Below the pieces are notes generated by a model that saw only the letters and a list, made by a program, of their open reading frames with translations, did no database searches and was not told the DNA's origin. This document shows positions 1 through 64,000 of a stretch of 64,000 nucleotides of DNA, in pieces. Origin of the DNA: a virus; IMG/VR virus record IMGVR_UViG_3300008262_000003, positions 62,001 to 126,000 of that record. One strand, written 5' to 3'. The number at the start of each line of letters is the position of its first letter. The first letter of the stretch is position 1. The translations under genes were made by a program, and so were the position numbers.

Positions 1-561
1 ACCATCAAAACTATAAACATAAGCTACCTTATAGAACTTATCAGATGTCGGTCTCTTTTTATCTAAAAAATAAAATAATTTACCCTCACTATTATATTTA
101 TCAAAATAATTGGATGAGTCCTTGGAAGCGGTACACCATTTGGTCCCTTTACCATAATAACAAGATGCTTTATGTGTGTATGGTGTGACCACAGTTAATG
201 TATCGTCATCATAAACCACATCAGACCCTTCAACCGATTCAACAGATCTTCTAACTCTATTTTGATATTCATCCAAAGCATTTAATAAGTCTTCAACGCT
301 AGTATATTTTTCAATTTCCTTTCTTTCCAAGTTATTAGATACTTCATAAAACCTATTCAACATCACATCTAACTTCTCTAATACACCATCAAAATTTGTA
401 GGATCCAAAACATTGCCTAACCACATTAGGTATTTATTATTTCCCGGAAGACCATCCGATAATTTAATAATTTGTTGTAGTTGGTTAGATGAGAACTTCT
501 TTGAAAACTTATTTGAAAAGTCCTCAACTCGTCCTTCTTGTAATAATTTTATAAATTTCAT
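1..561 (-). CDS. WCTA-motif phage protein (C-terminus cut by window edge)
   Basis: The frame is open from an ATG at 561 to the window edge, giving 187 residues of an incomplete protein. The N-terminus is a helical, Lys/Glu-rich region starting MKFIKLLQEGRVEDF. Near residues 146-160 is a block with YGKGTKWCTAS followed by an Asn and aromatic residues (NYFDKY) and a strand-like GKLFYFLD. The same block occurs in the product of 22464-23330 (YGASTKWCTAS) and, diverged, in that of 4102-5970 (GRSWCIS), so it is a domain used three times here. I do not know its function; the invariant Trp-Cys suggests a structural or catalytic role (inference). Upstream lie a host-type promoter at 616-648 and a TATTTAT element at 577-583. 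Confidence 0.85.
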   Translation of the reverse strand, partial: MKFIKLLQEGRVEDFSNKFSKKFSSNQLQQIIKLSDGLPGNNKYLMWLGNVLDPTNFDGVLEKLDVMLNRFYEVSNNLERKEIEKYTSVEDLLNALDEYQNRVRRSVESVEGSDVVYDDDTLTVVTPYTHKASCYYGKGTKWCTASKDSSNYFDKYNSEGKLFYFLDKKRPTSDKFYKVAYVYSFDG

Positions 562-576
562 AAACAATATTTTACA

Positions 577-583
577 ATAAATA
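577..583 (-). promoter_or_regulatory. TATTTAT element upstream of WCTA gene
   Basis: On the minus strand the sequence reads ATATTTATT, 15 nt before the ATG at 561. The same element lies 4-23 nt before many other gene heads in this window. Its promoter role is inferred from position only. Confidence 0.4.
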
Positions 584-615
584 TTTAATAATTATTTTAA
601 CTCAATTATCTTTCA

Positions 616-648
616 CAAAGATAGTTAAAAACTATTTATTGTAACAAA
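616..648 (-). promoter_or_regulatory. Bacteroidota-type promoter
   Basis: On the minus strand TTTG (645-648) is followed after 21 bp by TATCTTTG (616-623), matching the Bacteroidota -33 TTTG / -7 TAnnTTTG consensus. It points to the gene ending at 561. Confidence 0.6.
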
Positions 649-672
649 TAAACTCAATTAAATTTTAGAGAT

Positions 673-819
673 ATGGCAGGATGCGGATGTAAAGGTAATC
701 AACCACCTCAACCACAAAACCCACAACCGGTTCAAACACCGGTTCAACCGCAACAGAGTAATAATACGGTTCAAAATGCTATCAAAAGAACCATTCAAAA
801 ATACTACTCAAAAGGTTAA
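673..819 (+). CDS. Small Cys-rich/Gln-Pro-rich phage peptide (48 aa)
   Basis: An ATG at 673 opens a 48-residue frame that ends at a TAA at 819 and is followed at once by an intrinsic terminator at 839-864. The N-terminus MAGCGCKGN holds a CxC pair, a Pro/Gln-rich middle (QPPQPQNPQPVQTP) follows, and the C-terminus is basic (IKRTIQKYYSKG). The promoter-sized gap, clean frame and terminator support a real gene. The Cys pair could bind metal, but no function can be assigned. A TATTTAT element lies at 633-639 in the leader. Confidence 0.65.
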   Translation: MAGCGCKGNQPPQPQNPQPVQTPVQPQQSNNTVQNAIKRTIQKYYSKG

Positions 820-838
820 TTTTTATGTTCTAATTTAG

Positions 839-864
839 AAAGGGAGGTAATTCTCCCTTTTTTT
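839..864 (+). terminator. Intrinsic terminator
   Basis: An 8-bp stem AAAGGGAG/CTCCCTTT (839-846 with 853-860) and a 6-nt loop are followed by a T run. It ends the transcript of the 48-aa gene. Confidence 0.85.
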
Positions 865-874
865 ATTTATTAAG

Positions 875-881
875 TATTTAT
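875..881 (+). promoter_or_regulatory. TATTTAT element abutting start codon
   Basis: The sequence reads GTATTTATAAT and lies only 5 nt before the ATG at 887, just downstream of the terminator at 839-864. A second copy at 864-870 is part of the terminator tail. If it is a -10-like element the transcript would be nearly leaderless. Confidence 0.45.
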
Positions 882-886
882 AATAT

Positions 887-1891
887 ATGGATATACTCAA
901 TTTTGCAATTGAAAGTTTTAACGACGGTAATACTGAGGAAGTTGAAAATTTTTTTGGTTCTATTGAAACTTTTATGAAATTTATTACTAAAAAAAATAGA
1001 CTACACGAGCTAAGACCCAACCCTAATGATTTATATGCATCCGACTATAATCAGTTAATGAAATTAATTTTTGATAGTTCAACAACTGAACAAGAAAAAC
1101 CATTGGTTGATCATATTATAGATCAATATATAAGTGATGTTGAAAAAATAGACGACAATACTTACAGATTTAGGTTTGATAGAGAAGATCTTTCAAAGTT
1201 GTTTCGGGATTATAGCCGTGGCACATCACCACGAGATGTTGCACAATCAGTATTAAATGAGGATTATTGGGAACCATTTTATGATGTTATAGATAGAAAT
1301 AATATGTATGATCTAATAGAAGATCTAAATGATGATAATATGAATTATGTCATTGGTTACATAGTTAGTAATTATAAAACATTAGATTTATCAGACATTG
1401 AGACAGAATTATCTGAAGAATTAAAAGAAAGATTAGACTCCTCAACAATAACTTTAACACCTGAAATTACAAAAGAAATTTTAGAAGATGAGGAATTAAC
1501 TAAGGAACTGTTTAATACCGAATGGCAAGATTTATATTGGGAATTGAGTGGTGCCTATAATCAAGCATATAATGATGCATATACTAATGAGATATACAAT
1601 GAAGTTATGTCGGAATTAGATAGTTTATTCGGAAAAAGGATTGAGTGGAAGAACGATAATAAGAGATTTGATAGTTATGTTGATTTATCTTACAGCACAA
1701 TATATCAATTTTTATATGATTATTTAGAAGGTGGTGATGATGAAACTTATTACTACCAAGGTAATTTAGAAAGTATCTTAAAAGAATTACACAATAATAG
1801 TTACGATTGGTTAGATATTATAATACCTGATTATCCAGATTATACAGATATCAAAAATAATTATCAAGAAACAATTCAAGGAAGGATTTAA
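887..1891 (+). CDS. Acidic protein of unknown function (334 aa)
   Basis: This is a long plus-strand frame between a terminator and another plus-strand gene, in a region otherwise coded on the minus strand. The product is strongly acidic, Asp/Glu/Asn/Tyr-rich and probably mostly helical, for example around residues 95-130 and 180-240. It has no signal peptide, membrane segment or nucleotide-binding motif. I do not recognise the family. Very acidic phage proteins of this size include DNA mimics and host-takeover factors, but nothing in the sequence shows that role. Confidence 0.75.
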   Translation: MDILNFAIESFNDGNTEEVENFFGSIETFMKFITKKNRLHELRPNPNDLYASDYNQLMKLIFDSSTTEQEKPLVDHIIDQYISDVEKIDDNTYRFRFDREDLSKLFRDYSRGTSPRDVAQSVLNEDYWEPFYDVIDRNNMYDLIEDLNDDNMNYVIGYIVSNYKTLDLSDIETELSEELKERLDSSTITLTPEITKEILEDEELTKELFNTEWQDLYWELSGAYNQAYNDAYTNEIYNEVMSELDSLFGKRIEWKNDNKRFDSYVDLSYSTIYQFLYDYLEGGDDETYYYQGNLESILKELHNNSYDWLDIIIPDYPDYTDIKNNYQETIQGRI

Positions 1892-1935
1892 TATGTGATT
1901 TTTTTCTCATATTGTTACATAAAAAATAATAAAAT

Positions 1936-2727
1936 ATGAGATTATATAATCCAAAATCAAAATCAGGAGCACATAATGTTCTCTTAGATTTTATCATGCT
2001 GAAGGTATCCGAAAATAATAAATTCACAACTCTTTTAGAATTAATAAATGTAGGAAACTTCTTGGTGGTAAAAGGTGAAACAAATAACCCAACAAAAGTT
2101 TTACTATCTAAAACCTATGATGAGTTCTTAGATTGGTTTCCCGAATACTCAAACATCTTCCCAACAAACTTTATTGATTGTATCAACTATGACGCGGATA
2201 AGATAGATATCATTTCCCCCTATCTTTGGAATCGTTTCTATAAGACCGAGAGACCTCTATTTTCGGACTTTCAGGTTGACATATGGAATGAGTATGACGG
2301 ACAATCTAAATTCAACTACGTTGACGAAAATTATGTTCATTTGGAATTTGGTTCGATCAAACCTTCTAAATTCACACCACTAACAGTACAATCAATAAGT
2401 CCTTTTGGTTTATCCTTAGATTTACGAGCACCATATTATTATTCAGAGATGGTCGCCAACAATATGATGGAATTTGCAATGGTTAAAGATATGGAAGTAT
2501 GTTTAGTTTTATCTGTATTAGACGATTTACCTGAGATAATGATAAAAACCAATTCACCATATTCAAATGATAAACTTTCATCTTGCGCTATGGATATATT
2601 TGATATATCATTACCAGAATTTATTGAGTTAATTAAAGACCATAATATTATGGACGATTCTCTATTTCCCCTTCATGAGAAAACATGGAACAAAATAAAC
2701 AAAAAAAAGGAGTTAGTAATTTTCTAA
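1936..2727 (+). CDS. Unknown protein (263 aa)
   Basis: The frame starts at an ATG 44 nt after the previous gene and its stop codon lies inside the terminator stem at 2704-2736, so the 3' end is secure. The product is a mixed alpha/beta protein with no signal peptide, membrane segment or clear catalytic motif. I do not recognise it. A stretch near residues 40-60 (GNFLVVKGET) faintly recalls strand-turn-strand segments of metabolic enzymes, but that is too weak for an assignment. It is probably co-transcribed with 887-1891. Confidence 0.75.
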   Translation: MRLYNPKSKSGAHNVLLDFIMLKVSENNKFTTLLELINVGNFLVVKGETNNPTKVLLSKTYDEFLDWFPEYSNIFPTNFIDCINYDADKIDIISPYLWNRFYKTERPLFSDFQVDIWNEYDGQSKFNYVDENYVHLEFGSIKPSKFTPLTVQSISPFGLSLDLRAPYYYSEMVANNMMEFAMVKDMEVCLVLSVLDDLPEIMIKTNSPYSNDKLSSCAMDIFDISLPEFIELIKDHNIMDDSLFPLHEKTWNKINKKKELVIF

Positions 2728-2736
2728 CTCCTTTTT
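2704..2736. terminator. Bidirectional intrinsic terminator between convergent genes
   Basis: The inverted repeat AAAAAGGAGTTAG/CTAACTCCTTTTT (2704-2716 with 2724-2736) has a 7-nt loop and A/T runs on both sides, so it reads as a terminator on either strand. It separates the plus gene ending at 2727 from the minus redox operon ending at 2740. Confidence 0.85.
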
Positions 2737-2739
2737 CTT

Positions 2740-3012
2740 TTACAGATTAAAATGTTTTTTGATGATATCAATTCCTTCATCTATTTCGTTATAATCTCGT
2801 TCAGGTGCAAATACCTTAGCATCGTCTTCACCCATTATGATCATAAATGCCGGAACATAATCATTACCAACTAATTTTTTGAAAATTTCATATTCCATTT
2901 CATTTTCCTCAATATCAGCATCTACGAATTCAATACCAAGTTCCTTTATCTTATCTTTCATTTCCACACAGAACGGACAACCCTCCATAGTGAATACCAC
3001 CAAATTATCCAT
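2740..3012 (-). CDS. Glutaredoxin-like thiol oxidoreductase (90 aa)
   Basis: The N-terminus MDNLVVFTMEGCPFC has the beta1-CPFC active site of glutaredoxins at residues 12-15, followed by the usual helix and an IEFVDADIEEN strand. The region around residues 54-60 (YVPAFMII) holds the expected cis-Pro loop. Length is typical for the family. It reduces disulfides in the cytoplasm and could recharge ribonucleotide reductase (family knowledge). The start codon overlaps the stop of the thioredoxin gene (TAATG), so the two are translationally coupled. It is the last gene of the redox operon that begins at 3776. Confidence 0.92.
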   Translation of the reverse strand: MDNLVVFTMEGCPFCVEMKDKIKELGIEFVDADIEENEMEYEIFKKLVGNDYVPAFMIIMGEDDAKVFAPERDYNEIDEGIDIIKKHFNL

Positions 3013-3317
3013 TACATAACCATTTTACCAACGTTTAATAGTTCTTCCCTCTGTAATACCCCACTTTTTGAGAATACCTCACTACCTGACTTATAAGCCT
3101 TAATTGTCGGTACCCCACGAATACCTAATGTTTTTACAAACTCAATATCATTGTCAATGTTGAATGTATAATAGTTTGTATTTGTGTCCTCTTTTGATAC
3201 AGATTCATAAATAGGTTTCAATACCTTACAAGGTCCACACCAAGATGCAAAATAATCAATAACCATTGATTCACCTTCTTGGATTTTTTGTTTTAACTGA
3301 TCAGCTGTTAATTCCAT
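3012..3317 (-). CDS. Thioredoxin (101 aa)
   Basis: The product has the WCGPC active site near residues 26-30 within YFASWCGPCKVLKP, and the cis-Pro loop GVPTIKAY near residues 69-76. This is a complete thioredoxin fold of normal length. It overlaps the upstream unknown gene by 17 nt and the downstream glutaredoxin by 1 nt. Thioredoxins reduce ribonucleotide reductase and can act as polymerase processivity factors in some phages. A link to the B12-dependent reductase encoded at 52408-54267 is an inference from family knowledge. Confidence 0.95.
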   Translation of the reverse strand: MELTADQLKQKIQEGESMVIDYFASWCGPCKVLKPIYESVSKEDTNTNYYTFNIDNDIEFVKTLGIRGVPTIKAYKSGSEVFSKSGVLQREELLNVGKMVM

Positions 3318-3636
3318 TTTTACTTTTCTTTTTTAATTGATTATGAAAGAATATCATTTCCTCTTTCTGTTCTGATTTATATAGAATGTAAGTTGAGAAG
3401 TCGTAATAGTAAATATAAAGATTGTTCTTCAACAAATAACAAACTTCGTTTATAGTTTCCAACCCATTTATATCCTCAAATGAGTTTTTGAAAATTATCG
3501 TTGAGGTCTTTTCGAGTTCTTCTGTAGTTACCAAACCACTTCTAATGTTAAAGGTTGAAAAAAGAACGTTGTGTTCCTTTTCCAACCAATTAACTAATTT
3601 ACTATACGAACAATGTTTATCGTATAATTTTTTCAT
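3301..3636 (-). CDS. Unknown protein in redox operon (111 aa)
   Basis: Its ATG at 3636 overlaps the stop codon of the upstream small basic gene (ATGA), and its 3' end overlaps the thioredoxin start by 17 nt, so it sits firmly inside the operon. The product is a soluble mixed alpha/beta protein with a Tyr/Ile-rich middle (NLYIYYYDFSTYILY) and a basic tail. I recognise no motif or family. Conserved coupling with thioredoxin would suggest a redox or nucleotide role, but this is only context. Confidence 0.7.
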   Translation of the reverse strand: MKKLYDKHCSYSKLVNWLEKEHNVLFSTFNIRSGLVTTEELEKTSTIIFKNSFEDINGLETINEVCYLLKNNLYIYYYDFSTYILYKSEQKEEMIFFHNQLKKKSKNGINS

Positions 3637-3776
3637 CGTCCCTGCCCTCTATACTTTTTACGATAGTTTTTAGAACGTTTGTTCTTTGAAGTCTTGGTCT
3701 TAGCGTGAACACCAGGACGAGAGGTTTTACCATGCCCAACAAAGGTAAAGGCGGATTGAGTTTTTGCTTTTGCCAT
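3633..3776 (-). CDS. Small very basic peptide (47 aa)
   Basis: An ATG at 3776 opens 47 residues (MAKAKTQSAFTFVGHGKTSR at the start) with many Lys/Arg in the second half and no acidic residues; it ends at a TGA that overlaps the next ATG. A host-type promoter lies 30 nt upstream at 3807-3836, which makes this the first gene of the redox operon. Such a charge suggests nucleic-acid or ribosome binding (inference). Similar tiny basic genes occur at 6893-7021 and 20466-20666. Confidence 0.7.
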   Translation of the reverse strand: MAKAKTQSAFTFVGHGKTSRPGVHAKTKTSKNKRSKNYRKKYRGQGR

Positions 3777-3806
3777 TTTTTTATTTGATTTAATAGTTTA
3801 ACACCT

Positions 3807-3836
3807 CAAAGATAAAACAAAATTTTTAATTACAAA
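3807..3836 (-). promoter_or_regulatory. Bacteroidota-type promoter of the redox operon
   Basis: The minus strand reads TTTG (3833-3836), an 18-bp spacer, then TATCTTTG (3807-3814), 30 nt before the ATG at 3776. The fit to the -33/-7 consensus is good, though the spacer is slightly short. Confidence 0.6.
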
Positions 3837-3845
3837 ACATTTTTT

Positions 3846-4097
3846 TTAATTGAGACATGCTAACCCGAATTTTGTTCTAATAAAAGGTCCAATCATTGAT
3901 GTAACGACATCTAACATCTGTTCTCTTGTCATTTCATAATCTTTCCCGTTATCAGAATTGTTATACACCTTGTCCCTTATCTTAGTAAAAAAAAGGGACT
4001 TGTCTAAGTCCCCTATAAGTGTTTTTAATTGTTCGGGATTATTATTGAAAAAATTAAACATATTTTTCAAGTAAATTTCAATATCTACGTTTTTCAT
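3846..4097 (-). CDS. Conserved-looking small phage protein (83 aa)
   Basis: The frame starts 4 nt after the stop of the large WC-motif gene, so it is the last gene of that unit. The product is helical, with the pattern YLKNMFNFFNNNPEQL then LIGDLDKSLFF and a second half with LTR-like EMTREQML. I have no functional assignment. The unusual point is that codons near residues 29-36 (GDLDKSLFF) also encode a perfect intrinsic terminator (3987-4012), so transcripts may stop inside the gene. Confidence 0.75.
   Translation of the reverse strand: MKNVDIEIYLKNMFNFFNNNPEQLKTLIGDLDKSLFFTKIRDKVYNNSDNGKDYEMTREQMLDVVTSMIGPFIRTKFGLACLN
3987..4012 (-). terminator. Intrinsic terminator inside a coding region
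   Basis: On the minus strand the stem GGGACTT/AAGTCCC (4006-4012 with 3995-4001) with a 4-nt loop is followed by eight T. It lies about 85-110 nt into the 83-aa gene and so could end or attenuate transcription of that gene. Confidence 0.75.
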
Positions 4098-4101
4098 ACT
4101 G

Positions 4102-5970
4102 TTAATCCATAGCCCACAAAATATCTCCTTCTTCTAATCTAGCCGCGAGTTTAGGCTCTATTGTCATGTTAGGATTACAGTTTCTAAAGACTAACGCCAT
4201 TATTGGTAAATCAGCTAAAAAGTCAGGTGCCACAGTAATATTAGGACAATTAACAAATGTTAGAATTTGTAAGTTTTTTAACTTAGTAACTATTTCCGGA
4301 ACCTCATTCACACAGTTATTTAAAGACAATGCCTTTAAATCATCTAATTTAGCAAAACTTTCAGGAAATACAAGATTAATTGGTGTATTACTAGTATTAG
4401 TAAAATTAAATCTTGTTGTTGATTCAGGTATTAATTTTAAAACATCATCAAAACCATAAAGATCAATAAACTTAGCCATATTATTTTTAGGGTATTCCAA
4501 TGAAAACCCACCAGTTATTTTATTACTGTTTTCATCAAGTTGGGAATAGAACTCGTTTTTTCTCTCTTCTTTTAATCCTTTTAACGCTTGAGTATTCAAT
4601 AACTGAATATCTGCATCAGATAACTCTTTTAATGATTTAGTCTTAAGAGTATCCTTCTTTTTACTAATATAGTAAGATAATACCGATCCACCTGTTCTTG
4701 ATATCATACCCGCGGTTAAATCTTGACCCAAAGCAATATACTTCTTCTGTAATTCATCAGGTAAATTACCAAATTGTTCATCACTTAATGTTGGTGAATT
4801 CACTTCCATCCAAATTTCAGCATCCTCATAACTACCCAACTCTTGAACTATGTCATCACCAGACACACTCTTACGTCTATATTTTCTTAAAATTTCTTGT
4901 TCCTCAGCCGTTAAAGGTTTTGGTCGGAATAAACCTTCAAGTCCATCTAATTTTGGAATTTTACTAACGATTTGAGACCAAGGTATGTTTTGGTGACCTG
5001 AATAAACACCATCATTTGTTCCATCAGCAAGTGCCATGTTTCCTCGAGGATCAACTAAAATAACAACTGCGTAGTTCGCATCAGAAAATGGTTTATCACC
5101 ATCAATTACATAATAAATCGTTCTTTCGTAATCTAAACGATAATTGTAATATAAGTTAGAACCACCTTCTCTTGAGATACACCAAGATCTACCATTCTTC
5201 AATTTAATACAATCCGGTTTTCCTTTTGGAGCATAAATCTCTAAATTAGGGATGTCTGGTTGACCTTCAGCCGGAAATACCATATCAACATCAAATTTAG
5301 ACTTTTGTCCTGTATTTACGGGTGCCTTTTTAGCCTCAATAGCATCCACTATACGTTCAATTTCTTGGAACGTTAGATTTTTGATTGGTTTTGTATCTGC
5401 CGGAATCTCAGCGTTATTATCGGCATAACTTGACGCATAAAATTCGATAATATCATCTGAGATATCAGGGAATTTCTTTTTCATCGCAGCAATTAATAAT
5501 CTCAAATAATTAGCATTCAAAAATTCAACTATTTTCAAAAACGTGATCTTACTCAAATTCATTTTTTCTTTTGGAACTTCACCACTAATATCCATTAATT
5601 GTCTAATCGCTCTTTTAAGTGCAGCATTCTCAACCGGTGGATCCCCCGCCTTTGCGGAATTATCTTTAATTTGAGTGAATAAATCTTTAGAAGTTTTTTT
5701 AGATTCCTTACTTGATAAAATATCCGATAACTCAGCATAAGTTAGTTTGAATAAATCTCTTTTATCAACAGGTAATTGATTTTTATATTTTTCAAACTCC
5801 TCAATTTTAGCAATAATATCATCATCCTTAAGAGAACTATTTTCACCCTTATACTTATCTATTAATTGTTGGAGGACTTTTTGACTAACCTCCATAACTA
5901 ATTTCTTATTTTTTCTTTTTGCGTCTTCAACGATAACCGATGATAAAAGATTAACTAATTTCATAGACAT
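4102..5970 (-). CDS. Large WC-motif protein with C-terminal leucine-rich repeats (622 aa)
   Basis: The first 240 residues are helical and charged, with repeated FLKIVEFL/LTFQEIERI-like segments. Residues around 255-310 hold CIKLKNGRSWCISREGG, then YYNYRLDYERTIYYVIDG and a strand-rich AVVILVDPRG. This aligns in order with the WCTA block of the products of 1-561 and 22464-23330. The last 90 residues form leucine-rich-repeat-like units (LDDLKALSLNNC, LKNLQILTFVNC). The combination suggests a recognition module fused to an unknown domain. The start is 5970 or the second Met at 5964. A TATTTAT element lies at 5983-5989. Confidence 0.85.
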   Translation of the reverse strand: MSMKLVNLLSSVIVEDAKRKNKKLVMEVSQKVLQQLIDKYKGENSSLKDDDIIAKIEEFEKYKNQLPVDKRDLFKLTYAELSDILSSKESKKTSKDLFTQIKDNSAKAGDPPVENAALKRAIRQLMDISGEVPKEKMNLSKITFLKIVEFLNANYLRLLIAAMKKKFPDISDDIIEFYASSYADNNAEIPADTKPIKNLTFQEIERIVDAIEAKKAPVNTGQKSKFDVDMVFPAEGQPDIPNLEIYAPKGKPDCIKLKNGRSWCISREGGSNLYYNYRLDYERTIYYVIDGDKPFSDANYAVVILVDPRGNMALADGTNDGVYSGHQNIPWSQIVSKIPKLDGLEGLFRPKPLTAEEQEILRKYRRKSVSGDDIVQELGSYEDAEIWMEVNSPTLSDEQFGNLPDELQKKYIALGQDLTAGMISRTGGSVLSYYISKKKDTLKTKSLKELSDADIQLLNTQALKGLKEERKNEFYSQLDENSNKITGGFSLEYPKNNMAKFIDLYGFDDVLKLIPESTTRFNFTNTSNTPINLVFPESFAKLDDLKALSLNNCVNEVPEIVTKLKNLQILTFVNCPNITVAPDFLADLPIMALVFRNCNPNMTIEPKLAARLEEGDILWAMD

Positions 5971-5982
5971 TAATTTTATACT

Positions 5983-5989
5983 ATAAATA
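5983..5989 (-). promoter_or_regulatory. TATTTAT element
   Basis: The minus strand reads GTATATTTATAG, 12 nt before the ATG at 5970. No TTTG box is found at the expected distance upstream. Confidence 0.4.
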
Positions 5990-6005
5990 TACTGAAAATT
6001 TGATT

Positions 6006-6845
6006 TTAATAGTTCATGATCAATAATTCTTCACCCTTGTTCTGTTCTTTACCCTTTTTAGCCGCCGCAGCCTTAACAAACTCTTTTCTCTCCCACTTAT
6101 ATTGGTCTTCAGGAAACCACTCTCTCAGTAAGTCAAAGTCATAATAAGATAAAGAAAACTTACCTTGGATGTTCTTCAAAACGTTTGCCAATCTTTCGTG
6201 ATCATTACGATCAAAATCGTGATTTGAATAATAGTTCTCAGTTTTCCAATATGGTGGATCAACATAAAAATAAGTTTTTTCACTATCATATTTTTCAATA
6301 ACAGATTGAAAATCCATATTCTCAAAATGACTAATCTTTAGGAAGTGTTCAACCCAATCAGGTTTACTCAACTTATCACGAAACGTCAAATACTTTGATT
6401 TGTATTTACCTTTCAAATCAATAAAAGAACTGGTCTCAGGTTTACTTCCGCTAAACACCTGTGTAAGAATATAAGCATACTTCGCCGCAACACTATAATC
6501 AGGCGATGTTACTTGAAAATCTTTTGAGAACAACTCACTTTGAAACTCATAAAATGCTAATTTATATCTAGGATCCGTGTTTTCCACACCGAACTCCTGA
6601 CACGGAATGGAATTGATCTCCTCTAACAATCTCTCGGGATTTGATAAACAAGTGAACAAATTATAATTCAAAGGATTAAAGTCATTGTAAACGACCCTAT
6701 TCAAATTAGGGAACTCTTTAAGGTCCATATTAAAGAAACACCAAAACATCCCACCGAATGTTTCAACATATGTTTCAATATCTTTAGGGTAGAACGGAAC
6801 AATCCATTTACCAATCTTACTCTTACCTCCAATATAACTTAACAT
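6006..6845 (-). CDS. D12-class DNA adenine N6-methyltransferase (279 aa)
   Basis: The N-terminus LSYIGGKSKIGKWIVPF matches motif X of Dam-type enzymes, VETFGGMFWCFF matches the SAM-binding motif I (FxGxG class, here FGGMF), and YFYVDPPYW near residue 197 is catalytic motif IV (DPPY). Length is typical for D12 enzymes. It transfers a methyl group from S-adenosylmethionine to adenine in DNA. No partner endonuclease is seen nearby, so a solitary methylase that protects phage DNA or alters regulation is likely (inference). It has its own host-type promoter at 6861-6892. Confidence 0.92.
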   Translation of the reverse strand: MLSYIGGKSKIGKWIVPFYPKDIETYVETFGGMFWCFFNMDLKEFPNLNRVVYNDFNPLNYNLFTCLSNPERLLEEINSIPCQEFGVENTDPRYKLAFYEFQSELFSKDFQVTSPDYSVAAKYAYILTQVFSGSKPETSSFIDLKGKYKSKYLTFRDKLSKPDWVEHFLKISHFENMDFQSVIEKYDSEKTYFYVDPPYWKTENYYSNHDFDRNDHERLANVLKNIQGKFSLSYYDFDLLREWFPEDQYKWERKEFVKAAAAKKGKEQNKGEELLIMNY

Positions 6846-6860
6846 AAATTACTTTTTATT

Positions 6861-6892
6861 CAAATATAAGAATAAAAAACGACAAAAGCAAC
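6861..6892 (-). promoter_or_regulatory. Bacteroidota-type promoter of the methyltransferase gene
   Basis: The minus strand shows TATATTTG (6861-6868) preceded at 20 bp by GTTG (6889-6892), a one-base variant of the -33 box, 15 nt before the ATG at 6845. Confidence 0.5.
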
Positions 6893-7021
6893 TTAATAAA
6901 CAACTTTTTTTCCTTCCTTACGTGAATAAACTTTCTTGGACTTAACCACCTGTTGGCTAGTCTTACGACGAATGATTTGTTTAATATGTCTCAATGACAA
7001 ATCCGGTAATTTATTTTCCAT
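6893..7021 (-). CDS. Small basic peptide (42 aa)
   Basis: An ATG at 7021 starts a 42-residue frame that ends at a TAA just before the methyltransferase promoter. The first half reads MENKLPDLSLRHIKQIIRRK and the rest is Lys/Arg-rich (SKKVYSRKEGKK). A well-formed host-type promoter ends 20 nt upstream, which supports a real, probably early gene. A nucleic-acid-binding role is possible from charge only. Confidence 0.65.
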   Translation of the reverse strand: MENKLPDLSLRHIKQIIRRKTSQQVVKSKKVYSRKEGKKVVY

Positions 7022-7041
7022 TGCTTTTTCCCTTTAATACG

Positions 7042-7072
7042 CAAAGATAAGGATATTCTCAGAATTTACAAA
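7042..7072 (-). promoter_or_regulatory. Bacteroidota-type promoter
   Basis: The minus strand reads TTTG (7069-7072), 19 bp, TATCTTTG (7042-7049). It overlaps the last codons of the glycosyltransferase gene and drives the 42-aa gene. Confidence 0.65.
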
Positions 7073-7683
7073 AAATTATATCTTAAAACATAATCATAAT
7101 TAACAAATCTGTTTTCAATATCACTGTGAGATGGTGTTTGAGTAGTTAAGTTCTTAATACTCGAGTATGTATTTAATTCGTTTTGAAGTTTTGCTAAAAT
7201 TAAATCAACATGATCTTTTTCATTGGTTATCTTATCATAAATGATACCAAAATTTTTAGTTGAGAATCCTATACAGTGTGTTGTAACGGTGCTATATGTT
7301 CTAATAACGTGACTATTTATTTTTTCAAATCGGTGTTCTGGTTTAGAAAAATGGTTACCCCCAAAATAAATCAAATCATAATCTGAAGGTATTTCTCTTA
7401 AATAGATTTCAACTTCCTCCTGAAAGTTGTCATTAAACTCACAATCATCTTCAATTAACAAAAAATTATTACATCCACTGTTTTTAATAATATTAAATAT
7501 TTTTATATATGTTTGTCTTAATCCTTCCCAACCTGTTTGACCTATACTATATCCATCAACCGCGGTAAATATTTCATATTTTGATAGATTAATTCTATCT
7601 AAATTACTAATAACTTTTTCTAATCTATCTGGTCTTCTTTCAAGATTGATTATAAAAATTTTATCAAAAAAACTATCAATCAT
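7066..7683 (-). CDS. Glycosyltransferase family 25 (205 aa)
   Basis: The N-terminus FIINLERRPDRLEKVISNL is the GT25 signature, and FLLIEDDCEF near residues 78-87 supplies the acidic EDD motif expected to bind metal and nucleotide sugar. The enzyme would transfer a sugar in the cytoplasm, in hosts usually to LPS. In a phage it could modify surface glycans, virion proteins or DNA bases (inference). I choose the ATG at 7683 because it overlaps the stop of the upstream gene as ATGA; an in-frame ATG at 7692 would give 3 more residues. Confidence 0.88.
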   Translation of the reverse strand: MIDSFFDKIFIINLERRPDRLEKVISNLDRINLSKYEIFTAVDGYSIGQTGWEGLRQTYIKIFNIIKNSGCNNFLLIEDDCEFNDNFQEEVEIYLREIPSDYDLIYFGGNHFSKPEHRFEKINSHVIRTYSTVTTHCIGFSTKNFGIIYDKITNEKDHVDLILAKLQNELNTYSSIKNLTTQTPSHSDIENRFVNYDYVLRYNFL

Positions 7684-7841
7684 TTGTAACAATTTTTATA
7701 CGGACGACAACTTGCCTTCTGACTAAAACCCATCTTATTACAAGGTGTGCTCTTACAATAAGATTTACTCATCTTACGAGGTTTTTTAAATTCTTTTTCC
7801 TCTATATATTTTTTCAGAACTTCTTTTATAATTTCTTTCAT
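7680..7841 (-). CDS. Small Cys/Lys-rich peptide (53 aa)
   Basis: I place the start at the ATG at 7841 (MKEIIKEVLKKYIEE), because longer in-frame starts would run through the intergenic region shared with the divergent gene at 7858. An amphipathic helix of about 18 residues is followed by a basic Cys-containing tail (SYCKSTPCNKMGF, SCRPYKNCYK) that could bind metal. The stop overlaps the glycosyltransferase ATG. No family is recognised. Confidence 0.6.
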   Translation of the reverse strand: MKEIIKEVLKKYIEEKEFKKPRKMSKSYCKSTPCNKMGFSQKASCRPYKNCYK

Positions 7842-7845
7842 ACTA

Positions 7846-7852
7846 ATAAATA
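7846..7852. promoter_or_regulatory. TATTTAT element between divergent small genes
   Basis: The near-palindromic AATAAATATTAAT sits between the divergent ATGs at 7841 and 7858. On the minus strand TATTTAT ends 4 nt before the ATG at 7841, in the same context (TATTTATTAGTATG) as the element before the tail gene at 30909. Confidence 0.45.
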
Positions 7853-7857
7853 TTAAT

Positions 7858-8007
7858 ATGGAAACGAAAAAAACTTGTACCACTTGTAAGCAAAAAGGCG
7901 GATACACAAAACAAAACAAAATATTCCTATGGTCAGGATTTTTTATGTTGTTAATCTTAGGTTACGGTCTTTACTCATTGGTAACTGATATCATATCTCT
8001 CTTTTGA
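7858..8007 (+). CDS. Small membrane protein with CxxC motif (49 aa)
   Basis: The ATG at 7858 opens a 49-residue frame. The N-terminus METKKTCTTCKQKGG has a CxxC pair, followed by a single hydrophobic segment of about 23 residues (residues 22-44) and a short tail. The orientation is opposite to its neighbours and its 3' end overlaps the dnaJ-like gene by 17 nt convergently. It is probably an inner-membrane peptide with a cytoplasmic CxxC knuckle; function unknown. Confidence 0.7.
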   Translation: METKKTCTTCKQKGGYTKQNKIFLWSGFFMLLILGYGLYSLVTDIISLF

Positions 8008-8908
8008 ATTTAACAACACATTCAACATAAAGATCACCTAATCCAGGTGATTTAAAACCTTTATGTTTAACCCTTAAAGGTTTCGTAGTATCAAACGTAT
8101 CAGGCATCGTAATTGATAATTCACCATCAGGATGTGGTATTGTAAATTTATCTTGAGTTAATGATTCTAAATCAAATTCTTTTCTAAACACTAAATCAAT
8201 ATCACTCTTTGAAAATCCATCCTGATCCAAAATTTCAACTTTAAGTAATAAGTTACCATATATTCCATTTGAAAAATCACCCAATCCCGTCATTCTAATA
8301 AATTGACCCGAATCAATTCCAACTGGAATTTCAAACTTAACTACTTTTATTTCTTGTTTAACAGCTCTACCCGAACAAGATGAACATGGTTTGATAATAA
8401 TTCTTCCTCTACCTCCACAAGAAGGACAAGTTTGTCTTATTGTTTGTTGAAAGAATCCACCACCAATTGTTTGTACGAAAAATCCTTGCCCTTGACAGGT
8501 TCCACACGTTTCAGTGTCACCACCGGTTGAATTACAAGATGAACATTCAATATTACGTTGGTATTTAACTTCAATAGTCTTTCCCTTATAAGAGTCAATT
8601 ACCCCAATACCGACATCGATTACTTTGTCAGGTACTTGAGGTTGTTTTGGACCTCTATTAAACATTTGATCAAAGAAATCATCAAATCCTCCAAACCCAT
8701 TAAAACCACCATTCTTCTCCATTTCCCATTTCTGTTTTTTCTGAGGATCGGTCAATACATCATATGCTTCAGCAATCTCTTTAAATTGATCGGCACCGTC
8801 AGGATTAATGTCTGGATGATATTTTTTTGATAAATTTCTATACGCTTTCTTTATATCTTCTTCAGATGCGTTATTATTTATTCCAAGTATGTTATAATAA
8901 TCTTTCAT
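7991..8908 (-). CDS. DnaJ co-chaperone with zinc region (305 aa)
   Basis: Residues 1-65 are a J-domain with HPD at 31-33. A Gly/Phe-rich linker (NGGFNGFGGFDDFF) follows. Residues about 121-180 contain four CxxC motifs (CSSC, CGTC, CPSC, CSSC), and the C-terminal domain has the usual beta-rich substrate-binding form. This is a complete type-I-like DnaJ, about 70 residues shorter than the bacterial protein. It would stimulate host DnaK ATPase and deliver phage proteins for folding (family knowledge). Its ATG overlaps the divergent ATG at 8907. Confidence 0.95.
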   Translation of the reverse strand: MKDYYNILGINNNASEEDIKKAYRNLSKKYHPDINPDGADQFKEIAEAYDVLTDPQKKQKWEMEKNGGFNGFGGFDDFFDQMFNRGPKQPQVPDKVIDVGIGVIDSYKGKTIEVKYQRNIECSSCNSTGGDTETCGTCQGQGFFVQTIGGGFFQQTIRQTCPSCGGRGRIIIKPCSSCSGRAVKQEIKVVKFEIPVGIDSGQFIRMTGLGDFSNGIYGNLLLKVEILDQDGFSKSDIDLVFRKEFDLESLTQDKFTIPHPDGELSITMPDTFDTTKPLRVKHKGFKSPGLGDLYVECVVKFKREI

Positions 8909-9545
8909 GAACTATCACGTTGTTTTATTCAAAAATAAAAAAAGAAAAAAAATTCTCAAGTCGTTTGTGACAACAAAGCGCGCAAATGAGTTTTTTAATA
9001 GATTGATTGAAGAATCTGATTCTGTCATATTTGATATGCAAACTGAAAATGGTAAGTCTTGTAAATTTGAAATAGGTATTATTCAAAAGGGTAAATTTTT
9101 ATTTGATAATTACACAACAGATGAACTAGGTAGAAATATAAAAATAGAATTAGAAAATCAAGATTTTACTTTATTAAAAATTAAACCATATAAGGTTGAA
9201 GAAGGTCTTTTTGATCCTAAAACAAAAAATAGGATCTCGGTTCCTTATTTTCTAAAAACTTATTTATCTAAAGATGGTTTGAAAATGATATCCAAAGTAA
9301 ATAATAGAATTGTATATCAAAAAGATGATGAGATTAAACTTTTTTCATTAAAAAGTGAATCTGACGCAGATAGATTTATTGAATCCCTTCAATTAAGGTT
9401 TTCGGTTCAAAAAAGAAGTGATGTTCTTTTTGTTAAAGACGTATCAACCGCTCAAAGACAATATTTATATAATTTGTTGGAGGAAGCAGGATTTGACAGA
9501 CAATATCTATACCGGAAATTTACAACTCATCCAGCAAGTAAATAA
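8907..9545 (+). CDS. Unknown protein (212 aa)
   Basis: The plus-strand frame starts at an ATG that shares bases with the dnaJ start (CATG at 8906-8909), so promoter elements for each gene lie in or next to the other gene. The product is basic at the N-terminus (FKNKKRKKILKSF) and alternates strands and helices; it has no membrane segment. Its last 26 nt overlap the convergent gene at 9520. I do not recognise the family. Its length and soluble mixed fold would fit a small virion or replication accessory protein, without further evidence. Confidence 0.75.
   Translation: MNYHVVLFKNKKRKKILKSFVTTKRANEFFNRLIEESDSVIFDMQTENGKSCKFEIGIIQKGKFLFDNYTTDELGRNIKIELENQDFTLLKIKPYKVEEGLFDPKTKNRISVPYFLKTYLSKDGLKMISKVNNRIVYQKDDEIKLFSLKSESDADRFIESLQLRFSVQKRSDVLFVKDVSTAQRQYLYNLLEEAGFDRQYLYRKFTTHPASK
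8930..8960 (-). promoter_or_regulatory. Bacteroidota-type promoter of the dnaJ-like gene
   Basis: The minus strand reads CTTG (8957-8960), 19 bp, TATTTTTG (8930-8937), 21 nt before the ATG at 8908. It lies inside the coding start of the divergent gene at 8907. Confidence 0.5.
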
Positions 9546-9741
9546 ACTCAGTTCCTGACACATCAATTTTAAAACTCTTAGCATCTTTATTCAATTCCTT
9601 GAACTTAGTACCCATCGTATGAAATTCCATTTCGGGTAATTCAAATATTACTGTAGTTTTTCCTAAATATAATCCTTGTGCAAGTTCAGCAATCTGCGCT
9701 AGTGTGGTTAAATATTTATCACTCTCTTCAATCTCTGCCAT
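9520..9741 (-). CDS. Small unknown protein (73 aa)
   Basis: The product begins MAEIEESDKYLTTLAQIAEL with a helical region and ends with strand-like segments (SFKIDVSGTEFIYLL). It overlaps the upstream gene by 34 nt and the convergent gene by 26 nt. No motif is recognised. The chain 10287 to 9520 (three genes with overlapping ends) looks like one small operon. Confidence 0.6.
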   Translation of the reverse strand: MAEIEESDKYLTTLAQIAELAQGLYLGKTTVIFELPEMEFHTMGTKFKELNKDAKSFKIDVSGTEFIYLLDEL

Positions 9742-9899
9742 AATGTTAGTTTTTCAGGTTTTGGTATCAATTCATCTTTAGTAATACCCTTTAAACTTCT
9801 TATTAATTTTTGTTTTTCATTGTCTAAATCTCTATGAAAAATTTTAAGGTCACTCTCTAACCCATCTAATTCTTCCTCAATTTCACTTTTCGGTTTCAT
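9708..9899 (-). CDS. Small coiled-coil protein (63 aa)
   Basis: I choose the ATG at 9899 (MKPKSEIEEELDGLESDL), which gives a 17-nt overlap with the upstream gene; an earlier ATG at 9917 is possible. Residues 5-45 are a continuous charged heptad-like helix, followed by a short basic tail (WQRLKRVINI). It is probably a structural or scaffold-like helper, but no family is recognised. Confidence 0.6.
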   Translation of the reverse strand: MKPKSEIEEELDGLESDLKIFHRDLDNEKQKLIRSLKGITKDELIPKPEKLTLWQRLKRVINI

Positions 9900-10287
9900 C
9901 CTCAGTAACTGTTTCAAGTTTTAATTCTTTCTCAACATCCATCTTCAATTTCATGAGATCATCCAAAGAACTTTTTTCAAAAATCTTCTTTAATTCTTTT
10001 ACTTTATCATTAAATAGTTTCTCTTTAGCTTCTTTATCCAAATTGTATTTAATGATCCTTTTAATCCCATCAATGGTTTTTGTAAGATTCTCTTCATTTG
10101 GCTCACAAACAAATGATACAATGATCTTATCATCAACCTCATTCTGAGTATATTGCAATTCTTTTAATAAGGTCTCGGTAAATACCCAATTCTCGGGAAA
10201 GGTCAAATCAAAAGATATGTATGTTTTAATCTTACGAACACTATGTAAGTAAGGGAAAATTAATTTTATAATTTCAATGAATTTCAT
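9883..10287 (-). CDS. Unknown protein (134 aa)
   Basis: The likely start is the ATG at 10287 (MKFIEIIKLIFPYLH), since the 12 codons before it are AT-rich intergenic-type sequence shared with the divergent frame at 10309. The middle is strand-rich (TYISFDLTFPENW, KIIVSFVCEP) and the C-terminal 50 residues form a charged helix. No recognised family. First gene of a three-gene operon with 9708-9899 and 9520-9741. Confidence 0.65.
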   Translation of the reverse strand: MKFIEIIKLIFPYLHSVRKIKTYISFDLTFPENWVFTETLLKELQYTQNEVDDKIIVSFVCEPNEENLTKTIDGIKRIIKYNLDKEAKEKLFNDKVKELKKIFEKSSLDDLMKLKMDVEKELKLETVTEDETEK

Positions 10288-10308
10288 AGCTTTATTAAAT
10301 AAGTTATT

Positions 10309-10509
10309 ATGTATGATAAGCAAATACCATTAAGTAATAGTTCCCTCTTACTTAACTCCATTTTAATTGGATTAATACTTAAGAGAGAACTAATAAACTT
10401 AACGACTGTCCTCAAAAAGACAATTGATGAAAAGTTAAATAAAAAAAGAAATATGGTTGATAACTCAATCATTCTCTTGTTTTTTGTGATCCAAAATTTC
10501 ACCACGTAG
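10309..10509 (+). CDS. Possible small membrane peptide (66 aa)
   Basis: A plus-strand frame begins 21 nt from the divergent ATG at 10287. Its N-terminal third is hydrophobic (SLLLNSILIGLIL), followed by a basic helix. The last 45 nt overlap the 3' end of the Hc1-like gene. No ribosome-binding site is visible and the amino-acid composition is partly what AT-rich DNA gives by chance, so this call is weak. Confidence 0.3.
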   Translation: MYDKQIPLSNSSLLLNSILIGLILKRELINLTTVLKKTIDEKLNKKRNMVDNSIILLFFVIQNFTT

Positions 10510-10644
10510 GGTCTGCAAAAGACTTTTCATGTCTTGACATGTTTTTCTAGCTCTTGTTCCTGCGCTTTTGTTTCCACCGAAAAATTTACCGGTGTCGGTT
10601 GATAGAGTCTCCATCAACGCTTTTAATTGTTCTAATGTTTCCAT
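10465..10644 (-). CDS. Histone H1-like (Hc1-family) DNA-binding protein (59 aa)
   Basis: An ATG at 10644 opens a 59-residue frame ending at a TGA at 10465. After an N-terminal helix (METLEQLKALMETL) it has FFGGNKSAGTRARKTCQDMK and SLLQTLRGEI, the layout of the Hc1/histone H1-like proteins common in Bacteroidota, where GNKxAGTRARKxL is the core. Such proteins bind DNA non-specifically and condense it. A phage copy could package or protect DNA or act on the host nucleoid (inference). Host-like origin is plausible. Confidence 0.8.
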   Translation of the reverse strand: METLEQLKALMETLSTDTGKFFGGNKSAGTRARKTCQDMKSLLQTLRGEILDHKKQEND

Positions 10645-10695
10645 ACATTTAATTTTAATACAAAAAATTTAAGTTTTCAATAGGTATTGTAAATA

Positions 10696-11181
10696 CTATT
10701 GTTTATTAATTAAAAGATTTTTATCTATGCTCTTATATAATTCGGTCAGCATATCCAAATCAGACTTGGTAAATGGTTTCCTGTCGTCAAATAATTGGAT
10801 AAAAAACTTTCTCAGCCCATCCACAACTTTTTGGTTTTTCTGTTTATAAAAAATCTCCGTAAAGAAATTTTTGAGAAACACTTTATGCTCCCCATCTTCA
10901 CTTATGTGAATATTTTCTTTTTCAAAGTTTTCCAAGATTTTTTTCCAACACCAATCAAAATGATTACTCTGCTCCTCGTTTGTTAATAATACCTTTGTTT
11001 CGTTGTTTTTATCCCTCTCACCCCCTAAATAAGTAGTTTCAATAATATCTGTTAAGCCAACACATAAATCACAAAATAACTCTCTCTTCTCAGAAATCAT
11101 ATTATTGATCCTGAACCATGTATCCACATCATCATTATTTAATGGTGTTGCCACCCAAGAAAAAAAATTCCCCATATCCAT
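10696..11181 (-). CDS. Unknown acidic protein (161 aa)
   Basis: The frame starts at ATG 11181 (MDMGNFFSW) or 11175 (MGNFFSW). The product is soluble and helical, with scattered Trp and Cys (LFCDLCVGL, FDWCWKK) and no known motif. Both candidate start codons lie inside the stem and loop of the terminator-like hairpin at 11160-11191, whose T tract encodes the two Phe residues. This leaves translation start and transcript end physically entangled. No family is recognised. Confidence 0.7.
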   Translation of the reverse strand: MDMGNFFSWVATPLNNDDVDTWFRINNMISEKRELFCDLCVGLTDIIETTYLGGERDKNNETKVLLTNEEQSNHFDWCWKKILENFEKENIHISEDGEHKVFLKNFFTEIFYKQKNQKVVDGLRKFFIQLFDDRKPFTKSDLDMLTELYKSIDKNLLINKQ

Positions 11182-11191
11182 ATATGGGGAA
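11160..11191 (-). terminator. Intrinsic terminator overlapping a gene start
   Basis: On the minus strand TTCCCCATA/TATGGGGAA (11183-11191 with 11168-11176) forms a 9-bp stem with a 6-nt loop, followed by eight T. It ends the transcript of 11221-12138 but also contains the start codon of the next gene. Confidence 0.8.
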
Positions 11192-11220
11192 TAATAATAA
11201 TAATATTAAATTTTTGTATA

Positions 11221-12138
11221 TTATTGTGTTTTTTGATTGTATGATATTAATTTAGACATTTTACTTAACTCTTCATTAATAACCATATTTTTCTTTTCTT
11301 CACTCTCTTTAACATTCAAATCTTTGAACATATTGTTAAGTTTCTTCGCCCCCTTAGATTCACCCGCATTATCTACCGGTTGTGTATATCTATTATATGA
11401 TCTATTTTTCTCAACACCGTAAAGGTTTTTCTTTCTCTTAGCATTAATCTTTTTACCAAATCCTGTATCAACAGCATTAGCATATTTAGCCGAATTACCA
11501 GTTTTTGATGAACCTTCAAGATTTGCTGCTAACCAATCATCGTTAGGTTGGATTTCATCATACTGTAGGTTTTCCATACCGGGAGAATATGCAAAGTTCT
11601 CAATGTATTCTTCAACCGCACCCGATGGTGTATATGCTTTCTTAGTCATTTTACCTAACTCACCATTTCCCGCAGGAAACATAGTAGGATTCATATCAAA
11701 TTTACCCTTAGAACCATCTTTCAAATAGTCTTTCATTTTTTTCTCTAAATCCTTCATGTACTTCTTTGTTTCACCACCAGATTCTTTGTGAGCTCTCTTG
11801 TAGGTTACCAATCCGGGAGGATCTGATGCTTCATTAACCATCACCTCAATAAAATCAACCAATTCATTCTCACTCATTCTTAGAACGTTCTCTTCAACTT
11901 TCTTACAACCACAAGATTTATAATCAGAGTTATCTACATTTCTTAGTTTTTTTGTTTTACCATCAAACGTAAATTCGGTATCTCCTGCACATATCGCCTT
12001 ACATCTAGCACCTGTGAAAGCGTTACCTTCACCCATTTCTTCATGTTTTGACATGGTTTTTTTTGCCATTTTTACACTCTTATCCGCAATCTTTTCAGAT
12101 AATTCACCTTTTAACATTTTATCAAAATAATTTCCCAT
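11221..12138 (-). CDS. Lys-rich phage protein of unknown function (305 aa)
   Basis: The product is polar, Lys/Gly/Asn-rich and low in hydrophobic residues. Residues 40-80 contain Cys pairs (ARCKAICAG, KSCGCKK). Around residue 87 it has the peptide RMSENELVDFIEVMVNE, which closely parallels the start of the 17773-18063 product (LSESQLVGLIERIVNE). Such short peptides recur in phage proteins, but their role is unknown. The position next to the DUF5661-like gene suggests a virion or head-assembly protein (inference). A TATTTAT element lies at 12153-12159. Confidence 0.75.
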   Translation of the reverse strand: MGNYFDKMLKGELSEKIADKSVKMAKKTMSKHEEMGEGNAFTGARCKAICAGDTEFTFDGKTKKLRNVDNSDYKSCGCKKVEENVLRMSENELVDFIEVMVNEASDPPGLVTYKRAHKESGGETKKYMKDLEKKMKDYLKDGSKGKFDMNPTMFPAGNGELGKMTKKAYTPSGAVEEYIENFAYSPGMENLQYDEIQPNDDWLAANLEGSSKTGNSAKYANAVDTGFGKKINAKRKKNLYGVEKNRSYNRYTQPVDNAGESKGAKKLNNMFKDLNVKESEEKKNMVINEELSKMSKLISYNQKTQ

Positions 12139-12152
12139 TTTACTTTTTATTT

Positions 12153-12159
12153 ATAAATA
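12153..12159 (-). promoter_or_regulatory. TATTTAT element
   Basis: The minus strand reads ATATTTATAAATAAAA, 14 nt before the ATG at 12138. This copy also contains TATAAATA, the T4 late-promoter consensus, in the sense direction. Confidence 0.5.
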
Positions 12160-13128
12160 TCATTTTTTATTGAAATGTTCATCAAATAATCTATTAATTA
12201 CTGATGGTGGTACTCCAATCTTATTACTAACACGATTTACCGTTTCCTTAATGTCACCGTCAATGATTTCCAAAGCATTAATATCACCTTGGTTACAATA
12301 TGGGAACTTCTTACATTTCTCTTTTACTTTTACAAATTTACCACCAGGACCTCCGTACCTTGGAAACTTTTTGTCTTTTACCGCTCTTCCTTTATATATG
12401 GAATCAGGACCTCCAATCTTCAAAGGATCCTTTACAAACCCTGGAAATGGTGCGTCGTATTGACCTGCCGATGAAGCACCTGTTGCCTCCTTAGTCTCAA
12501 TTTTTTTTAACTTATCATAATACTTCGGGTCTTCGTATATATGATCCATCGCAATTTCCTTAGCCTTTGATTTATTATCGGTGTGTTCCATCTCGGTTTT
12601 AATACCTTTGGACAATTGTTTCTTAATATCAGTTAAGGGTATTCTATGTTTTTTTGCAAGATCTTCTAAGTTCTTATCATCAGCCTTACCACCTTTTAAT
12701 ATCTCACCTTCTTTAATGTCCTTTATAAACATATCTTGTTTCTTAAACGCAGCCCTATCCAAATAATCATACGCCTTATCACCATAAGCATCGTACAACC
12801 TTTGGAATATTAGTGCCGGGTTTTTTCTCATATACCTAATAACATCTTCAGGAACTTCTCTGTAATATTTTCCAAATACATTATCCAAATCAATCTCTCT
12901 TGGTTGAATTGTTCTTTCAGAATCTTTCTTGAACTCCTCACCTTTGGTTTCTTTAGTCTCTTTTTTCATAGGACCGAACAAAGGACCAACATATCCTCCT
13001 GCGGATCCCGCACCGGTAGCCTCAGTGTTTTCTATTTTTTTCAAAAAATCACTTTGTGCGTCTAATGATTTAGAACCTGATGGTAGTTCTCTAAAAGATT
13101 TCTTCATAGCGTCTGATAAACTTTTCAT
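12160..13128 (-). CDS. DUF5661-like protein with EATGA repeats, probable virion protein (322 aa)
   Basis: The peptide EMEHTDNKSKAKEIAMDHIY with the following EDPKYYDKL (residues about 178-208) matches the DUF5661 pattern seen in many phage proteins. Two near-identical motifs, EATGAGSAGGY near residue 35 and EATGASSAGQY near residue 215, each precede a Gly/Pro-rich GPLFG- or APFPG-type segment. The rest is Lys-rich and charged. The repeats look like linker or processing sites (inference). It lies in a run of candidate structural genes, 1 nt after the 81-aa gene. Confidence 0.75.
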   Translation of the reverse strand: MKSLSDAMKKSFRELPSGSKSLDAQSDFLKKIENTEATGAGSAGGYVGPLFGPMKKETKETKGEEFKKDSERTIQPREIDLDNVFGKYYREVPEDVIRYMRKNPALIFQRLYDAYGDKAYDYLDRAAFKKQDMFIKDIKEGEILKGGKADDKNLEDLAKKHRIPLTDIKKQLSKGIKTEMEHTDNKSKAKEIAMDHIYEDPKYYDKLKKIETKEATGASSAGQYDAPFPGFVKDPLKIGGPDSIYKGRAVKDKKFPRYGGPGGKFVKVKEKCKKFPYCNQGDINALEIIDGDIKETVNRVSNKIGVPPSVINRLFDEHFNKK

Positions 13129-13129
13129 A

Positions 13130-13375
13130 TTATGCGTTCTTTAATCTACTTTGCCAAACACTTCTTTGATTATACATTACACCATAAAATTCTGTGAAAA
13201 GTTTGACAATAGTTTCTTTCACTTCATCATTTAACTTACCCTTTTTCAATTCTTTAAGAATCTCTGCCATCAATTTTTCTTCGTATTGACGCAAAGTATT
13301 AGATCCAAGAAAATCTTTAATCTCTTTTCGGATCATAATTTCAATTTCTTTCTGTTCTGATGATGTAAATGCCAT
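13130..13375 (-). CDS. Small helical phage protein (81 aa)
   Basis: The product is almost entirely helical and charged (EIEIMIRKEIKDFL, EKLMAEILKELKKGK) and ends with an aromatic/basic segment (YNQRSVWQSRLKN). This pattern is one I associate with small conserved proteins of large T4-like phages, but I cannot name a function. It is separated from its neighbours by 1 and 8 nt and so is part of the 14202-12160 run. Confidence 0.75.
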   Translation of the reverse strand: MAFTSSEQKEIEIMIRKEIKDFLGSNTLRQYEEKLMAEILKELKKGKLNDEVKETIVKLFTEFYGVMYNQRSVWQSRLKNA

Positions 13376-13383
13376 ATATATAA

Positions 13384-14202
13384 TTACTTCAATAATTCTT
13401 TTATTGACCTAATAGAATAACCAAAACTTAAACTAGGTCCCCAAGTTATCCCGAAAGAGTTAGCCGATCCCATATACCCAAACATAGGTCCAAACCCAAC
13501 ATGTAGAGCCAAACCATTCTGAAATACTTTTTTTGGTGGATCAATTACCACAGAGTTTAACACAGGAATATCCAATAAATCCTTTTCAATTTTTTTATCT
13601 AAAATAACCTTACCGTCTTCGTATTTCAATGTATAAGGTGTTACCACAACTTTTTTAACTCCTTTATCCTCAATTGTTGCCATACTCAAACCAAATGTGA
13701 ATTTTTCATCTAACTTTGTAGATTTCCCATTGTATTTTGGATATAACCCTAATGAATATTTTTCGGAATATGTGGTGTCATTAATTTTAATAGTTTTACT
13801 TTCAAAAAGAACATAAGTTTCTGAACCAATACTCCTAACGTCATTAGTATCTGAAAAATAAATTCTATACGTGGAATCATTAACTTTTTCAATTTGTGAC
13901 CCAATATCAAAACTGTGTTCGTATTTTGGTGTTAGATAAGTAACTGTTGTAATTGTCTTACCCGGTAACTCTTTTATTATTGTTCTAAAATTAACATCTT
14001 GTTTTTCAGCTTCTTCTTTTGTTAATTGGAATGAAACCTTTTCATACTTACCCTTATAATACTTCACAGTATCAGTCATTGCAAGTTCGTTCTGATGTGC
14101 TTTTTGTTCTAAATAATCTTTGTCTTGACAGGATTTCAAGTTAGTAATGACTAAAAAAACTATTACACCTAACAAAATTAAATTTAATATCTTATTCTTC
14201 AT
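13384..14202 (-). CDS. Membrane-anchored periplasmic protein, possible spanin-like (272 aa)
   Basis: The N-terminus (residues 4-22) is one hydrophobic segment followed by SCQDK, so it is either a signal anchor or, with the Cys, an atypical lipoprotein. The middle is a polar strand-rich region, and the last 50 residues are Gly/aromatic-rich (VGFGPMFGYMG, WGPSLSFGYS), like outer-membrane beta-strands. It lies next to the amidase-like gene and two membrane proteins, so a role in envelope disruption at lysis is possible (inference). Its start overlaps the upstream gene by 11 nt. Confidence 0.65.
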   Translation of the reverse strand: MKNKILNLILLGVIVFLVITNLKSCQDKDYLEQKAHQNELAMTDTVKYYKGKYEKVSFQLTKEEAEKQDVNFRTIIKELPGKTITTVTYLTPKYEHSFDIGSQIEKVNDSTYRIYFSDTNDVRSIGSETYVLFESKTIKINDTTYSEKYSLGLYPKYNGKSTKLDEKFTFGLSMATIEDKGVKKVVVTPYTLKYEDGKVILDKKIEKDLLDIPVLNSVVIDPPKKVFQNGLALHVGFGPMFGYMGSANSFGITWGPSLSFGYSIRSIKELLK

Positions 14203-14800
14203 CTTCAGGAAATGTTAAAGTTTTCTTTCTAACAGCTAATACTTTAGCCCATTTAGTTTTGAATTTTTGATAATAACTTTGAATTTGCTCAATAAATTTA
14301 ACAAAATCATAATCAACCTTAATCATGGTACCATTAACATAAACACCGTTTGATTCACCAATACTGTAGAAAAATTCCAAATCTTTATCAATGATATGTC
14401 CTGACCATTCAACCGTGCTCCCATAGATATTCAATGGATAAAAATCAACAAATTCAGAAACTTCAGATGTAAATTCGTCCATAGTTTCTTGAAATGCTGA
14501 TTTGTCCTCAGTTGTTAATTGTAAATCCTTACTGTCTTTTCCATGAACTACGATAACACCACCCGAAACTCTATACGCTTGTTGTTTATCTTTTTTTACC
14601 GGAGCATCATCACTAACCTTATCTTCAATTGATTTTGCAATGTTGGGTCTTTTATCCGAGATAGCATTTGTACCCGCAGTTTCTCCCTCAAATGAAGAAT
14701 CCTGTTCCAAAATTATTTGTGAAAATAATTTATTCTCATTCAATTGACCATACTTACGGTCACTCATCATCTTTGACGACACCTTCAATAGGTTTTTCAT
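14192..14800 (-). CDS. Unknown protein in lysis cluster (202 aa)
   Basis: The C-terminal 180 residues are a well-formed soluble domain with strand-rich (RVSGGVIVVHGK, YPLNIYGSTVEW) and helical parts. The start is uncertain: in-frame ATGs at 14800, 14770 and 14767 give overlaps of 41, 11 and 8 nt with the amidase gene; I list 14800. No motif is recognised. Context between amidase-like and spanin-like genes hints at a virion or lysis function only weakly. Confidence 0.65.
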   Translation of the reverse strand: MKNLLKVSSKMMSDRKYGQLNENKLFSQIILEQDSSFEGETAGTNAISDKRPNIAKSIEDKVSDDAPVKKDKQQAYRVSGGVIVVHGKDSKDLQLTTEDKSAFQETMDEFTSEVSEFVDFYPLNIYGSTVEWSGHIIDKDLEFFYSIGESNGVYVNGTMIKVDYDFVKFIEQIQSYYQKFKTKWAKVLAVRKKTLTFPEDEE

Positions 14801-15410
14801 TTCGTCGTATTCGTTTCTTTTCATATAGTAATTCGTTAAATCTATCAAAATCAAATGCCGGATTCACGTCAGTGTATCTCTCCGAAAAATTACTCCTTGA
14901 AACAATACCTTCGTATTTCTCAACCCCTGTAACCTTTACGTTGTGACCCACACATCGGTTATTTATTTGTTGGGTTTTAAATATCTCTTGACACAATTTA
15001 GACAATGAAACATATTGTTCATCCGTATAATTTTGCCAAAAAATACAATCCCTCCACTTCCGTTCAAAGACCTTTTCCTTATAAATACTTCCAATCCAGT
15101 TAATGTGATGTGAAGTAAGTGGTAACCTATCCAACCAACCTAAATTTTCTAATGCAATTACGATACCACAGTAATCCTCGGTTAAGTCAAATGATAGATC
15201 AGACCCCTCACTATCCTCTAATAATTGAAATACCTCACCATCCTGTTTTACAAGATAATGAGGTATTTTAGAATTCTTTTTGTTCAACCTGAATTCAACA
15301 CTTTTGATATATTCATCAAAATGTCTTTTAGTGTCAATCAATATAATTCTCTTCTTAACATCTTCTGTGGGTATTCCATTTGATGATAAAGTTTTATTGA
15401 TTTTGACCAT
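14760..15410 (-). CDS. N-acetylmuramoyl-L-alanine amidase-like protein (216 aa)
   Basis: The order of elements fits the Amidase_2/T7-lysozyme fold: IILIDTKRHF at the first strand, HYLVKQDGEVFQL (canonical HYhIxxDGxV), a central GIVIALENLG strand, GHNVKV, and TDVNPAFDFDRF at the C-terminal ligand site. Such enzymes cut the amide bond between muramic acid and L-Ala in peptidoglycan. The first zinc-binding His of the family (IxxHxT) appears as Asp, so activity is uncertain. Its 5' end overlaps the membrane-protein gene by 17 nt. Probable endolysin of the lysis cluster. Confidence 0.75.
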   Translation of the reverse strand: MVKINKTLSSNGIPTEDVKKRIILIDTKRHFDEYIKSVEFRLNKKNSKIPHYLVKQDGEVFQLLEDSEGSDLSFDLTEDYCGIVIALENLGWLDRLPLTSHHINWIGSIYKEKVFERKWRDCIFWQNYTDEQYVSLSKLCQEIFKTQQINNRCVGHNVKVTGVEKYEGIVSRSNFSERYTDVNPAFDFDRFNELLYEKKRIRRNEKPIEGVVKDDE

Positions 15411-16074
15411 TTTTACTATATATCAACCTCTTTATTCCTTCTTCAGGTTGTTCAGATTCTTCCGACATTTTCTTTAAATGTTTTTCAAGCTCACTCAGTT
15501 TTTCCTCGGAAAGAACTACCGGATTATCAATTGTTTCTTGTTTTGCAACTTGTTTTGATAATTCGTAAATCTCATCTTGAGTTAATTCCTTCGGCGGTTC
15601 CTTTTCTGTTTCACGTTCTGAATACACAATCAGCATGTGAGCAAAAGTCAATGATATGAATGGTAACAAACCCCCCGTGAAAAACGCCAATATCCTTTTA
15701 TGTGCCGAAACATCAGTTGCTTCAATACCCATCGGTTCAAATAATCCTGAAACCATCTCAATCCACATCTTAAACTCTTGTGATGATGTTTCAATAAATG
15801 AAAAGGAATAAAAGAAGTTTCCAATAAACTGAATCAATGTAACAATACCAAATGGTATATAGATAAACCTACCAAATTTTGCAGACACCCCAGCCAATGC
15901 CGCAAGTGCTGCAATCTCCACCGCCACAGATAAGAATATCGCCCAAGACATCGGGTTAGATAAACCATAAAATGTGACAACGTGAGAGATTGAAACAATC
16001 GCAACCAAAAGTATAGGAATGATAAATGAGGTCACAATAATGGACCTCAAATTATCTTGTAACCATTTCTTCAT
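15394..16074 (-). CDS. Four-helix membrane protein, holin candidate (226 aa)
   Basis: Hydrophobic segments lie near residues 10-35, 42-65, 68-92 and 128-152. The C-terminal 75 residues are a charged, soluble coiled-coil-like tail (SEEKLSELEKHLKKMSEE). It starts 1 nt after the stop of the small membrane gene and overlaps the amidase-like gene. A multi-pass protein next to a predicted endolysin suggests a holin or a regulator of lysis, although it is larger than most holins. No family is recognised. Confidence 0.75.
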   Translation of the reverse strand: MKKWLQDNLRSIIVTSFIIPILLVAIVSISHVVTFYGLSNPMSWAIFLSVAVEIAALAALAGVSAKFGRFIYIPFGIVTLIQFIGNFFYSFSFIETSSQEFKMWIEMVSGLFEPMGIEATDVSAHKRILAFFTGGLLPFISLTFAHMLIVYSERETEKEPPKELTQDEIYELSKQVAKQETIDNPVVLSEEKLSELEKHLKKMSEESEQPEEGIKRLIYSKNGQNQ

Positions 16075-16075
16075 A

Positions 16076-16345
16076 TCAATTTGTGGTATCTACCAAATTT
16101 TGATTTTTATAGAAGTTGATCGGTACGTGATTCTTATCACTCAACTCTTCAATCTCCAAGTTTTTCCAAGCCGGTGTTTCGTTGATAAGTTTAATCATTT
16201 CTTGTTTTGTAATCGTATTTGATTTCAAATCCTGAACTTCCTTTTTCAAACGATTAACATCTGACCCTGTTCCACAACTTCTGAACAACAATAATACCAA
16301 CACCACAAAAGATGCTATCGGTAAATAACTTTTGATTTTTTCCAT
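16076..16345 (-). CDS. Small single-pass membrane protein (89 aa)
   Basis: I choose the ATG at 16345 (MEKIKSYLPIASFVVLVLLL) because a TATTTAT element lies 12 nt upstream, which would remove a longer GTG frame. Residues 7-24 are a transmembrane segment, followed by SCGTG and a polar helical domain (VNRLKKEVQDLKS). It could be a spanin, antiholin or other lysis accessory from its context. It heads the run that continues with the holin and amidase candidates. Confidence 0.7.
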   Translation of the reverse strand: MEKIKSYLPIASFVVLVLLLFRSCGTGSDVNRLKKEVQDLKSNTITKQEMIKLINETPAWKNLEIEELSDKNHVPINFYKNQNLVDTTN

Positions 16346-16357
16346 AACTTTTATTTT

Positions 16358-16364
16358 ATAAATA
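16358..16364 (-). promoter_or_regulatory. TATTTAT element before the lysis cluster
   Basis: The minus strand reads TATATTTATAAAATA, just before the sigma-gene stop codon ends and 12 nt before the ATG at 16345. The TATTTATAAAATA string is shared with the elements at 41164 and 51973. Confidence 0.5.
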
Positions 16365-16368
16365 TAAA

Positions 16369-17172
16369 TCACATGTAATCAAACAACGATCCACTCTCAT
16401 TTCTTAATTTTCTAAGAGCCTTTTCTTTGATTTGACGGACACGTTCTTTTGTAAGATTAAAATCATTTCCAATTTCTTCAAGAGTTTTTGGCGCATCACC
16501 AGCTATTCCAAAGTAATCTTCAACAATAATTCTTTCCCTATCATCCAAAATACCCAAGATCTCCATCATCTTCTCTTTCAAAATGTTTTGAGTGTTGAAT
16601 AAAGATTCAGGTAGGAACCCATCAGGACTTTCAATGGTATCTAATAACGTATCACCTTCCTCATTGATTGTTTGATCATAGTTAATAACCGATGGTAGTG
16701 ATTGCATCTTATCCGATAATTCACCACCTTTTTTACTGATCTCACGTTTTTCTTTGTATAGATCTTGGACAATATTAACCGGAAGACGGATGGTTCTTGA
16801 ATTCTCATTCAAACTTTGAAGAATAGATTGTTTGACCCACCATACCGCATAAGAGATAAATCTTAAATTCTTATTCCAATCAAAACTTTGAATGGCTTTC
16901 ATAAGACCTAGGTTTCCCTCAGCGATTAGGTCCGCTAACTCCAACCCTTGGTTTTGGTATTGTTTGGCAATAGTAATAACAAACCTTAAATTACCTTCCA
17001 ACAACTCTTTATCCACCCTCTCTTTTTCTTCTTTGGTTAAAGACCCACTCAACATCATTTGAGATAGTTCTCGTTCCCTCTCAGCCGACATAACTTTTAA
17101 TCTACGAACATCTTTCAAATAAGACGAGATCTCGTCTTGGTTCATAATTACAACTGCACTTCTTTCTTTCAT
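16369..17172 (-). CDS. RNA polymerase sigma-70 family factor, RpoD-like (267 aa)
   Basis: Region 1.2 is visible at the N-terminus (DEISSYLKDVRRLKVMS), region 2 at LRFVITIAKQYQNQG, DLIAEGNLGLMKAI and the -10-recognition helix RFISYAVWWVKQSILQSL, then IRLPVN of region 3, and region 4 with an HTH (TLEEIGNDFNLTKERVRQIK). Length and residues resemble the short primary sigma of Bacteroidota rather than T4 gp55. It would redirect host RNA polymerase to phage promoters. The gene has one of the few strong Shine-Dalgarno sites here (AGGAG, 7 nt before the ATG at 17172), so high expression is likely. Confidence 0.95.
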   Translation of the reverse strand: MKERSAVVIMNQDEISSYLKDVRRLKVMSAERERELSQMMLSGSLTKEEKERVDKELLEGNLRFVITIAKQYQNQGLELADLIAEGNLGLMKAIQSFDWNKNLRFISYAVWWVKQSILQSLNENSRTIRLPVNIVQDLYKEKREISKKGGELSDKMQSLPSVINYDQTINEEGDTLLDTIESPDGFLPESLFNTQNILKEKMMEILGILDDRERIIVEDYFGIAGDAPKTLEEIGNDFNLTKERVRQIKEKALRKLRNESGSLFDYM

Positions 17173-17176
17173 TTTA

Positions 17177-17713
17177 TTACTCCTGTGATTTTAATATTTG
17201 TTCTTCTAATGGTGTTAATGAATCAATACCAGATTCGTTGATCTTGTCTAAGATTTCATCAATTGTAGGTTTTTTGAATCCCGCCTTGTTCATAATTTCT
17301 TCAAGGACACTTTCATCAATCTCATTCTCAAATTCCATATCCAACTCCTTCGCAGTCATACCAAGTCCTGTCTTTTGAAGACCATAACTACGTGTGTTCA
17401 AATCAACTTCACCATCTGTTTTTTCTAAATCAAACAAATGTTCAAAGAAGTTTCTCGGTAACATCACTGACATATTGTCAGTATATTCCATCAGAAAGTA
17501 TTGAGGTGCCGCACTACTAATGGTAAACGAGAGGAATTCTCTGAGTTCATTAAAATTAACTTCGGACCAAAAATGGATGATTACATTATAATCACCAAAC
17601 AAAAATTTAACGGACGGTGAGTCTGCAATAGGTGCTAGACCATCAGCAACGTCCCGGATGACATTTTCTCTACCTGAGAATTCACCCATCATAAACAAAA
17701 GATATTTTTTCAT
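17177..17713 (-). CDS. Unknown protein with DUF6576-like tail (178 aa)
   Basis: I choose the ATG at 17713 (MKKYLLFMMGEFSG); a TTG 24 nt upstream is a poor alternative. The N-terminal 100 residues are a compact alpha/beta domain (SVKFLFGDYNVIIHFW). The last 30 residues (IDEILDKINESGIDSLTPLE) resemble the ILDKI-G-SL helix pair that ends many Bacteroidota proteins (DUF6576-like; my recognition, not a search). It lies 4 nt before the sigma gene, which suggests co-expression and perhaps a regulatory role. Confidence 0.75.
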   Translation of the reverse strand: MKKYLLFMMGEFSGRENVIRDVADGLAPIADSPSVKFLFGDYNVIIHFWSEVNFNELREFLSFTISSAAPQYFLMEYTDNMSVMLPRNFFEHLFDLEKTDGEVDLNTRSYGLQKTGLGMTAKELDMEFENEIDESVLEEIMNKAGFKKPTIDEILDKINESGIDSLTPLEEQILKSQE

Positions 17714-17745
17714 ATTCTTTATTGGATTAGAGTACAAAGTACGGA

Positions 17746-17752
17746 TATTTAT
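17746..17752 (+). promoter_or_regulatory. TATTTAT element
   Basis: The plus strand reads GATATTTATTTGAC, 20 nt before the ATG at 17773. Confidence 0.35.
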
Positions 17753-17772
17753 TTGACAAAAACAAGACCAAA

Positions 17773-18063
17773 ATGAAAAAAATTGTCACATTATCAGAAT
17801 CACAATTAGTCGGTTTAATTGAACGTATTGTGAATGAAACATCTAAGGATAAACAGTTCATTCAAAAAGCAGTTGAGAAACAAGAGAAGAAAGGAACTTC
17901 CGGCAAATTCGGTGCTTGGTGTAAGAGAAATGGTCTTGCATCTGCAGATGGTGAAGTAACTATGAAGTGTATCAACAAAGCGATGAAGTCCGATGACTCT
18001 TCTGTTGTTAAAATGGCTAACTTCGCCAAAAACATTGGTGGTTTTAAGGGTGCTAAACATTAA
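17773..18063 (+). CDS. Small phage protein with N-terminal LSES peptide (96 aa)
   Basis: The product starts MKKIVTLSESQLVGLIERIV then NET, a short motif also found inside the 11221-12138 product. The rest is basic with a compact Cys/Gly region (FGAWCKRNGLAS, VTMKCINKAMKS). It is a lone plus-strand gene between two minus-strand operons, with its own terminator at 18079-18108. Proteins of this look are frequent in large phages infecting Bacteroidota and may be virion-associated, but no function is known. Confidence 0.75.
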   Translation: MKKIVTLSESQLVGLIERIVNETSKDKQFIQKAVEKQEKKGTSGKFGAWCKRNGLASADGEVTMKCINKAMKSDDSSVVKMANFAKNIGGFKGAKH

Positions 18064-18078
18064 ATAATAACAATAATA

Positions 18079-18108
18079 GGGGAAGATGTAACTCTTCCCC
18101 ATTTTTTT
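18079..18108 (+). terminator. Intrinsic terminator
   Basis: The stem GGGGAAGA/TCTTCCCC (18079-18086 with 18093-18100) has a 6-nt loop and is followed by ATTTTTTT. It ends the 96-aa gene and lies between convergent genes. Confidence 0.9.
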
Positions 18109-18112
18109 AACA

Positions 18113-20494
18113 TCACTGACTTACTTTTGAAATGTTATCAGTTTTTGTGATCTTAACAGTATTGTTAGCCCACTGACTAACCAATGGATTGTGTGTGATT
18201 ACAAAGATCTTTTCAAAGTAATCTTTAATCTTACTGAAGAACTCACCAACCATCTCAAGGTTTTCATTAGATATCTTTCCAAATACCTCGTCAAATACGA
18301 TTATGTTCGGTTTTGGTAATGAACATACTTTACTTAACACCGCTCTCAACGCCAAAGAAGCAATTGTCTTCTCATAACCTGATCCTGATACCATCAGTTT
18401 TTCAACACCAGTTCCGTTATCAATCATAACAAACTCAACCTCGTTCTTATCGTTAATTCTAACTTCCAATTTGAAGTAAGAACTATCTTGTAACAATCGT
18501 TGTAGTTCTGAGTTAATCAACGGCATCATCGTTTTCATAATCATCTTTGATATTCCATTCTTTCCAAAGATATCCAAATAGATCTTGTAGATCTTTTCTC
18601 TTTCAAACTCCAACGCAATCTTACTGATTAGGTCCCGATTTTTTTCAATCTTCTTAACCAATAAATCGTTTTCATTTTGAATTTGAGATAAATCCCTTTC
18701 AATCTTACCCTTCTCCAACTTCAAGTCATCCAACCTCATAGTTGCTTTCACAATTTGACCATCGAGATTTTTGTTCTCCTCGATCTTATTTTGAACATCA
18801 TAAAACTTTCCGAGTTTATCTTTGATTTGTTGGATCTTCATATCATAGTTTTGAATCTCCACCTCATACTTTTCTCGGATAAGTTTGTTCCTTTCATATT
18901 GATCAAACTCGCGTTTTAGTTGTTGGAATTGTAGGTCACCTTGGTTCAACTCATTAAGATTGTTTTCAAAACCTATTTGTTGTTCCTTAAGTCCGTCCAT
19001 CTGTTCTAACTTGGATTTTGTCAGTTCAGCATTCAAAAGTTCAATACCACAATGCTCACATTTGATTCCCCCACTCACAGAACGAGCCAATACTTCCAAG
19101 TCTTTCAATTTAACATTAACCTCAATTTTACTTGATGTTACTTGTTTAATATTTTCTCGGATTTTATCGTGCTCTGTTTCGTTGTAGAACTCACTCGGTG
19201 GAACAACATTAACACCATCCATTAACTTTTTGGTCTCCTCTTTCTTATTCTGAAAAACAAGGATCTCACCATTTAAGTTTTCCGGGTTGATCAATGAGAG
19301 TTCTTTATCAATGTCAGTGTGTTTCTTCAACATCAACTCATCACGGAATTTTTCACCACGAGATAAACGATCGTTAGTGTCTTCCAATTTACCATCCAAC
19401 ACCATCTTCTGATCGTTGTTTGTGGTAATCTTTTCATTAGACCCAACAATCTCATCTTCCAACTGCTGTGTTGAATAAAGATTTGACATCATCGTCTTTG
19501 AAAAACTTGAATATAGTTCTTTACCTACCTCTTCTTTTTTCTTCAAAAACTCCAACCCCAAGAATTTGCTTAATACTTGTCCTCTTGCCGTTGGTTTAGA
19601 TTCCAATAAGTCCTCCAAGTTAGATGCGGTGGTTAAGATCGTCATCAAAAAGTCCTCCATCTCACCGATAGAATTCTTAATGAACTTTTCAGTTTCACGT
19701 CTTTGTTCTCCAGTATAATTCTGAAGTTCCCCATTAGGTAGTTTCTTAAAGAAGTCCAACTCAGTCTTAACATTCCATTCACCTGATTTTGCTTTCTTCC
19801 TCTCCAAGTTACGAACAATTAAGTAATCTTCCCCATCAATAGTAATCTCACCCTTCACACTTACCTTATCCTTATCTGTAAATCTGTTGAAGATCTCCTC
19901 AGATTTGGTTGTCTTGGTCGTGGTGTTGAAGAATAAGAACATCAATAAATCCACACTTAATACCGTCTTACCTCCGAAGTTGGGTGGGTTTGATTCAATC
20001 ACGGTGATACCATTACACTTTTCAAAATCCAAAACCTGTCCATCACCGTATGATAAAAAGTTTGAAAACTCAATCTTTCTAATATACCACTTCTTAAACG
20101 CCGCATATTCTTCCTCCGACGCAGCAATCTTATTCTCAACCATTTGGTCAATACTCAACACCTCTTCTGAATGTCGTTCCAAATCCTTGGCTTTCAGATA
20201 ATTCTTCATCATCTCAACCTGGTAGTTACGATCCATAATGTTAAATGAAACATCAACCGTCTGCATAGTGTCGTCATCTTCGCCAGCAATTACCTTGGTA
20301 ATAACATTCACGTTCGTTGTGTTGTATTTCTTTTGAAAATACAGCTTAACACTCTTGATTCTCTCCTGTGTAAAGTTCTCAGGTGAATCTTGCCATACCA
20401 CTTGAACGTACGGATTATTTAGTTTATCAATTTCTATCTTCTTACTCATAAATTCGTAATTAAAATCAGGCTTGGGGTTGAATAGATCCCACAT
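18113..20494 (-). CDS. Recombination exonuclease subunit, gp46/SbcC/Rad50-like (793 aa)
   Basis: After an extra N-terminal domain of about 125 residues, the ATPase half begins with IRKIEFSNFLSYG and an altered P-loop (ESNPPNFGGKTVLS). Two long coiled coils flank a CEHC zinc hook near residue 480, and the C-terminal half has the signature helix (VSGSGYEKTIASLAL) and Walker B (NIIVFDEVFGKI). With gp47 it forms the complex that resects DNA ends for recombination-dependent replication. The start at 20494 has GAGG at SD distance; MSKKIEI at 20449 is an alternative. Confidence 0.93.
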   Translation of the reverse strand: MWDLFNPKPDFNYEFMSKKIEIDKLNNPYVQVVWQDSPENFTQERIKSVKLYFQKKYNTTNVNVITKVIAGEDDDTMQTVDVSFNIMDRNYQVEMMKNYLKAKDLERHSEEVLSIDQMVENKIAASEEEYAAFKKWYIRKIEFSNFLSYGDGQVLDFEKCNGITVIESNPPNFGGKTVLSVDLLMFLFFNTTTKTTKSEEIFNRFTDKDKVSVKGEITIDGEDYLIVRNLERKKAKSGEWNVKTELDFFKKLPNGELQNYTGEQRRETEKFIKNSIGEMEDFLMTILTTASNLEDLLESKPTARGQVLSKFLGLEFLKKKEEVGKELYSSFSKTMMSNLYSTQQLEDEIVGSNEKITTNNDQKMVLDGKLEDTNDRLSRGEKFRDELMLKKHTDIDKELSLINPENLNGEILVFQNKKEETKKLMDGVNVVPPSEFYNETEHDKIRENIKQVTSSKIEVNVKLKDLEVLARSVSGGIKCEHCGIELLNAELTKSKLEQMDGLKEQQIGFENNLNELNQGDLQFQQLKREFDQYERNKLIREKYEVEIQNYDMKIQQIKDKLGKFYDVQNKIEENKNLDGQIVKATMRLDDLKLEKGKIERDLSQIQNENDLLVKKIEKNRDLISKIALEFEREKIYKIYLDIFGKNGISKMIMKTMMPLINSELQRLLQDSSYFKLEVRINDKNEVEFVMIDNGTGVEKLMVSGSGYEKTIASLALRAVLSKVCSLPKPNIIVFDEVFGKISNENLEMVGEFFSKIKDYFEKIFVITHNPLVSQWANNTVKITKTDNISKVSQ

Positions 20495-20666
20495 TGTTAT
20501 CCTCGGTTAGTCCTGACATCGCTTTGTGTTCTTCCACTAATTCTTTCAAACGTTGCATCATAACCTCTTGATACATCTTGTTGTATGCTTTTTGAGCACC
20601 TTTGATTTTCTCGTTTCTTACTTTCACTTTTTGTTTGTGATTTTTTCTGTTTCTTGATACTGGCAT
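20466..20666 (-). CDS. Small basic protein (66 aa)
   Basis: The true start is probably the ATG at 20666 (MPVSRNRKNHKQKVKVRN), because a promoter lies 20 nt upstream and the longer frame would include it. The N-terminal 30 residues are extremely basic and the remainder forms a Met/Glu-rich helix (YQEVMMQRLKELVEEHK). It overlaps the gp46-like gene by 29 nt and so is translated from the same message. A nucleic-acid-binding role is inferred from charge. Confidence 0.7.
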   Translation of the reverse strand: MPVSRNRKNHKQKVKVRNEKIKGAQKAYNKMYQEVMMQRLKELVEEHKAMSGLTEDNNVGSIQPQA

Positions 20667-20686
20667 AATATAAATTTTTATCCCTA

Positions 20687-20718
20687 TAAAGATAAAAAAC
20701 TTTTCTGACATAATCAAA
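20687..20718 (-). promoter_or_regulatory. Bacteroidota-type promoter before the gp46 unit
   Basis: The minus strand reads TTTG (20715-20718), exactly 20 bp, TATCTTTA (20687-20694), then 20 nt to the ATG at 20666. The last base of the -7 box deviates from consensus. It begins right after the terminator at 20720-20742. Confidence 0.6.
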
Positions 20719-20719
20719 T

Positions 20720-20742
20720 AAAAAAACCGGTCAATGACCGGC
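20720..20742 (-). terminator. Intrinsic terminator
   Basis: The palindromic GCCGGTCATTGACCGG (20727-20742) is followed on the minus strand by seven T. It closes the transcript that ends with the membrane-protein gene at 20768. Confidence 0.8.
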
Positions 20743-20767
20743 TTTTTTTAATGTTTGTTCAACCCTC

Positions 20768-21106
20768 TCATTTAGGTCTATTTTGTTCGTACCATTCAAT
20801 GATACTGTTGATTGCCCAAACACCACCCGATGCTAACATACCATCGAAAAAACAGGATATTATGGAGTTAGTAGAGTAAAATTCATTTGTTGGTGAAAAC
20901 AACACCAACGACATAAGAAATCCAACCCAAGTGCTTGTACACATCATACAGGATATCAAACCACTAATAAATGTAAAAATGGGTTGAAACACTGATGGTA
21001 TTGTCGCTGCGTTATGAATTGAGTTTCTTAAATTGTTAAAAATGGAACCATATACCAATATGTTTGACATCCCATAAGCCATAAGTAACCATCCGAATAA
21101 CATCAT
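20768..21106 (-). CDS. Phage membrane protein, about three helices (112 aa)
   Basis: Hydrophobic segments lie near residues 2-20, 40-60 and 62-75, with a final amphipathic region. The core reads CMMCTSTWVGFLMSLVLFS and the N-terminus FGWLLMAYGMSNI; I have the impression of a family spread among large T4-like phages, but no function is known to me. The gene follows the coiled-coil gene by 7 nt and ends at a strong terminator. Confidence 0.75.
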   Translation of the reverse strand: MMLFGWLLMAYGMSNILVYGSIFNNLRNSIHNAATIPSVFQPIFTFISGLISCMMCTSTWVGFLMSLVLFSPTNEFYSTNSIISCFFDGMLASGGVWAINSIIEWYEQNRPK

Positions 21107-21113
21107 ATTCTTT

Positions 21114-21518
21114 TTATTTAGAATAAAGGTCGTTCAAGTTTGATCCTCTCAAGATAGCGCCTTTTTGTAGATAGTTTCTTGATAATTCTTTCACTTGTTC
21201 TTCCAAGTTTTTTATTTTGTCACTCTTTAATGATAACTCATCGTTTAAAGATTGTATAGTGTTCTCAAGTTTTTTTATTGATTCTAAATCAGCAACATAA
21301 ACCTCTTTAACAACTTCCACCGGAACTTCTTTCTCAACCTCAACAAACATTGATTCACCTTCACCTAAAAGTCCATACTTCTCAATATTATATCCCTTCA
21401 TTAAACAGGCTAAAACAAATGAATCGGAATTTTCAATATCGTTTAATTCACAGAATTTTACGATATTCTCATAATTCTTCTTCGGAATCTCAATAGTTTG
21501 TAAGTTGTTCTGTTCCAT
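21114..21518 (-). CDS. Coiled-coil protein (134 aa)
   Basis: Residues 1-55 form a small mixed domain with a PKKNYENIVKFCELNDIENS segment, and residues 80-120 are a continuous coiled coil (ESIKKLENTIQSLNDELS). It overlaps the 3' end of the gp47-like gene by 29 nt, so it is translated with the recombination nuclease. A helper role in that complex is conceivable but unproven. Confidence 0.7.
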   Translation of the reverse strand: MEQNNLQTIEIPKKNYENIVKFCELNDIENSDSFVLACLMKGYNIEKYGLLGEGESMFVEVEKEVPVEVVKEVYVADLESIKKLENTIQSLNDELSLKSDKIKNLEEQVKELSRNYLQKGAILRGSNLNDLYSK

Positions 21519-22269
21519 TTACCAAATCATCAATACTGTTTATTTTGAAAGCCAAAAATGGTTTTGGATTCATTAAGTCTACAAAATCATAGACATCAGT
21601 TTCAACATTGTAAATACCGAATCCGTGTTTATTCAATGTTTCACCATAGTTTTGTTGTATTGTTGATCCAACCATATACGCTTTCTTCCCACCAGGAATA
21701 TTAAACACCTGTCTTTTATGGATATCACCACACAATACTAAGTCACAACCATCAAACTTATCAGATGAAAACCCTTCTTCAAACTTATAACCAATATCTG
21801 TTGTAAGTCCTTGGACAGGTCCGTGGAACAATCCTATCTTGGTTCTACCATCCTTGTTGATCTCAGGTGGTAGATTATGTTCCATCAAAGAATAAACGCA
21901 CCAATCGATGTTTTCGTCCTCATAAACCCCACGATTTTTAAGATAAACGATATTCTCGTTCTTCAAAGAATCAATGATGGGTGTTAATGTATCCAATCGC
22001 TCAGTATTGTTCTCCAAGAAATCGTGGTTACCTATAATTAAAATTGTCTTTGCAATTTTTGAACACTCGGTTAATACCCAAGCAACCATCTCAATCAATT
22101 CGGGTGAAACTTGGTTCTTACTATGAACCAAGTCACCTGTAAATACAATACGATCGGGTTTAATCTCTCTAAATTGATTAAACATATCATTGATGATATC
22201 TCGATACAATTCGTGATCCTTAAACAACCTAATGTGTAAGTCTGAAAAATGTACTAACTTCTTAATCAT
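21490..22269 (-). CDS. Recombination endonuclease subunit, gp47/SbcD/Mre11-like (259 aa)
   Basis: The calcineurin-like phosphoesterase motifs are present in order: FSDLHIR, FTGDLVHS, IIGNHDFLE, LFHGP and LCGDIHKRQ. These bind two metal ions and cut DNA. Length fits the phage gp47 core, shorter than cellular SbcD. It pairs with the gp46-like ATPase at 18113-20494, although four genes and a terminator separate them here. It overlaps the Zn-ribbon gene by 8 nt. Confidence 0.93.
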   Translation of the reverse strand: MIKKLVHFSDLHIRLFKDHELYRDIINDMFNQFREIKPDRIVFTGDLVHSKNQVSPELIEMVAWVLTECSKIAKTILIIGNHDFLENNTERLDTLTPIIDSLKNENIVYLKNRGVYEDENIDWCVYSLMEHNLPPEINKDGRTKIGLFHGPVQGLTTDIGYKFEEGFSSDKFDGCDLVLCGDIHKRQVFNIPGGKKAYMVGSTIQQNYGETLNKHGFGIYNVETDVYDFVDLMNPKPFLAFKINSIDDLVNGTEQLTNY

Positions 22270-22471
22270 CCCCTAAAATTTTGAAATCCTCATTCATAAA
22301 ACCGCAACCATCACATACATAAGTCGGAAACGGAACTAATGTGTCTTCTGAAGACCCTGTTAATAATTTACTAACCTTTTTAATAAGAGTAACTTCTCTG
22401 AATATTACTCCTCCACAACTCTCACACTTAACCGTGGGTTGGTCTTTTAACGAAATTTTTACATCACTCAT
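22262..22471 (-). CDS. Zinc-ribbon protein (69 aa)
   Basis: Two Cys pairs (KCESCGG near residue 16 and VCDGCGF near residue 53) frame a strand-rich core with IKKVSKLLTGSSED. The layout is that of a small zinc ribbon found in large T4-like phages next to replication genes. It could bind DNA or a protein partner; no specific function is known. It overlaps gp47-like by 8 nt and the WCTA gene by 8 nt, so the three are coupled. Confidence 0.8.
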   Translation of the reverse strand: MSDVKISLKDQPTVKCESCGGVIFREVTLIKKVSKLLTGSSEDTLVPFPTYVCDGCGFMNEDFKILGDD

Positions 22472-23330
22472 GACTTGAATATTTTTCTTTAATCATATTA
22501 ACAAAATTGGATAAAATCAATGAACTCTCCATCATTTCATCACCATAACGGTCTTTCAATACTTTAATACTTGAATAAAGTTCGTTAAGATTAATCTCAC
22601 TTAATTTTTTAACCTGTGATTCAACTTTTTTACGATATGTTTCATAATACCATAAATCAAACGCCTCAAGTCGGAAAGTATTCAATAGTTCAGACAATTC
22701 TAAAATATCCCAACCATTATTAACACAATGAACTACCTCAATTTCAGAATCAGCGGCATTAAAAATTTGAAGACCATTTTCCATAGGACAAAAATTGTTT
22801 GTCATATAGAACGCAATCTTTTGATAATTCTTATGAAGTTTGGGATCATTGTTAATTACATAGACAAGATACCCATCTCTAGTATAACTATTAAAATGAT
22901 TATTAGTATCTCTAGATGCCGTACACCACTTGGTGGATGCTCCATATTTCAAGGACGCTTCATACGTTAATGGACGACACATAAAAATAGTATCTTCATT
23001 TTTAAGAATTTTAACCTTGTTCTCAATGTTTTTTTGGAAGTCAGCGTCTTCTTTTTTAGTTACCGCATTTCGGATTACTTCATTAATATATTCAAAATCT
23101 TTATAATCAGAATGATAAATGTCTTTATTATCAATGTATGCAATAAATTCGTGAAACTTTGTAACGGTACCCATAATATTTTTAGGTGAAATATTTGGAT
23201 GGTTGGTTTTCATTTGACACATATATTCCAAATATTTCTGCGTCTTGGACATATCGTGATTAACGAACGATTCAAAGGTAGAACTTCTAATTACAGGATA
23301 TTTCTCCCTAATTGTTTCAATTTTTGACAT
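22464..23330 (-). CDS. WCTA-motif protein (288 aa)
   Basis: Residues 1-115 are helical and charged. Around residues 118-150 it reads MCRPLTYEASLKYGASTKWC then TASRD, followed by NHFNSYTRDGYLVYVINND and a strand-rich IAFYMTN and LQIFNAADSE. The order matches the product of 1-561 nearly residue for residue at the core (YG-TKWCTAS-N-F-Y) and, more distantly, that of 4102-5970. The C-terminal 90 residues are helical. No known family function comes to mind. Its place within a recombination-gene operon hints at a DNA or regulatory role. Confidence 0.85.
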   Translation of the reverse strand: MSKIETIREKYPVIRSSTFESFVNHDMSKTQKYLEYMCQMKTNHPNISPKNIMGTVTKFHEFIAYIDNKDIYHSDYKDFEYINEVIRNAVTKKEDADFQKNIENKVKILKNEDTIFMCRPLTYEASLKYGASTKWCTASRDTNNHFNSYTRDGYLVYVINNDPKLHKNYQKIAFYMTNNFCPMENGLQIFNAADSEIEVVHCVNNGWDILELSELLNTFRLEAFDLWYYETYRKKVESQVKKLSEINLNELYSSIKVLKDRYGDEMMESSLILSNFVNMIKEKYSSHE

Positions 23331-23358
23331 AATTTTATTTTTTTATTGTTTTTTCAAA

Positions 23359-24045
23359 TCATATATAGATAACATCAACTAACTCATTTATGTTCAAACC
23401 ATAGAACTTGAAGTTATCAACCTCGTGTTGGTATGTCTTATGAAAATGACCATAAACCCATTTAATTTGTTTTTCACCCTTGAACTTGTCATAGACCTTG
23501 GTAATCATTTGTCGGTCCAACTGAAGATCCGAGTATAAATTACTATCATTCATCGCATAATGATGAACCAGACTATCAAATCCAAATGGTGGTGTGGTTA
23601 TCGGTGCTGTATGGGTAACAATCACATCAACATCCAACCCATCAAACCTAACAGGATCAATAAATGGAACCCCTTCGTTATCCCAATAACTGTACCCCAA
23701 CGTACGATGCTTACGATCAATACTAATCGCACCACCAATAAATAAATGAACCAAACCATCTATCGTTAAGACATCAAAATCTTTAACAAAAACGATGTTT
23801 GAATATTTTGGTGGATTGTCCCACACATTAGGATTATCGTGATTACCACGAATAATGTATAGGGTATTATCATTCACAACCAATCGTTCATTTACTCGGT
23901 CAAGTAATTCTGATTGTTTATTTATCATACCTATTCCAAAATCACCAACTTGGACAATACTAAAATTATCCAAGCGGTCACTTGCTTTAACAACCACGTT
24001 TAGGTCACCGTGAATGTCTCCCAAATATGCTATTTTGTTTCCCAT
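23359..24045 (-). CDS. Calcineurin-like metallophosphoesterase (228 aa)
   Basis: The motifs YLGDIHGD, QVGDFGIG, IRGNHDNP, THTAP and YGHFHK are those of a bimetallic phosphoesterase of the serine/threonine-phosphatase or Ap4A-hydrolase type. The substrate cannot be told from sequence; phage members dephosphorylate proteins, nucleotides or RNA ends. It is distinct from the gp47-like gene. A host-type promoter ends 5 nt before the ATG, so its mRNA may be leaderless. Confidence 0.92.
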   Translation of the reverse strand: MGNKIAYLGDIHGDLNVVVKASDRLDNFSIVQVGDFGIGMINKQSELLDRVNERLVVNDNTLYIIRGNHDNPNVWDNPPKYSNIVFVKDFDVLTIDGLVHLFIGGAISIDRKHRTLGYSYWDNEGVPFIDPVRFDGLDVDVIVTHTAPITTPPFGFDSLVHHYAMNDSNLYSDLQLDRQMITKVYDKFKGEKQIKWVYGHFHKTYQHEVDNFKFYGLNINELVDVIYI

Positions 24046-24050
24046 AACAA

Positions 24051-24082
24051 CAAAGGTAATAAGAAAAAATTAAACCATCAAA
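24051..24082 (-). promoter_or_regulatory. Bacteroidota-type promoter, 5 nt before start codon
   Basis: The minus strand reads TTTG (24079-24082), exactly 20 bp, TACCTTTG (24051-24058), then 5 nt to the ATG at 24045. It overlaps the last codons of the nuclease gene. Confidence 0.65.
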
Positions 24083-24842
24083 CTTTTTCCAACATAATTT
24101 TTACCTCAGCCATTAAGTCCTTGGTTTCAATTACCTTATAATCATCAATCGCTTCGTTAATCCAAACCAAATAACACTTACCAATCTTAATGTTGGTATT
24201 CTTCTCAATCAAATGTTTATACAAATTCAACTGAAGAGAATAAGTATTCAATTCACACTCTTCCAAATGAGAGATGGGGTCTTTCATCTTGTTACCATAG
24301 TTATTACCAGTCTTAATCTCCTTATTGGTCTTGTAATCCCAAATCTGATATTCACCGGCTTTCTTGTTGTAAAACAATGCGTCAATCTGACCAGCAATAC
24401 CATATTCCATATCACCAACAACCAATTCCATTTTAACCGGAATTAAGTTAGCCTTGGCCTGATGATAAAACTTTTCAACCATTTTAACACACTTATCAAA
24501 CGGTTCTCTAATCGGATCCAAACCAAATCGTTTAACCACAGGAACCGGATCATAAGGAAAGATCTTGTTGTTCCATAAGTTTTCAGCATACAAATGGACA
24601 GCACTTCCTTTTACCGTAGAGAAGTCACGTTTGTAATCCCAATCCGAGATAACATCCTCAACCTTCAACCCCCTCTTACTAGCATAACTCTCAGCCATAC
24701 CTTGGGTATCAAACTTATCCTTAAACTTACCAATGAAGGTTGTTACGGATGTTAGTTTTTTACCGTCACAATAATACTCGTGTGGTTCATCGTAATACGT
24801 GATACCATTGAACTTAGATAGTTCCAAAAAAATATTTTCCAT
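24078..24842 (-). CDS. PD-(D/E)XK nuclease, RecB-like (254 aa)
   Basis: An N-terminal segment (VKGSAVHLYAENL) provides the helix with His typical of RecB-family nucleases. The catalytic core is GQIDALFY followed by YQIWDYKTNK (D and D-x-K), and SLQLNLYKHLIE is the QxxxY-like motif. Length fits phage exonucleases of the Cas4/RecB type. It would degrade or trim DNA ends in recombination or packaging. It lies 2 nt after the primase gene and so belongs to the replication unit. Confidence 0.88.
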   Translation of the reverse strand: MENIFLELSKFNGITYYDEPHEYYCDGKKLTSVTTFIGKFKDKFDTQGMAESYASKRGLKVEDVISDWDYKRDFSTVKGSAVHLYAENLWNNKIFPYDPVPVVKRFGLDPIREPFDKCVKMVEKFYHQAKANLIPVKMELVVGDMEYGIAGQIDALFYNKKAGEYQIWDYKTNKEIKTGNNYGNKMKDPISHLEECELNTYSLQLNLYKHLIEKNTNIKIGKCYLVWINEAIDDYKVIETKDLMAEVKIMLEKV

Positions 24843-24844
24843 AT

Positions 24845-25744
24845 TTACTTAATTTCATAATAATACTCATCAATCTTACCCTGAAGTTCGGCGATGTCCT
24901 TATCATCGGGTAATCTCAATATTTCAATACGACCGAATAACCTACCGCCATTCAATTCGTGATACAAAGATAATGCATTTTTCCAAGCATCGCCATCCAA
25001 TGCAATAATTATTTTTCCTTTTGCATCATTATATAACTTATCCATCAGTTTTTGAGATAAATGTTTTCCCAACATAACCACAGGATTATCCAAGAACAAC
25101 GCATCAAATACACCCTCAACCAAAAAGATATCCTTATTCCAATCAACTCTACTCTCGTTGAAAATAATCTCGTCTTTCGGATAATCAGGATTTCTGTATT
25201 TACTCTTTGAGTGTTTGTTCCACGATCTTGCAATATAATAATTCAACTGACCTTCTTGGTCATACGAAGGAATAATAATACGACCCATAAAATCACCCTT
25301 ATCACAAAATCCAATGTCGTATTTTTCAATCATCTCATCGGTAATGAAACGACTTTTCAAATAATTCATCGCTTCTTTATAAACCGGATATCTCGGATTT
25401 GAATCCTTAAACTTCGTATAACTTGGTGGTAATTTAATCTTCGGAACTTTCGGTCTATCAGGTTTCACCTCTTCGGGTGCCAAAATAGAATAAGTCCTCT
25501 TTTGTTTCTTCGTTCCCCAAGTATCAAATAATTTACCCAATGGTCCGTGAGTTCCATTATCATCCGAACAACTCCAACACTTATAAACGTGTCGGAAATA
25601 ATTAACCTCAAAATTCCCTTTATTCCTACCCTCATCACACGCGGGGCAGTTAAACGAGATCTGTCCTTTACTCTCGTAATGAGCACGATACTTACCAAGT
25701 ACCTCTTCCAATAACTCAACTAACAACTCTGACTCGTCATTCAT
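24845..25744 (-). CDS. DNA primase, DnaG/gp61-type (299 aa)
   Basis: The N-terminal zinc-binding domain has Cys at residues 33, 36, 56 and 59 (NCPAC, KCWSC). The toprim domain follows, with the catalytic Glu in LVEGVFDALF near residue 206 and the DxD in ALDGDAW near 245. It synthesises RNA primers for lagging-strand replication together with the helicase at 54279-55673. Length is close to that of T4 gp61. A host-type promoter ends 5 nt before the ATG at 25744. Confidence 0.93.
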   Translation of the reverse strand: MNDESELLVELLEEVLGKYRAHYESKGQISFNCPACDEGRNKGNFEVNYFRHVYKCWSCSDDNGTHGPLGKLFDTWGTKKQKRTYSILAPEEVKPDRPKVPKIKLPPSYTKFKDSNPRYPVYKEAMNYLKSRFITDEMIEKYDIGFCDKGDFMGRIIIPSYDQEGQLNYYIARSWNKHSKSKYRNPDYPKDEIIFNESRVDWNKDIFLVEGVFDALFLDNPVVMLGKHLSQKLMDKLYNDAKGKIIIALDGDAWKNALSLYHELNGGRLFGRIEILRLPDDKDIAELQGKIDEYYYEIK

Positions 25745-25749
25745 ACGAG

Positions 25750-25781
25750 CAAAGATAATTCACTTTTTTGACTTTACCAAA
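25750..25781 (-). promoter_or_regulatory. Bacteroidota-type promoter, 5 nt before the primase start
   Basis: The minus strand reads TTTG (25778-25781), exactly 20 bp, TATCTTTG (25750-25757), then 5 nt to the ATG. A second TATCTTTG at 25818-25825, without a -33 box, lies further upstream. Confidence 0.7.
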
Positions 25782-25848
25782 TTTTTTATGAATTTTGTTA
25801 TTTTGTGTGGTATATAACAAAGATAGAGTAGTGGAATTATCACCCACA

Positions 25849-26451
25849 TTACGACCAAATACCCTCCTGTTTCATATAACCCAAAACACAACAATAAGCA
25901 TCACTCATATCATAAACTTCCTTTTTCAAAGTATTGTTTTTGGTGTATTGCCAAGTTATCTGAGGTTCTCTTTTTGCCACCAATTCCCAAATGATATGTT
26001 TCTTATCAATATCTTTTGGAAGACCACCGAATAAAACAAATTTCTTCTTATCATTTTCTTTAACTAATTCGGGAAACGCACATTTTCTTGAGTTGTAGGT
26101 TGTTATATAGTCGGGAACCAACCCAAGAGTATCATAAATTAGTTTCGTAATAAATGAATTAAACCTCAATAAAGTTCCAACAGTGTAGATGTTATTACTA
26201 TTCAACAAAGGTTCTTCAATTATAACTTTAGTAATACCCAAATCTTTATAATCATTTAACTTAGTTTGAAAGGTCTCCGCCTTATCCAAAAGTTCGTGAA
26301 TTTTATTTTCTCTTTTTACTTTTGTTTTCGGTGAAACATGTGTCAATTCTAATAACTCGCTCGTTTTAATATCAAAAAGTGCCCACCCAATTGTGCTAGT
26401 AGAAATATCCAAACCAAGAACTTTTGGTGAATTCTTTAAATCTTTTCCCAT
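25849..26451 (-). CDS. RuvC-like Holliday-junction resolvase (200 aa)
   Basis: The RNase-H-fold motifs of RuvC are present: VLGLDISTSTIGWALFD with Asp15, VIIEEPLL with Glu79/80, and DMSDAYCCVLGYM with Asp181 and Asp184. Length matches RuvC. It probably cuts branched DNA before packaging, a job done by an unrelated enzyme (gp49) in T4. Small terminator-free gaps separate it from the virion block (26488) and from the primase promoter. Confidence 0.88.
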   Translation of the reverse strand: MGKDLKNSPKVLGLDISTSTIGWALFDIKTSELLELTHVSPKTKVKRENKIHELLDKAETFQTKLNDYKDLGITKVIIEEPLLNSNNIYTVGTLLRFNSFITKLIYDTLGLVPDYITTYNSRKCAFPELVKENDKKKFVLFGGLPKDIDKKHIIWELVAKREPQITWQYTKNNTLKKEVYDMSDAYCCVLGYMKQEGIWS

Positions 26452-26487
26452 AAAATAGTTTTATAACTTAAAAATGTTAAATTTTCA

Positions 26488-28626
26488 TTAAAAATCAAGC
26501 TTAATTACAAATTGTTGTAATCCTGTTCTTTTTGTTGGTGATTGTAGCTTAGATATTAACATTAAATCTTTGTTAGAATCATACAATCCGATCTCGGTGA
26601 CATAAGGTGTGTATGTCGTATTCCAAGTTGGATTAGAACTCTTTTGGAATTGTTCTTGTGTTAAATTAACCTCATACTTCATTTCATATATTGTTGCGGC
26701 AATATCGGTTTTAATTGTACCGTAGAAGAAAATCTCATCACCAAATTGAATACCTTGCTGTGTTGGTGATGGGTTTGTCATATAATCCGACAAATAATAT
26801 GATGGTGCATTATTATATGATGTTTCATCAATAACAAACGTTGTTCCTGTAATACCCGCAGGTGTTAAATAAATACCATTCTTTGTAATTCCCGAAGTAA
26901 CGTCTATATATCTCCAATTTGTCGGTGTTGGTAACGCACCATTTGATGTCTTTTGGACCAACAGATACATTTGATTAGCATTAAACCCTGAACAAGATGA
27001 TGTTGGGCTTCCATTCATAAATGGGAACTCATTACCAAATCTTACAGATACGTTAGCAACATCGTTCTCGGGATCACCACTGACTTTGGAATAGATATTA
27101 CAATGTAATGAATTGGTAAAAGTTCCACCCGTAGAGTTAAATCTATACGTCACATACATCGTATCGGAACTTGATGTTAAAACACCCGTAGAACCTTGTC
27201 CTCCACCCGCACAAACGTTAGGAACTATTCTTGATACTTTGGGTACCGGTAGTGTCCAAGACCTGTTAGAAGCATAAGACATCGCAGCAATAATCTCTTG
27301 ATCATCAAATACAACCATCTTATGATCGGGAAATACCTTACCAACACGATTAGGAATACCATTACTATTTGGTTTATTATCCCACAAATCGTAATATCTA
27401 ATACCGGGATTATTCATGTCGGTATTTTTAATAGATGTTAAATATTTTACCTCGGCAAGATTAGCTGATGTAAAACCTGTAGGATCAATATAGAAAGTTT
27501 GACCGATCGTTCCACCACTATTTTTATGCCACATCAACCAAGGAATTTCAACACTAAAGTTTCTTGCTAACCCTGTTGGATCTGCATCAACATCATAAGG
27601 TTCTGTTGCAAACTTCTCACCATAAAAATTATCAATAGATTGATTAGTATAATGAACAATAGCGATTGCTCTTTGCATTTCGGGATCAACATTAATTTTT
27701 TCCGAGAATGAATTATAGTATGATGTTCCAGTATTGACTGTTTGTCCCGATGATGATTGATATCCTAAATATTCTTTTGTTCCTAAATAACCAACAGTTC
27801 CATAATTCTCATAACTATTATTAAAACCATTGATATATCCTGCAAAATTCTCACTCCAAACTATAGACATATTCCAAACCTTTGGATAATCCTGAGAAAT
27901 ATCACAAGGTGTTTCAAAATTAATAGCGTCCGTACTCCAATAATATGATGGTGTTTCTGAATCGTAGAACGGTGTAAAAGTAGATGGGTAATTTATCATT
28001 CTACTTGATGAGCAAGTGAATGCTGTATAATTTGGTAATGTTCTATCTACCACAACGTTTCCTGTACTCGCACTTTGAACACGATAAACAAACATGGGTG
28101 ATCTTCCTGTAATTGTTCCACAACCCGAATTGTTGGTGAATAAGAATAAGAATGTTCCCGCAGAAATCGTACTTGTTGTTCCACAACCATCACTAACACC
28201 ACGTAATGTTGTTCCACCACTTAATGTTGATGCGCGATATTGTGAATTAATCGTATATGAACTTGTTGTAAAAGCACTTGATCCACTGAAAAACCCTAAT
28301 GGTTCTGCAGTATTAAAAACTTGTGTTGATTGTGAAGCGTTAAACGGTATTCCATATGTCAATCCACTACTTCCCGCCAAATAGAAAGGATATTTAACAT
28401 AGTTTTTTGTGCTTTGAGGCGATCCTGTATTATTTTGGTCATTAAAGTTTGGTTGTAATACGTTACCATTCTTTTGGTTAAACCCTGTGGCACAACCATA
28501 ACACACTTCGGAATCTCCGACTTGAAAATAACTAATGTTAAAATTACCTTGTGATAATTTATTTCTACCAGCATCCGTTAAGATACTCGTAATTAAAGCT
28601 GAAGTTGATTTTATTATATACGACAT
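26488..28626 (-). CDS. Tail fibre or adhesin-like virion protein (712 aa)
   Basis: The N-terminus ALITSILTDAGRNKLSQGNF then ISYFQVGDSE resembles the tail-attachment domain of phage collar/fibre proteins (LTDAGxxxL...GD; inference). The remainder is Gly/Ser/Thr/Asn/Tyr-rich and strand-forming, typical of fibres. The C-terminus ends with a compact domain (YEMKYEVNLTQEQF, YVTEIGLYDSNKDL) that looks like a trimerisation or tip domain. It is the last gene of the 25-kb virion run. Confidence 0.75.
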   Translation of the reverse strand: MSYIIKSTSALITSILTDAGRNKLSQGNFNISYFQVGDSEVCYGCATGFNQKNGNVLQPNFNDQNNTGSPQSTKNYVKYPFYLAGSSGLTYGIPFNASQSTQVFNTAEPLGFFSGSSAFTTSSYTINSQYRASTLSGGTTLRGVSDGCGTTSTISAGTFLFLFTNNSGCGTITGRSPMFVYRVQSASTGNVVVDRTLPNYTAFTCSSSRMINYPSTFTPFYDSETPSYYWSTDAINFETPCDISQDYPKVWNMSIVWSENFAGYINGFNNSYENYGTVGYLGTKEYLGYQSSSGQTVNTGTSYYNSFSEKINVDPEMQRAIAIVHYTNQSIDNFYGEKFATEPYDVDADPTGLARNFSVEIPWLMWHKNSGGTIGQTFYIDPTGFTSANLAEVKYLTSIKNTDMNNPGIRYYDLWDNKPNSNGIPNRVGKVFPDHKMVVFDDQEIIAAMSYASNRSWTLPVPKVSRIVPNVCAGGGQGSTGVLTSSSDTMYVTYRFNSTGGTFTNSLHCNIYSKVSGDPENDVANVSVRFGNEFPFMNGSPTSSCSGFNANQMYLLVQKTSNGALPTPTNWRYIDVTSGITKNGIYLTPAGITGTTFVIDETSYNNAPSYYLSDYMTNPSPTQQGIQFGDEIFFYGTIKTDIAATIYEMKYEVNLTQEQFQKSSNPTWNTTYTPYVTEIGLYDSNKDLMLISKLQSPTKRTGLQQFVIKLDF

Positions 28627-28644
28627 ATCTATAATTATTATGAA

Positions 28645-30909
28645 TTAGTAATTTGAAATTTGAGCACCGAATGGATTAGAAATTGCAATACCCATTCCAA
28701 TTACTTTACAATCTATTATTCTTCTTTGAGTAAATCTTACATCCACATTTACATTAACATTTATGTTATTCCTACAAGTTGTAGAAATATAACCATCTCT
28801 TGTTATTGTTGCGTTATAGTTAGCATTATATTCAATAGTAACAACATCGTCCTTTTGAATATTAAATGAGGATCTTATATATGTTAAATCACCCTTAAAT
28901 TCTCTATTCGTTAAATTACAATAAGAAGGCATCGGGAAATTAGTTGTAGGATCTGTAGTAATTGTTTGTGCAACACCATTTACCTTAACCACCGGAGTTA
29001 CATTAAATGTATAAGCAAATCCTGTTTGAACGTTTTGATATGTGAATGATTTTTGAATAGTCAAACCAACCGGTATTGTCGCACCTACAGGAATCTGATC
29101 GGTACCTAAAATGGTATATTTACGATACCCACTACCTTGTTGAACAAAAGAATTACCAGGTCCAATTGGTGGGAAATTATTTTGTTGTGAATCCAACCTT
29201 GCCGTTAATTCATAGGTCGTTAATGGCTGACTACCAACAACCGCAGTTGTACTAACAACATTGTTATCATCATCCTTCAATCTAACTTGATAGGTACCAT
29301 TTGAAAGCCCTGAGAAATACGGTGATGCTTGATAAGTTAAACCACCATTTACTGAATATAAATAAGGTTGTGTTCCACCATTTCCAATCACCAAGATTGC
29401 ACCATAATGTGTTGATGGTGTAGCATAACAAGTGTCATCGGTAATATTCACACTAACCGTTGGTGTTGATGCCGTACATGTTCCCGTAACAACAACAGCA
29501 GTACTGAAAACAGGATAACCACCAACAATCCAACCACTTGTTGGAACGATAGAGGTTGATGTTGAATATATTTGTGTCGATAAATATGTGTTTTGAACCA
29601 AATCCCATCTAGTACCTGACCATCTAATATTCCACGTTCCTCCACCTGTAGACGCACTCCACGATTGTCTTCCATTTACGAAATAAGTAGAGTTAAACGT
29701 CACAGCCGAAGTAATAGCATCACTTTGTAATGTTAAACAAATGGTCGGTACCACTGCAGGTGTTGTGCTAGGTGTAATTGTTGGGGTAGGCGTAACTGTT
29801 GGTGTTGGTGTTAAACTAATGATCGTACAAGTTGTTACCGCAGTATAATCACCATAATAATCTACCGTAGTCGCAACATAATCACCCGGTAACAATCCAA
29901 CTCTATACGTTCCCGTACCACCATCGGACCAAGTTGTGGTATATGGTGCCGTTCCACCATAAATGGTTAAAGTAATTGTTCCATCGGGTGTTGTTGATGA
30001 CGATGCACTAGTACCCGAACAAGATACCGTTAAATCCACAACATTATTAACCTTACAATCTGATATGATTGAAGGTCTTAATGGTCTTGTACCCGTAGCA
30101 CTTAACGTATTAGTTGTTGATGGTGTGTTAGACGGTGTTGTATTAGGTCTTCTCGTATTAGAAGGGGTAATACTCGGTGTTGGTGTCATAGTCGGTGACG
30201 TTGTTGGTGTTGGTGTTGGTGTAGGACAAGCAATTGCGGTTACCTCACCACCACCATTATAACAAGATTGACAATTAGAATATAATCCCGATAAATAACC
30301 TTGTATTGTTCCAATAGTTCCCGAAGGATAATATTGATAACAAGAACCCGAATACCTATAAACGGGTGTTGGGTATTCTGAAAGATCCAAAACTTTAACA
30401 TTAAATGTTTTTACATCGGACGCATTACAACAATTTACAAAAGTAGTTGCTGTATAAACAACCGTTTGTGATGCAGCATACTCATTACACGCAACACAAC
30501 TATTAAATGATGTATAACTTAAAGTATCATTTGCCGAAGTATTTGTTGAAATACTATTAGCCGAGTAACATAGATTATCATCACCCGTTCCATTAAAGAA
30601 CGCAACAACACCTGTCGGAAATGTTGAAGATTCAATGAACCCTTCTCTAATTGCTGTTCCGTTACACTGAACAAACTTAACTCTAACTCTTCCCGATGAG
30701 TTACAATCCGTACAATTATTAAAATATGGTGTAGAAGGAAAAAATAATTGTGGTTGAGTGTTAGTAACATCCCAAGAACCACCATCCGTCCAACAACCAG
30801 TTCCAAGTCTTATAACCTGACCGGGAACAAACACTTGGTCATTAACCACCGCATACAGTTGGGCTGAGGGGTTACTACAAAAATTAAATAATCTATTTCT
30901 AAATGCCAT
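28645..30909 (-). CDS. Tail adhesin with SprB-like repeats and PT-rich linkers (754 aa)
   Basis: A Cys-rich N-terminal region of about 225 residues is followed by a PT-rich linker (CPTPTPTPTTSPTMTPTPS), an SprB-like unit (DGTITLTIYGGTAPYTTTWS, GDYVATTVD), a second linker near residue 370, a domain with YFVNGRQSW and W-rich strands, another SprB-like unit (DDTCYATPS, GGTQPYLYS, GTYQVRLKDDD) and a C-terminal strand-rich domain. SprB repeats are known from Flavobacterium surface adhesins. The gene is presumably a receptor-binding tail protein (inference). A TATTTAT element lies 4 nt before the ATG. Confidence 0.8.
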   Translation of the reverse strand: MAFRNRLFNFCSNPSAQLYAVVNDQVFVPGQVIRLGTGCWTDGGSWDVTNTQPQLFFPSTPYFNNCTDCNSSGRVRVKFVQCNGTAIREGFIESSTFPTGVVAFFNGTGDDNLCYSANSISTNTSANDTLSYTSFNSCVACNEYAASQTVVYTATTFVNCCNASDVKTFNVKVLDLSEYPTPVYRYSGSCYQYYPSGTIGTIQGYLSGLYSNCQSCYNGGGEVTAIACPTPTPTPTTSPTMTPTPSITPSNTRRPNTTPSNTPSTTNTLSATGTRPLRPSIISDCKVNNVVDLTVSCSGTSASSSTTPDGTITLTIYGGTAPYTTTWSDGGTGTYRVGLLPGDYVATTVDYYGDYTAVTTCTIISLTPTPTVTPTPTITPSTTPAVVPTICLTLQSDAITSAVTFNSTYFVNGRQSWSASTGGGTWNIRWSGTRWDLVQNTYLSTQIYSTSTSIVPTSGWIVGGYPVFSTAVVVTGTCTASTPTVSVNITDDTCYATPSTHYGAILVIGNGGTQPYLYSVNGGLTYQASPYFSGLSNGTYQVRLKDDDNNVVSTTAVVGSQPLTTYELTARLDSQQNNFPPIGPGNSFVQQGSGYRKYTILGTDQIPVGATIPVGLTIQKSFTYQNVQTGFAYTFNVTPVVKVNGVAQTITTDPTTNFPMPSYCNLTNREFKGDLTYIRSSFNIQKDDVVTIEYNANYNATITRDGYISTTCRNNINVNVNVDVRFTQRRIIDCKVIGMGIAISNPFGAQISNY
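29768..29814 (-). repeat. PT-linker low-complexity DNA
   Basis: Tandem ACNCCAAC-type units encode TPTPTVTPTPTITP within the 754-aa adhesin. Confidence 0.7.
30104..30226 (-). repeat. PT-linker low-complexity DNA
   Basis: Imperfect hexamer repeats (ACACCA and variants) encode the first PT-rich linker of the 754-aa adhesin. The same units recur at 31655-31775, 33007-33108 and 33388-33616, giving several stretches for recombination. Confidence 0.7.
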
Positions 30910-30913
30910 ACTA

Positions 30914-30920
30914 ATAAATA
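30914..30920 (-). promoter_or_regulatory. TATTTAT element abutting an adhesin start
   Basis: The minus strand reads TTATTTATTAGTATGG: the element ends 4 nt before the ATG at 30909, in the same context as at 7846-7852. Confidence 0.45.
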
Positions 30921-30940
30921 ATCATTAAGTCGTTTTTTTT

Positions 30941-31984
30941 TTATGGACATGAAGGATCTCCACAACCACCACCAATAAGAGTTATTGTCTCACCACCAAT
31001 GTCAATAGCCTGATTTGCGGAAGTTAAAGTGTCATCAAATTGGTAACATTCCGGACCTAATACTGTAATTTGAATAACATCACCATTATTATATGATGAT
31101 AGATCTTGATTATAAATTAATCTAGTTTCTGCAGGATTGTTACATTGTTTCACAATTCTTGGTTGATATGGTGTTGATGCTGTAAACCAAATATTAGTCG
31201 TTCCGGGATATGTGGTGTTGTAAGGATATTCAATCGACGTTCCTTGATCCAATTGATAATAATCATTCTTATTTGTAGATATACTATTACCCGTCCAAAC
31301 CCATTCATTACTGTTTGAGGTAACACCACTCGCAGTTATACCATACAATGAAATTAAAGTTCCGCCATAATTCTTTAATTGATGTATGTGAACACCCGAA
31401 CCCGTTTCAACATCATATTGTTCATTAGGCGAATAAATAGTTCTGATTTTAAATTCATTTGCCTCAACTGCAGTGATTATTAATTTATTTTGTGCTGGAG
31501 GACCTTGATTTTGAGTATCATATAAATTATCAGTTCTAACATTTTCTCCTTGAACTAAATAAAGATTTGAAAATGAAGCATTGATTATTGATCCATTATA
31601 AAATTGACCCTCACCTATTTCATTAGAATCAAACTTCAGAATATTAATCTGTTGTGTTGGATTAGTAGGTGATGGTGTCATTGTATTTGTTGGTGTCATT
31701 GTATTTGTTGGTGTATTCGTAGGTGTTTGAGATGGTGAAGCGGTGATTGACGCTGTTGGTGTTTGAGATGGTGGAATTTCATTTTGTATTCCAACACTCC
31801 CAAGAGAATCCACTATTTTAACACCAAGCAATGATAATGTATCATATGGTGCGGGAACATTTATTGTAAAATTATTAGTGGTCGTTGATGTTGAATAATA
31901 AACAAACGACCCGTAAGCATCTCCTACGTAAATGTCAATCGGTGGAACCGCTGTTATTGAAGTAACTGATATTGTTGTTGCCAT
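30941..31984 (-). CDS. PT-linker tail protein (347 aa)
   Basis: Residues 1-70 form a small beta domain (YVGDAYGSFVYYS), followed by an SQTPT/TNTMTP linker of about 45 residues (repeats TPTNTMTPTNTMTP) and a C-terminal domain of about 230 residues with strands and a final Cys-containing GGGCGDPSCP. It lies 7 nt after the 1054-aa gene and shares linker composition with both neighbours, so it is probably part of the same receptor-binding apparatus. Confidence 0.75.
   Translation of the reverse strand: MATTISVTSITAVPPIDIYVGDAYGSFVYYSTSTTTNNFTINVPAPYDTLSLLGVKIVDSLGSVGIQNEIPPSQTPTASITASPSQTPTNTPTNTMTPTNTMTPSPTNPTQQINILKFDSNEIGEGQFYNGSIINASFSNLYLVQGENVRTDNLYDTQNQGPPAQNKLIITAVEANEFKIRTIYSPNEQYDVETGSGVHIHQLKNYGGTLISLYGITASGVTSNSNEWVWTGNSISTNKNDYYQLDQGTSIEYPYNTTYPGTTNIWFTASTPYQPRIVKQCNNPAETRLIYNQDLSSYNNGDVIQITVLGPECYQFDDTLTSANQAIDIGGETITLIGGGCGDPSCP
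31655..31775 (-). repeat. PT-linker low-complexity DNA
   Basis: Direct repeats of a 21-nt unit encoding TPTNTM plus related hexamers form the linker of the 347-aa protein. Confidence 0.65.
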
Positions 31985-31991
31985 ATTTTTT

Positions 31992-34900
31992 TTATGTTAC
32001 AGTATAAGTAAAGAATTGTTGAGTGGGTGATGTAATTATTTTAGTTCCTGAAATAGTCGCACATTGACCACTCCAACTAACAAACGTATTATTATTACTA
32101 GGTACACCCGCACCAGTTGTGAAATATGCTGCTAAGATGTTTGAACTAACCGTTAGAGTTTGAGAACATCCTCCCGGTAAATTAGGTACCGACAATACTG
32201 TACCCGAATATGTCAATTGAAGTGTTATGGTATCGCCGTTTTGGAATGTGAAGGGTAAAAATCCTCCCGCACTAACAGATGTTGGTGCCAAGTTTGAAAG
32301 TCTCCAACCTGAACCACTCAGATAATTACCGGTACTAGCTCTTCTAACTTGATTAAATATTGTTGATCCACTATCTGTACAGGTACCTCCTGATGGATTC
32401 ACACCTGAAGCTGTCGCCAAGGTTCTTGTTGTCGCCGTAACCAAACTTCCGTTCTTAATAATATTCGCCGTAACCTGCCATGGTTGTGTTGTCATACCTG
32501 AGAAGAAACCTGTTTGAGTGTTAAAACTCATACCCCACTGATCGTTAAATGATCCATTCCAAGTTGCTCCCGTAGGTACGTTAGTTAAACCACTCAATAC
32601 TGCAGTTCCCGAATACACTACCGTAATCGCACTTCCCGGATATGTCGTACCTGTAATATCAACGGAGTATGCTGTTGCCGCTGACGATACAAATATCGGT
32701 GTTCTACTCCAAACAAATGATGTAATCGCACTAAATGTATTCGCCGAACTTGGTCTTGTAATAGTTACCGGTGTTACGGATGTTTGAGCATTAGTAATAT
32801 TATCTCTAACAACAATTCCATATGTACTACTTGATAAACCCGAGAATAATGTGCTAGACGAGAATGTAACACCACTATTGATTGAGTATATATAGTTAGA
32901 ACCCGTCGCACCTGATCCTGTAACATTAATAATTCCGAAGAACCTATTCGCAGTTATTGCACTATTTGTATAACTTTCACAAGTATCATTTGATGATGCC
33001 AAACTTAAAATACCGATTGCCGGTAAAGTAGGTGTTGGTGTTTGTGTTGGTGTTGCAGTATTTGTCGGTGTTACCGTTGGTGTAGGAGTAGGTGTTGATG
33101 GTGTTAAACAATCAACACAAGATGAGAATGACGCAATAGCACCTCCATAAACAACATTTGATGAGTTGTCAGTATAATCTGTTAAAGTAACACAAGTAGA
33201 TATACCATCAATATAAGCACTAAAAATACTACCTCTTGTAATTGTCGTACCCGTTATAGAAATATTTTCAGAAACAATGTATTCATCACCCGTCGAACAA
33301 TCAGTAAGAACTTTATTTCCACCGGGACAAATAAATGGTGAATTTACAATTTCATATATTGAAGTACCACTTGAAGAAACCGATCTTGTTGGAATAGGTG
33401 TATTTGTTGGTGTTTGTGTTGGTGTAGGACTCGGACTTGTTCTTGTTACAGATATTGTAAATGTAACCGCAGCGGGTGAAGTCGTAGAAGGTGTTGGTGT
33501 AAATGTTGGTGTCGTAGTAGGTGTCGCTGTTGGTGTTGCAGTATTCGTCGTCGTTATTGACGGAGTTGGTGTTGTAGTTGGAGTTGGTGTCGGTGTTTTG
33601 GTTGGTGTTGGAGTTGGACAACTACTAACATCAAAAACACTATCACATATGTCGGGACAATCTGTCGAACATGGTTGCTTACCACTTAAAATACAAGAAC
33701 CACCTAAAGATGTTGATAAACACCATTTATTACCATCATAAAACACTGTAGCGGCAGATATTGTCCCACCACTATAAATATTTTTACCATTGTAATATGT
33801 TATGCTTTTTGTATAATTCCCACTATACGCCGATAATGACGGAAATGAAGTATTGAAACAAAAATTATCATCGGTACAACCTGTAACAACTGGTGGTAAA
33901 TTCGCAAAAAGCGGAATGTTTGGTAATCCATAATTAAAATTAACACCACCACCCGTACTAGCATTAAAATTAGAAATAGTTACTGCCGATAATCGGTCAT
34001 TAGGATTATCAATATAATATAACTCAGTGGTACCTCTATTTGTGAAATATATTTTTTCATCAACCGCTAAGTGTAAAGTACCTAAACTATTACCACCCGT
34101 TTGAACAAATGTTGCATAATTTGTTGATGCAGTAACGGTTGTCGCACTTACAGGTGGTGTTGTATTAAGATTAAATTGTAGTATCTTCCCACCCGCAGAC
34201 GTTTGAAATTCGGAAACATATAAATAATTACCATCGGGTGAGAATTCACATCCTAAAACATCACCAACATCAAAAACCTCGGGATTAGCACCATTGATAT
34301 CATATATCGTATAACCCGTATTTCCCAATAAAACTTTTTCATTAGTTAAAGCACCGGTTGATCTATCAAAATCAAAAATACTTACAGCAGGTCTGTAAGC
34401 CGTGTATGATGGTACCGCCAAAGAATCACCAAGAACCATCGCAACTTTACTATAATCGGGTGATGGTTTTATTTGACCATAATTATTATACCCCTGTAAA
34501 ACTTGAGCGGTGGTTGAGGTATATGGTGTTCCCGAAATACCTATATTATTAATTAGAAATGAATGTATTTGATTTCTACCCCAATTAGGTGTTATTACCC
34601 ATAGATCTTGACCATTTTGATGTAAGGCAGTTGTTAATACCTCAGCATAACCATATCCGTTATTAGAACCTAACGGATAATTAGCTTCACCCCCCGTTGT
34701 TGATCTATTACCTAATTCAACATTTGTATTTATAACTTGGAAAAATGGTGATGTTCCACCAGTATATTTGAGTGTATTATACGTTAATGCTTGACTTGAG
34801 TTACCATAACCATTTTCAGTGAACGCCGCACCCACACCAACTGTTAGAACATAATACGTATCCGAACTATATGGTGATTGTAAAATAGTTGCCGATTGCA

Positions 34901-35156
34901 TCGAAAAAGCACTTCCCGATAAACCTGTTGCAATGTCCGTTCCTCCCGATGTTTTGATTGTAACACCATCAGAAACAAGTAATAATTTACCATTATCGTC
35001 AGAAAAACTGGTCCCACTCTCACCATTAGTTGCAAAAAAATCAATGGAACTTGTTACAATTTCGGGTGACCCACCACTAAATGTAATCCATATATTATTA
35101 CCAGTCGTTTCGTGTGACGCAATCCAGTTCCAACCTTGTTTTGTATTTAATGCCAT
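31992..35156 (-). CDS. Large tail adhesin: beta-propeller-like head, PT linkers, SprB-like unit (1054 aa)
   Basis: Residues 1-420 look like a beta-propeller, with blade-like segments (YSKVAMVLGDS, GCEFSPDGNYLYVSEF, LHLAVDEKIYFTN). Next come a Cys-containing module (NGKNIYSGG, YDGNKWCLS), a long linker (CPTPTPTKTPTPTPTTTPTP), a domain with EYIVSENIS and CVTLTDY, a second linker, an SprB-like unit (DTCESYTNSA, GSNYIYSINSG, SSSTYGIVVRDN) and a C-terminal strand-rich domain. Propeller plus SprB-type repeats is an arrangement of Bacteroidota surface proteins. In the phage it is probably a long tail fibre. Confidence 0.8.
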   Translation of the reverse strand: MALNTKQGWNWIASHETTGNNIWITFSGGSPEIVTSSIDFFATNGESGTSFSDDNGKLLLVSDGVTIKTSGGTDIATGLSGSAFSMQSATILQSPYSSDTYYVLTVGVGAAFTENGYGNSSQALTYNTLKYTGGTSPFFQVINTNVELGNRSTTGGEANYPLGSNNGYGYAEVLTTALHQNGQDLWVITPNWGRNQIHSFLINNIGISGTPYTSTTAQVLQGYNNYGQIKPSPDYSKVAMVLGDSLAVPSYTAYRPAVSIFDFDRSTGALTNEKVLLGNTGYTIYDINGANPEVFDVGDVLGCEFSPDGNYLYVSEFQTSAGGKILQFNLNTTPPVSATTVTASTNYATFVQTGGNSLGTLHLAVDEKIYFTNRGTTELYYIDNPNDRLSAVTISNFNASTGGGVNFNYGLPNIPLFANLPPVVTGCTDDNFCFNTSFPSLSAYSGNYTKSITYYNGKNIYSGGTISAATVFYDGNKWCLSTSLGGSCILSGKQPCSTDCPDICDSVFDVSSCPTPTPTKTPTPTPTTTPTPSITTTNTATPTATPTTTPTFTPTPSTTSPAAVTFTISVTRTSPSPTPTQTPTNTPIPTRSVSSSGTSIYEIVNSPFICPGGNKVLTDCSTGDEYIVSENISITGTTITRGSIFSAYIDGISTCVTLTDYTDNSSNVVYGGAIASFSSCVDCLTPSTPTPTPTVTPTNTATPTQTPTPTLPAIGILSLASSNDTCESYTNSAITANRFFGIINVTGSGATGSNYIYSINSGVTFSSSTLFSGLSSSTYGIVVRDNITNAQTSVTPVTITRPSSANTFSAITSFVWSRTPIFVSSAATAYSVDITGTTYPGSAITVVYSGTAVLSGLTNVPTGATWNGSFNDQWGMSFNTQTGFFSGMTTQPWQVTANIIKNGSLVTATTRTLATASGVNPSGGTCTDSGSTIFNQVRRASTGNYLSGSGWRLSNLAPTSVSAGGFLPFTFQNGDTITLQLTYSGTVLSVPNLPGGCSQTLTVSSNILAAYFTTGAGVPSNNNTFVSWSGQCATISGTKIITSPTQQFFTYTVT
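33007..33108 (-). repeat. PT-linker low-complexity DNA
   Basis: Hexameric ACACCA-like units encode the second PT linker (STPTPTPTVTPTNTATPTQT) of the 1054-aa adhesin. Confidence 0.7.
33388..33616 (-). repeat. Longest PT-linker low-complexity DNA
   Basis: About 230 bp of imperfect ACACCA/ACNCCN units encode the main linker of the 1054-aa adhesin, interrupted near its middle by a short Ser/Val-rich segment. Confidence 0.75.
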
Positions 35157-35157
35157 G

Positions 35158-37299
35158 TTATGTTAAACAATTTATATCGAAATCAATTATTAAATTGATA
35201 ACTAAATCTTTATTAAAATAAGTATCAACACCCGAAGAACTTGTAACAACTATTTGTCCTGTATTTTGATCAACATTAACCGAAGCAATATCAGGAAAAC
35301 CATCTAACAGATTTGAAACAGTATCATACCATAGAGTATCCGAAGGAACTTGTGAAAGTGTATATCCCGTATAAAACGTAGAACTTGATGATGTTGTACC
35401 TGCACTTATTTCCGCAGTAAATACCGATGAATTAAATACACAATAAGTATTTCCCGATGTTAAAGCACTATACGCTTCATACACCATACTTAACATATCT
35501 CTTTTTTGTCCAACCTGTACTATCATGTCGGAATCACACACACTATATGTTTGGAATGACGCTCTTAAAACACTACAAGAAACATCAGTAGATCTTGTTA
35601 AGGTACATCCATTAGAACCCGAAACTGTTAAGGTGTATGTCCCTGCAGTTAATCCTGTGGCAACTAATCCACCCGTAGTTGTTCCCGAAACATTTGATGA
35701 CCATGTATATGTAAATGGTGGTAACCCTTGCGTAATTAACGCAGTAACCGTTCCACCACTTCCGGTGTCACCACAAGTTTGAGAATATAATGTAAAATTC
35801 AATCCCGAATCACTACCAATTGTAAATCCCGATGAAATAGTACAACCTGTACTATCAGTAACAGAAATAGTATAATTACCCGACACTAAATTACTAAAGG
35901 TTGTTGATGATAATGAGGTTCCCAATAAACTTTGTCCGTTACTTAAAACATAATTAAATGGTGCCAAACCTCCCGATGTTTTTTCAACATAAACTTGTCC
36001 AACACCACTATTACACGTATCACCCGTTGCACTAACATTTATACCGAATGAAACATTATTACTAATTGTTGTTGTTCCCGTATAACCACAAGAACTATTA
36101 TCGTTAAAAATTATTGTATATGTTCCCGATGTTAAATCTTCAAAAGTATATTGTGTGGAATTAGTAACTTGTGATAAAATAGTGATCCCACTTAATTTTA
36201 ATGTATATGTGTAAGCAGGACTTCCTCCATCCACACTAACCTTTATTGACCCATCACTAGCACCACAGTTAGAGTTAGTTGGAACAATACTTACAGAACT
36301 AATTGACCCAGGTGAAACCAATGTGGTTGATAATGTGGCAACACATAATCCCGCATCTGTGATATTAACACTAAAGGTTCCGGGACTCAAAGCCGAAAAT
36401 GATAAACTTGTCGCAGTAGTGGATGATATTGTTCCATTACTAGCCGAAAATTGATATGGTGCAGATCCTCCCGATATTGTCAATGTTGCCTGACCATTAG
36501 ATTGTAAGCAAGTTGGTTGGATTATTGAACTAAACACACCACCAACAACACTTACGGTTCCTACGGTAGCGTCCTGTGTTAATGAACACCCACTACCATC
36601 CGTAACGGTTACAGAATAAGTTCCCGCTGATAATCCTGTTCTTGTGGATCCCGTAGATCCATTATCTTCCCAAAGATAAGTGAAGGGTTCCGTACCTGTC
36701 TCACCAGTTATAGAAATCGTTCCTGTTGATGTAATACATTGAGAACTATCCGTTATTACAAATCCGTAAGAAATACTCGGACTATCTTCTATGATACACG
36801 TTTCTGTGGTTGCAGTACAACCCGCACTCCAACCCGACACATAATAAATCCCTGTCCCTAAATTAGTAAATGTGTATGTTGAATTATCCGTTGTTTTGGA
36901 ATCAAAAACCGCACTCCCTTTATATAAAACAAAATCAACATCCGAGATATTTGTTGTTGCTGTAACCGTTAATATACCATTCGCTTCACCACATGTAGAA
37001 GCACTAACCGTACTAAACGATAAACAAAGTCCCGAAGATATATTAACATTAATATCTAAGAATTGATTTGTGGGACTTTGAGCATCCGTGGCTCTAACAT
37101 AATATGTTCCTGCCGATAAACCCGTTCTTAATGAAGAATTTAACGGTGAAAATGGAACGGTATATTGACTATCGTAATACCAATTAAACGTAAATGGTGG
37201 AACCCCCGAACCGGGAACCACATTTATTTTTGCCGCACCGAAATTAGTATTACTACAATCACCCGTTACGCTTAAATAATAATTAAAATTTGCACTCAT
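35158..37299 (-). CDS. Tail adhesin made of seven SprB-like repeats (713 aa)
   Basis: I count seven consecutive units of 75-85 residues, each with a Cys near the start, a GT(I/L)xhxhxGG(x)xPF/PY core and a GTYxVxhxDxxGC end (for example GTEPFTYLWEDNG with AGTYSVTVTDGSGC). This is the SprB repeat pattern of gliding-motility adhesins. The C-terminal 120 residues are a different domain ending IIDFDINCLT. The stop shares bases with the ATG of this gene's upstream neighbour (TAATG). Probable repeat-stalk fibre for receptor binding. Confidence 0.85.
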   Translation of the reverse strand: MSANFNYYLSVTGDCSNTNFGAAKINVVPGSGVPPFTFNWYYDSQYTVPFSPLNSSLRTGLSAGTYYVRATDAQSPTNQFLDINVNISSGLCLSFSTVSASTCGEANGILTVTATTNISDVDFVLYKGSAVFDSKTTDNSTYTFTNLGTGIYYVSGWSAGCTATTETCIIEDSPSISYGFVITDSSQCITSTGTISITGETGTEPFTYLWEDNGSTGSTRTGLSAGTYSVTVTDGSGCSLTQDATVGTVSVVGGVFSSIIQPTCLQSNGQATLTISGGSAPYQFSASNGTISSTTATSLSFSALSPGTFSVNITDAGLCVATLSTTLVSPGSISSVSIVPTNSNCGASDGSIKVSVDGGSPAYTYTLKLSGITILSQVTNSTQYTFEDLTSGTYTIIFNDNSSCGYTGTTTISNNVSFGINVSATGDTCNSGVGQVYVEKTSGGLAPFNYVLSNGQSLLGTSLSSTTFSNLVSGNYTISVTDSTGCTISSGFTIGSDSGLNFTLYSQTCGDTGSGGTVTALITQGLPPFTYTWSSNVSGTTTGGLVATGLTAGTYTLTVSGSNGCTLTRSTDVSCSVLRASFQTYSVCDSDMIVQVGQKRDMLSMVYEAYSALTSGNTYCVFNSSVFTAEISAGTTSSSSTFYTGYTLSQVPSDTLWYDTVSNLLDGFPDIASVNVDQNTGQIVVTSSSGVDTYFNKDLVINLIIDFDINCLT

Positions 37300-40238
37300 T
37301 AGTTACAGAAAATACTGAAGTCAATACCAACATTAACTTTTAAGTTTATGGTTTCATCTTCACATGTTAATCTCCTAATTGTTAGAGTTGTACCTTCAGT
37401 AGAGAAAGTATAATAATAACCATCATCAATTAAAGTATTAAGAGTGTTTGTTAGTGCATTTTTCCAATCTGTGTTAGTTGGAGCATCACTTATACCCGTT
37501 GTTGTATAAAATTTATCATTAGCAATTGTTGTTCCATTTTCTTGGATATTAACATACCAACCAACAGAAACCGTTGTTGTAATACAATCTGTTAAAGTTT
37601 TACCCAATGTTGCAACATAATTGTTTAATGTTTCATATAATATCGCCGAAAACGCTTCAGTTGGATATGTGTTACATGTTGATGTCTTAGTAATACAATC
37701 ATACCCAAATAATGTTCCAATCGCACGACATCCCGCTTTAGTTACAGGAACCAATTGACAACCTCTTTGTCTTCTATATACAAACTTTTGTCTGTGAAAG
37801 ATTGAGTTTTCAAATTTAGTACCTGTATTCCACAAGGTAGATGCCGGTATAAATTGTTCTACCATTCGTATCCAATAAGAACCAATACCATCAACATAAT
37901 CAGATAAACTTTGATATGTAAAATTATCATTAGATACTCCAACATTTTCAGATTGTAACCAATTCCAAAAAACTTGTGATAATGTAGGATATGCGTTGGT
38001 ATTACCCCCCGTGATCCATTGTCTATTTCTAGTATTAATCATGGTACGCCAAAAAGATTGAGCGAACTCAAAAAATGTTTTTGTTTGTGGTTGTGGATTT
38101 ACAAAAGTCCAATCCATATTACCCGGTGTCGGATATGGTGAGCTCAATCCCGATGATGGTATAGGATAATTAAACTTGTTTGACATTTTCCAAACATCAT
38201 AAACTATACCCTGTGATGGGTTCATAAATAAATCAACGTTCTTAACATTAATTGCTAATTTATCATTAGATATATTATAATAAGCATTATACCCACCTTG
38301 ATCACCAACCCTTAATCCAAGATCATCAACACTCCAACTTTTCCTATTATCAGTTACTTTTCTCAACGTAAAACCTAAATGCATATTAGGGAATGTTCTA
38401 TATTGATTCAAATAATCTTGACCATATGTAAATGGCGATAATGATGTTTGAATGTTAGGGTTTGTCCCACTAAACACCGATAAAGTATTATTAACAACTT
38501 CAGGACTTCTATGTGATGGTGTAGATTCAAACCACCCACTTCCTTTTTGGAAGAAAAATGTTGATCCCGTAGCATTAAAATATGGATAACCTTCGTTATC
38601 TATCGGATAATCATTCCTACTTTCGGTTGCAAAACTAAGTGATGTTGTAGATGTAAATGCAGAATATGTTGTACCCTTAATTGTATATGTATTACCCTCA
38701 ATAAATTGAGGAAAATCTTGTTCAAAAAATCCTGTTTCAATTTCAGCATATTGTGTGTCAAATTGTGACATATTGATTTTTTGATCCGCCAAGTAAATAT
38801 TCTCGTTAAATTCAACTAGAAAATCAGGTGCCCCTACTAACTTCATAATCCCTTCAATAGCCTTTCTTGTTCCTTTTGATTTGAAAAGATATGCCGCATT
38901 TAATATTAAATTCCTGTAGAATTGAAAATTTAATTCGGTTGGTGTTAAGTTTCTACTATACCCACTATATTGTATAGCTCCATTAGTATTAAACACACTA
39001 CTTAGAAAATCAGAACTCGAAATTGGTGAAACATTTATATTATATCCAAGTGTTTGTGCTAAGTTTTTTAATAGTGCGGAAGGTATGTCGTTACCTGGAT
39101 TGTATGAAACGTTATTCATATATGCCAAAGCATCAATGAATTTTTTAACTTCATCAAAACCTCTACCATAAATTTGTAAAACCTTCTCAACTTTTTGTTC
39201 TGAAGTATCAAACTCTTTTAATGATTCGGTAACAAAGAATCTTGAAATCAAATTTGTTTTTTGACTATCAAAACTTTCAGCAATTTCTGATATTGCAAGA
39301 ACATAGTCGTCAAAAACACTAGTTCTAATATCTAAGTTCCACGATCCGTCCAACGGCCAAGTAACATTTTGTCCTTGAACATACAGAACCCCGTCATCGG
39401 ATTCTCTCGGAACGTTAAATGTTGCAGTATATGGTGGATTTGATAATCTATTTAACAAGAATCTCTCAACCTCATCAAACGCCTCCGAAAATGTCATTTC
39501 GGTATAATAGGAGCTCAATCTTATTTTCAAAGAATCCGTAGTCGTTGTGCTTGTAAATGCTTGTCCGCTAACGACAATCTGTAAGGTCCCCGCAGAAATA
39601 CTTGTAGTAGGAACAATATAGGTTATGGGATATTCATATCCATTAGCATATAATGAATATTTTCTATAATTGTTTGTAAAATCCCTTAAAGGTGATGTTG
39701 GTGTTTCTTTAGCCGCAAGATTGTTTAATGAATTTGTTGTAAAATCAATATCAAAAGGGTTTTTTATAATACTAGCATCAATACTCATTGTCGTTTCAAC
39801 GTCCTGAGAATCATACGACATATCAAATGCTGTCGTTCCTGTTGATAAATCATATCTTGTTTGATCAATATCCATAGATGCGGGAAAATAACCTAAAATC
39901 TTAGTTATTGAAACCGCCAACCTTTTAGTTAATGACCCATATATTGTGAAGTTAGTAACCTCGGACAAATCAAAATTTGGATAAACTCTAAATTCTTTCG
40001 CCAACAACATTCTTGACTCTTCCGTATTTTGAACAGATAAAGTTTCAAGTGATATAGGTTCTGAAAACGTTCCAATATTAAACGTCCTACTACTTTTTTG
40101 TTTTACCGATGTTGTAAAAGTAAAATTACCCGAAGTTAAACCACCCCCATCTACCAATTGCACACCAACCAGATTATCAAAAGTGTTATCCGCTCCTGAT
40201 CCTGTTTGTGGTGGTGTTATTATTTTATTAACTGCCAT
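37299..40238 (-). CDS. Baseplate/tail protein with tail-protein-I-like domain (979 aa)
   Basis: Residues about 345-480 contain helices VEKVLQIYGRGFDEVKKFID, SALLKNLAQTLGYNIN and YLFKSKGTRKAIEGIMKLVG, the pattern of P2 gpI-type baseplate proteins that join fibres to the wedge (family knowledge). The first 340 residues are strand-rich and the C-terminal 400 hold aromatic-rich domains (WSVDDLGLRVGDQ, FWRTMINTRNRQW). Its end, INLKVNVGIDFSIFC, resembles the end of the neighbouring 713-aa adhesin. It probably anchors the adhesins on the baseplate. Confidence 0.8.
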   Translation of the reverse strand: MAVNKIITPPQTGSGADNTFDNLVGVQLVDGGGLTSGNFTFTTSVKQKSSRTFNIGTFSEPISLETLSVQNTEESRMLLAKEFRVYPNFDLSEVTNFTIYGSLTKRLAVSITKILGYFPASMDIDQTRYDLSTGTTAFDMSYDSQDVETTMSIDASIIKNPFDIDFTTNSLNNLAAKETPTSPLRDFTNNYRKYSLYANGYEYPITYIVPTTSISAGTLQIVVSGQAFTSTTTTDSLKIRLSSYYTEMTFSEAFDEVERFLLNRLSNPPYTATFNVPRESDDGVLYVQGQNVTWPLDGSWNLDIRTSVFDDYVLAISEIAESFDSQKTNLISRFFVTESLKEFDTSEQKVEKVLQIYGRGFDEVKKFIDALAYMNNVSYNPGNDIPSALLKNLAQTLGYNINVSPISSSDFLSSVFNTNGAIQYSGYSRNLTPTELNFQFYRNLILNAAYLFKSKGTRKAIEGIMKLVGAPDFLVEFNENIYLADQKINMSQFDTQYAEIETGFFEQDFPQFIEGNTYTIKGTTYSAFTSTTSLSFATESRNDYPIDNEGYPYFNATGSTFFFQKGSGWFESTPSHRSPEVVNNTLSVFSGTNPNIQTSLSPFTYGQDYLNQYRTFPNMHLGFTLRKVTDNRKSWSVDDLGLRVGDQGGYNAYYNISNDKLAINVKNVDLFMNPSQGIVYDVWKMSNKFNYPIPSSGLSSPYPTPGNMDWTFVNPQPQTKTFFEFAQSFWRTMINTRNRQWITGGNTNAYPTLSQVFWNWLQSENVGVSNDNFTYQSLSDYVDGIGSYWIRMVEQFIPASTLWNTGTKFENSIFHRQKFVYRRQRGCQLVPVTKAGCRAIGTLFGYDCITKTSTCNTYPTEAFSAILYETLNNYVATLGKTLTDCITTTVSVGWYVNIQENGTTIANDKFYTTTGISDAPTNTDWKNALTNTLNTLIDDGYYYTFSTEGTTLTIRRLTCEDETINLKVNVGIDFSIFCN

Positions 40239-41143
40239 TAGGTTGTTATATTACTAAAGTTTTTACTAAAATCTATGTTATTATTTCTATTTTCACGAAC
40301 TTCATATAATAAATTATTAAAGTCATCCTTAACCTCATAAAGGTTGTATTGTCTGAAGATATTATCCGATCTATCATAAATCGTGTAAATACCATCTTCC
40401 AAAGATTTTGTTTGATTACCATAAAGAGCAATCGCCAATGTTTTAATATCGTCTTCAACAATTTCAACGTCTAATGTCACAGGATTGAAAAATGTATTTG
40501 AAAAGATAATACTTTGACCCGGTTGTCCGATAAATGGAATCGCGTTTGGTTTGTTTGTTGGTTGTGATGATGGTGAAAGTGTGCAAAACATCAAATTTGT
40601 TGCACCATCCACATATCTATATCTTGTTGCTGTGATTGAACTATTTCCAATATTTTGAACGATCGGCTCACAAAAAAAGTTAGAAGTTACTATTCTAAAA
40701 AAATTAGGAATTTTACTTCCATCATTATTCAAATACTCAACTCTAAACCCAACCAAACCTTGTGATACAAATTTACTTCTATATTGAACAGGAACGTTAT
40801 TAAGGTCAATGATTATCCCCTTTACGTTAGGAAGTGCCGCCAAAACCGAACAATCAGTGATTGATGTTCTAATTTGAGCGGGTCGGATATATAAAGTATA
40901 AATCCCGATTGAATTAAATTGATCTGCCGGTAATCTTAAATTATACAAACCACCTAATATCTCATTACTACTACCCCCAATAGCGCTATTACTAAAATAA
41001 GGTCTTAAGATACTAGCCGCATCTAACTTAGTTATTGTAAAATTATCTGTAGTGTCCCTACTCGGTGTATAATTCATAATAATTTCTACATCCTCGGGGC
41101 TCACATCAGCGGATCTTAAAGTTCCATAAACTCCTGTTGCCAT
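40238..41143 (-). CDS. Unknown tail protein (301 aa)
   Basis: The start is 20 nt downstream of a TATTTAT element and the stop codon overlaps the next ATG by one base. The product is strand-rich (IGIYTLYIRPAQIRTSITD, DVEIVEDDIKTLAI) without membrane segments. Its place between the PKD-like and the tail-protein-I-like genes makes a baseplate or fibre-connector role likely. No family is recognised. Confidence 0.7.
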   Translation of the reverse strand: MATGVYGTLRSADVSPEDVEIIMNYTPSRDTTDNFTITKLDAASILRPYFSNSAIGGSSNEILGGLYNLRLPADQFNSIGIYTLYIRPAQIRTSITDCSVLAALPNVKGIIIDLNNVPVQYRSKFVSQGLVGFRVEYLNNDGSKIPNFFRIVTSNFFCEPIVQNIGNSSITATRYRYVDGATNLMFCTLSPSSQPTNKPNAIPFIGQPGQSIIFSNTFFNPVTLDVEIVEDDIKTLAIALYGNQTKSLEDGIYTIYDRSDNIFRQYNLYEVKDDFNNLLYEVRENRNNNIDFSKNFSNITT

Positions 41144-41163
41144 TATATTGTTTTTACTATTTT

Positions 41164-41170
41164 ATAAATA
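41164..41170 (-). promoter_or_regulatory. TATTTAT element within the virion block
   Basis: The minus strand reads GTATTTATAAAATAG, 20 nt before the ATG at 41143, in one of the few gaps of the virion run. Confidence 0.5.
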
Positions 41171-41172
41171 CA

Positions 41173-42255
41173 TTATTGGTCGGTTTTTACATTAAAAAAA
41201 CCATATCCATATTTCTCTAAATCACCAACGTTATCCACCTCGGCAATTCTTAATATTGTTTGGAATGGGCTGGACTTACCCCTATCCACAATTATTGAAC
41301 TACTAACCACGGGTTCCCCCCATGTTTTTAGTAAAAGTTCGTCTTTAACAATAGGTCTTGCTTGTAACCAATCCGATGTTAATCCCGAAGAAACCGCAAC
41401 ATAAATTGTCGTACCATCAAGATAATCAATATAATTAGTTCCTTGTATAGTGTATGCTGTATAGCCAGGTGTTATCTCAGTTATTGACCCATATTCCGAA
41501 CCATTCTTAATCACAGGAACATTTTCTAAATAAGGTTGTGGTCCATACAACTTCAAAGAACGTAATTCCGATTTTGAAAAACCCGAAACAACATTAGGAA
41601 TACCATTTGTTAATACCGTAGCTTGTGCCTCAACACTATTTTCAGAATCCCCCGAGAATACAAACGCATAAGATACGGGTGTTGCAGACCAAGACCCAAC
41701 ATTAGACGTGAAATAAGCAATACCCGTAGGATCCGGATCATACGCTAACGTATATGGAACTTGGATTTGTTTTTCCACGCTAATACTACCCCATTGATTG
41801 TTTTGTGTTAATGTGATTGTATAAAACGCAGGTGTTTGTGGATAATCGTGTGATATAGGTTCGGGATAAAATGTAGATATTGTCTGTGAGCTACCGTCAC
41901 CCCAATCAACACTGTATGATGAATTTTCAATAAACGATCTTAATCCCGATTGTGATGTATTGTAAAAGAAATAGGTGTATGGGTTTCCGGTCGTTGCTGA
42001 AAATAAAAAGTTAGTAACCGTATCACGTTGTAATAAGTTACCATCAAAAACCGAATAAAAACCACAATCAACCGCAGTTTGAGTTAATAATACAGGAATT
42101 GTCATTCCCGTGAATAATGAAGTCCCACTAGTTCCACCCGACATCATCGCAGTTACCGATGAATAATACCCCACACTTGTTCCACTATAATTCACGTAAT
42201 GAACTAATGTATCCAAAACTTGAGGACCAATCTGTATTTTATAATAATTTTCCAT
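41173..42255 (-). CDS. Tail protein with PKD-like domain (360 aa)
   Basis: Residues about 115-165 read VDWGDGSSQT, HDYPQTPAFYTITLTQ and a final beta strand, the WGDG...HxY...VxL pattern of PKD domains, which occur in extracellular adhesins. The rest is strand-rich with Gly/Ser/Thr. Start and stop overlap neighbours by one base. It is likely a virion surface or fibre protein, adding a further host-adhesin-like domain to the locus. Confidence 0.75.
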   Translation of the reverse strand: MENYYKIQIGPQVLDTLVHYVNYSGTSVGYYSSVTAMMSGGTSGTSLFTGMTIPVLLTQTAVDCGFYSVFDGNLLQRDTVTNFLFSATTGNPYTYFFYNTSQSGLRSFIENSSYSVDWGDGSSQTISTFYPEPISHDYPQTPAFYTITLTQNNQWGSISVEKQIQVPYTLAYDPDPTGIAYFTSNVGSWSATPVSYAFVFSGDSENSVEAQATVLTNGIPNVVSGFSKSELRSLKLYGPQPYLENVPVIKNGSEYGSITEITPGYTAYTIQGTNYIDYLDGTTIYVAVSSGLTSDWLQARPIVKDELLLKTWGEPVVSSSIIVDRGKSSPFQTILRIAEVDNVGDLEKYGYGFFNVKTDQ

Positions 42256-43073
42256 TATGGATTAATATATTCATACCATTTTATCGGTGAAGAACTACTA
42301 CCCACCTCATTTTCAACAGGATAACCATACGCCTTATACGTTTGGTCATCATAATTTAATACGTATTTATAATAAAAATAGTTTGTACTATCGAAATTAA
42401 ACTTCACAGGTCCCGGAATATTACTCTGTGGTGTATTCATAAACCTAATAAACTGTCCAATATCCGCATTATAAAACTTAGCACTAACATAAAACGTATC
42501 AACATTTACATATAATCTCTTCTTTAACCAATAAAGGAAAAACCCCTCTTTATCACCAATATAATCTAAAGAAAAATAAGGTTTTCTTATATCCAATGTT
42601 TTTGAATTAAATAATATTGCGGATTGTGTCTCACCTTGTTGTGTTGGTATTATTACAGAAAAATATAATTTTTGATCAGTTGTTGATGGACTATCATAAA
42701 AATCTAACTTGAAGAAACTTTTATCAAACGCTGGTGAAACATTATAAATGTTATATGCAGTAAAATAAGTTTGATAAGTATTAACCCATAAATTAGAATC
42801 CGAAGAAGTGGTTGCTGTAACACTTGTTCCTCCACTAAAGAAATTAAATTCATAATCAATACTTGTTGTCCCATTTGGATTTTCACCATGACAAAAACGA
42901 TTAACCTCGAAATCATCATCCGATCTTAATAATTGAGATAATACACTATCTTCAAATTCCTGATAAGCCTCATTAATACCATAATAATCAAAATCATTAG
43001 ATATCGGTAATATTATTTCCCTATCAGTAGGAACCACATTTCTATTAAAAGTAAAATTATTCACAATCATCAT
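42255..43073 (-). CDS. Unknown tail protein (272 aa)
   Basis: The product begins MMIVNNFTFNRNVVPTDREI and is rich in aromatic residues, Asn and Asp, with strands such as KLYFSVIIPTQQG and GFFLYWLKKRLYVN. No family is recognised. It overlaps the upstream gene by 17 nt and the downstream gene by one base, as expected for co-translated virion genes. Confidence 0.7.
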   Translation of the reverse strand: MMIVNNFTFNRNVVPTDREIILPISNDFDYYGINEAYQEFEDSVLSQLLRSDDDFEVNRFCHGENPNGTTSIDYEFNFFSGGTSVTATTSSDSNLWVNTYQTYFTAYNIYNVSPAFDKSFFKLDFYDSPSTTDQKLYFSVIIPTQQGETQSAILFNSKTLDIRKPYFSLDYIGDKEGFFLYWLKKRLYVNVDTFYVSAKFYNADIGQFIRFMNTPQSNIPGPVKFNFDSTNYFYYKYVLNYDDQTYKAYGYPVENEVGSSSSPIKWYEYINP

Positions 43074-44760
43074 TTAAGGGTTGGGTTATTAGGTCGGAAA
43101 CTACCATTTCAAAGTTTCCACCTTCGGGTATTAATCTAAATATTCCTACATTTGTGGGATAATGAGATTGATTTAAGAACGGAAAATCAACACCATTATT
43201 TTCATTATCTATGAACCCATAATCATATATTTCTCTAAAACTTAAATTACCATTAGTGTTGGAATAATAAGCGTAGTTAGGAACCCCAAAAGTTCCCGTA
43301 GAGTCACTAGATTCAATGTAAGATGATAATTCCCTTATCTTCAATGGTTGATGTACCGAATAATAATAACCACTAGGATTTGTTGTTTGGGTTGAACTCA
43401 CATCAAATAAATCAGGATTAAAATTTAATTTGTGAAAATAGTTTGATCTAACTATTTCAACCAATTCGGTGTTATTATATTCACAAATGTCACCATGAAT
43501 TATATCACCTTCAGATAACTCCGATAGATAATAAAAATCATAATTGGTACCACCCGTAGTAACTCTATATGAATTCAATGAAATATCTTCAACATTACTA
43601 TTGTTGGTATCATCCCACCATCTTGACGTATTACCCGAAAAAATACTGTAACCCCATCCTTTCTTTAATCCAAAATTACCAAATCTTGGTTTATTGAACC
43701 AACCCATATAACCTTTAAACGTTGTTGATAAGTATAATTCTGTAATCGGTATTTGATGATTATCCACTAGCCCTAAAGTATCAACATCGCTTTTCGGTGT
43801 AACCACATAAGAGTTTGTGAATTGTCGTGTAGATATTCTTCCAACCCCATTTGGTGTTAATGCGGAAAATTCATATTTCTGTTTTTTATTAAACGGGTTC
43901 TCCTCAAATCCTGCCTTTGTTATTTGCATTTGAGAAGGTGTTTTTAATATTTTGTGTAATCTAATGTAATAATTAGATGTGGAATCTTGTGGGTTTTCAG
44001 AATTTATAACACGTTTGAAAGTTCCTTTAGCACCATTTGAGAATGTAAATCCTGTATAACCAACATCAATAATGTTGAAAACATATTTATCACTACCATA
44101 TTGTTCATTACCCAATAGATCCACTTGAAAAGTGCTAACGTCATCATAAGTAAGAGATAATTTAACCGACTCCCCAACACTTAATCCGTGTGGCATTGGA
44201 CAATTAAACGAAATATATTGTAATCCATTGTAAATATTTGTTGTTATTTTGAATGGTAATCCATCCGAAATATTCCAAGTAACCAAGTCATCATCACCAA
44301 AATAATGTGTTAAATTATAATTAGTTAAAGATGAAAAAACATAGGAAATATAAAAATTCCAATTATATGATGTCGCACTTACCGGTTTATATGTTACGTG
44401 TTGATTGTCTGTATCATATCTTATAACATCAAACTCTGAATGACTAGGATATCCACTCCATTGACCATTCAATAAGGATTGTGTTTGATTAACATAACCC
44501 AAACTATCCCTAAACGGGTTATACTTAGCATAACCAACCAAGTTGTTGTCGTATATAAACGAGAACTTATAAGTCGGTCTAAATATTGTGCAAGTTTGAC
44601 GTTCATTATTATAAAGTTCTTGTAAATTAACATAAGTATTCCTGTCGGATTCATTAATCTCCCTCTGAGAACTTTCTAAATTTATCGGAACTAAGATATC
44701 TGTCTCGGGTGCCGATGCAAAGTTAGAACTTGGTTGTAATATGGTATAATTATTAATCAT
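43057..44760 (-). CDS. Unknown tail protein (567 aa)
   Basis: The product is Tyr/Asn/Phe-rich and strand-forming, with no membrane segment or catalytic motif. The region near residues 180-260 (CPMPHGLSVGESVKLSLTYD, VFNIIDVGYTGFTF) resembles beta-sandwich domains of baseplate proteins in form only. It overlaps the giant 1612-aa gene by 8 nt and the 272-aa gene by 17 nt. Baseplate or fibre component by context. Confidence 0.7.
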   Translation of the reverse strand: MINNYTILQPSSNFASAPETDILVPINLESSQREINESDRNTYVNLQELYNNERQTCTIFRPTYKFSFIYDNNLVGYAKYNPFRDSLGYVNQTQSLLNGQWSGYPSHSEFDVIRYDTDNQHVTYKPVSATSYNWNFYISYVFSSLTNYNLTHYFGDDDLVTWNISDGLPFKITTNIYNGLQYISFNCPMPHGLSVGESVKLSLTYDDVSTFQVDLLGNEQYGSDKYVFNIIDVGYTGFTFSNGAKGTFKRVINSENPQDSTSNYYIRLHKILKTPSQMQITKAGFEENPFNKKQKYEFSALTPNGVGRISTRQFTNSYVVTPKSDVDTLGLVDNHQIPITELYLSTTFKGYMGWFNKPRFGNFGLKKGWGYSIFSGNTSRWWDDTNNSNVEDISLNSYRVTTGGTNYDFYYLSELSEGDIIHGDICEYNNTELVEIVRSNYFHKLNFNPDLFDVSSTQTTNPSGYYYSVHQPLKIRELSSYIESSDSTGTFGVPNYAYYSNTNGNLSFREIYDYGFIDNENNGVDFPFLNQSHYPTNVGIFRLIPEGGNFEMVVSDLITQPLNDDCE

Positions 44761-47700
44761 TATCTATTTCACCTGTTACGTATAATGCGAAAAATCTATC
44801 CAAAGAAGTTTTTCCCTTTTTTAACCCAAAATAAAAATACCAAGGGTTACCCTGAATTATTTTAGAATTATTGGAACCGGGAACAACTCTTGCGAAGTAA
44901 TTACCGTTATTATCCTTTTGATAAATATACCCTCTTCTATCTTCATAGTTGTTTGGACTCGGTTGAAAATAAGGTGCGTTCGTTCTATCTAATTGTTGGT
45001 ACTTTTTACTATAAAATGTCGCCGAATCTGTCACCCATGTATTATCTTCACTACCGAAAATAACACCATCCTCTAAATCTAAAGTCCAATAGTAAAATGG
45101 AACCTCTTGTGAGTTAGTCGGTATATAATCGGCGAAGATCTGAGATGGCGTTTGTAATCTAACCAATCTTTTTGGACTTACCAAATCTCTTGTTTCCGTT
45201 TCACTATCATAAAACACGCCAAACACATTAGTATCAACATAAATCGGACTGTCACTCGAATCTTGATAAGCATCAAAATCAAACGGTTTAATACCAAACG
45301 TGCTATTAGTTTGCAACATTTGAGCATAATCACCATTTACCTTTTCCTGTCGGTTAAAGAACGCTTCAATACTACCGGCACCTAATCCAAACGCTTTACC
45401 AAAGAACGTGCTGTTCATTAATCTTGACGATAAAAACAAAAACAATAAATCATCAATACTTGAGAATGATGTTGTTTGTAACCTATTGGCAATATACCCT
45501 TCATATTGTGGTCCCAAATTTATTTGACTACTCCAAGAAAATTTAGGTCCTAAATCCAATATAGTTGTAGGTGACATCAAATTTTTAGTATTAGAACCTC
45601 TATTATAATCCGTCTCCCTACCTATAAATTTATTAGTATTATCATTATAAGGTGATGATCTATAATAGAAAGATCTCTTGGTTGTAGATCCACTATATTG
45701 GAATATAGTGTCGGTACAATACCTAAAATAAGGATTATTATTACCATCAAAAAATCTGTCGTTCTTGTATGGATACATAAACAATGTTCCATTTACCCAA
45801 GAATTAAAGAAACTATGTGCAAACGCCCCTTGACACGCAGCGTTTGTTATTCTAAACCTACTTAACCATTCGGTTGCCAATTTAATATCATTATTTCTAC
45901 CAAACAATGAAACAATAGGTGCCGTAACCAATCTATAACATCCCTGAGTAACCACCAACTTGTTTCTAACATTCGTATTACACTCACCCGAAGAAGGAAG
46001 TAATGTGAATTCACCATTCACCGATGTTAAACAATCCATAGCAGTCATACCTTCACAAGAATACGCCGCTGTAGTTGCAGTAATGATTTGAATATCATCG
46101 GGACTATCATCCTTATCTTCTGTCGGATTATATAAAATTTGATCGGCAGATGATCCCGGATTTGGAACCGCACTTCCATCCTCATTAAAGATTTGAATAA
46201 AGAAGTTTCTGTTTTGCATCAACGCATACCCATTATTACCATAAGTTTCAACATTTGATGATGTAGGTAACCTATCCGTTCTTAAAACTAAATAAGATTG
46301 TGATGAAACGGTGGTTGTTAGAGTTCCGTATGTCGGTGCCCAATATTGTGCTGTATTATCATAAAATTGATAACCACCACCATCAACATATTCATCCTGA
46401 ATATACCCTCTATAACTATTACCATTATTAACTAATTTGTTTTTCCTAGTATTAGGTGCTGTCAAATAAAAATAAGCCAAGTTATAATTAATTTCACCCG
46501 TTGTTAAGTTTGTATTACTTAAAGAATTATCAATCAAATAACCATTAGTTATCGTATTAATATCCAATGCTGAATAATATTTAAGATTACCCGTTTGATA
46601 TGGTATGAACGTTGTCGCCGAAATTGAGAATGAGGGAAAGAATACTCGTTGTCCGTTACTAACCGTACTATTTGTCGTTATTGAATCATGGTTAGGTAAT
46701 CTTAATGAAGAACCGGCATTTACCTGTCTGTTTCTAATCGGATGGTTAAGTTTATAATCACCCGTTACAACAACAGTTCCATATGGTTTAGAAAACATTC
46801 TTGATAAATCATAGGACACTTTCATTTTTTGAGAGTTCGGATCAACACCCCTTACCAAAAATAATACTACATAATCTTGGTAATTTTGAATTTGCATCAT
46901 AGGATTCAAAATTATAGGATTGTTAGTATCTGAACCCCTAAAAACTTTGGATGAGTTATAAACATACTCCCAAAAGAATCCGTGTCTATTGTTAATATCG
47001 CTAACGTTAAATGACGTATTAAGATTAGGATTATTTAATATATCCGAAATCTTATATCCTTGTATCACTTGGAAATATTCAATGTCAGCGGCAAATCTCA
47101 AATGCCTTGTTTCATCGGTTTGAGTTACCGCATATGTTGTTGTTAATTCGGGCGCAGTGTCCGATGCAGGATTAGCATAACTTATTGTTAATTGTGTCTT
47201 ATTAACAGTTCTACCACTCGTACCCGTTTGAGTTGTACCCGTATATGTTACCATAGGATTTGGGTCATTACTTAATGTAGGATCAACGAATGATAATATA
47301 GTTCCGGGAACATAGTTATCCAACGCGCCAGGATTAACCATAACTGCAATTACATTGTCATAGTGGAATTTACCTGTGTTCGCAGTTAAGTCGGGTCTAA
47401 TCGTAACTTTAATTTGATTCAAACCCTTTACACCATCACCAAAATTAAATGCAGCAACATCATTATTAAAAAATTTAGATTTCGTATTAAATAAATTAAT
47501 TCTTTCTGCCAATGTTAAATCCCTACTTCTCCAATCATTAATATTTTCCCAACCATCGGGTAATGAAACAGGAACTTTCAAACCAGGTGATACCTCTTGG
47601 TTACCCGCAATTATGTTTGATACTTTGTTTTTCTGACTATCATCGGCAAGTCCCAAATTATTAACATCGTATATAGAAATGTCTGATAATTGAGCAATGT

Positions 47701-49591
47701 CCGAAACAACATTACCCTCGGTCCAATTAGATGTGCTTGAATCGGAATATTCATCCTGATCGGTTTGACTACAATCGCACGATTCACAATCGGGATATGA
47801 TAGGTTGGAAAGTGCTAACCCTTTTGTTAATACATTAATATTTGGACAATCAACTCTATCTAATTTTTTAGTGCTAAATCCTAATTTTTGTAAAAAACCA
47901 ATTAATATATTAATAACATTCACAATACCCTTAACAAAGTTACACAACAACCATTGAACAAAATAAAATATAGGAACCAAAATATGTAATGCAATAGTTA
48001 AAGGAACAATTAATAAACCAAGTATTGTTAAAAAGAAATTTACAATAATAATTTGGAAATTATTATCTCTAAACGCATCGGTCACAGGAAACTTATTAAC
48101 CTCACCTTCACACGTCGGATCGGTAACTTGTTTAATACCAATAAATCTTTGTCTGTTTGCACCTTTTCTATAATAATCAATGAATTGAGAAATAGTATAA
48201 ATTTTATTATATTCAAATTTATAAAAAGTGTCCTCACAATTTATAGCAGCATCAACATCATAATAATCATCCCAATCCAAACTAAAAGCATATGATTTTT
48301 TTACCGCCAAAAACGCAGCAGGATCGTCGGGAACATTATTTTGGTTACTTGTATATTTTGCAGGATCCACACTTGAACTTGTCCAACCATGTTCTTTAAT
48401 GTTTGGAACTAAGAAATTTGCTCGTTTAATACCCACTTCAAAACCCCTTGGTTGATCCCAAGATACCTTAAATCTATATTTCGCACTTGTGGGAATACCA
48501 ACTGTAGGATCTTTACTTATCACTCTTTCACCAAATTCATTTGTGGTAACATAGTCCATATTCATAGGAATCTCAATTAACCACGTTCCGTTTTCATCAA
48601 TAACTTTTCCGTTGTTTTCTAAATTGAATTGTTCTAAAACAGGAAACCCATTCACGTCTAATCCAACAGTTTGACGAATTGATAGTATTTGACCCGGACC
48701 TACTGTCGCATTACACAACTTACCTAATCTTTTACCCGTTTTACATCCATTACTGTCTCCCGAATTATTTCTTTTACTTCTATTGATAGCATCCTCATCA
48801 TTGTTGGAAAAGATTGACCCCATAAAGGTCGCGGTTGGATTTATATTCAACCCAAATTCTTTTCTTAAATCAAAATCTTTTCTTGTAATACTAATATTAC
48901 AAACTTCACTATCACCCCAAAATGGTTCTACTTGAATATTTTTTGCTAATGTAATTATTTGAGGTAATTCCGATAAATTTGTCGAACTCTTAAATTTGAT
49001 ACCATCCAATTGTTCGGGCGTTGCTTTTCCTGCTCGGATTAAATCTTGTGGTGATAATGAAAACTCACCAATGTCGGACACATCCATATCCATAAACAAA
49101 ACGTAATCACCAATAGGAACACCAAAAATCATAAAGTCCCCACTCTCGTTTGTCTTTACCACATATTTGTAATAGGTATCATATACTTGAATAACCGTTT
49201 GATCGGTTAATGCGTCAGTTTCCGATGGAAAAGTTCCGGTCGGTGTGTGACCTTCATACGACTGAATATAAGGTAATAGATTGTATCTATAACCATCTTC
49301 ATTAATATCCGATACTTGAGTATATGGATAAAGAGCGGAAATAACAGGATCTTGAGTATCCGCCTCAGTAATCGGAATAAATACAGATATTCTAACATTA
49401 GGTATCCCTAATCCTCCGTTGGCAATCACCCTACCAACAACAACCCCATAATCAGCACAGGATCTCGTATAATCATTTGCTTGTTGAATTTTCAAAGAAA
49501 GTATCTCCAAAAACTCATAATCCTGTTCTAAATTGATTTTAATATTTTGATCAATTCCTACTTCAGTACGAATCCTATATGTATTTGACAT
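44753..49591 (-). CDS. Giant virion protein with hydrophobic segment (1612 aa)
   Basis: Residues about 49-180 resemble a carboxypeptidase-regulatory-like beta sandwich (GRVIANGGLGIPNVRISVF, SGDFMIFGVPIGDYVLF). Residues about 510-568 are strongly hydrophobic (FFLTILGLLIVPLTIALHIL and onward), enough for two to three membrane spans, and are followed by a Cys cluster (DCESCDCSQ). The C-terminal 1000 residues are strand-rich. It is the third gene of the virion run, after gp25-like and gp6-like genes. Membrane segments are rare in tail proteins. No family is recognised. Confidence 0.75.
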   Translation of the reverse strand: MSNTYRIRTEVGIDQNIKINLEQDYEFLEILSLKIQQANDYTRSCADYGVVVGRVIANGGLGIPNVRISVFIPITEADTQDPVISALYPYTQVSDINEDGYRYNLLPYIQSYEGHTPTGTFPSETDALTDQTVIQVYDTYYKYVVKTNESGDFMIFGVPIGDYVLFMDMDVSDIGEFSLSPQDLIRAGKATPEQLDGIKFKSSTNLSELPQIITLAKNIQVEPFWGDSEVCNISITRKDFDLRKEFGLNINPTATFMGSIFSNNDEDAINRSKRNNSGDSNGCKTGKRLGKLCNATVGPGQILSIRQTVGLDVNGFPVLEQFNLENNGKVIDENGTWLIEIPMNMDYVTTNEFGERVISKDPTVGIPTSAKYRFKVSWDQPRGFEVGIKRANFLVPNIKEHGWTSSSVDPAKYTSNQNNVPDDPAAFLAVKKSYAFSLDWDDYYDVDAAINCEDTFYKFEYNKIYTISQFIDYYRKGANRQRFIGIKQVTDPTCEGEVNKFPVTDAFRDNNFQIIIVNFFLTILGLLIVPLTIALHILVPIFYFVQWLLCNFVKGIVNVINILIGFLQKLGFSTKKLDRVDCPNINVLTKGLALSNLSYPDCESCDCSQTDQDEYSDSSTSNWTEGNVVSDIAQLSDISIYDVNNLGLADDSQKNKVSNIIAGNQEVSPGLKVPVSLPDGWENINDWRSRDLTLAERINLFNTKSKFFNNDVAAFNFGDGVKGLNQIKVTIRPDLTANTGKFHYDNVIAVMVNPGALDNYVPGTILSFVDPTLSNDPNPMVTYTGTTQTGTSGRTVNKTQLTISYANPASDTAPELTTTYAVTQTDETRHLRFAADIEYFQVIQGYKISDILNNPNLNTSFNVSDINNRHGFFWEYVYNSSKVFRGSDTNNPIILNPMMQIQNYQDYVVLFLVRGVDPNSQKMKVSYDLSRMFSKPYGTVVVTGDYKLNHPIRNRQVNAGSSLRLPNHDSITTNSTVSNGQRVFFPSFSISATTFIPYQTGNLKYYSALDINTITNGYLIDNSLSNTNLTTGEINYNLAYFYLTAPNTRKNKLVNNGNSYRGYIQDEYVDGGGYQFYDNTAQYWAPTYGTLTTTVSSQSYLVLRTDRLPTSSNVETYGNNGYALMQNRNFFIQIFNEDGSAVPNPGSSADQILYNPTEDKDDSPDDIQIITATTAAYSCEGMTAMDCLTSVNGEFTLLPSSGECNTNVRNKLVVTQGCYRLVTAPIVSLFGRNNDIKLATEWLSRFRITNAACQGAFAHSFFNSWVNGTLFMYPYKNDRFFDGNNNPYFRYCTDTIFQYSGSTTKRSFYYRSSPYNDNTNKFIGRETDYNRGSNTKNLMSPTTILDLGPKFSWSSQINLGPQYEGYIANRLQTTSFSSIDDLLFLFLSSRLMNSTFFGKAFGLGAGSIEAFFNRQEKVNGDYAQMLQTNSTFGIKPFDFDAYQDSSDSPIYVDTNVFGVFYDSETETRDLVSPKRLVRLQTPSQIFADYIPTNSQEVPFYYWTLDLEDGVIFGSEDNTWVTDSATFYSKKYQQLDRTNAPYFQPSPNNYEDRRGYIYQKDNNGNYFARVVPGSNNSKIIQGNPWYFYFGLKKGKTSLDRFFALYVTGEIDND

Positions 49592-49606
49592 TAAATCTCT
49601 TTTTGA

Positions 49607-49613
49607 ATAAATA
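49607..49613 (-). promoter_or_regulatory. TATTTAT element before the giant virion gene
   Basis: The minus strand reads ACTATTTATTC, 15 nt before the ATG at 49591. A second copy lies at 49644-49650 in the same 71-bp gap. Confidence 0.45.
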
Positions 49614-49662
49614 GTTTATACACCATTTTCAAAAAATAATTTAATAAATATAAAAGTGTATC

Positions 49663-51501
49663 TTATGAAAAACTTACCTGAGTTAAATTCTTAACCCTAA
49701 CCGTAATGTCTTTATTCGGATATCTAACTTGATAAATTTGTGATGGTGTTGCAAATATTGTTTGATCAACCAATCCAATTTTTTTGGTAGTATCATCCTC
49801 ATACGGTTGTGATGTTTCGGATGAACTGTATTCACCACCAACCTTACCATAGAAACTAATATCCGATACAGAAATAACCCCGTTTTGGGCTTGGACTAAC
49901 CTATTAATATCCGAAGCAAACACATTTTGACCTAATTGTCTTGTAAGTGGGTTCATATATGTGGATATTAAATCAATGATAGATGAAACCACAACACCTT
50001 GGTTTTGTGCCCCATCCAAAACAACTGATAAATCAACCGCTAAATCTAAAACCTCGGCAACATCAATTTGAACATAATCATTCATCATTCTATAGTTTGA
50101 TAGATATGTTGCCAAATTATTTTTCAATGTGTTTGATACTGTTTGCGTTAATTTACCTGTAGTATCATAAGATAATATTTGTATTTTAATTTTATTATCT
50201 TCTTCAACTATTGCCACTTTTGCCGGTGCACCAAATTTAGATGGCATTTTTCTAATTATTGCTTCATAATCATTAACTGTTACCGCTCTATTTTGTGCCG
50301 CAAAGTTATATGAAACAAAATTTCTAACTTCTTCAATATTTGGTTGGTTAGCACCACCCACCGCAGCGGTAACATTATTAACCCTCAATGAATTAACAAC
50401 ACTCGTATTAATATCTTGTGATGGACCAACCACACTAAAATCAATAGTTCCAAGTGTATTAATAGCACTCACACCTATGTTTGATGATAAACCACCACCT
50501 ATTCTATATTGAATAAAAAATGTTGTATTTACCGTCGGTGCATTACCCAACGCCAAAGTATTTTGATAGTTTGATAAATTAATCGGTACCCCCAATCTTG
50601 TAAATTCTCTTAATTGATCTTCTGCAGAATTAGTTCCACCACCAAAAGTTAGTTTGAAATACCCTTCGGGTGTATATTCTGTAATAAATCTATTATCCGT
50701 TTGAATATATTGCCCAACTTTAACACCGGGATTGTCAGATGTTTTTGTGGGATCCTCAATAAACACTCTATCTTGGATTAACGCATCAACCTCATACCAT
50801 TTTCCCTCTAAAGTTAAAAAGTCTTGATTTGATGGTGTATTAACATAAGATGTACCATCTTTTTGAATGATTGCAGTGACTCCCAAAACATTTTTCTCGG
50901 GAAGAAATACCTCCAAAAATGGTCTAACGTCCGATGTATTAATAACCTTCTTTAATACCTTAGTAATACCATTCACAATTACTTCACGTTTTGTGATTGT
51001 ATAGTTAATTAAATTTCCATTAGCATCAAAGTTTGGAATCTTTAATCGGTTTGGATACCCCTCATTATTGAAGGGTGATGAAAAATCACAATCATTAACC
51101 AATTCAAAAACTTGTCCCGAACCAACCGCCTGTGATCCCGCTCTTAACATACCCAAATATCTAGTGTCTTCCTTATCACCAAACGCAGGAACCGTAATTG
51201 AAAAATCAGCCAAGGCAACAGATGGTCTCTGCCCCGGAATCTTTAAACCATACGTCCTTGCAATATTATATATTGACGTTTTTTGTTGAGCATATTGAAG
51301 AACTGTTTCTTGAATACTTCTGTCAATGTGATAATGTAAATTATCCGCAACCGCAGCGTTTAGGTCCAAAAAAACCGAAAATAACGCAGCGTCATTAACG
51401 TTTTGAATTAATTCGGGGTAATATGTGCTAACATATCCAACCAACTCATCTCTTAACTCTTGAAAGTCGCGAGGAACATATGATATTTTTTTATTTGCCA
51501 T
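49663..51501 (-). CDS. Baseplate wedge protein, gp6-like (612 aa)
   Basis: The N-terminus (SYVPRDFQELRDELVGYVST then YYPELI) and the helix with DLNAAVADNLHYHIDRSIQE match the Baseplate_J/gp6 family, in which this region forms the wedge core. The central domain is strand-rich (YFKLTFGGGTN) and the C-terminal region has NDYEAIIRKMPSKFGAPAKV, the conserved gp6/J ending. It assembles the inner baseplate around the tail tube. It lies 4 nt after the gp25-like gene, as in other contractile tails. Confidence 0.93.
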   Translation of the reverse strand: MANKKISYVPRDFQELRDELVGYVSTYYPELIQNVNDAALFSVFLDLNAAVADNLHYHIDRSIQETVLQYAQQKTSIYNIARTYGLKIPGQRPSVALADFSITVPAFGDKEDTRYLGMLRAGSQAVGSGQVFELVNDCDFSSPFNNEGYPNRLKIPNFDANGNLINYTITKREVIVNGITKVLKKVINTSDVRPFLEVFLPEKNVLGVTAIIQKDGTSYVNTPSNQDFLTLEGKWYEVDALIQDRVFIEDPTKTSDNPGVKVGQYIQTDNRFITEYTPEGYFKLTFGGGTNSAEDQLREFTRLGVPINLSNYQNTLALGNAPTVNTTFFIQYRIGGGLSSNIGVSAINTLGTIDFSVVGPSQDINTSVVNSLRVNNVTAAVGGANQPNIEEVRNFVSYNFAAQNRAVTVNDYEAIIRKMPSKFGAPAKVAIVEEDNKIKIQILSYDTTGKLTQTVSNTLKNNLATYLSNYRMMNDYVQIDVAEVLDLAVDLSVVLDGAQNQGVVVSSIIDLISTYMNPLTRQLGQNVFASDINRLVQAQNGVISVSDISFYGKVGGEYSSSETSQPYEDDTTKKIGLVDQTIFATPSQIYQVRYPNKDITVRVKNLTQVSFS

Positions 51502-51505
51502 AATA

Positions 51506-51967
51506 TTAAATATTGATAATTACAAAATCACTAGGACTAAACACATCAGATGTAATAGTATAATCTATTCTAACTCTAGCAGTATATTCCGATGTTGCTT
51601 GATTAGGTATATACAACTCCTGATTAAATGTATTCCCAATATTTGACACCAATAAAGTTTCCTCTTCATCCGATGCCGCAGTTATGGTGATTTTGTTAAT
51701 TCTTAAATTCGGTATAAATTGTTCAACAGATTTTCTAATCTCATCTTCAATACTCGCAAATGTTGGACCATCCATAGGTTCAAATATCAACTCATATAAA
51801 CGAGTTCCAAATTCAGGTAAAAAATACCTACTACCCTTACGGGTTAGCAATAAATGAATTAAATCACTTCTAATTTCTTCATTACTAGTATCCGATAAAT
51901 CAAGATACTTACCATTAAACGAATCCCTAAAAGGAAAGTTTATACCATATGTTATACCATTTGCCAT
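51506..51967 (-). CDS. Baseplate wedge protein, gp25-like (153 aa)
   Basis: The core HLLLTRKGSRYFLPEFGTRL then YELIFEP is the gp25/lysozyme-like fold of contractile tails, with the EFGTxL motif that clamps the inner baseplate. Length is slightly above the family's usual 130 residues. A TATTTAT element ends 5 nt before the ATG at 51967, so this gene heads the virion run. Confidence 0.93.
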   Translation of the reverse strand: MANGITYGINFPFRDSFNGKYLDLSDTSNEEIRSDLIHLLLTRKGSRYFLPEFGTRLYELIFEPMDGPTFASIEDEIRKSVEQFIPNLRINKITITAASDEEETLLVSNIGNTFNQELYIPNQATSEYTARVRIDYTITSDVFSPSDFVIINI

Positions 51968-51972
51968 ATTTT

Positions 51973-51979
51973 ATAAATA
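51973..51979 (-). promoter_or_regulatory. TATTTAT element heading the virion run
   Basis: The minus strand reads TGTATTTATAAAATATGG: the element is 5 nt before the gp25-like ATG. The TATTTATAAAATA string matches those at 16358 and 41164. Confidence 0.55.
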
Positions 51980-51997
51980 CAACATACTAGAAAAGTA

Positions 51998-52213
51998 TTA
52001 TTGACCCATCTCCTTTTTTATTTCTTGGATTTTATCATACGTTGTTGTAACAACTTTTCTTTTGTTTATCATCTCTTGTCTCGTCTCCTCATCATAAGGA
52101 CAATGACGACAACCGGATCCACAACAGGATCCCCGATCCAAATGATACTGTTCAGTGAATACTACTTTTCCACCATCCAGATAATAATGTTTTCCTTCTA
52201 TAAATTCCTTCAT
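51998..52213 (-). CDS. DUF5522 Cys-rich protein (71 aa)
   Basis: The core VFTEQYHLDRGSCCGSGCRH then CPYDEE matches DUF5522, a small family common in Bacteroidota, with its CCGxGCxHCPY cysteine cluster that probably binds metal. An unusually good Shine-Dalgarno site (GGGAGGTG) lies 7 nt before the ATG at 52213. Function of the family is unknown. It is probably host-derived and well translated. The C-terminal 25 residues are a charged helix. Confidence 0.88.
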   Translation of the reverse strand: MKEFIEGKHYYLDGGKVVFTEQYHLDRGSCCGSGCRHCPYDEETRQEMINKRKVVTTTYDKIQEIKKEMGQ

Positions 52214-52349
52214 AAATCACACCTCCCAAATAAAACCATTCATGGGTTATACAATTAAAGTTTAGATAAACGGCAACATGCCAGTTATATAAATAATACA
52301 AAATAAACGGTAAGAGTAAAACTCTAAAAATCGTACCTATCATAAACAT
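52152..52349 (-). CDS. Possible small membrane peptide (65 aa)
   Basis: The frame has a hydrophobic N-terminus (FRVLLLPFILYYLYNWHVAV) and overlaps the 5' end of the DUF5522 gene by 62 nt in another frame. A TATTTAT string overlaps its start. It fills an otherwise empty 150-bp gap, but the long overlap and AT-rich composition make it doubtful. Confidence 0.3.
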   Translation of the reverse strand: MFMIGTIFRVLLLPFILYYLYNWHVAVYLNFNCITHEWFYLGGVIYEGIYRRKTLLSGWWKSSIH

Positions 52350-52362
52350 AAATATTTTAGAT

Positions 52363-52389
52363 AAAAAAGGGGTGGAATCCCACCCCTTT
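52363..52389 (-). terminator. Intrinsic terminator after ribonucleotide reductase
   Basis: The stem AAAGGGGTGG/CCACCCCTTT (52366-52375 with 52380-52389) with a 4-nt loop is followed on the minus strand by a T run. It lies 19 nt past the reductase stop. Confidence 0.92.
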
Positions 52390-52407
52390 GTTAGACAGTT
52401 TAATCAT

Positions 52408-54267
52408 TTATTTAATCTCACAAGCACCACCAGCACAAGCTAACTCACCACTCAAATCAGTATTATCTTGGGTTTCAACAACCTTTGATAAATCAATAGA
52501 GTGAAGTTTTTCAAACATCTCATAATACCTTTCTTCAGTAATATCTTCAAAAGGTGCCTGAATGTAACTGCCCCCATCGTAAGGTAAAACCGATAATCCA
52601 TTATAGAAGTTTCTATTATTCCACATCCATTCACCCGCCAATTCCCATTCATCTTCTTTCAAAGAAATGGTTGCTGATACGTTATGTGAATTAGAACCTG
52701 TTCTGTGACCTGGTTTAATCCATTCTTGTGATACACGTTTTACACGATCCAAGATTTGGAATGGACTTTCAGTTCTCAAAATAGCACCTTCAGGTGATTT
52801 TTGTGGAACGGAAATAACCGCAGTGTCGTGAGGACGGAAATACTCATCTTCCACTAACTCGGGGTGATTCTCTACCAAGTAAGAATAAATTGGTTCATTC
52901 TTACCCACACGAACACGACGAACATAATAATCGTTGTGCCAAGCGTGAATACCCGATGAAGTTCCAAGAGTTAATGATGTAGTTCCCGCAGGTTTTACTG
53001 TTGTAGATCTCGCCGCAGGATTGATACCAATGATTTTCGCAACTCGCTCATTCTCTTCATTAGCCATAGTAGCCGCTTGTGTCATATCATAACCTAACAC
53101 AGTTCCTGATCCAATACCCGTCATTGATACACCGATCAACGCATCTTTTTCAGTTGTTTTCTTCCAAATATCTCGTAGATAGTGAAAATCAGTATAACCC
53201 GCTTGTAATGTTCCAATGAACGCCGCCGCTTTTACTCGGGTGTTGAAGTCTTCTTGTGATTCAATATCTGATACATTTACCTCACATAAGTTACAAAACT
53301 GATATGGTCTCAAAGCGATCTCACAACACGGGTTGGTTCCCCAATCTTTATCGTTTGTAAAGTAGATACCGGGTTCTCCCGCACCTGACAACTCAACTCG
53401 TTTCCAAAGTTCCATAAAGAATTCTTTGGTGATTTTGTGACGAAGAAGAACTGCCGAGTTATTTGCTCTACCACGTTGTGGATTGTTTTCCCACCAAGAA
53501 CCTGATTTACAAGCAATCATCTCATCATCATCAGCACTAAACAAGGAAATCAAAGCTGCCCTACGAATCCCACCTGCTAGTACCGCATCCGCAATATGAC
53601 AAACAATATCATGAACCTCAATCGGACTTAATCTATCACCATCTTCTTTTGAATCTAATACCTTTGTGATATTATGAACACAATCTTTTAATGGTTGGGG
53701 ACCCGGTGCTTTACCACCCGATGTTACCAATGCAGCACCTTTTGGTCGGATATCTGAAAAATCAAAATCAGGTGTTGATGTGTTTTGACCAAAATATGAC
53801 TTCATCAATACTTTAATCGCATCCGCCCATCCTTCAATACTATCACCAACCAAGTATCTTCTTTTTCTTGTTGCCGATGGTTTTCTAATTTCAGGTAATT
53901 TATCTACGTGATGTTTCTGAACAGAATAACCAACACCTGTACCACCTAACAATAAGAACATACACTCAGCAAAACTATCCAAGTGGTCTATCGGTAAGTA
54001 AGAACAGTTATAAATTCTGTTTGGTGATATTTCAATTGGTCTTCCCCCAAATTGAAGTGATCTCATTGAAGGTAACACTTTTTTGTTGTAAACCAACTTA
54101 TATACTTCTCTAATCTCTGATTCTAAGGATGGATATTTCTTAATGTGCATATCCATATTTCTTGTAACCAGTTCGTCCCATGTTTCTCTTCTATTTAACT
54201 CGGGAACATATTTGGCGTATTTCATATACACCGTTAAATCTGACAAAATCTTCTGTGAAGCGTCCAT
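52408..54267 (-). CDS. nrdJ: Class II (B12-dependent) ribonucleoside-triphosphate reductase (619 aa)
   Basis: The product has the NrdJ/RTPR layout: RIYNCSYLP with Cys88, the substrate loop with NPCCEIALRPYQFCNLCEVN (near residues 312-331) carrying the thiyl-radical and partner Cys, and the C-terminal redox tail with Cys611 and Cys616. It converts ribonucleotides to deoxyribonucleotides using adenosylcobalamin, without oxygen or a separate radical subunit. It is a single-chain enzyme and 100-150 residues shorter than the lactobacillus RTPR. It lies 11 nt after the helicase gene. Host cobalamin supply is needed. Confidence 0.95.
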   Translation of the reverse strand: MDASQKILSDLTVYMKYAKYVPELNRRETWDELVTRNMDMHIKKYPSLESEIREVYKLVYNKKVLPSMRSLQFGGRPIEISPNRIYNCSYLPIDHLDSFAECMFLLLGGTGVGYSVQKHHVDKLPEIRKPSATRKRRYLVGDSIEGWADAIKVLMKSYFGQNTSTPDFDFSDIRPKGAALVTSGGKAPGPQPLKDCVHNITKVLDSKEDGDRLSPIEVHDIVCHIADAVLAGGIRRAALISLFSADDDEMIACKSGSWWENNPQRGRANNSAVLLRHKITKEFFMELWKRVELSGAGEPGIYFTNDKDWGTNPCCEIALRPYQFCNLCEVNVSDIESQEDFNTRVKAAAFIGTLQAGYTDFHYLRDIWKKTTEKDALIGVSMTGIGSGTVLGYDMTQAATMANEENERVAKIIGINPAARSTTVKPAGTTSLTLGTSSGIHAWHNDYYVRRVRVGKNEPIYSYLVENHPELVEDEYFRPHDTAVISVPQKSPEGAILRTESPFQILDRVKRVSQEWIKPGHRTGSNSHNVSATISLKEDEWELAGEWMWNNRNFYNGLSVLPYDGGSYIQAPFEDITEERYYEMFEKLHSIDLSKVVETQDNTDLSGELACAGGACEIK

Positions 54268-54278
54268 TTTAATTCTTT

Positions 54279-55673
54279 TTAATTGTTACTATTTTGTTTA
54301 TTTCCTTCTCGAGACTTACGTTTTTCCATAAGCTCTTTAATTCGGTCTCTTTGCTTTTCTTCTTTCTTTTCCTCAAAGCCTAGGAACGTAACTGAACTCT
54401 CAGTGTCAATCTCCATCATCTTGTTATTGAATTTACAATTCTCAAACACCACACCATCTTTACCCAATCGCGACTTGGTGATAGCAATGGTTGCCAAATC
54501 CATTTCCTTCTGTTGAAGTGTTTTGGCGATAGAGATAATTACGTGACCAACTTGTGCTTTTTTAATGGATCCACCCATTTGGTCTGTCGTAACAACCTCT
54601 GATGAAATAGATGATCTATTACCTTGTGTTGCTGTCCAACCTGCGATACTCAATTCGTGACACATTGCTTCAAATCCTCTCATCACTGAACCTTCACTTT
54701 TCCATTCATCACCAAGATTCTTGTCCGGAACCACACAATCGATATAATCTAATAATACGATGTCAATTTTTGTTCCGTCAGCAATTAATTTTCTAACTTG
54801 GTTTTTTATTTGGTTCATTGTCATAGTATCAGATGGTAACTTCATCAAAACCAATTCATTTGGCATCGAGTTTTGAATTTCACGTACCTTATCTAATACC
54901 TCATCCTTTTTTTCAGACAATTCATCAGGACTGATGCCGGTCCATATCGTGAAATGTTTTCTCTGAATAATTTTAGGATTATCTTCAAAGAAGATTTGTA
55001 GAACATTATATCCGTGAGCAAACGCTGTGTTGGCAATTTTAGTTAAGATTGTACTTTTACCCACACCTGTTGGTGCAAGAATCACTCCAATCTCACCTTT
55101 AGCTAATCCTCCATTTAATAAGTTGTCAATACCAGGTATTCCCATCGGAATAGGATGTCTGAAATCATCATTTAGAACCTCATCTAGGTTACCAAAGACA
55201 TCTGACATACCATCCTTTCTCTCACCAACTTGTAACGCCTCACGTACAAGTTCTTCCAACTGATCATAGTTTTCAAACTCACCATTATCAATTACCTTTT
55301 GAGCCTTGGTCATTACTTTCTGTAATTCTTGTTGCTTACAAAACTTCAAAGCCTTTTCCTGAACAAACTGACTTCCTTCAAATGGACTATTTTTAACTTG
55401 GTTAATAGTATCCATAAGGATCTTTAACATCGTTTCATTCGGAAACTCACTCTTAGTTTGTTGCTCCAAAGTATCAAAAGATGGTGTGCAATCATACTTC
55501 TTATAATATTCTTTTATAAGTTGTATTAACGTCTTGAAATACTTGTTATCAAAATACGAGGGTTCAATTACGTCTAAAATGCTACGAGCGAAATCTTTGT
55601 CAACGATAATCTGATTTAATAATTGTAACTGAAAAGTTTGACCTAGATACTCGAAATTTTTTACTTTAGACAT
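54279..55673 (-). CDS. Replicative DNA helicase, DnaB/gp41-like (464 aa)
   Basis: An N-terminal helical domain (residues 1-130) is followed by a RecA-type ATPase with Walker A APTGVGKST near residue 202, Walker B IVLLDYID, and the DnaB-type ITKSRLGKDG arginine-finger region. It unwinds DNA at the fork and works with the primase at 24845-25744. The last 30 residues are charged and low-complexity. A TATTTAT element lies 23 nt upstream. Confidence 0.95.
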   Translation of the reverse strand: MSKVKNFEYLGQTFQLQLLNQIIVDKDFARSILDVIEPSYFDNKYFKTLIQLIKEYYKKYDCTPSFDTLEQQTKSEFPNETMLKILMDTINQVKNSPFEGSQFVQEKALKFCKQQELQKVMTKAQKVIDNGEFENYDQLEELVREALQVGERKDGMSDVFGNLDEVLNDDFRHPIPMGIPGIDNLLNGGLAKGEIGVILAPTGVGKSTILTKIANTAFAHGYNVLQIFFEDNPKIIQRKHFTIWTGISPDELSEKKDEVLDKVREIQNSMPNELVLMKLPSDTMTMNQIKNQVRKLIADGTKIDIVLLDYIDCVVPDKNLGDEWKSEGSVMRGFEAMCHELSIAGWTATQGNRSSISSEVVTTDQMGGSIKKAQVGHVIISIAKTLQQKEMDLATIAITKSRLGKDGVVFENCKFNNKMMEIDTESSVTFLGFEEKKEEKQRDRIKELMEKRKSREGNKQNSNN

Positions 55674-55696
55674 ACGATTTTTTTTTAGCTGTTTTG

Positions 55697-55703
55697 ATAA
55701 ATA
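55697..55703 (-). promoter_or_regulatory. TATTTAT element before the helicase gene
   Basis: The minus strand reads GTATATTTATCAAA, 23 nt before the ATG at 55673. Confidence 0.35.
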
Positions 55704-55709
55704 TACAGG

Positions 55710-56162
55710 TTATAGACTAATGTTCAAATATTCTGTTGTTAAATTTTCAGATGAAAAAATGTCAGTTAAGTCTTTTAACACTGCTTTAATTTCCGGACGT
55801 ACATCCACAGTATATCTAACCTTGGGTGGATACACTTTGGCATCAAAATTTCTATGACAAATTGTGTGATCGCCCACTTTTACATACATACGGAACTCCT
55901 CAGCACCATCCGTGTAAGATGTATTCATAACATTTGGATCTTCCTCAATAATATGTTTATTATCCAATAGGTAGATTACACTTTTCATCTTCAAATCATA
56001 TTGAAGTTTTTCACCTAAACCTTTGAAATAATCATAAAACTCCATCGAATTTTTTGCCTTCGGATTGTAGTTTCTTACATTGAAAAATCGTTGAACTACG
56101 ATGTTATCATTCAATGTCATTAGAAATTCCATTTTGGTAATTTCTTGTTCTTTTGTACTCAT
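55710..56162 (-). CDS. Unknown replication-region protein (150 aa)
   Basis: The ATG at 56162 overlaps the RNase H stop as ATGA, so the two are coupled. The product is mixed alpha/beta with IVVQRFFNVRNYN, a MYVKVGDHTICHRNF strand pair and a helical C-terminus. No motif is recognised. It lies between RNase H and helicase, so a helicase-loader or accessory role is possible by context only. Confidence 0.7.
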   Translation of the reverse strand: MSTKEQEITKMEFLMTLNDNIVVQRFFNVRNYNPKAKNSMEFYDYFKGLGEKLQYDLKMKSVIYLLDNKHIIEEDPNVMNTSYTDGAEEFRMYVKVGDHTICHRNFDAKVYPPKVRYTVDVRPEIKAVLKDLTDIFSSENLTTEYLNISL

Positions 56163-57169
56163 TTTGTTTGATTTTTTTTGTGATACATTTTTTCTTTTCT
56201 CGTAAGTTTCATAAAGGGTCTTACGAAATCAACCCACGCCTCGTCCTTTTTGGGTAAGAACTTGAAAAACCCATCTTCCGTCATCATTCGGATTAAATTC
56301 CTGTAACCCCTATCCTCGGGATCCAAGGATTCTTCGTAATAATCTCGTACTAATTCTTTCGCATCTTCTGTAATTAAAGGGTTTGACAAATCTATTATCT
56401 GTTCATTGATTTGATAATACTCTTCCCCAAAGATACCTAATTTTGTCTTACCAGTCAAAATATTTTTTAATGTATTGTTATCCTTAAATTCCTTTAACAA
56501 TTCCTCACTTTTTTCTAAAATATACTTGACACTAACAATTTCAGTTTGAACTTCAGGGAAGAATTTTACCAACGTTTTTTCACCAAGTCCGTAAATACCA
56601 TTGATATTGTCCGACTTGTCTCCCATCAAAATTTTTAGAGTTTTTGTGTTTTCTACAGGAACTTTGATCTCTTGTAAGCTTACCCTATCATTTTTCACAA
56701 AAAATTTTCGGTGTGAAGGATTATAAACCCTTACTTTATCATTAACTAATTGTAAATAATCTTTATCTGCCGAAAATATTGTCTTATCCTCATTCTCTGA
56801 AATCAAACAATAATACGCAATCAAATCGTCCGATTCATTGTTAGGAACCTCTAACTGACGAACAAAGATCTCCTCCAAATAAGACCTAACTCTTGTCTTC
56901 TGATCATCATATGACTGATACTTTTCATCAGTCATTGTATTACGTCTGTTTTCCTTATACTGTGGATATATTTTCTTACGAGTTGATGAATTATTCTCCC
57001 CGTCCCAAAACACAATTACTTTGTCGTAATTATTATCCTCCAAAAATTTTCTGATAGTATTCAAAAAGTGAAAAACCCCACCAATGTGCTTACCATTATG
57101 ATAAAATTCTCGAACTCCGTGAAATCCAATCTTGAATAGATTGTTGCCATCAATAAGTAGGGTTTTCAC
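56159..57169 (-). CDS. 5'-3' exonuclease / RNase H, FEN-like (336 aa)
   Basis: The product has the FEN/T4 RNase H acidic motifs: LLIDGNNLF, VFWDGENN, NNESDDLIAYY, FSADKDYLQL and MGDKSDNINGIYGLGEKT, the last being the helix-hairpin-helix/H3TH. It removes RNA primers and 5' flaps on the lagging strand. Length fits T4 Rnh plus a short C-terminal extension. It starts with GTG at 57169 and lies 7 nt after uvsX. Confidence 0.93.
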   Translation of the reverse strand: MKTLLIDGNNLFKIGFHGVREFYHNGKHIGGVFHFLNTIRKFLEDNNYDKVIVFWDGENNSSTRKKIYPQYKENRRNTMTDEKYQSYDDQKTRVRSYLEEIFVRQLEVPNNESDDLIAYYCLISENEDKTIFSADKDYLQLVNDKVRVYNPSHRKFFVKNDRVSLQEIKVPVENTKTLKILMGDKSDNINGIYGLGEKTLVKFFPEVQTEIVSVKYILEKSEELLKEFKDNNTLKNILTGKTKLGIFGEEYYQINEQIIDLSNPLITEDAKELVRDYYEESLDPEDRGYRNLIRMMTEDGFFKFLPKKDEAWVDFVRPFMKLTRKEKMYHKKNQTK

Positions 57170-57176
57170 AATTAAA

Positions 57177-58184
57177 TTAGTTTAAGGATTCTTTCTCTTC
57201 TTTCAAATCAAAGTCACCATCAGATCCGATAACATCTTTCCAATACTCAGCATATTCTTTCTTATACCTTTCAACCGATGCCTTTTCTTCTGTGCTATCC
57301 TTACCCGATAAGAATCCGTGGGGTGTAACAATAATCTTACCATCATCATATCCTAATCCGTTGATGTGGTTCTTCAATACAGAAATCTTACTACGAATTG
57401 CGAACTTAACCGTTCTTTTGTCTTTGGTCGCTGTGATCTTAGTGGTTCCCGCACCTTTTTGATTACCAAACAAAAATACCAATGATGAATTCAACCATAC
57501 CGCGTTTCCACCTTTAGCCATAATTTTTGGTTGTCCAAAAGGATTATCCGGTAACTCAACCCAAGGTTGGTTAACAATCACCAAAGAGTTTTGATAATTT
57601 GAATCTGTCTTTCTTGATCCTGAAATTCTTTGGTTAATACCCATACCAATTTTGTCAGATAATACCGAAGCGTTGTGTTGCTTACCACCCTTACCATCAA
57701 AGGTCATTTTACACGGCACAGAACCCACAGAATCCCACAAGAATAGAAGATCATACTCAATCTCACCTTTCTCTTGTGCGTCCAACATATCGTTGATATA
57801 GTCGGTTATTTGCTCAATATACTCAAAGTTATTATTGAAGATGAAAAATCCATCCCAATCAACCTCACCTGTAGTTTCGTCAATAACCTCTTCACATTCA
57901 AATCCCATCAAACGAGCGTGTTCAAACGACCACTTTTGTTCGGTGATAATGAATACAGGAAGAATACCCTTTCTCTGAGCATCAACCGCAGTTTTAACCA
58001 ACGCTGTTGTTTTACCCGTATCTGAGTGACCCAAAAACATATTAATATGTCCCATCGCAGGACCAGGAACACCAACCGCATCCAAAAAATCAGGACCCAA
58101 GTCAAAATAACTTTGTGGTTTGTACTTCGCTGACGTAGAAAATTTCTCTTTTACTTTTTTGAAATCCGCTTTCTTAATCGCCAT
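57177..58184 (-). CDS. uvsX: Recombinase, UvsX/RecA-like (335 aa)
   Basis: Walker A GHSDTGKTT lies at residues 52-60, Walker B LLFLWDSVGSV near residue 150, and the L2-like GNAVWLNSSLVFLFG strand follows. The C-terminus is acidic. It forms filaments on ssDNA and drives recombination-dependent replication together with gp46/gp47 and the SSB encoded just upstream. An A-rich leader (AGTAAAAAAGAAAAAAATG) precedes the start. Terminator 58208-58248 separates it from the SSB gene. Confidence 0.95.
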   Translation of the reverse strand: MAIKKADFKKVKEKFSTSAKYKPQSYFDLGPDFLDAVGVPGPAMGHINMFLGHSDTGKTTALVKTAVDAQRKGILPVFIITEQKWSFEHARLMGFECEEVIDETTGEVDWDGFFIFNNNFEYIEQITDYINDMLDAQEKGEIEYDLLFLWDSVGSVPCKMTFDGKGGKQHNASVLSDKIGMGINQRISGSRKTDSNYQNSLVIVNQPWVELPDNPFGQPKIMAKGGNAVWLNSSLVFLFGNQKGAGTTKITATKDKRTVKFAIRSKISVLKNHINGLGYDDGKIIVTPHGFLSGKDSTEEKASVERYKKEYAEYWKDVIGSDGDFDLKEEKESLN

Positions 58185-58207
58185 TTTTTTCTTTTTTACT
58201 TATTAAA

Positions 58208-58248
58208 CAAAAAGAACTTGGATACCCAATTTATTCAAGTATCCAAGT
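58208..58248 (-). terminator. Intrinsic terminator after the SSB gene
   Basis: The 10-bp stem ACTTGGATAC/GTATCCAAGT (58239-58248 with 58216-58225) has a 13-nt loop and is followed by TCTTTTTG on the minus strand. The leakiness needed to reach uvsX, or a separate uvsX promoter, is not visible. Confidence 0.8.
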
Positions 58249-58257
58249 CCCATTAAA

Positions 58258-59097
58258 TTAGAACGGCATATCTCCGCTCGCGTCATCAAATGCTTGTGGA
58301 TCTGAATATGATTTACCACCCATAGATGTGGTAGATTCAGTTGAGTCTCCATAAACATACTTACCCAAATCGTTGTCCCAACGTGGGGTTTCGCCATTGG
58401 CAATCGCCTCTAAATATTCCGCTGGTTTTTTGGAATAAACATTAGACCATACCAACTCATCATCCAACCACTCTTTTGCTGTCACAGCATTTTCGTGTAA
58501 TGGTGTTGGATCATCATACATAATGGTCTGAACATTCGTATATTCTTTACCATTACCCGTCTTAGCCTTGTTCATTTGGATAATTAAGTCACGACCTTTC
58601 TCAGCGTCGGTGATATCACCTTTTGCTCTCCAAATAGGAATAATCTTATCCAAGATACCCTCATTCTTAAAGTTGTGTTTGAATCTCCAAAACTTAACCC
58701 CATCTTCTTCGTGATCACGATCTACAACTTTTACAATGTAAAATTTACGTGAACGATACTGTTTAGCCAATTCCTTGTCAGAATCTTTACCCGTCGCCAT
58801 TAATTCTTCGTACAACTCGTTCAACGGGGAACGTTCGTTGTCGTTTTTACCAGGATCAAAAAACTTTTGCCATTTTCCACCAACTTGGATCTCATGGAAC
58901 CATACTTCCTTAAAAGGTGATGAACCATCAGGTGTTGGTAGAATACGGATTCTAGCTTGACCTTCTTTTGATTTTTCAGGAAGAAGACATGTGAAATACT
59001 TCTTCATTCGCTCTTCCTGCGACATCCCAGAACTAGAGGATGTTCCCGTTTGCGTGTTTTTTTCGTATTGTGACAATACTGCGTCTAATGAACTCAT
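58258..59097 (-). CDS. Single-stranded DNA-binding protein, gp32-like (279 aa)
   Basis: The product has the T4 gp32 layout: a short basic/polar N-terminus, a core with WFHEIQVGGKWQKFFDP and RSRKFYIVKVVDRDHEEDG OB-fold strands, and an acidic C-terminal tail ending DDASGDMPF that recruits partners. It coats ssDNA at the fork. Its own host-type promoter and terminators on both sides make it a monocistronic unit, consistent with high demand. Confidence 0.92.
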   Translation of the reverse strand: MSSLDAVLSQYEKNTQTGTSSSSGMSQEERMKKYFTCLLPEKSKEGQARIRILPTPDGSSPFKEVWFHEIQVGGKWQKFFDPGKNDNERSPLNELYEELMATGKDSDKELAKQYRSRKFYIVKVVDRDHEEDGVKFWRFKHNFKNEGILDKIIPIWRAKGDITDAEKGRDLIIQMNKAKTGNGKEYTNVQTIMYDDPTPLHENAVTAKEWLDDELVWSNVYSKKPAEYLEAIANGETPRWDNDLGKYVYGDSTESTTSMGGKSYSDPQAFDDASGDMPF

Positions 59098-59123
59098 ATA
59101 AAAAAAATTTAGTGTTTACAATT

Positions 59124-59154
59124 CAATAATAAAACAAAAATGAACATAGTCAAA
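59124..59154 (-). promoter_or_regulatory. Bacteroidota-type promoter of the SSB gene
   Basis: The minus strand reads TTTG (59151-59154), 19 bp, TATTATTG (59124-59131), one mismatch to TAnnTTTG, 26 nt before the ATG at 59097. Confidence 0.5.
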
Positions 59155-59178
59155 TTAAAAAAGGGGTCCGAAGACCCC
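59155..59178 (-). terminator. Intrinsic terminator with UUCG tetraloop
   Basis: On the minus strand the stem GGGGTC/GACCCC (59173-59178 with 59163-59168) closes a UUCG tetraloop and is followed by TTTTTT. It lies 11 nt past the stop of the gene ending at 59190. Confidence 0.92.
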
Positions 59179-59189
59179 TATATTTTTTT

Positions 59190-59849
59190 TTAAGGATACT
59201 TAAATTGATTTTGTTGTCCGTAATACATGTCATCTGTATATGAATCAAAGGTATCTCTAACTTCAGAATCTGTAAAATCTGAAATCTCATCAGATGTTAA
59301 AACATATTCTTTACCTGTTTTTTCAAAATCTTCCTCCTTTTCTTGGAAGAAATCGGTAAGTTTTTGGTTGAATGGTCCCGAATCTAAACTTCTTAACTCT
59401 AATTTCTCCTCGGGAGTTCTTGGACGGTATTTTTCTATCTTATTTTCAATTTGATTTAACTTATCCGTTAAGTTACTCATCTCAGAAACTTTTGTCTGTA
59501 AATCTTCTAATTGTTTAAACAAATCTTCAAAATAATCTTTTTGTTTTTTCTCAATAGATTCCTGAGATTTTACTAGGTCCGTAACATCCAATTCTTCAGT
59601 TCCGTCTTTTTCTTCTTTTTTCTCGTCACCAATCTTTTGAACATCTTTATCCACATCAACATCGATCACTTCAGCAGGAGGACCTACTTCACCACCAACA
59701 GGTGGGGGTGCAATAGAACCTTCGGGTTCTGCAGGTGGTGGAGGTGGAACATCTCCTGGAGGAGGTGGAACCGCCTCTTGTTCCATTATGTATTTGTTAA
59801 TACGATTGTATCTTGACAATTCTTCCAATATTTTTTTCTCTACCGACAT
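59190..59849 (-). CDS. Proline-rich coiled-coil protein (219 aa)
   Basis: After a helical N-terminus (MSVEKKILEELSRYN), residues 27-60 are a Pro-rich stretch (VPPPPGDVPPPPPAEP), followed by an acidic region and a coiled coil near residues 95-140 (FKQLEDLQTKVSEMSNLTDK). The C-terminus is acidic and Tyr-rich. No domain is recognised. It lies directly after the hub-like and 74-aa genes, so it could be a virion or scaffolding component. Confidence 0.75.
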   Translation of the reverse strand: MSVEKKILEELSRYNRINKYIMEQEAVPPPPGDVPPPPPAEPEGSIAPPPVGGEVGPPAEVIDVDVDKDVQKIGDEKKEEKDGTEELDVTDLVKSQESIEKKQKDYFEDLFKQLEDLQTKVSEMSNLTDKLNQIENKIEKYRPRTPEEKLELRSLDSGPFNQKLTDFFQEKEEDFEKTGKEYVLTSDEISDFTDSEVRDTFDSYTDDMYYGQQNQFKYP

Positions 59850-59853
59850 CTTA

Positions 59854-60078
59854 TTATCCGTTTAATAATTGTTTATAACCTGTTGGTGTTTCGACTTGGA
59901 TTTTTCTAGAAGCGTTCTTCACGTTATCCACTCTTTCAATTAAACCATCTCTCATACTTATTTGATAACAATCACCTGTGTCTAAATCACACACCTCAGT
60001 ATAACCATTATCTAAAGTTTTTTGTGAAATCCTTGTATTCTTACCAAGGTATCTATCTAAATGTTCTTTAATATTCAT
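59854..60078 (-). CDS. Small unknown protein (74 aa)
   Basis: The product (MNIKEHLDRYLGKNTRISQK at the start) is a compact mixed fold with EVCDLDTGDCYQISMRDG in the middle. No family is recognised. It lies 4 nt before the Pro-rich gene and 43 nt after the giant hub-like gene; a TATTTAT element is 17 nt upstream. Confidence 0.7.
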   Translation of the reverse strand: MNIKEHLDRYLGKNTRISQKTLDNGYTEVCDLDTGDCYQISMRDGLIERVDNVKNASRKIQVETPTGYKQLLNG

Positions 60079-60095
60079 AATATTATCTTTGTTTA

Positions 60096-60102
60096 ATAAA
60101 TA
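60096..60102 (-). promoter_or_regulatory. TATTTAT element
   Basis: The minus strand reads GATATTTATTAA, 17 nt before the ATG at 60078. Confidence 0.4.
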
Positions 60103-60121
60103 TCTAGTTTTTTCGTTAGTT

Positions 60122-63100
60122 TCAAATCTTTATGTTTAATGATGGAACTAATCCTAATTTTTTTGCAAGAACCACCCCTTCATAAATATTTTTAGCCCAA
60201 GAACTATATTGTGTTTCATTACGTGATATGAAACTTAATAGTTGTGATTCTGTTAAATTGTTCGCCCAATATAGTAACCAAACGTCAGTAACTTGGAATG
60301 ATATTAAAGCGGAATCAGTTGCTGTCAATCCACTATAATTCAAAACCCCTTTTGATTGGTTCAGAGAAATCCTCTTAGATGGTTTTTCAAAATAATTAAC
60401 CAACATGTTAATATTGTTACTATCAGATGCAAAAGAAACAAAAGGTAAGCTATTACCGTTTGAATTTGTCAAACAGAAGTATTGATTTTTAAAGTAGGTG
60501 GGTATGTTTCCACCGTACTTTTTATCTAAGGTAACTCCCGCAAAATTATAATCATAACCTGTTAATTTTTCAGTATTAGAACTTGACATATATAACGTAC
60601 AAAAAGTTAATAATCTATTAGCCTCATTTGCTGTCGCTTGTGAAATATATCTAGCCGCTTGTTTAAAACTTAACTCACTTATCAATGCATCGGAAGGTTG
60701 ATAAGATACATATGACGGATCAAGTTTATTAACACATGATGCGTTAGAACCTAACGTAAATGATGTTTTGTTGGTAACGTTACTTCCAACATTAGTTATA
60801 TTAACAGTGGTTGGTGTTTGATTATTTTCATCCTCCCTCTTTTTCTTCAATTTACTTAATAACCCGCTTAAGACCACTTGGTTTAACGATGTAATTTGTT
60901 TGTCCAATTGTGGCATAGAATAAATAGGTATTCTAACACCTTTAAATTGTGTTGTAAATTGTCCCGGTGCTATTTGGTGTGTTACCGACTGTATATGATA
61001 AGGACCATTAAACATCGGAACGTTTTTCAAATTAAAATACATCGTTGGTTGTATCATTGAATTACCCAATGATGTTATTTCAACTTCATAAGATCTATTT
61101 TTGTATAGATTATATAGCGATAAACTCTGTGCAATCCCTCTTTTACCTCCCGCAGCACTTGCCGTATCAGCAATTACTTTATTAGCTTCCGTTGTTGCAA
61201 GAGAATTGGTTTGAGATAGGTTAATGTTATAAAACATACCTTGTGATCTTGTTCCAAAATCCACGTTAAATCCAACAACTTTATTTGAAAGGTGATAATC
61301 ATTTTTATTAACCGGTGTTTGAAATAACAAAGCATTCTCGGAAGTTCTTGTAATATCAAAACTATCATTTCCAAATCTATAATCATCAGATCTTCTCATA
61401 TCCAAATGTTCTGATACTTTACCACCATATATGCAAACAATTTTTGATCGAGCTTGTCTATAATCGACGTTAAGGTGGGTACCAAATAATGTTTGTGCCA
61501 AATCTTGACTGTTTTCAGGATTTGGTTGTCCGTCAGCATCAATCAATTCTTTACTCCAAAAATTCATGTAAGCCCCCATAGGCATCATCATAAACTTATT
61601 ATCACTCAAAATTTTACTAAAAAAGTCCAACACTCTCATATTAAGAGGATTGTTATTTAATAACGTCTTAAAACTAAAAATGTCAATCAACGCGGTTCTA
61701 CCAATATCTCTATTTGCTCTATCCAAAAATACAACATCTTGGAACAGGGTTCTTCCTTTATAGTCGTTACCCGCAATCCACTTATTATCCAAGGTTTTCA
61801 TAGTATCCCAAATCTCATATTTTGGTGCGTTACCGTCAATAATACTATTAATTTTTTGTGATGAATTAACCGTAACTATTGGAAGTTGTTTTCCTAATTG
61901 ATTAAACAATATCGTAAAAATATTTGTTTGTAACTCCGTTGCAGAATTAACATAATCATCAATTAATGTTGTGAAAATATCTTTTGTCATTACACCATTT
62001 GCCAAGTATTTTTGGGTAGCATACACCTTAATTAATGGGGCACAAGTAATAACATTTGCTTCCGTAAATGCAATATTATTATCAACAAAAAAATCTGTAA
62101 TATAAGAACCATCACTAGAATAATAGAACCCATAAGGTACCGTAGTTCCCGATGAATATAAACCCACATATGTCTTTAACGCTTTCCAAGCCAAAGGATT
62201 TGAATTCTCTGACTGTTCCAAAGTTACCGTTCCACTACTTGTGGGTAATGAACCATTAACATACGGACTAAATACAATAGGATCGGTTATCTTATTTGTT
62301 TGGAATGAGCCATACAATCTTCTATTAAAGTTTGATGGGTTTCCATTTACAAATAACACGTTTTGATCCAAAAATAACCTACAATTATTTGATAATTTAT
62401 CTTGTTGAGCATTTGCAACTTTAGCAATAAACACATCATTAGATATCGCACCGTTAAATCGGTCAATAAACATCATGTCAGTCATTAATGCTTGAAAATT
62501 ACCGAAGGTCACATCACTAACATATGGGTTTTGGAAATTACTTTTTGGACGACAAAAATCTAAAAACATTGTTTCAAAATCATCTAACACTTCCTTAGAG
62601 AATGTTGCAAACATCTCATCAATTCTTGTATATTCAAAATCCGTTTCAAAAGAAAACGCATCTTGCTTATTAACATCACTTTTGACTTTCTTGATGTATT
62701 CATAATAATCGGGTTTTGTAAACGCCGCACTAGAAAAATAACCAAAAGGACCCGAACCCCAAATGAAATTAGTCGTTGCATTATAAATTGACGGATTATT
62801 CTCAACTTGATTGTATTGATTTAAGTTACTATAACTACTTAAATTGTTTTGAGTAAATAAGAAATTAGATACCTCATTAACCGGCGATCCGAAACTTGGA
62901 TATACTAAAATACTTTGTTGGTATTTTCTTGGGAATGAAGTATTATTATTTACGTCAAATGTAATGGCGTATGGTGTATAATTTAAGAATTTAACACCAC
63001 CATCATTGTATGGTTGATTTACATTATTATCAACATTATTTCGTATTTCAAGTTGATTACCACAAGTTGAACCAACATAATCAGAATCTGTATATCCTGT

Positions 63101-64000
63101 TAATAAATCAAAACCTGTTGTAAAGTAAGTAAAATCATTTATTAATTTAGGGTAAAATCCAGCAGTAATATTAGTTAATGTAACCGTATCAGTAATTGAA
63201 TTTTGTAACGTGATAGTATTATCACTTCTTGAACCATTAACAAATGTTTTCGTATTGTAACTTCTAGTAGTTGATGAAGTTGTTGGATCGTAATTTGCCG
63301 AATAATCAAAGTTTTTCCAAACACCATCCAAAATATCAACACCTTCATTTACTTGTTTCTTATATCTGTACCAAATTGAACCGTACTTAATAATCCAAGA
63401 ATAAGGTAATGATTGAACCGAACCATATTTATTTAAAACCGAAGCGATATATTCACCATACGTCCCACCACTAACGAATTTTTCTCTCAAAGTCGCCAAA
63501 GGTAATGAATTTAAGAATAAATACGCAGATTGGACATACGGATATGTTTCATTACTTCTTTCACTTTGAACTCCGGATAAAATAGAATTTGTAAAAAATG
63601 GTGTATTCATCATAGATATTACCCTATCACCCCACACACCCTCGGTTGCTAATCTATCGCCCGCCAATTTTGTTGCATATATTTGTAACGGTGTTAGAAT
63701 ACCGCTACTATCGTATTGAATGGGTTTAAACGCCGTATAATCCAATACAGTAAAGGGTTTTGGCGCGTTTTTAGGATCTGCAGTGGCAAAATTAGTTATA
63801 TAATTTATTCTATCATTAAACACTAACGTTTGTGTTGTTTTGTAGAATCTAAGTCCGTCCGTTGCTCCGTTTTGTAACGAATTAGTATTAAATGTATCCG
63901 AAACAAATGGGTATAAATCCGTAAATCCTTTTCCCGTTTCTACCTTCAATAGATCCGAAACTCTCTTTTTAGATGGCGCACTAATATTTGGTAAAACTGT
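60122..64000 (-). CDS. Giant baseplate hub-like virion protein (N-terminus cut by window edge, at least 1292 aa)
   Basis: The frame is open through the window edge (no stop before 64000), so the true start lies outside. The region with SMIQPTMYFNLKNVPMFNG then PYHIQSVTHQIAPGQFTT has the order seen in gpD/gp27-type hub proteins (Gly-x-Tyr-x-Ile, then His and a PGxFTT strand). A polar linker (KLKKKREDENNQ) follows. The last 190 residues hold YDYNFAGVTLDKKYGG and LPFVSFASD, which recall peptidoglycan-hydrolase modules of tail tips (weak). Probably a tail-tip hub, perhaps with cell-wall activity. Confidence 0.75.
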   Translation of the reverse strand, partial: TVLPNISAPSKKRVSDLLKVETGKGFTDLYPFVSDTFNTNSLQNGATDGLRFYKTTQTLVFNDRINYITNFATADPKNAPKPFTVLDYTAFKPIQYDSSGILTPLQIYATKLAGDRLATEGVWGDRVISMMNTPFFTNSILSGVQSERSNETYPYVQSAYLFLNSLPLATLREKFVSGGTYGEYIASVLNKYGSVQSLPYSWIIKYGSIWYRYKKQVNEGVDILDGVWKNFDYSANYDPTTSSTTRSYNTKTFVNGSRSDNTITLQNSITDTVTLTNITAGFYPKLINDFTYFTTGFDLLTGYTDSDYVGSTCGNQLEIRNNVDNNVNQPYNDGGVKFLNYTPYAITFDVNNNTSFPRKYQQSILVYPSFGSPVNEVSNFLFTQNNLSSYSNLNQYNQVENNPSIYNATTNFIWGSGPFGYFSSAAFTKPDYYEYIKKVKSDVNKQDAFSFETDFEYTRIDEMFATFSKEVLDDFETMFLDFCRPKSNFQNPYVSDVTFGNFQALMTDMMFIDRFNGAISNDVFIAKVANAQQDKLSNNCRLFLDQNVLFVNGNPSNFNRRLYGSFQTNKITDPIVFSPYVNGSLPTSSGTVTLEQSENSNPLAWKALKTYVGLYSSGTTVPYGFYYSSDGSYITDFFVDNNIAFTEANVITCAPLIKVYATQKYLANGVMTKDIFTTLIDDYVNSATELQTNIFTILFNQLGKQLPIVTVNSSQKINSIIDGNAPKYEIWDTMKTLDNKWIAGNDYKGRTLFQDVVFLDRANRDIGRTALIDIFSFKTLLNNNPLNMRVLDFFSKILSDNKFMMMPMGAYMNFWSKELIDADGQPNPENSQDLAQTLFGTHLNVDYRQARSKIVCIYGGKVSEHLDMRRSDDYRFGNDSFDITRTSENALLFQTPVNKNDYHLSNKVVGFNVDFGTRSQGMFYNINLSQTNSLATTEANKVIADTASAAGGKRGIAQSLSLYNLYKNRSYEVEITSLGNSMIQPTMYFNLKNVPMFNGPYHIQSVTHQIAPGQFTTQFKGVRIPIYSMPQLDKQITSLNQVVLSGLLSKLKKKREDENNQTPTTVNITNVGSNVTNKTSFTLGSNASCVNKLDPSYVSYQPSDALISELSFKQAARYISQATANEANRLLTFCTLYMSSSNTEKLTGYDYNFAGVTLDKKYGGNIPTYFKNQYFCLTNSNGNSLPFVSFASDSNNINMLVNYFEKPSKRISLNQSKGVLNYSGLTATDSALISFQVTDVWLLYWANNLTESQLLSFISRNETQYSSWAKNIYEGVVLAKKLGLVPSLNIKI

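What the first reader, a model, noticed from the sequence alone, without database searches (positions are those of the whole stretch)
28645..37299. Tail adhesin locus built from SprB-like repeats, PT linkers and a propeller
Four adjacent virion-block genes encode SprB-like repeat units (seven in tandem in the 713-aa protein, two in the 754-aa, one in the 1054-aa), Thr-Pro-rich linkers and a beta-propeller-like head. SprB repeats and such linkers are known from Bacteroidota surface adhesins used in gliding and attachment. A phage that carries several may mimic host adhesins to bind host polysaccharide or glide-machinery partners, or may have taken them from the host. Sequence shows the repeats; the function is inferred.
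Basis: partly seen in the sequence, partly recalled or inferred. Interest (0 to 1): 0.8.

Follow-up and report, generated by a model that had tools for sequence, protein, structure and literature searches.

The report
Phage tail shaft with swappable heads
An uncultured phage, probably of Bacteroidota, encodes next to its baseplate genes a long-established chain of seven adhesin-type (SprB-like) units, and neighbouring proteins whose differing heads hang on proline-threonine linkers, one head being a propeller otherwise seen mainly in secreted proteins of Bacteroidota.

Summary
A unit profile finds seven SprB-like units in the 713-aa product, two in the 754-aa and one in the 1054-aa; Thr-Pro linkers lie in the 754-, 1054- and 347-aa products; the 1054-aa product begins with a beta-propeller. 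The propeller's bacterial relatives found here come almost wholly from Bacteroidota and mostly bear type 9 secretion sorting domains; the genes lack Shine-Dalgarno-like sites, as in a Flavobacterium phage. But the 713-aa protein is no recent loan: it directly follows the 979-aa gene in 75 of 80 related viral loci (the other five end there), has exactly seven units in 61 of 61 complete homologues, and co-varies with the 979-aa protein (r 0.95). Its C-terminal domain is homologous to that protein's C-terminus. After these domains, and after a 70-aa anchor shared with the 347-aa protein, other phages carry unrelated extensions, often starting with a Thr-Pro linker (31 of 48 distinct tails; background 6%). 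Best reading: a conserved tail shaft and sockets with exchangeable receptor-binding heads, a new variant of a known kind (compare BACON repeats in crAss-like phages). Virion location, receptor and any link with gliding are untested.

The parts
35158..37299 (-). 713-aa shaft protein: seven Ig-like SprB-type units plus C-terminal cap domain
   Evidence: Pfam SprB 52.7 bits; seven unit hits; AlphaFold2 mean pLDDT 80.9; homologue in 75 of 80 related loci
35575..37287 (-). seven tandem SprB-like units (aa 5-575)
   Evidence: unit profile hits at aa 5-87, 93-170, 176-248, 255-329, 336-414, 418-496, 501-575
35161..35565 (-). C-terminal cap domain of the 713-aa protein (aa 579-713)
   Evidence: profile-profile match to the C-terminus of the 979-aa protein, probability 97.9, E 4.2e-13; pieces from elsewhere at most 0.6
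37299..40238 (-). 979-aa baseplate-type protein directly upstream, overlapping by one base
   Evidence: position; weak Tail_P2_I match under the cut-off, E 0.027, the only one in the record at E 1 or better; co-varies with the 713-aa core, Mantel r 0.95
37302..37718 (-). C-terminal cap domain of the 979-aa protein (aa 841-979)
   Evidence: same order helix-strand-strand-helix-three strands in both models
31992..35156 (-). 1054-aa protein: propeller, conserved core, Thr-Pro linkers, one SprB-like unit
33891..35156 (-). beta-propeller (aa 1-422)
   Evidence: PDB profile search; relatives in Bacteroidota genomes
33375..33635 (-). Thr-Pro linker stretch (aa 508-594)
   Evidence: linker scan
33018..33125 (-). 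Thr-Pro linker (aa 678-713)
   Evidence: linker scan
32766..32939 (-). single SprB-like unit of the 1054-aa protein (aa 740-797)
   Evidence: 14.8 bits, best shuffle 9.0
30941..31984 (-). 347-aa protein: 70-aa anchor, Thr-Pro linker, unrelated head
   Evidence: anchor found in 72 free-standing and 21 longer proteins, this one included
31775..31984 (-). anchor domain (aa 1-70)
31649..31777 (-). Thr-Pro linker (aa 70-112)
   Evidence: linker scan
28645..30909 (-). 754-aa protein: N-terminal part, linker, SprB-like unit, linker, middle part, SprB-like unit, C-terminal part
29815..30033 (-). SprB-like unit A of the 754-aa protein (aa 293-365)
   Evidence: 24.1 bits, best shuffle 9.1
29230..29451 (-). 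SprB-like unit B of the 754-aa protein (aa 487-560)
   Evidence: 32.9 bits, best shuffle 9.1
26488..28626 (-). 712-aa neighbour, weakly like a minor tail protein; probably the same block
   Evidence: PHROG 2683, E 6.8e-4; relatives in 4 other loci

Best explanation
The locus encodes the adsorption apparatus at the tail tip of a contractile-tailed phage, probably of a Bacteroidota host. The 713-aa protein is a conserved shaft of seven Ig-like units of the SprB/GhpA kind, closed by a cap domain that it shares with the adjacent 979-aa baseplate-type protein. Cap domains and a small 70-aa anchor act as sockets. In different phages, unrelated receptor-binding heads are joined to them, often through Thr-Pro linkers, or stand in neighbouring genes. 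In this phage the heads sit on the 1054-aa (propeller), 347-aa and 754-aa proteins. The shaft holds heads away from the tail and flexible linkers let several of them search the host surface; exchange of heads changes the target. Shown here: the units, the shared cap, the conservation, the linker-joined tails, the propeller's kin. Inferred: presence in the virion, position at the tail tip, receptor binding, host.
For: Position: gp25- and gp6-like wedge genes upstream in the same run of genes. Conservation: first gene behind the 979-aa homologue in 75 of 80 loci, the other 5 cut by contig ends; exactly seven units before the cap in 61 of 61 complete homologues, 43 distinct sequences, window copies left out; Mantel r 0.95, best of 2000 permutations 0.41, 34 loci; same-position units on average 35-47% alike between phages, different units within a protein 28%. 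Cap homology, same secondary-structure order. Sockets: distinct tails over 40 aa with a Thr-Pro linker starting within 45 aa: 13 of 24 (713-aa cap), 9 of 9 (979-aa cap), 9 of 15 (anchor), background 434 of 7041 positions. The proteins of this region in other phages hold varied domains: collagen, Fib_succ_major, LRR, YadA head, S74 chaperone (112 proteins scanned). Host: SD-like sites before 2 of 44 window ORFs against 0 of 23 (Flavobacterium phage), 9 of 29 (Microcystis phage), 20 of 31 (T4).
Against: PHROG calls the 713-aa family 'Hoc-like head decoration', and its best PDB sequence match is a phage 'neck whiskers' protein (9occ, E 2.3e-6), so head or neck is possible. The 979-aa protein has no firm family match and a poor model (pLDDT 57.6). 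pTM 0.33 means that the shaft's overall shape is not predicted. 11 of 24 distinct 713-aa tails and 6 of 15 anchor tails have no linker at the junction, and 'distinct' tails include near relatives, so they are not independent events. 63 of the 74 complete 979-aa homologues, and the list, have no tail over 40 aa or share one of the nine, so that socket is used in few lineages. A test whether module borders fall at linkers gave 125 of 374 against 94 expected, but linkers were masked, which biases it. No host is known, and the record is a metagenomic contig.
Confidence: 0.62

Rival explanations
1. The 713-aa protein is a capsid decoration (Hoc-like) or a neck or collar whisker with Ig-like units that loosely binds surfaces or other fibres; the neighbouring proteins are the true tail fibres.
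For: PHROG 'Hoc-like head decoration' E 2.5e-14; 14 of 34 homologues match one such family; PDB profile hits to 'neck whiskers protein gp24' E 2.3e-6 and a 'Decoration protein' E 1.6e-4; in T4 the whisker gene wac also follows the baseplate genes.
Against: Cap domain shared with the 979-aa protein, adjacency with one-base overlap and co-variation tie it to that protein, though that protein's own place is inferred too; Ig-like units are common and say little about place.
Confidence: 0.2
2. The locus is a set of adhesins recently taken from a Bacteroidota host and used to mimic gliding adhesins.
For: SprB family match; propeller family otherwise in Bacteroidota type 9 secreted proteins; fold match to GhpA.
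Against: Shaft is an old core gene of the clade; propeller forms a long branch apart from the bacterial ones; no type 9 sorting domain over the cut-off in the proteins of the locus.
Confidence: 0.08
3. The products are not virion parts but are released on lysis or displayed on the infected cell, for example to block superinfection.
For: Units and propeller resemble secreted surface proteins.
Against: No sorting domain over the cut-off; the 713-aa homologue directly follows the 979-aa gene in 75 of 75 loci that reach that far.
Confidence: 0.05

Closest known systems
[quoted passage not shown]
   Same: Tandem array of a domain known from Bacteroidota proteins, associated with tail proteins, proposed role in host binding
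   Different: Other domain family and a phage with contractile-tail-type baseplate genes; here seven units in 61 of 61 complete homologues, a shared cap domain follows, and heads hang on Thr-Pro linkers
GhpA, grappling-hook protein of Aureispira (PDB 9flp and others)
   Same: First three fold matches of the 713-aa model, 16-18% identity; weak sequence-profile match E 4.4e-4
   Different: A bacterial protein of 5898 residues; its Z-score (10.9, rmsd 66 over 524 residues) is tied with fibronectin type III and Ig chains, so the fold is common
A0A6J5LD72, 'SprB repeat' protein of an uncultured Caudovirales phage
   Same: 714 aa, 35% identity over 722 alignment columns, E 1.9e-58: a deposited member of the same family
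   Different: Seen only as a database name; no description was found in the papers searched (listings)
Hoc-like decoration proteins and neck whiskers
   Same: Ig-like units in a virion protein
   Different: None with a cap domain shared with a baseplate-type protein is known to me (recall, not searched)

Membership tests
SprB repeat (Pfam PF13573) | match over the curated cut-off of 28 bits, 713-aa protein | tested here: met
   52.7 bits
SprB repeat (Pfam PF13573) | match over the curated cut-off, 754-aa protein | tested here: not met
   27.5 bits; no family listed by hmmscan
SprB repeat (Pfam PF13573) | match over the curated cut-off, 1054-aa protein | tested here: not met
   no match at E 0.001 or E 1
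Bacteroidota gliding adhesin (SprB protein) | C-terminal type 9 secretion sorting domain | tested here: not met
   NCBIfam: the only type 9 model is Por_Secre_tail at 10.4 bits, cut-off 23, at aa 208-237 of the 713-aa protein; none in the other five proteins scanned
Bacteroidota gliding adhesin (SprB protein) | movement along the cell by the gliding machinery | not testable with these tools
   needs microscopy
Bacteroidota type 9 secreted propeller proteins | N-terminal propeller of this family | tested here: met
   27-36% identity to 51 bacterial rows of A6; loci
Bacteroidota type 9 secreted propeller proteins | type 9 sorting domain | tested here: not met
   present in 43 (type B) and 23 (type A) of 69 bacterial C-termini (overlap not counted), no such model in the 1054-aa protein
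P2 gpI-like baseplate proteins (979-aa protein) | Pfam Tail_P2_I over cut-off | tested here: not met
   11.3 bits, cut-off 20.6
Hoc-like head decoration | binding to the capsid | not testable with these tools
   PHROG match only

The most novel reading that the evidence does not exclude
The clade carries a standardised plug-in tail tip: two proteins with one homologous cap domain plus a 70-aa anchor serve as fixed sockets, Thr-Pro linkers as couplings, and heads are drawn from the surface proteome of Bacteroidota and elsewhere, so that the virion works like a small grappling hook built from adhesin parts of its hosts' phylum. In its boldest form, the SprB-type shaft engages the same ligands or tracks as gliding adhesins; nothing here shows that.
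Probability: 0.4. Interest if true: 0.75.

Novelty: new variant of a known kind. Interest (0 to 1): 0.55.

Why it matters
How uncultured Bacteroidota phages recognise their hosts is poorly known (my knowledge, not searched). A fixed shaft and sockets with recognisable junctions would let receptor-binding heads be read off genomes and tested one by one, and would show phages and Bacteroidota building adhesive devices from the same Ig-like unit.

Tried and rejected
A reverse transcriptase (diversity-generating retroelement) was sought in the record and not found (PF00078, 0 of 1 at E 0.001). Homologues of the 979-aa and 713-aa families in the fetched 42-kb regions of the Flavobacterium phage immuto and the Microcystis phage Mel-JY01, and in that of LR756508: none, although their gp6-like proteins match at 26-27%. 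tblastn against 50,697 phage records: no match for the 979-aa (E 1e-5), 1054-, 754- and 712-aa proteins (E 1e-3); the 713-aa protein matched one record, LR756502. Fold search with the 979-aa model: nothing at E 0.001 or better. Module borders and linkers: set aside as biased by masking. A Bacteroidota promoter pattern (recalled) gave 11 matches against 5.3 expected, 3 of 100 shuffles as many: weak, not used. Recent tandem duplication of the units: rejected, since units differ more within a protein than same-position units do between phages. One search counted 25 fused anchors, but that counted matches and a duplicate of the window's own gene; recounted by protein it is 21.

Paper searches for neck whiskers gp24 and for Ig-like tails of freshwater Bacteroidetes phages returned nothing; one search gave no paper on the hook's structure in its listing; led to PMC6949934 (abstract); one search listed 4 papers, of which passages of PMC7345892 were read: its authors think that phage receptors of F. 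columnare are likely part of the gliding machinery, citing F. johnsoniae work that is not held. Passages of PMC13288928 were read. The four papers naming immuto were seen as a listing only.

Rows dropped: near-identical copies L009-L012 of the window phage were left out of the counts, but are among the 75 of 80 and the 65 and 78; ORFs cut by locus ends were left out of tail and unit counts; 10 of 79 bacterial proteins that run off their locus were left out; the Pfam scans took 95 of 133 non-redundant neighbours (59 in A3, 36 in A4) plus 17 shaft homologues in A4, so the 20 SprB members of A4 include shaft homologues. The unit comparison used 15 of 34 sequences. The A2 rows were chosen to cover the whole core, so A2 alone cannot show that unit number is constant; one search tests that on all complete homologues with a cap.

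Full report
What is there. The window is bases 62001-126000 of a 165,529-base virus record. On the - strand, behind genes for gp25-like and gp6-like baseplate wedge proteins, run products of 1612, 567, 272, 360, 301 and 979 aa and then the four of the finding: 713, 1054, 347 and 754 aa, followed by one of 712 aa. The 979- and 713-aa genes overlap by one base.

Units, linkers, propeller. Pfam names SprB repeats in the 713-aa protein at 52.7 bits. A profile built from the seven units of 34 sequences gives seven, two and one units in the 713-, 754- and 1054-aa proteins, against about 9 bits for the best of 300 shuffles; the 713-aa protein helped to train the profile, the other two did not. Thr-Pro linkers are in the 754-, 347- and 1054-aa proteins, none in the 713-aa. 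The first 435 aa of the 1054-aa protein, with relatives, have propellers as best PDB profile matches.

The shaft is an old core gene. A search with the 979-aa protein brought 80 loci of IMG/VR, the best of 156 confirmed. The next gene is a 713-aa homologue in 75 of 80; in the other five the contig ends there. Four near-identical copies of the window phage (L009-L012) are among the 75. Of 61 complete homologues with a cap, those copies left out, 61 have exactly seven units before the cap and none after it (43 distinct sequences); in 37 of the 61 the first unit starts only some 60 residues in, so they have an N-terminal addition that is not such a unit. The 33 aligned relatives are 29-40% identical to the window's protein, and distances follow those of the 979-aa protein (Mantel r 0.95 over 34 loci, best of 2000 permutations 0.41). 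Same-position units are on average 35-47% identical between phages, different units within one protein 28%, shuffled 23% (15 of 34 sequences sampled). So the seven units are old and individually kept. SprB passes the cut-off in the records of all 15 clade loci tested (one of them a near-copy of the window phage), in the contig of L104 and in LR756502; it was not found in immuto, Mel-JY01, LR756508 and the contig of L105.

Sockets and heads. The C-terminal domains of the 713- and 979-aa proteins are homologous (probability 97.9, E 4.2e-13; other pieces at most 0.6, apart from a piece overlapping the 979-aa C-terminus itself, 95.6), and both models show helix, two strands, helix, three strands. 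In the window phage both proteins end there. In other phages unrelated tails follow: of distinct tails over 40 aa, a Thr-Pro linker starts within 45 aa in 13 of 24 for the 713-aa cap and 9 of 9 for the 979-aa cap. The first 70 aa of the 347-aa protein recur: 72 free-standing and 21 longer proteins (54 and 15 distinct sequences, the 347-aa protein included), always N-terminal in the longer ones (21 of 21); 9 of 15 distinct tails start with a linker. Background is 434 of 7041 positions. The counts include related tails and are not independent events. The 1054-aa core (aa 424-507 and 596-677) recurs in 30 and 23 loci, in proteins mostly of about 535 aa where complete, with some 70 residues ahead of it where this phage has the propeller. 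Pfam over 112 proteins of this region in related phages (95 neighbours, 17 shaft homologues) finds collagen, Fib_succ_major, LRR, DUF285, YadA head and S74 chaperone domains among others. These facts suggest fixed sockets and exchangeable heads.

Link to Bacteroidota. Of the 79 genome loci with a related propeller (best 80 of 110 confirmed; two conserved patterns used; several loci come from one genome), 76 bear titles of Bacteroidota, Chlorobiota or Kapabacteria and three belong to one unnamed MAG. Of 69 complete bacterial C-termini, 43 match the type B and 23 the type A sorting domain of type 9 secretion. The phage proteins have none over the cut-off. In a quick tree the window's propeller and L104 form a long branch (2.36 changes per column, midpoint root) apart from the bacterial ones, whereas L105, from another viral contig, falls among them: the window's propeller is not a recent loan from a sampled bacterium. 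SD-like sites precede 2 of 44 window ORFs and 30 of 679 ORFs of related loci, against 20 of 31 in T4, 9 of 29 in the Microcystis phage and 0 of 23 in the Flavobacterium phage. A Bacteroidota host is likely, not shown.

Fold. The 713-aa model has mean pLDDT 80.9 and pTM 0.33. Foldseek ranks three parts of the Aureispira grappling hook first (E 1.9e-21 to 1.9e-18). VIA-align ties GhpA with fibronectin type III chains (Z about 11), so only the Ig-like class is safe. In BFVD the best match is a 714-aa 'SprB repeat' protein of an uncultured phage: the family is in databases by name.

Mechanism, with its certainty. Shown: units, linkers, propeller, shared cap, conservation, extensions. Inferred: the 713-aa protein is a shaft at the tail tip; cap domains and anchor hold heads; linkers give reach; heads bind the cell surface. 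The main rival is a neck or head fibre. Gliding partners remain a guess, although SprB and RemA are discussed as possible phage receptors in Bacteroidota (PMC13288928, passages).

Known or new. Tail-linked tandem repeats of a Bacteroidota domain are known for BACON in crAss-like phages (PMC6949934, abstract). A full-text search for 'SprB repeat' with 'phage' returned one paper, on toxins (listing only); of 40 papers with SprB, phage and tail the 30 listed showed no such study by title. The search library lacks most subscription journals. I rate it a new variant of a known kind.

Noticed in passing
L186 3420-5531 (G004 188420-190531): A clade contig (that of L027) carries near its end a 703-aa protein with a type 9 sorting domain over the Pfam cut-off (48.7 bits) and a leader-like start, beside three short proteins that look like outer-membrane barrels (by eye). 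Either phage-encoded surface proteins of the host type or a chimeric contig end.
   Followed up: partly
L099 10897-15909 (LR756502): A 642-kb uncultured phage encodes a protein of about 1670 aa with 14 SprB matches.
   Followed up: no
L074 12990-16082: The 713-aa homologue of this phage seems to end in a Fib_succ_major-type head after a Thr-Pro linker (by eye); one of 53 A4 members has that Pfam domain, which one was not shown.
   Followed up: partly
A3 and A4 proteins: Glycosyltransferase domains (PF11397, 5 of 112 proteins) and a sulfotransferase (1) lie among the tail genes of related phages, perhaps modifying virion parts.
   Followed up: no
L104 6001-9204: The other phage propeller (76% identity) lies some 22 kb from that contig's best SprB hits, in a 705-aa frame that may be the shaft gene, so the propeller gene is not fixed in place.
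   Followed up: partly
first genes behind the 979-aa homologue, e.g. L035 12949-15252: 37 of 61 complete shaft homologues have about 60 residues before the first unit that are not such a unit; their nature was not studied.
   Followed up: no
window 52408-54267: A ribonucleotide reductase gene with a B12-type (class II) insertion-domain match stands between tail and replication genes.
   Followed up: no
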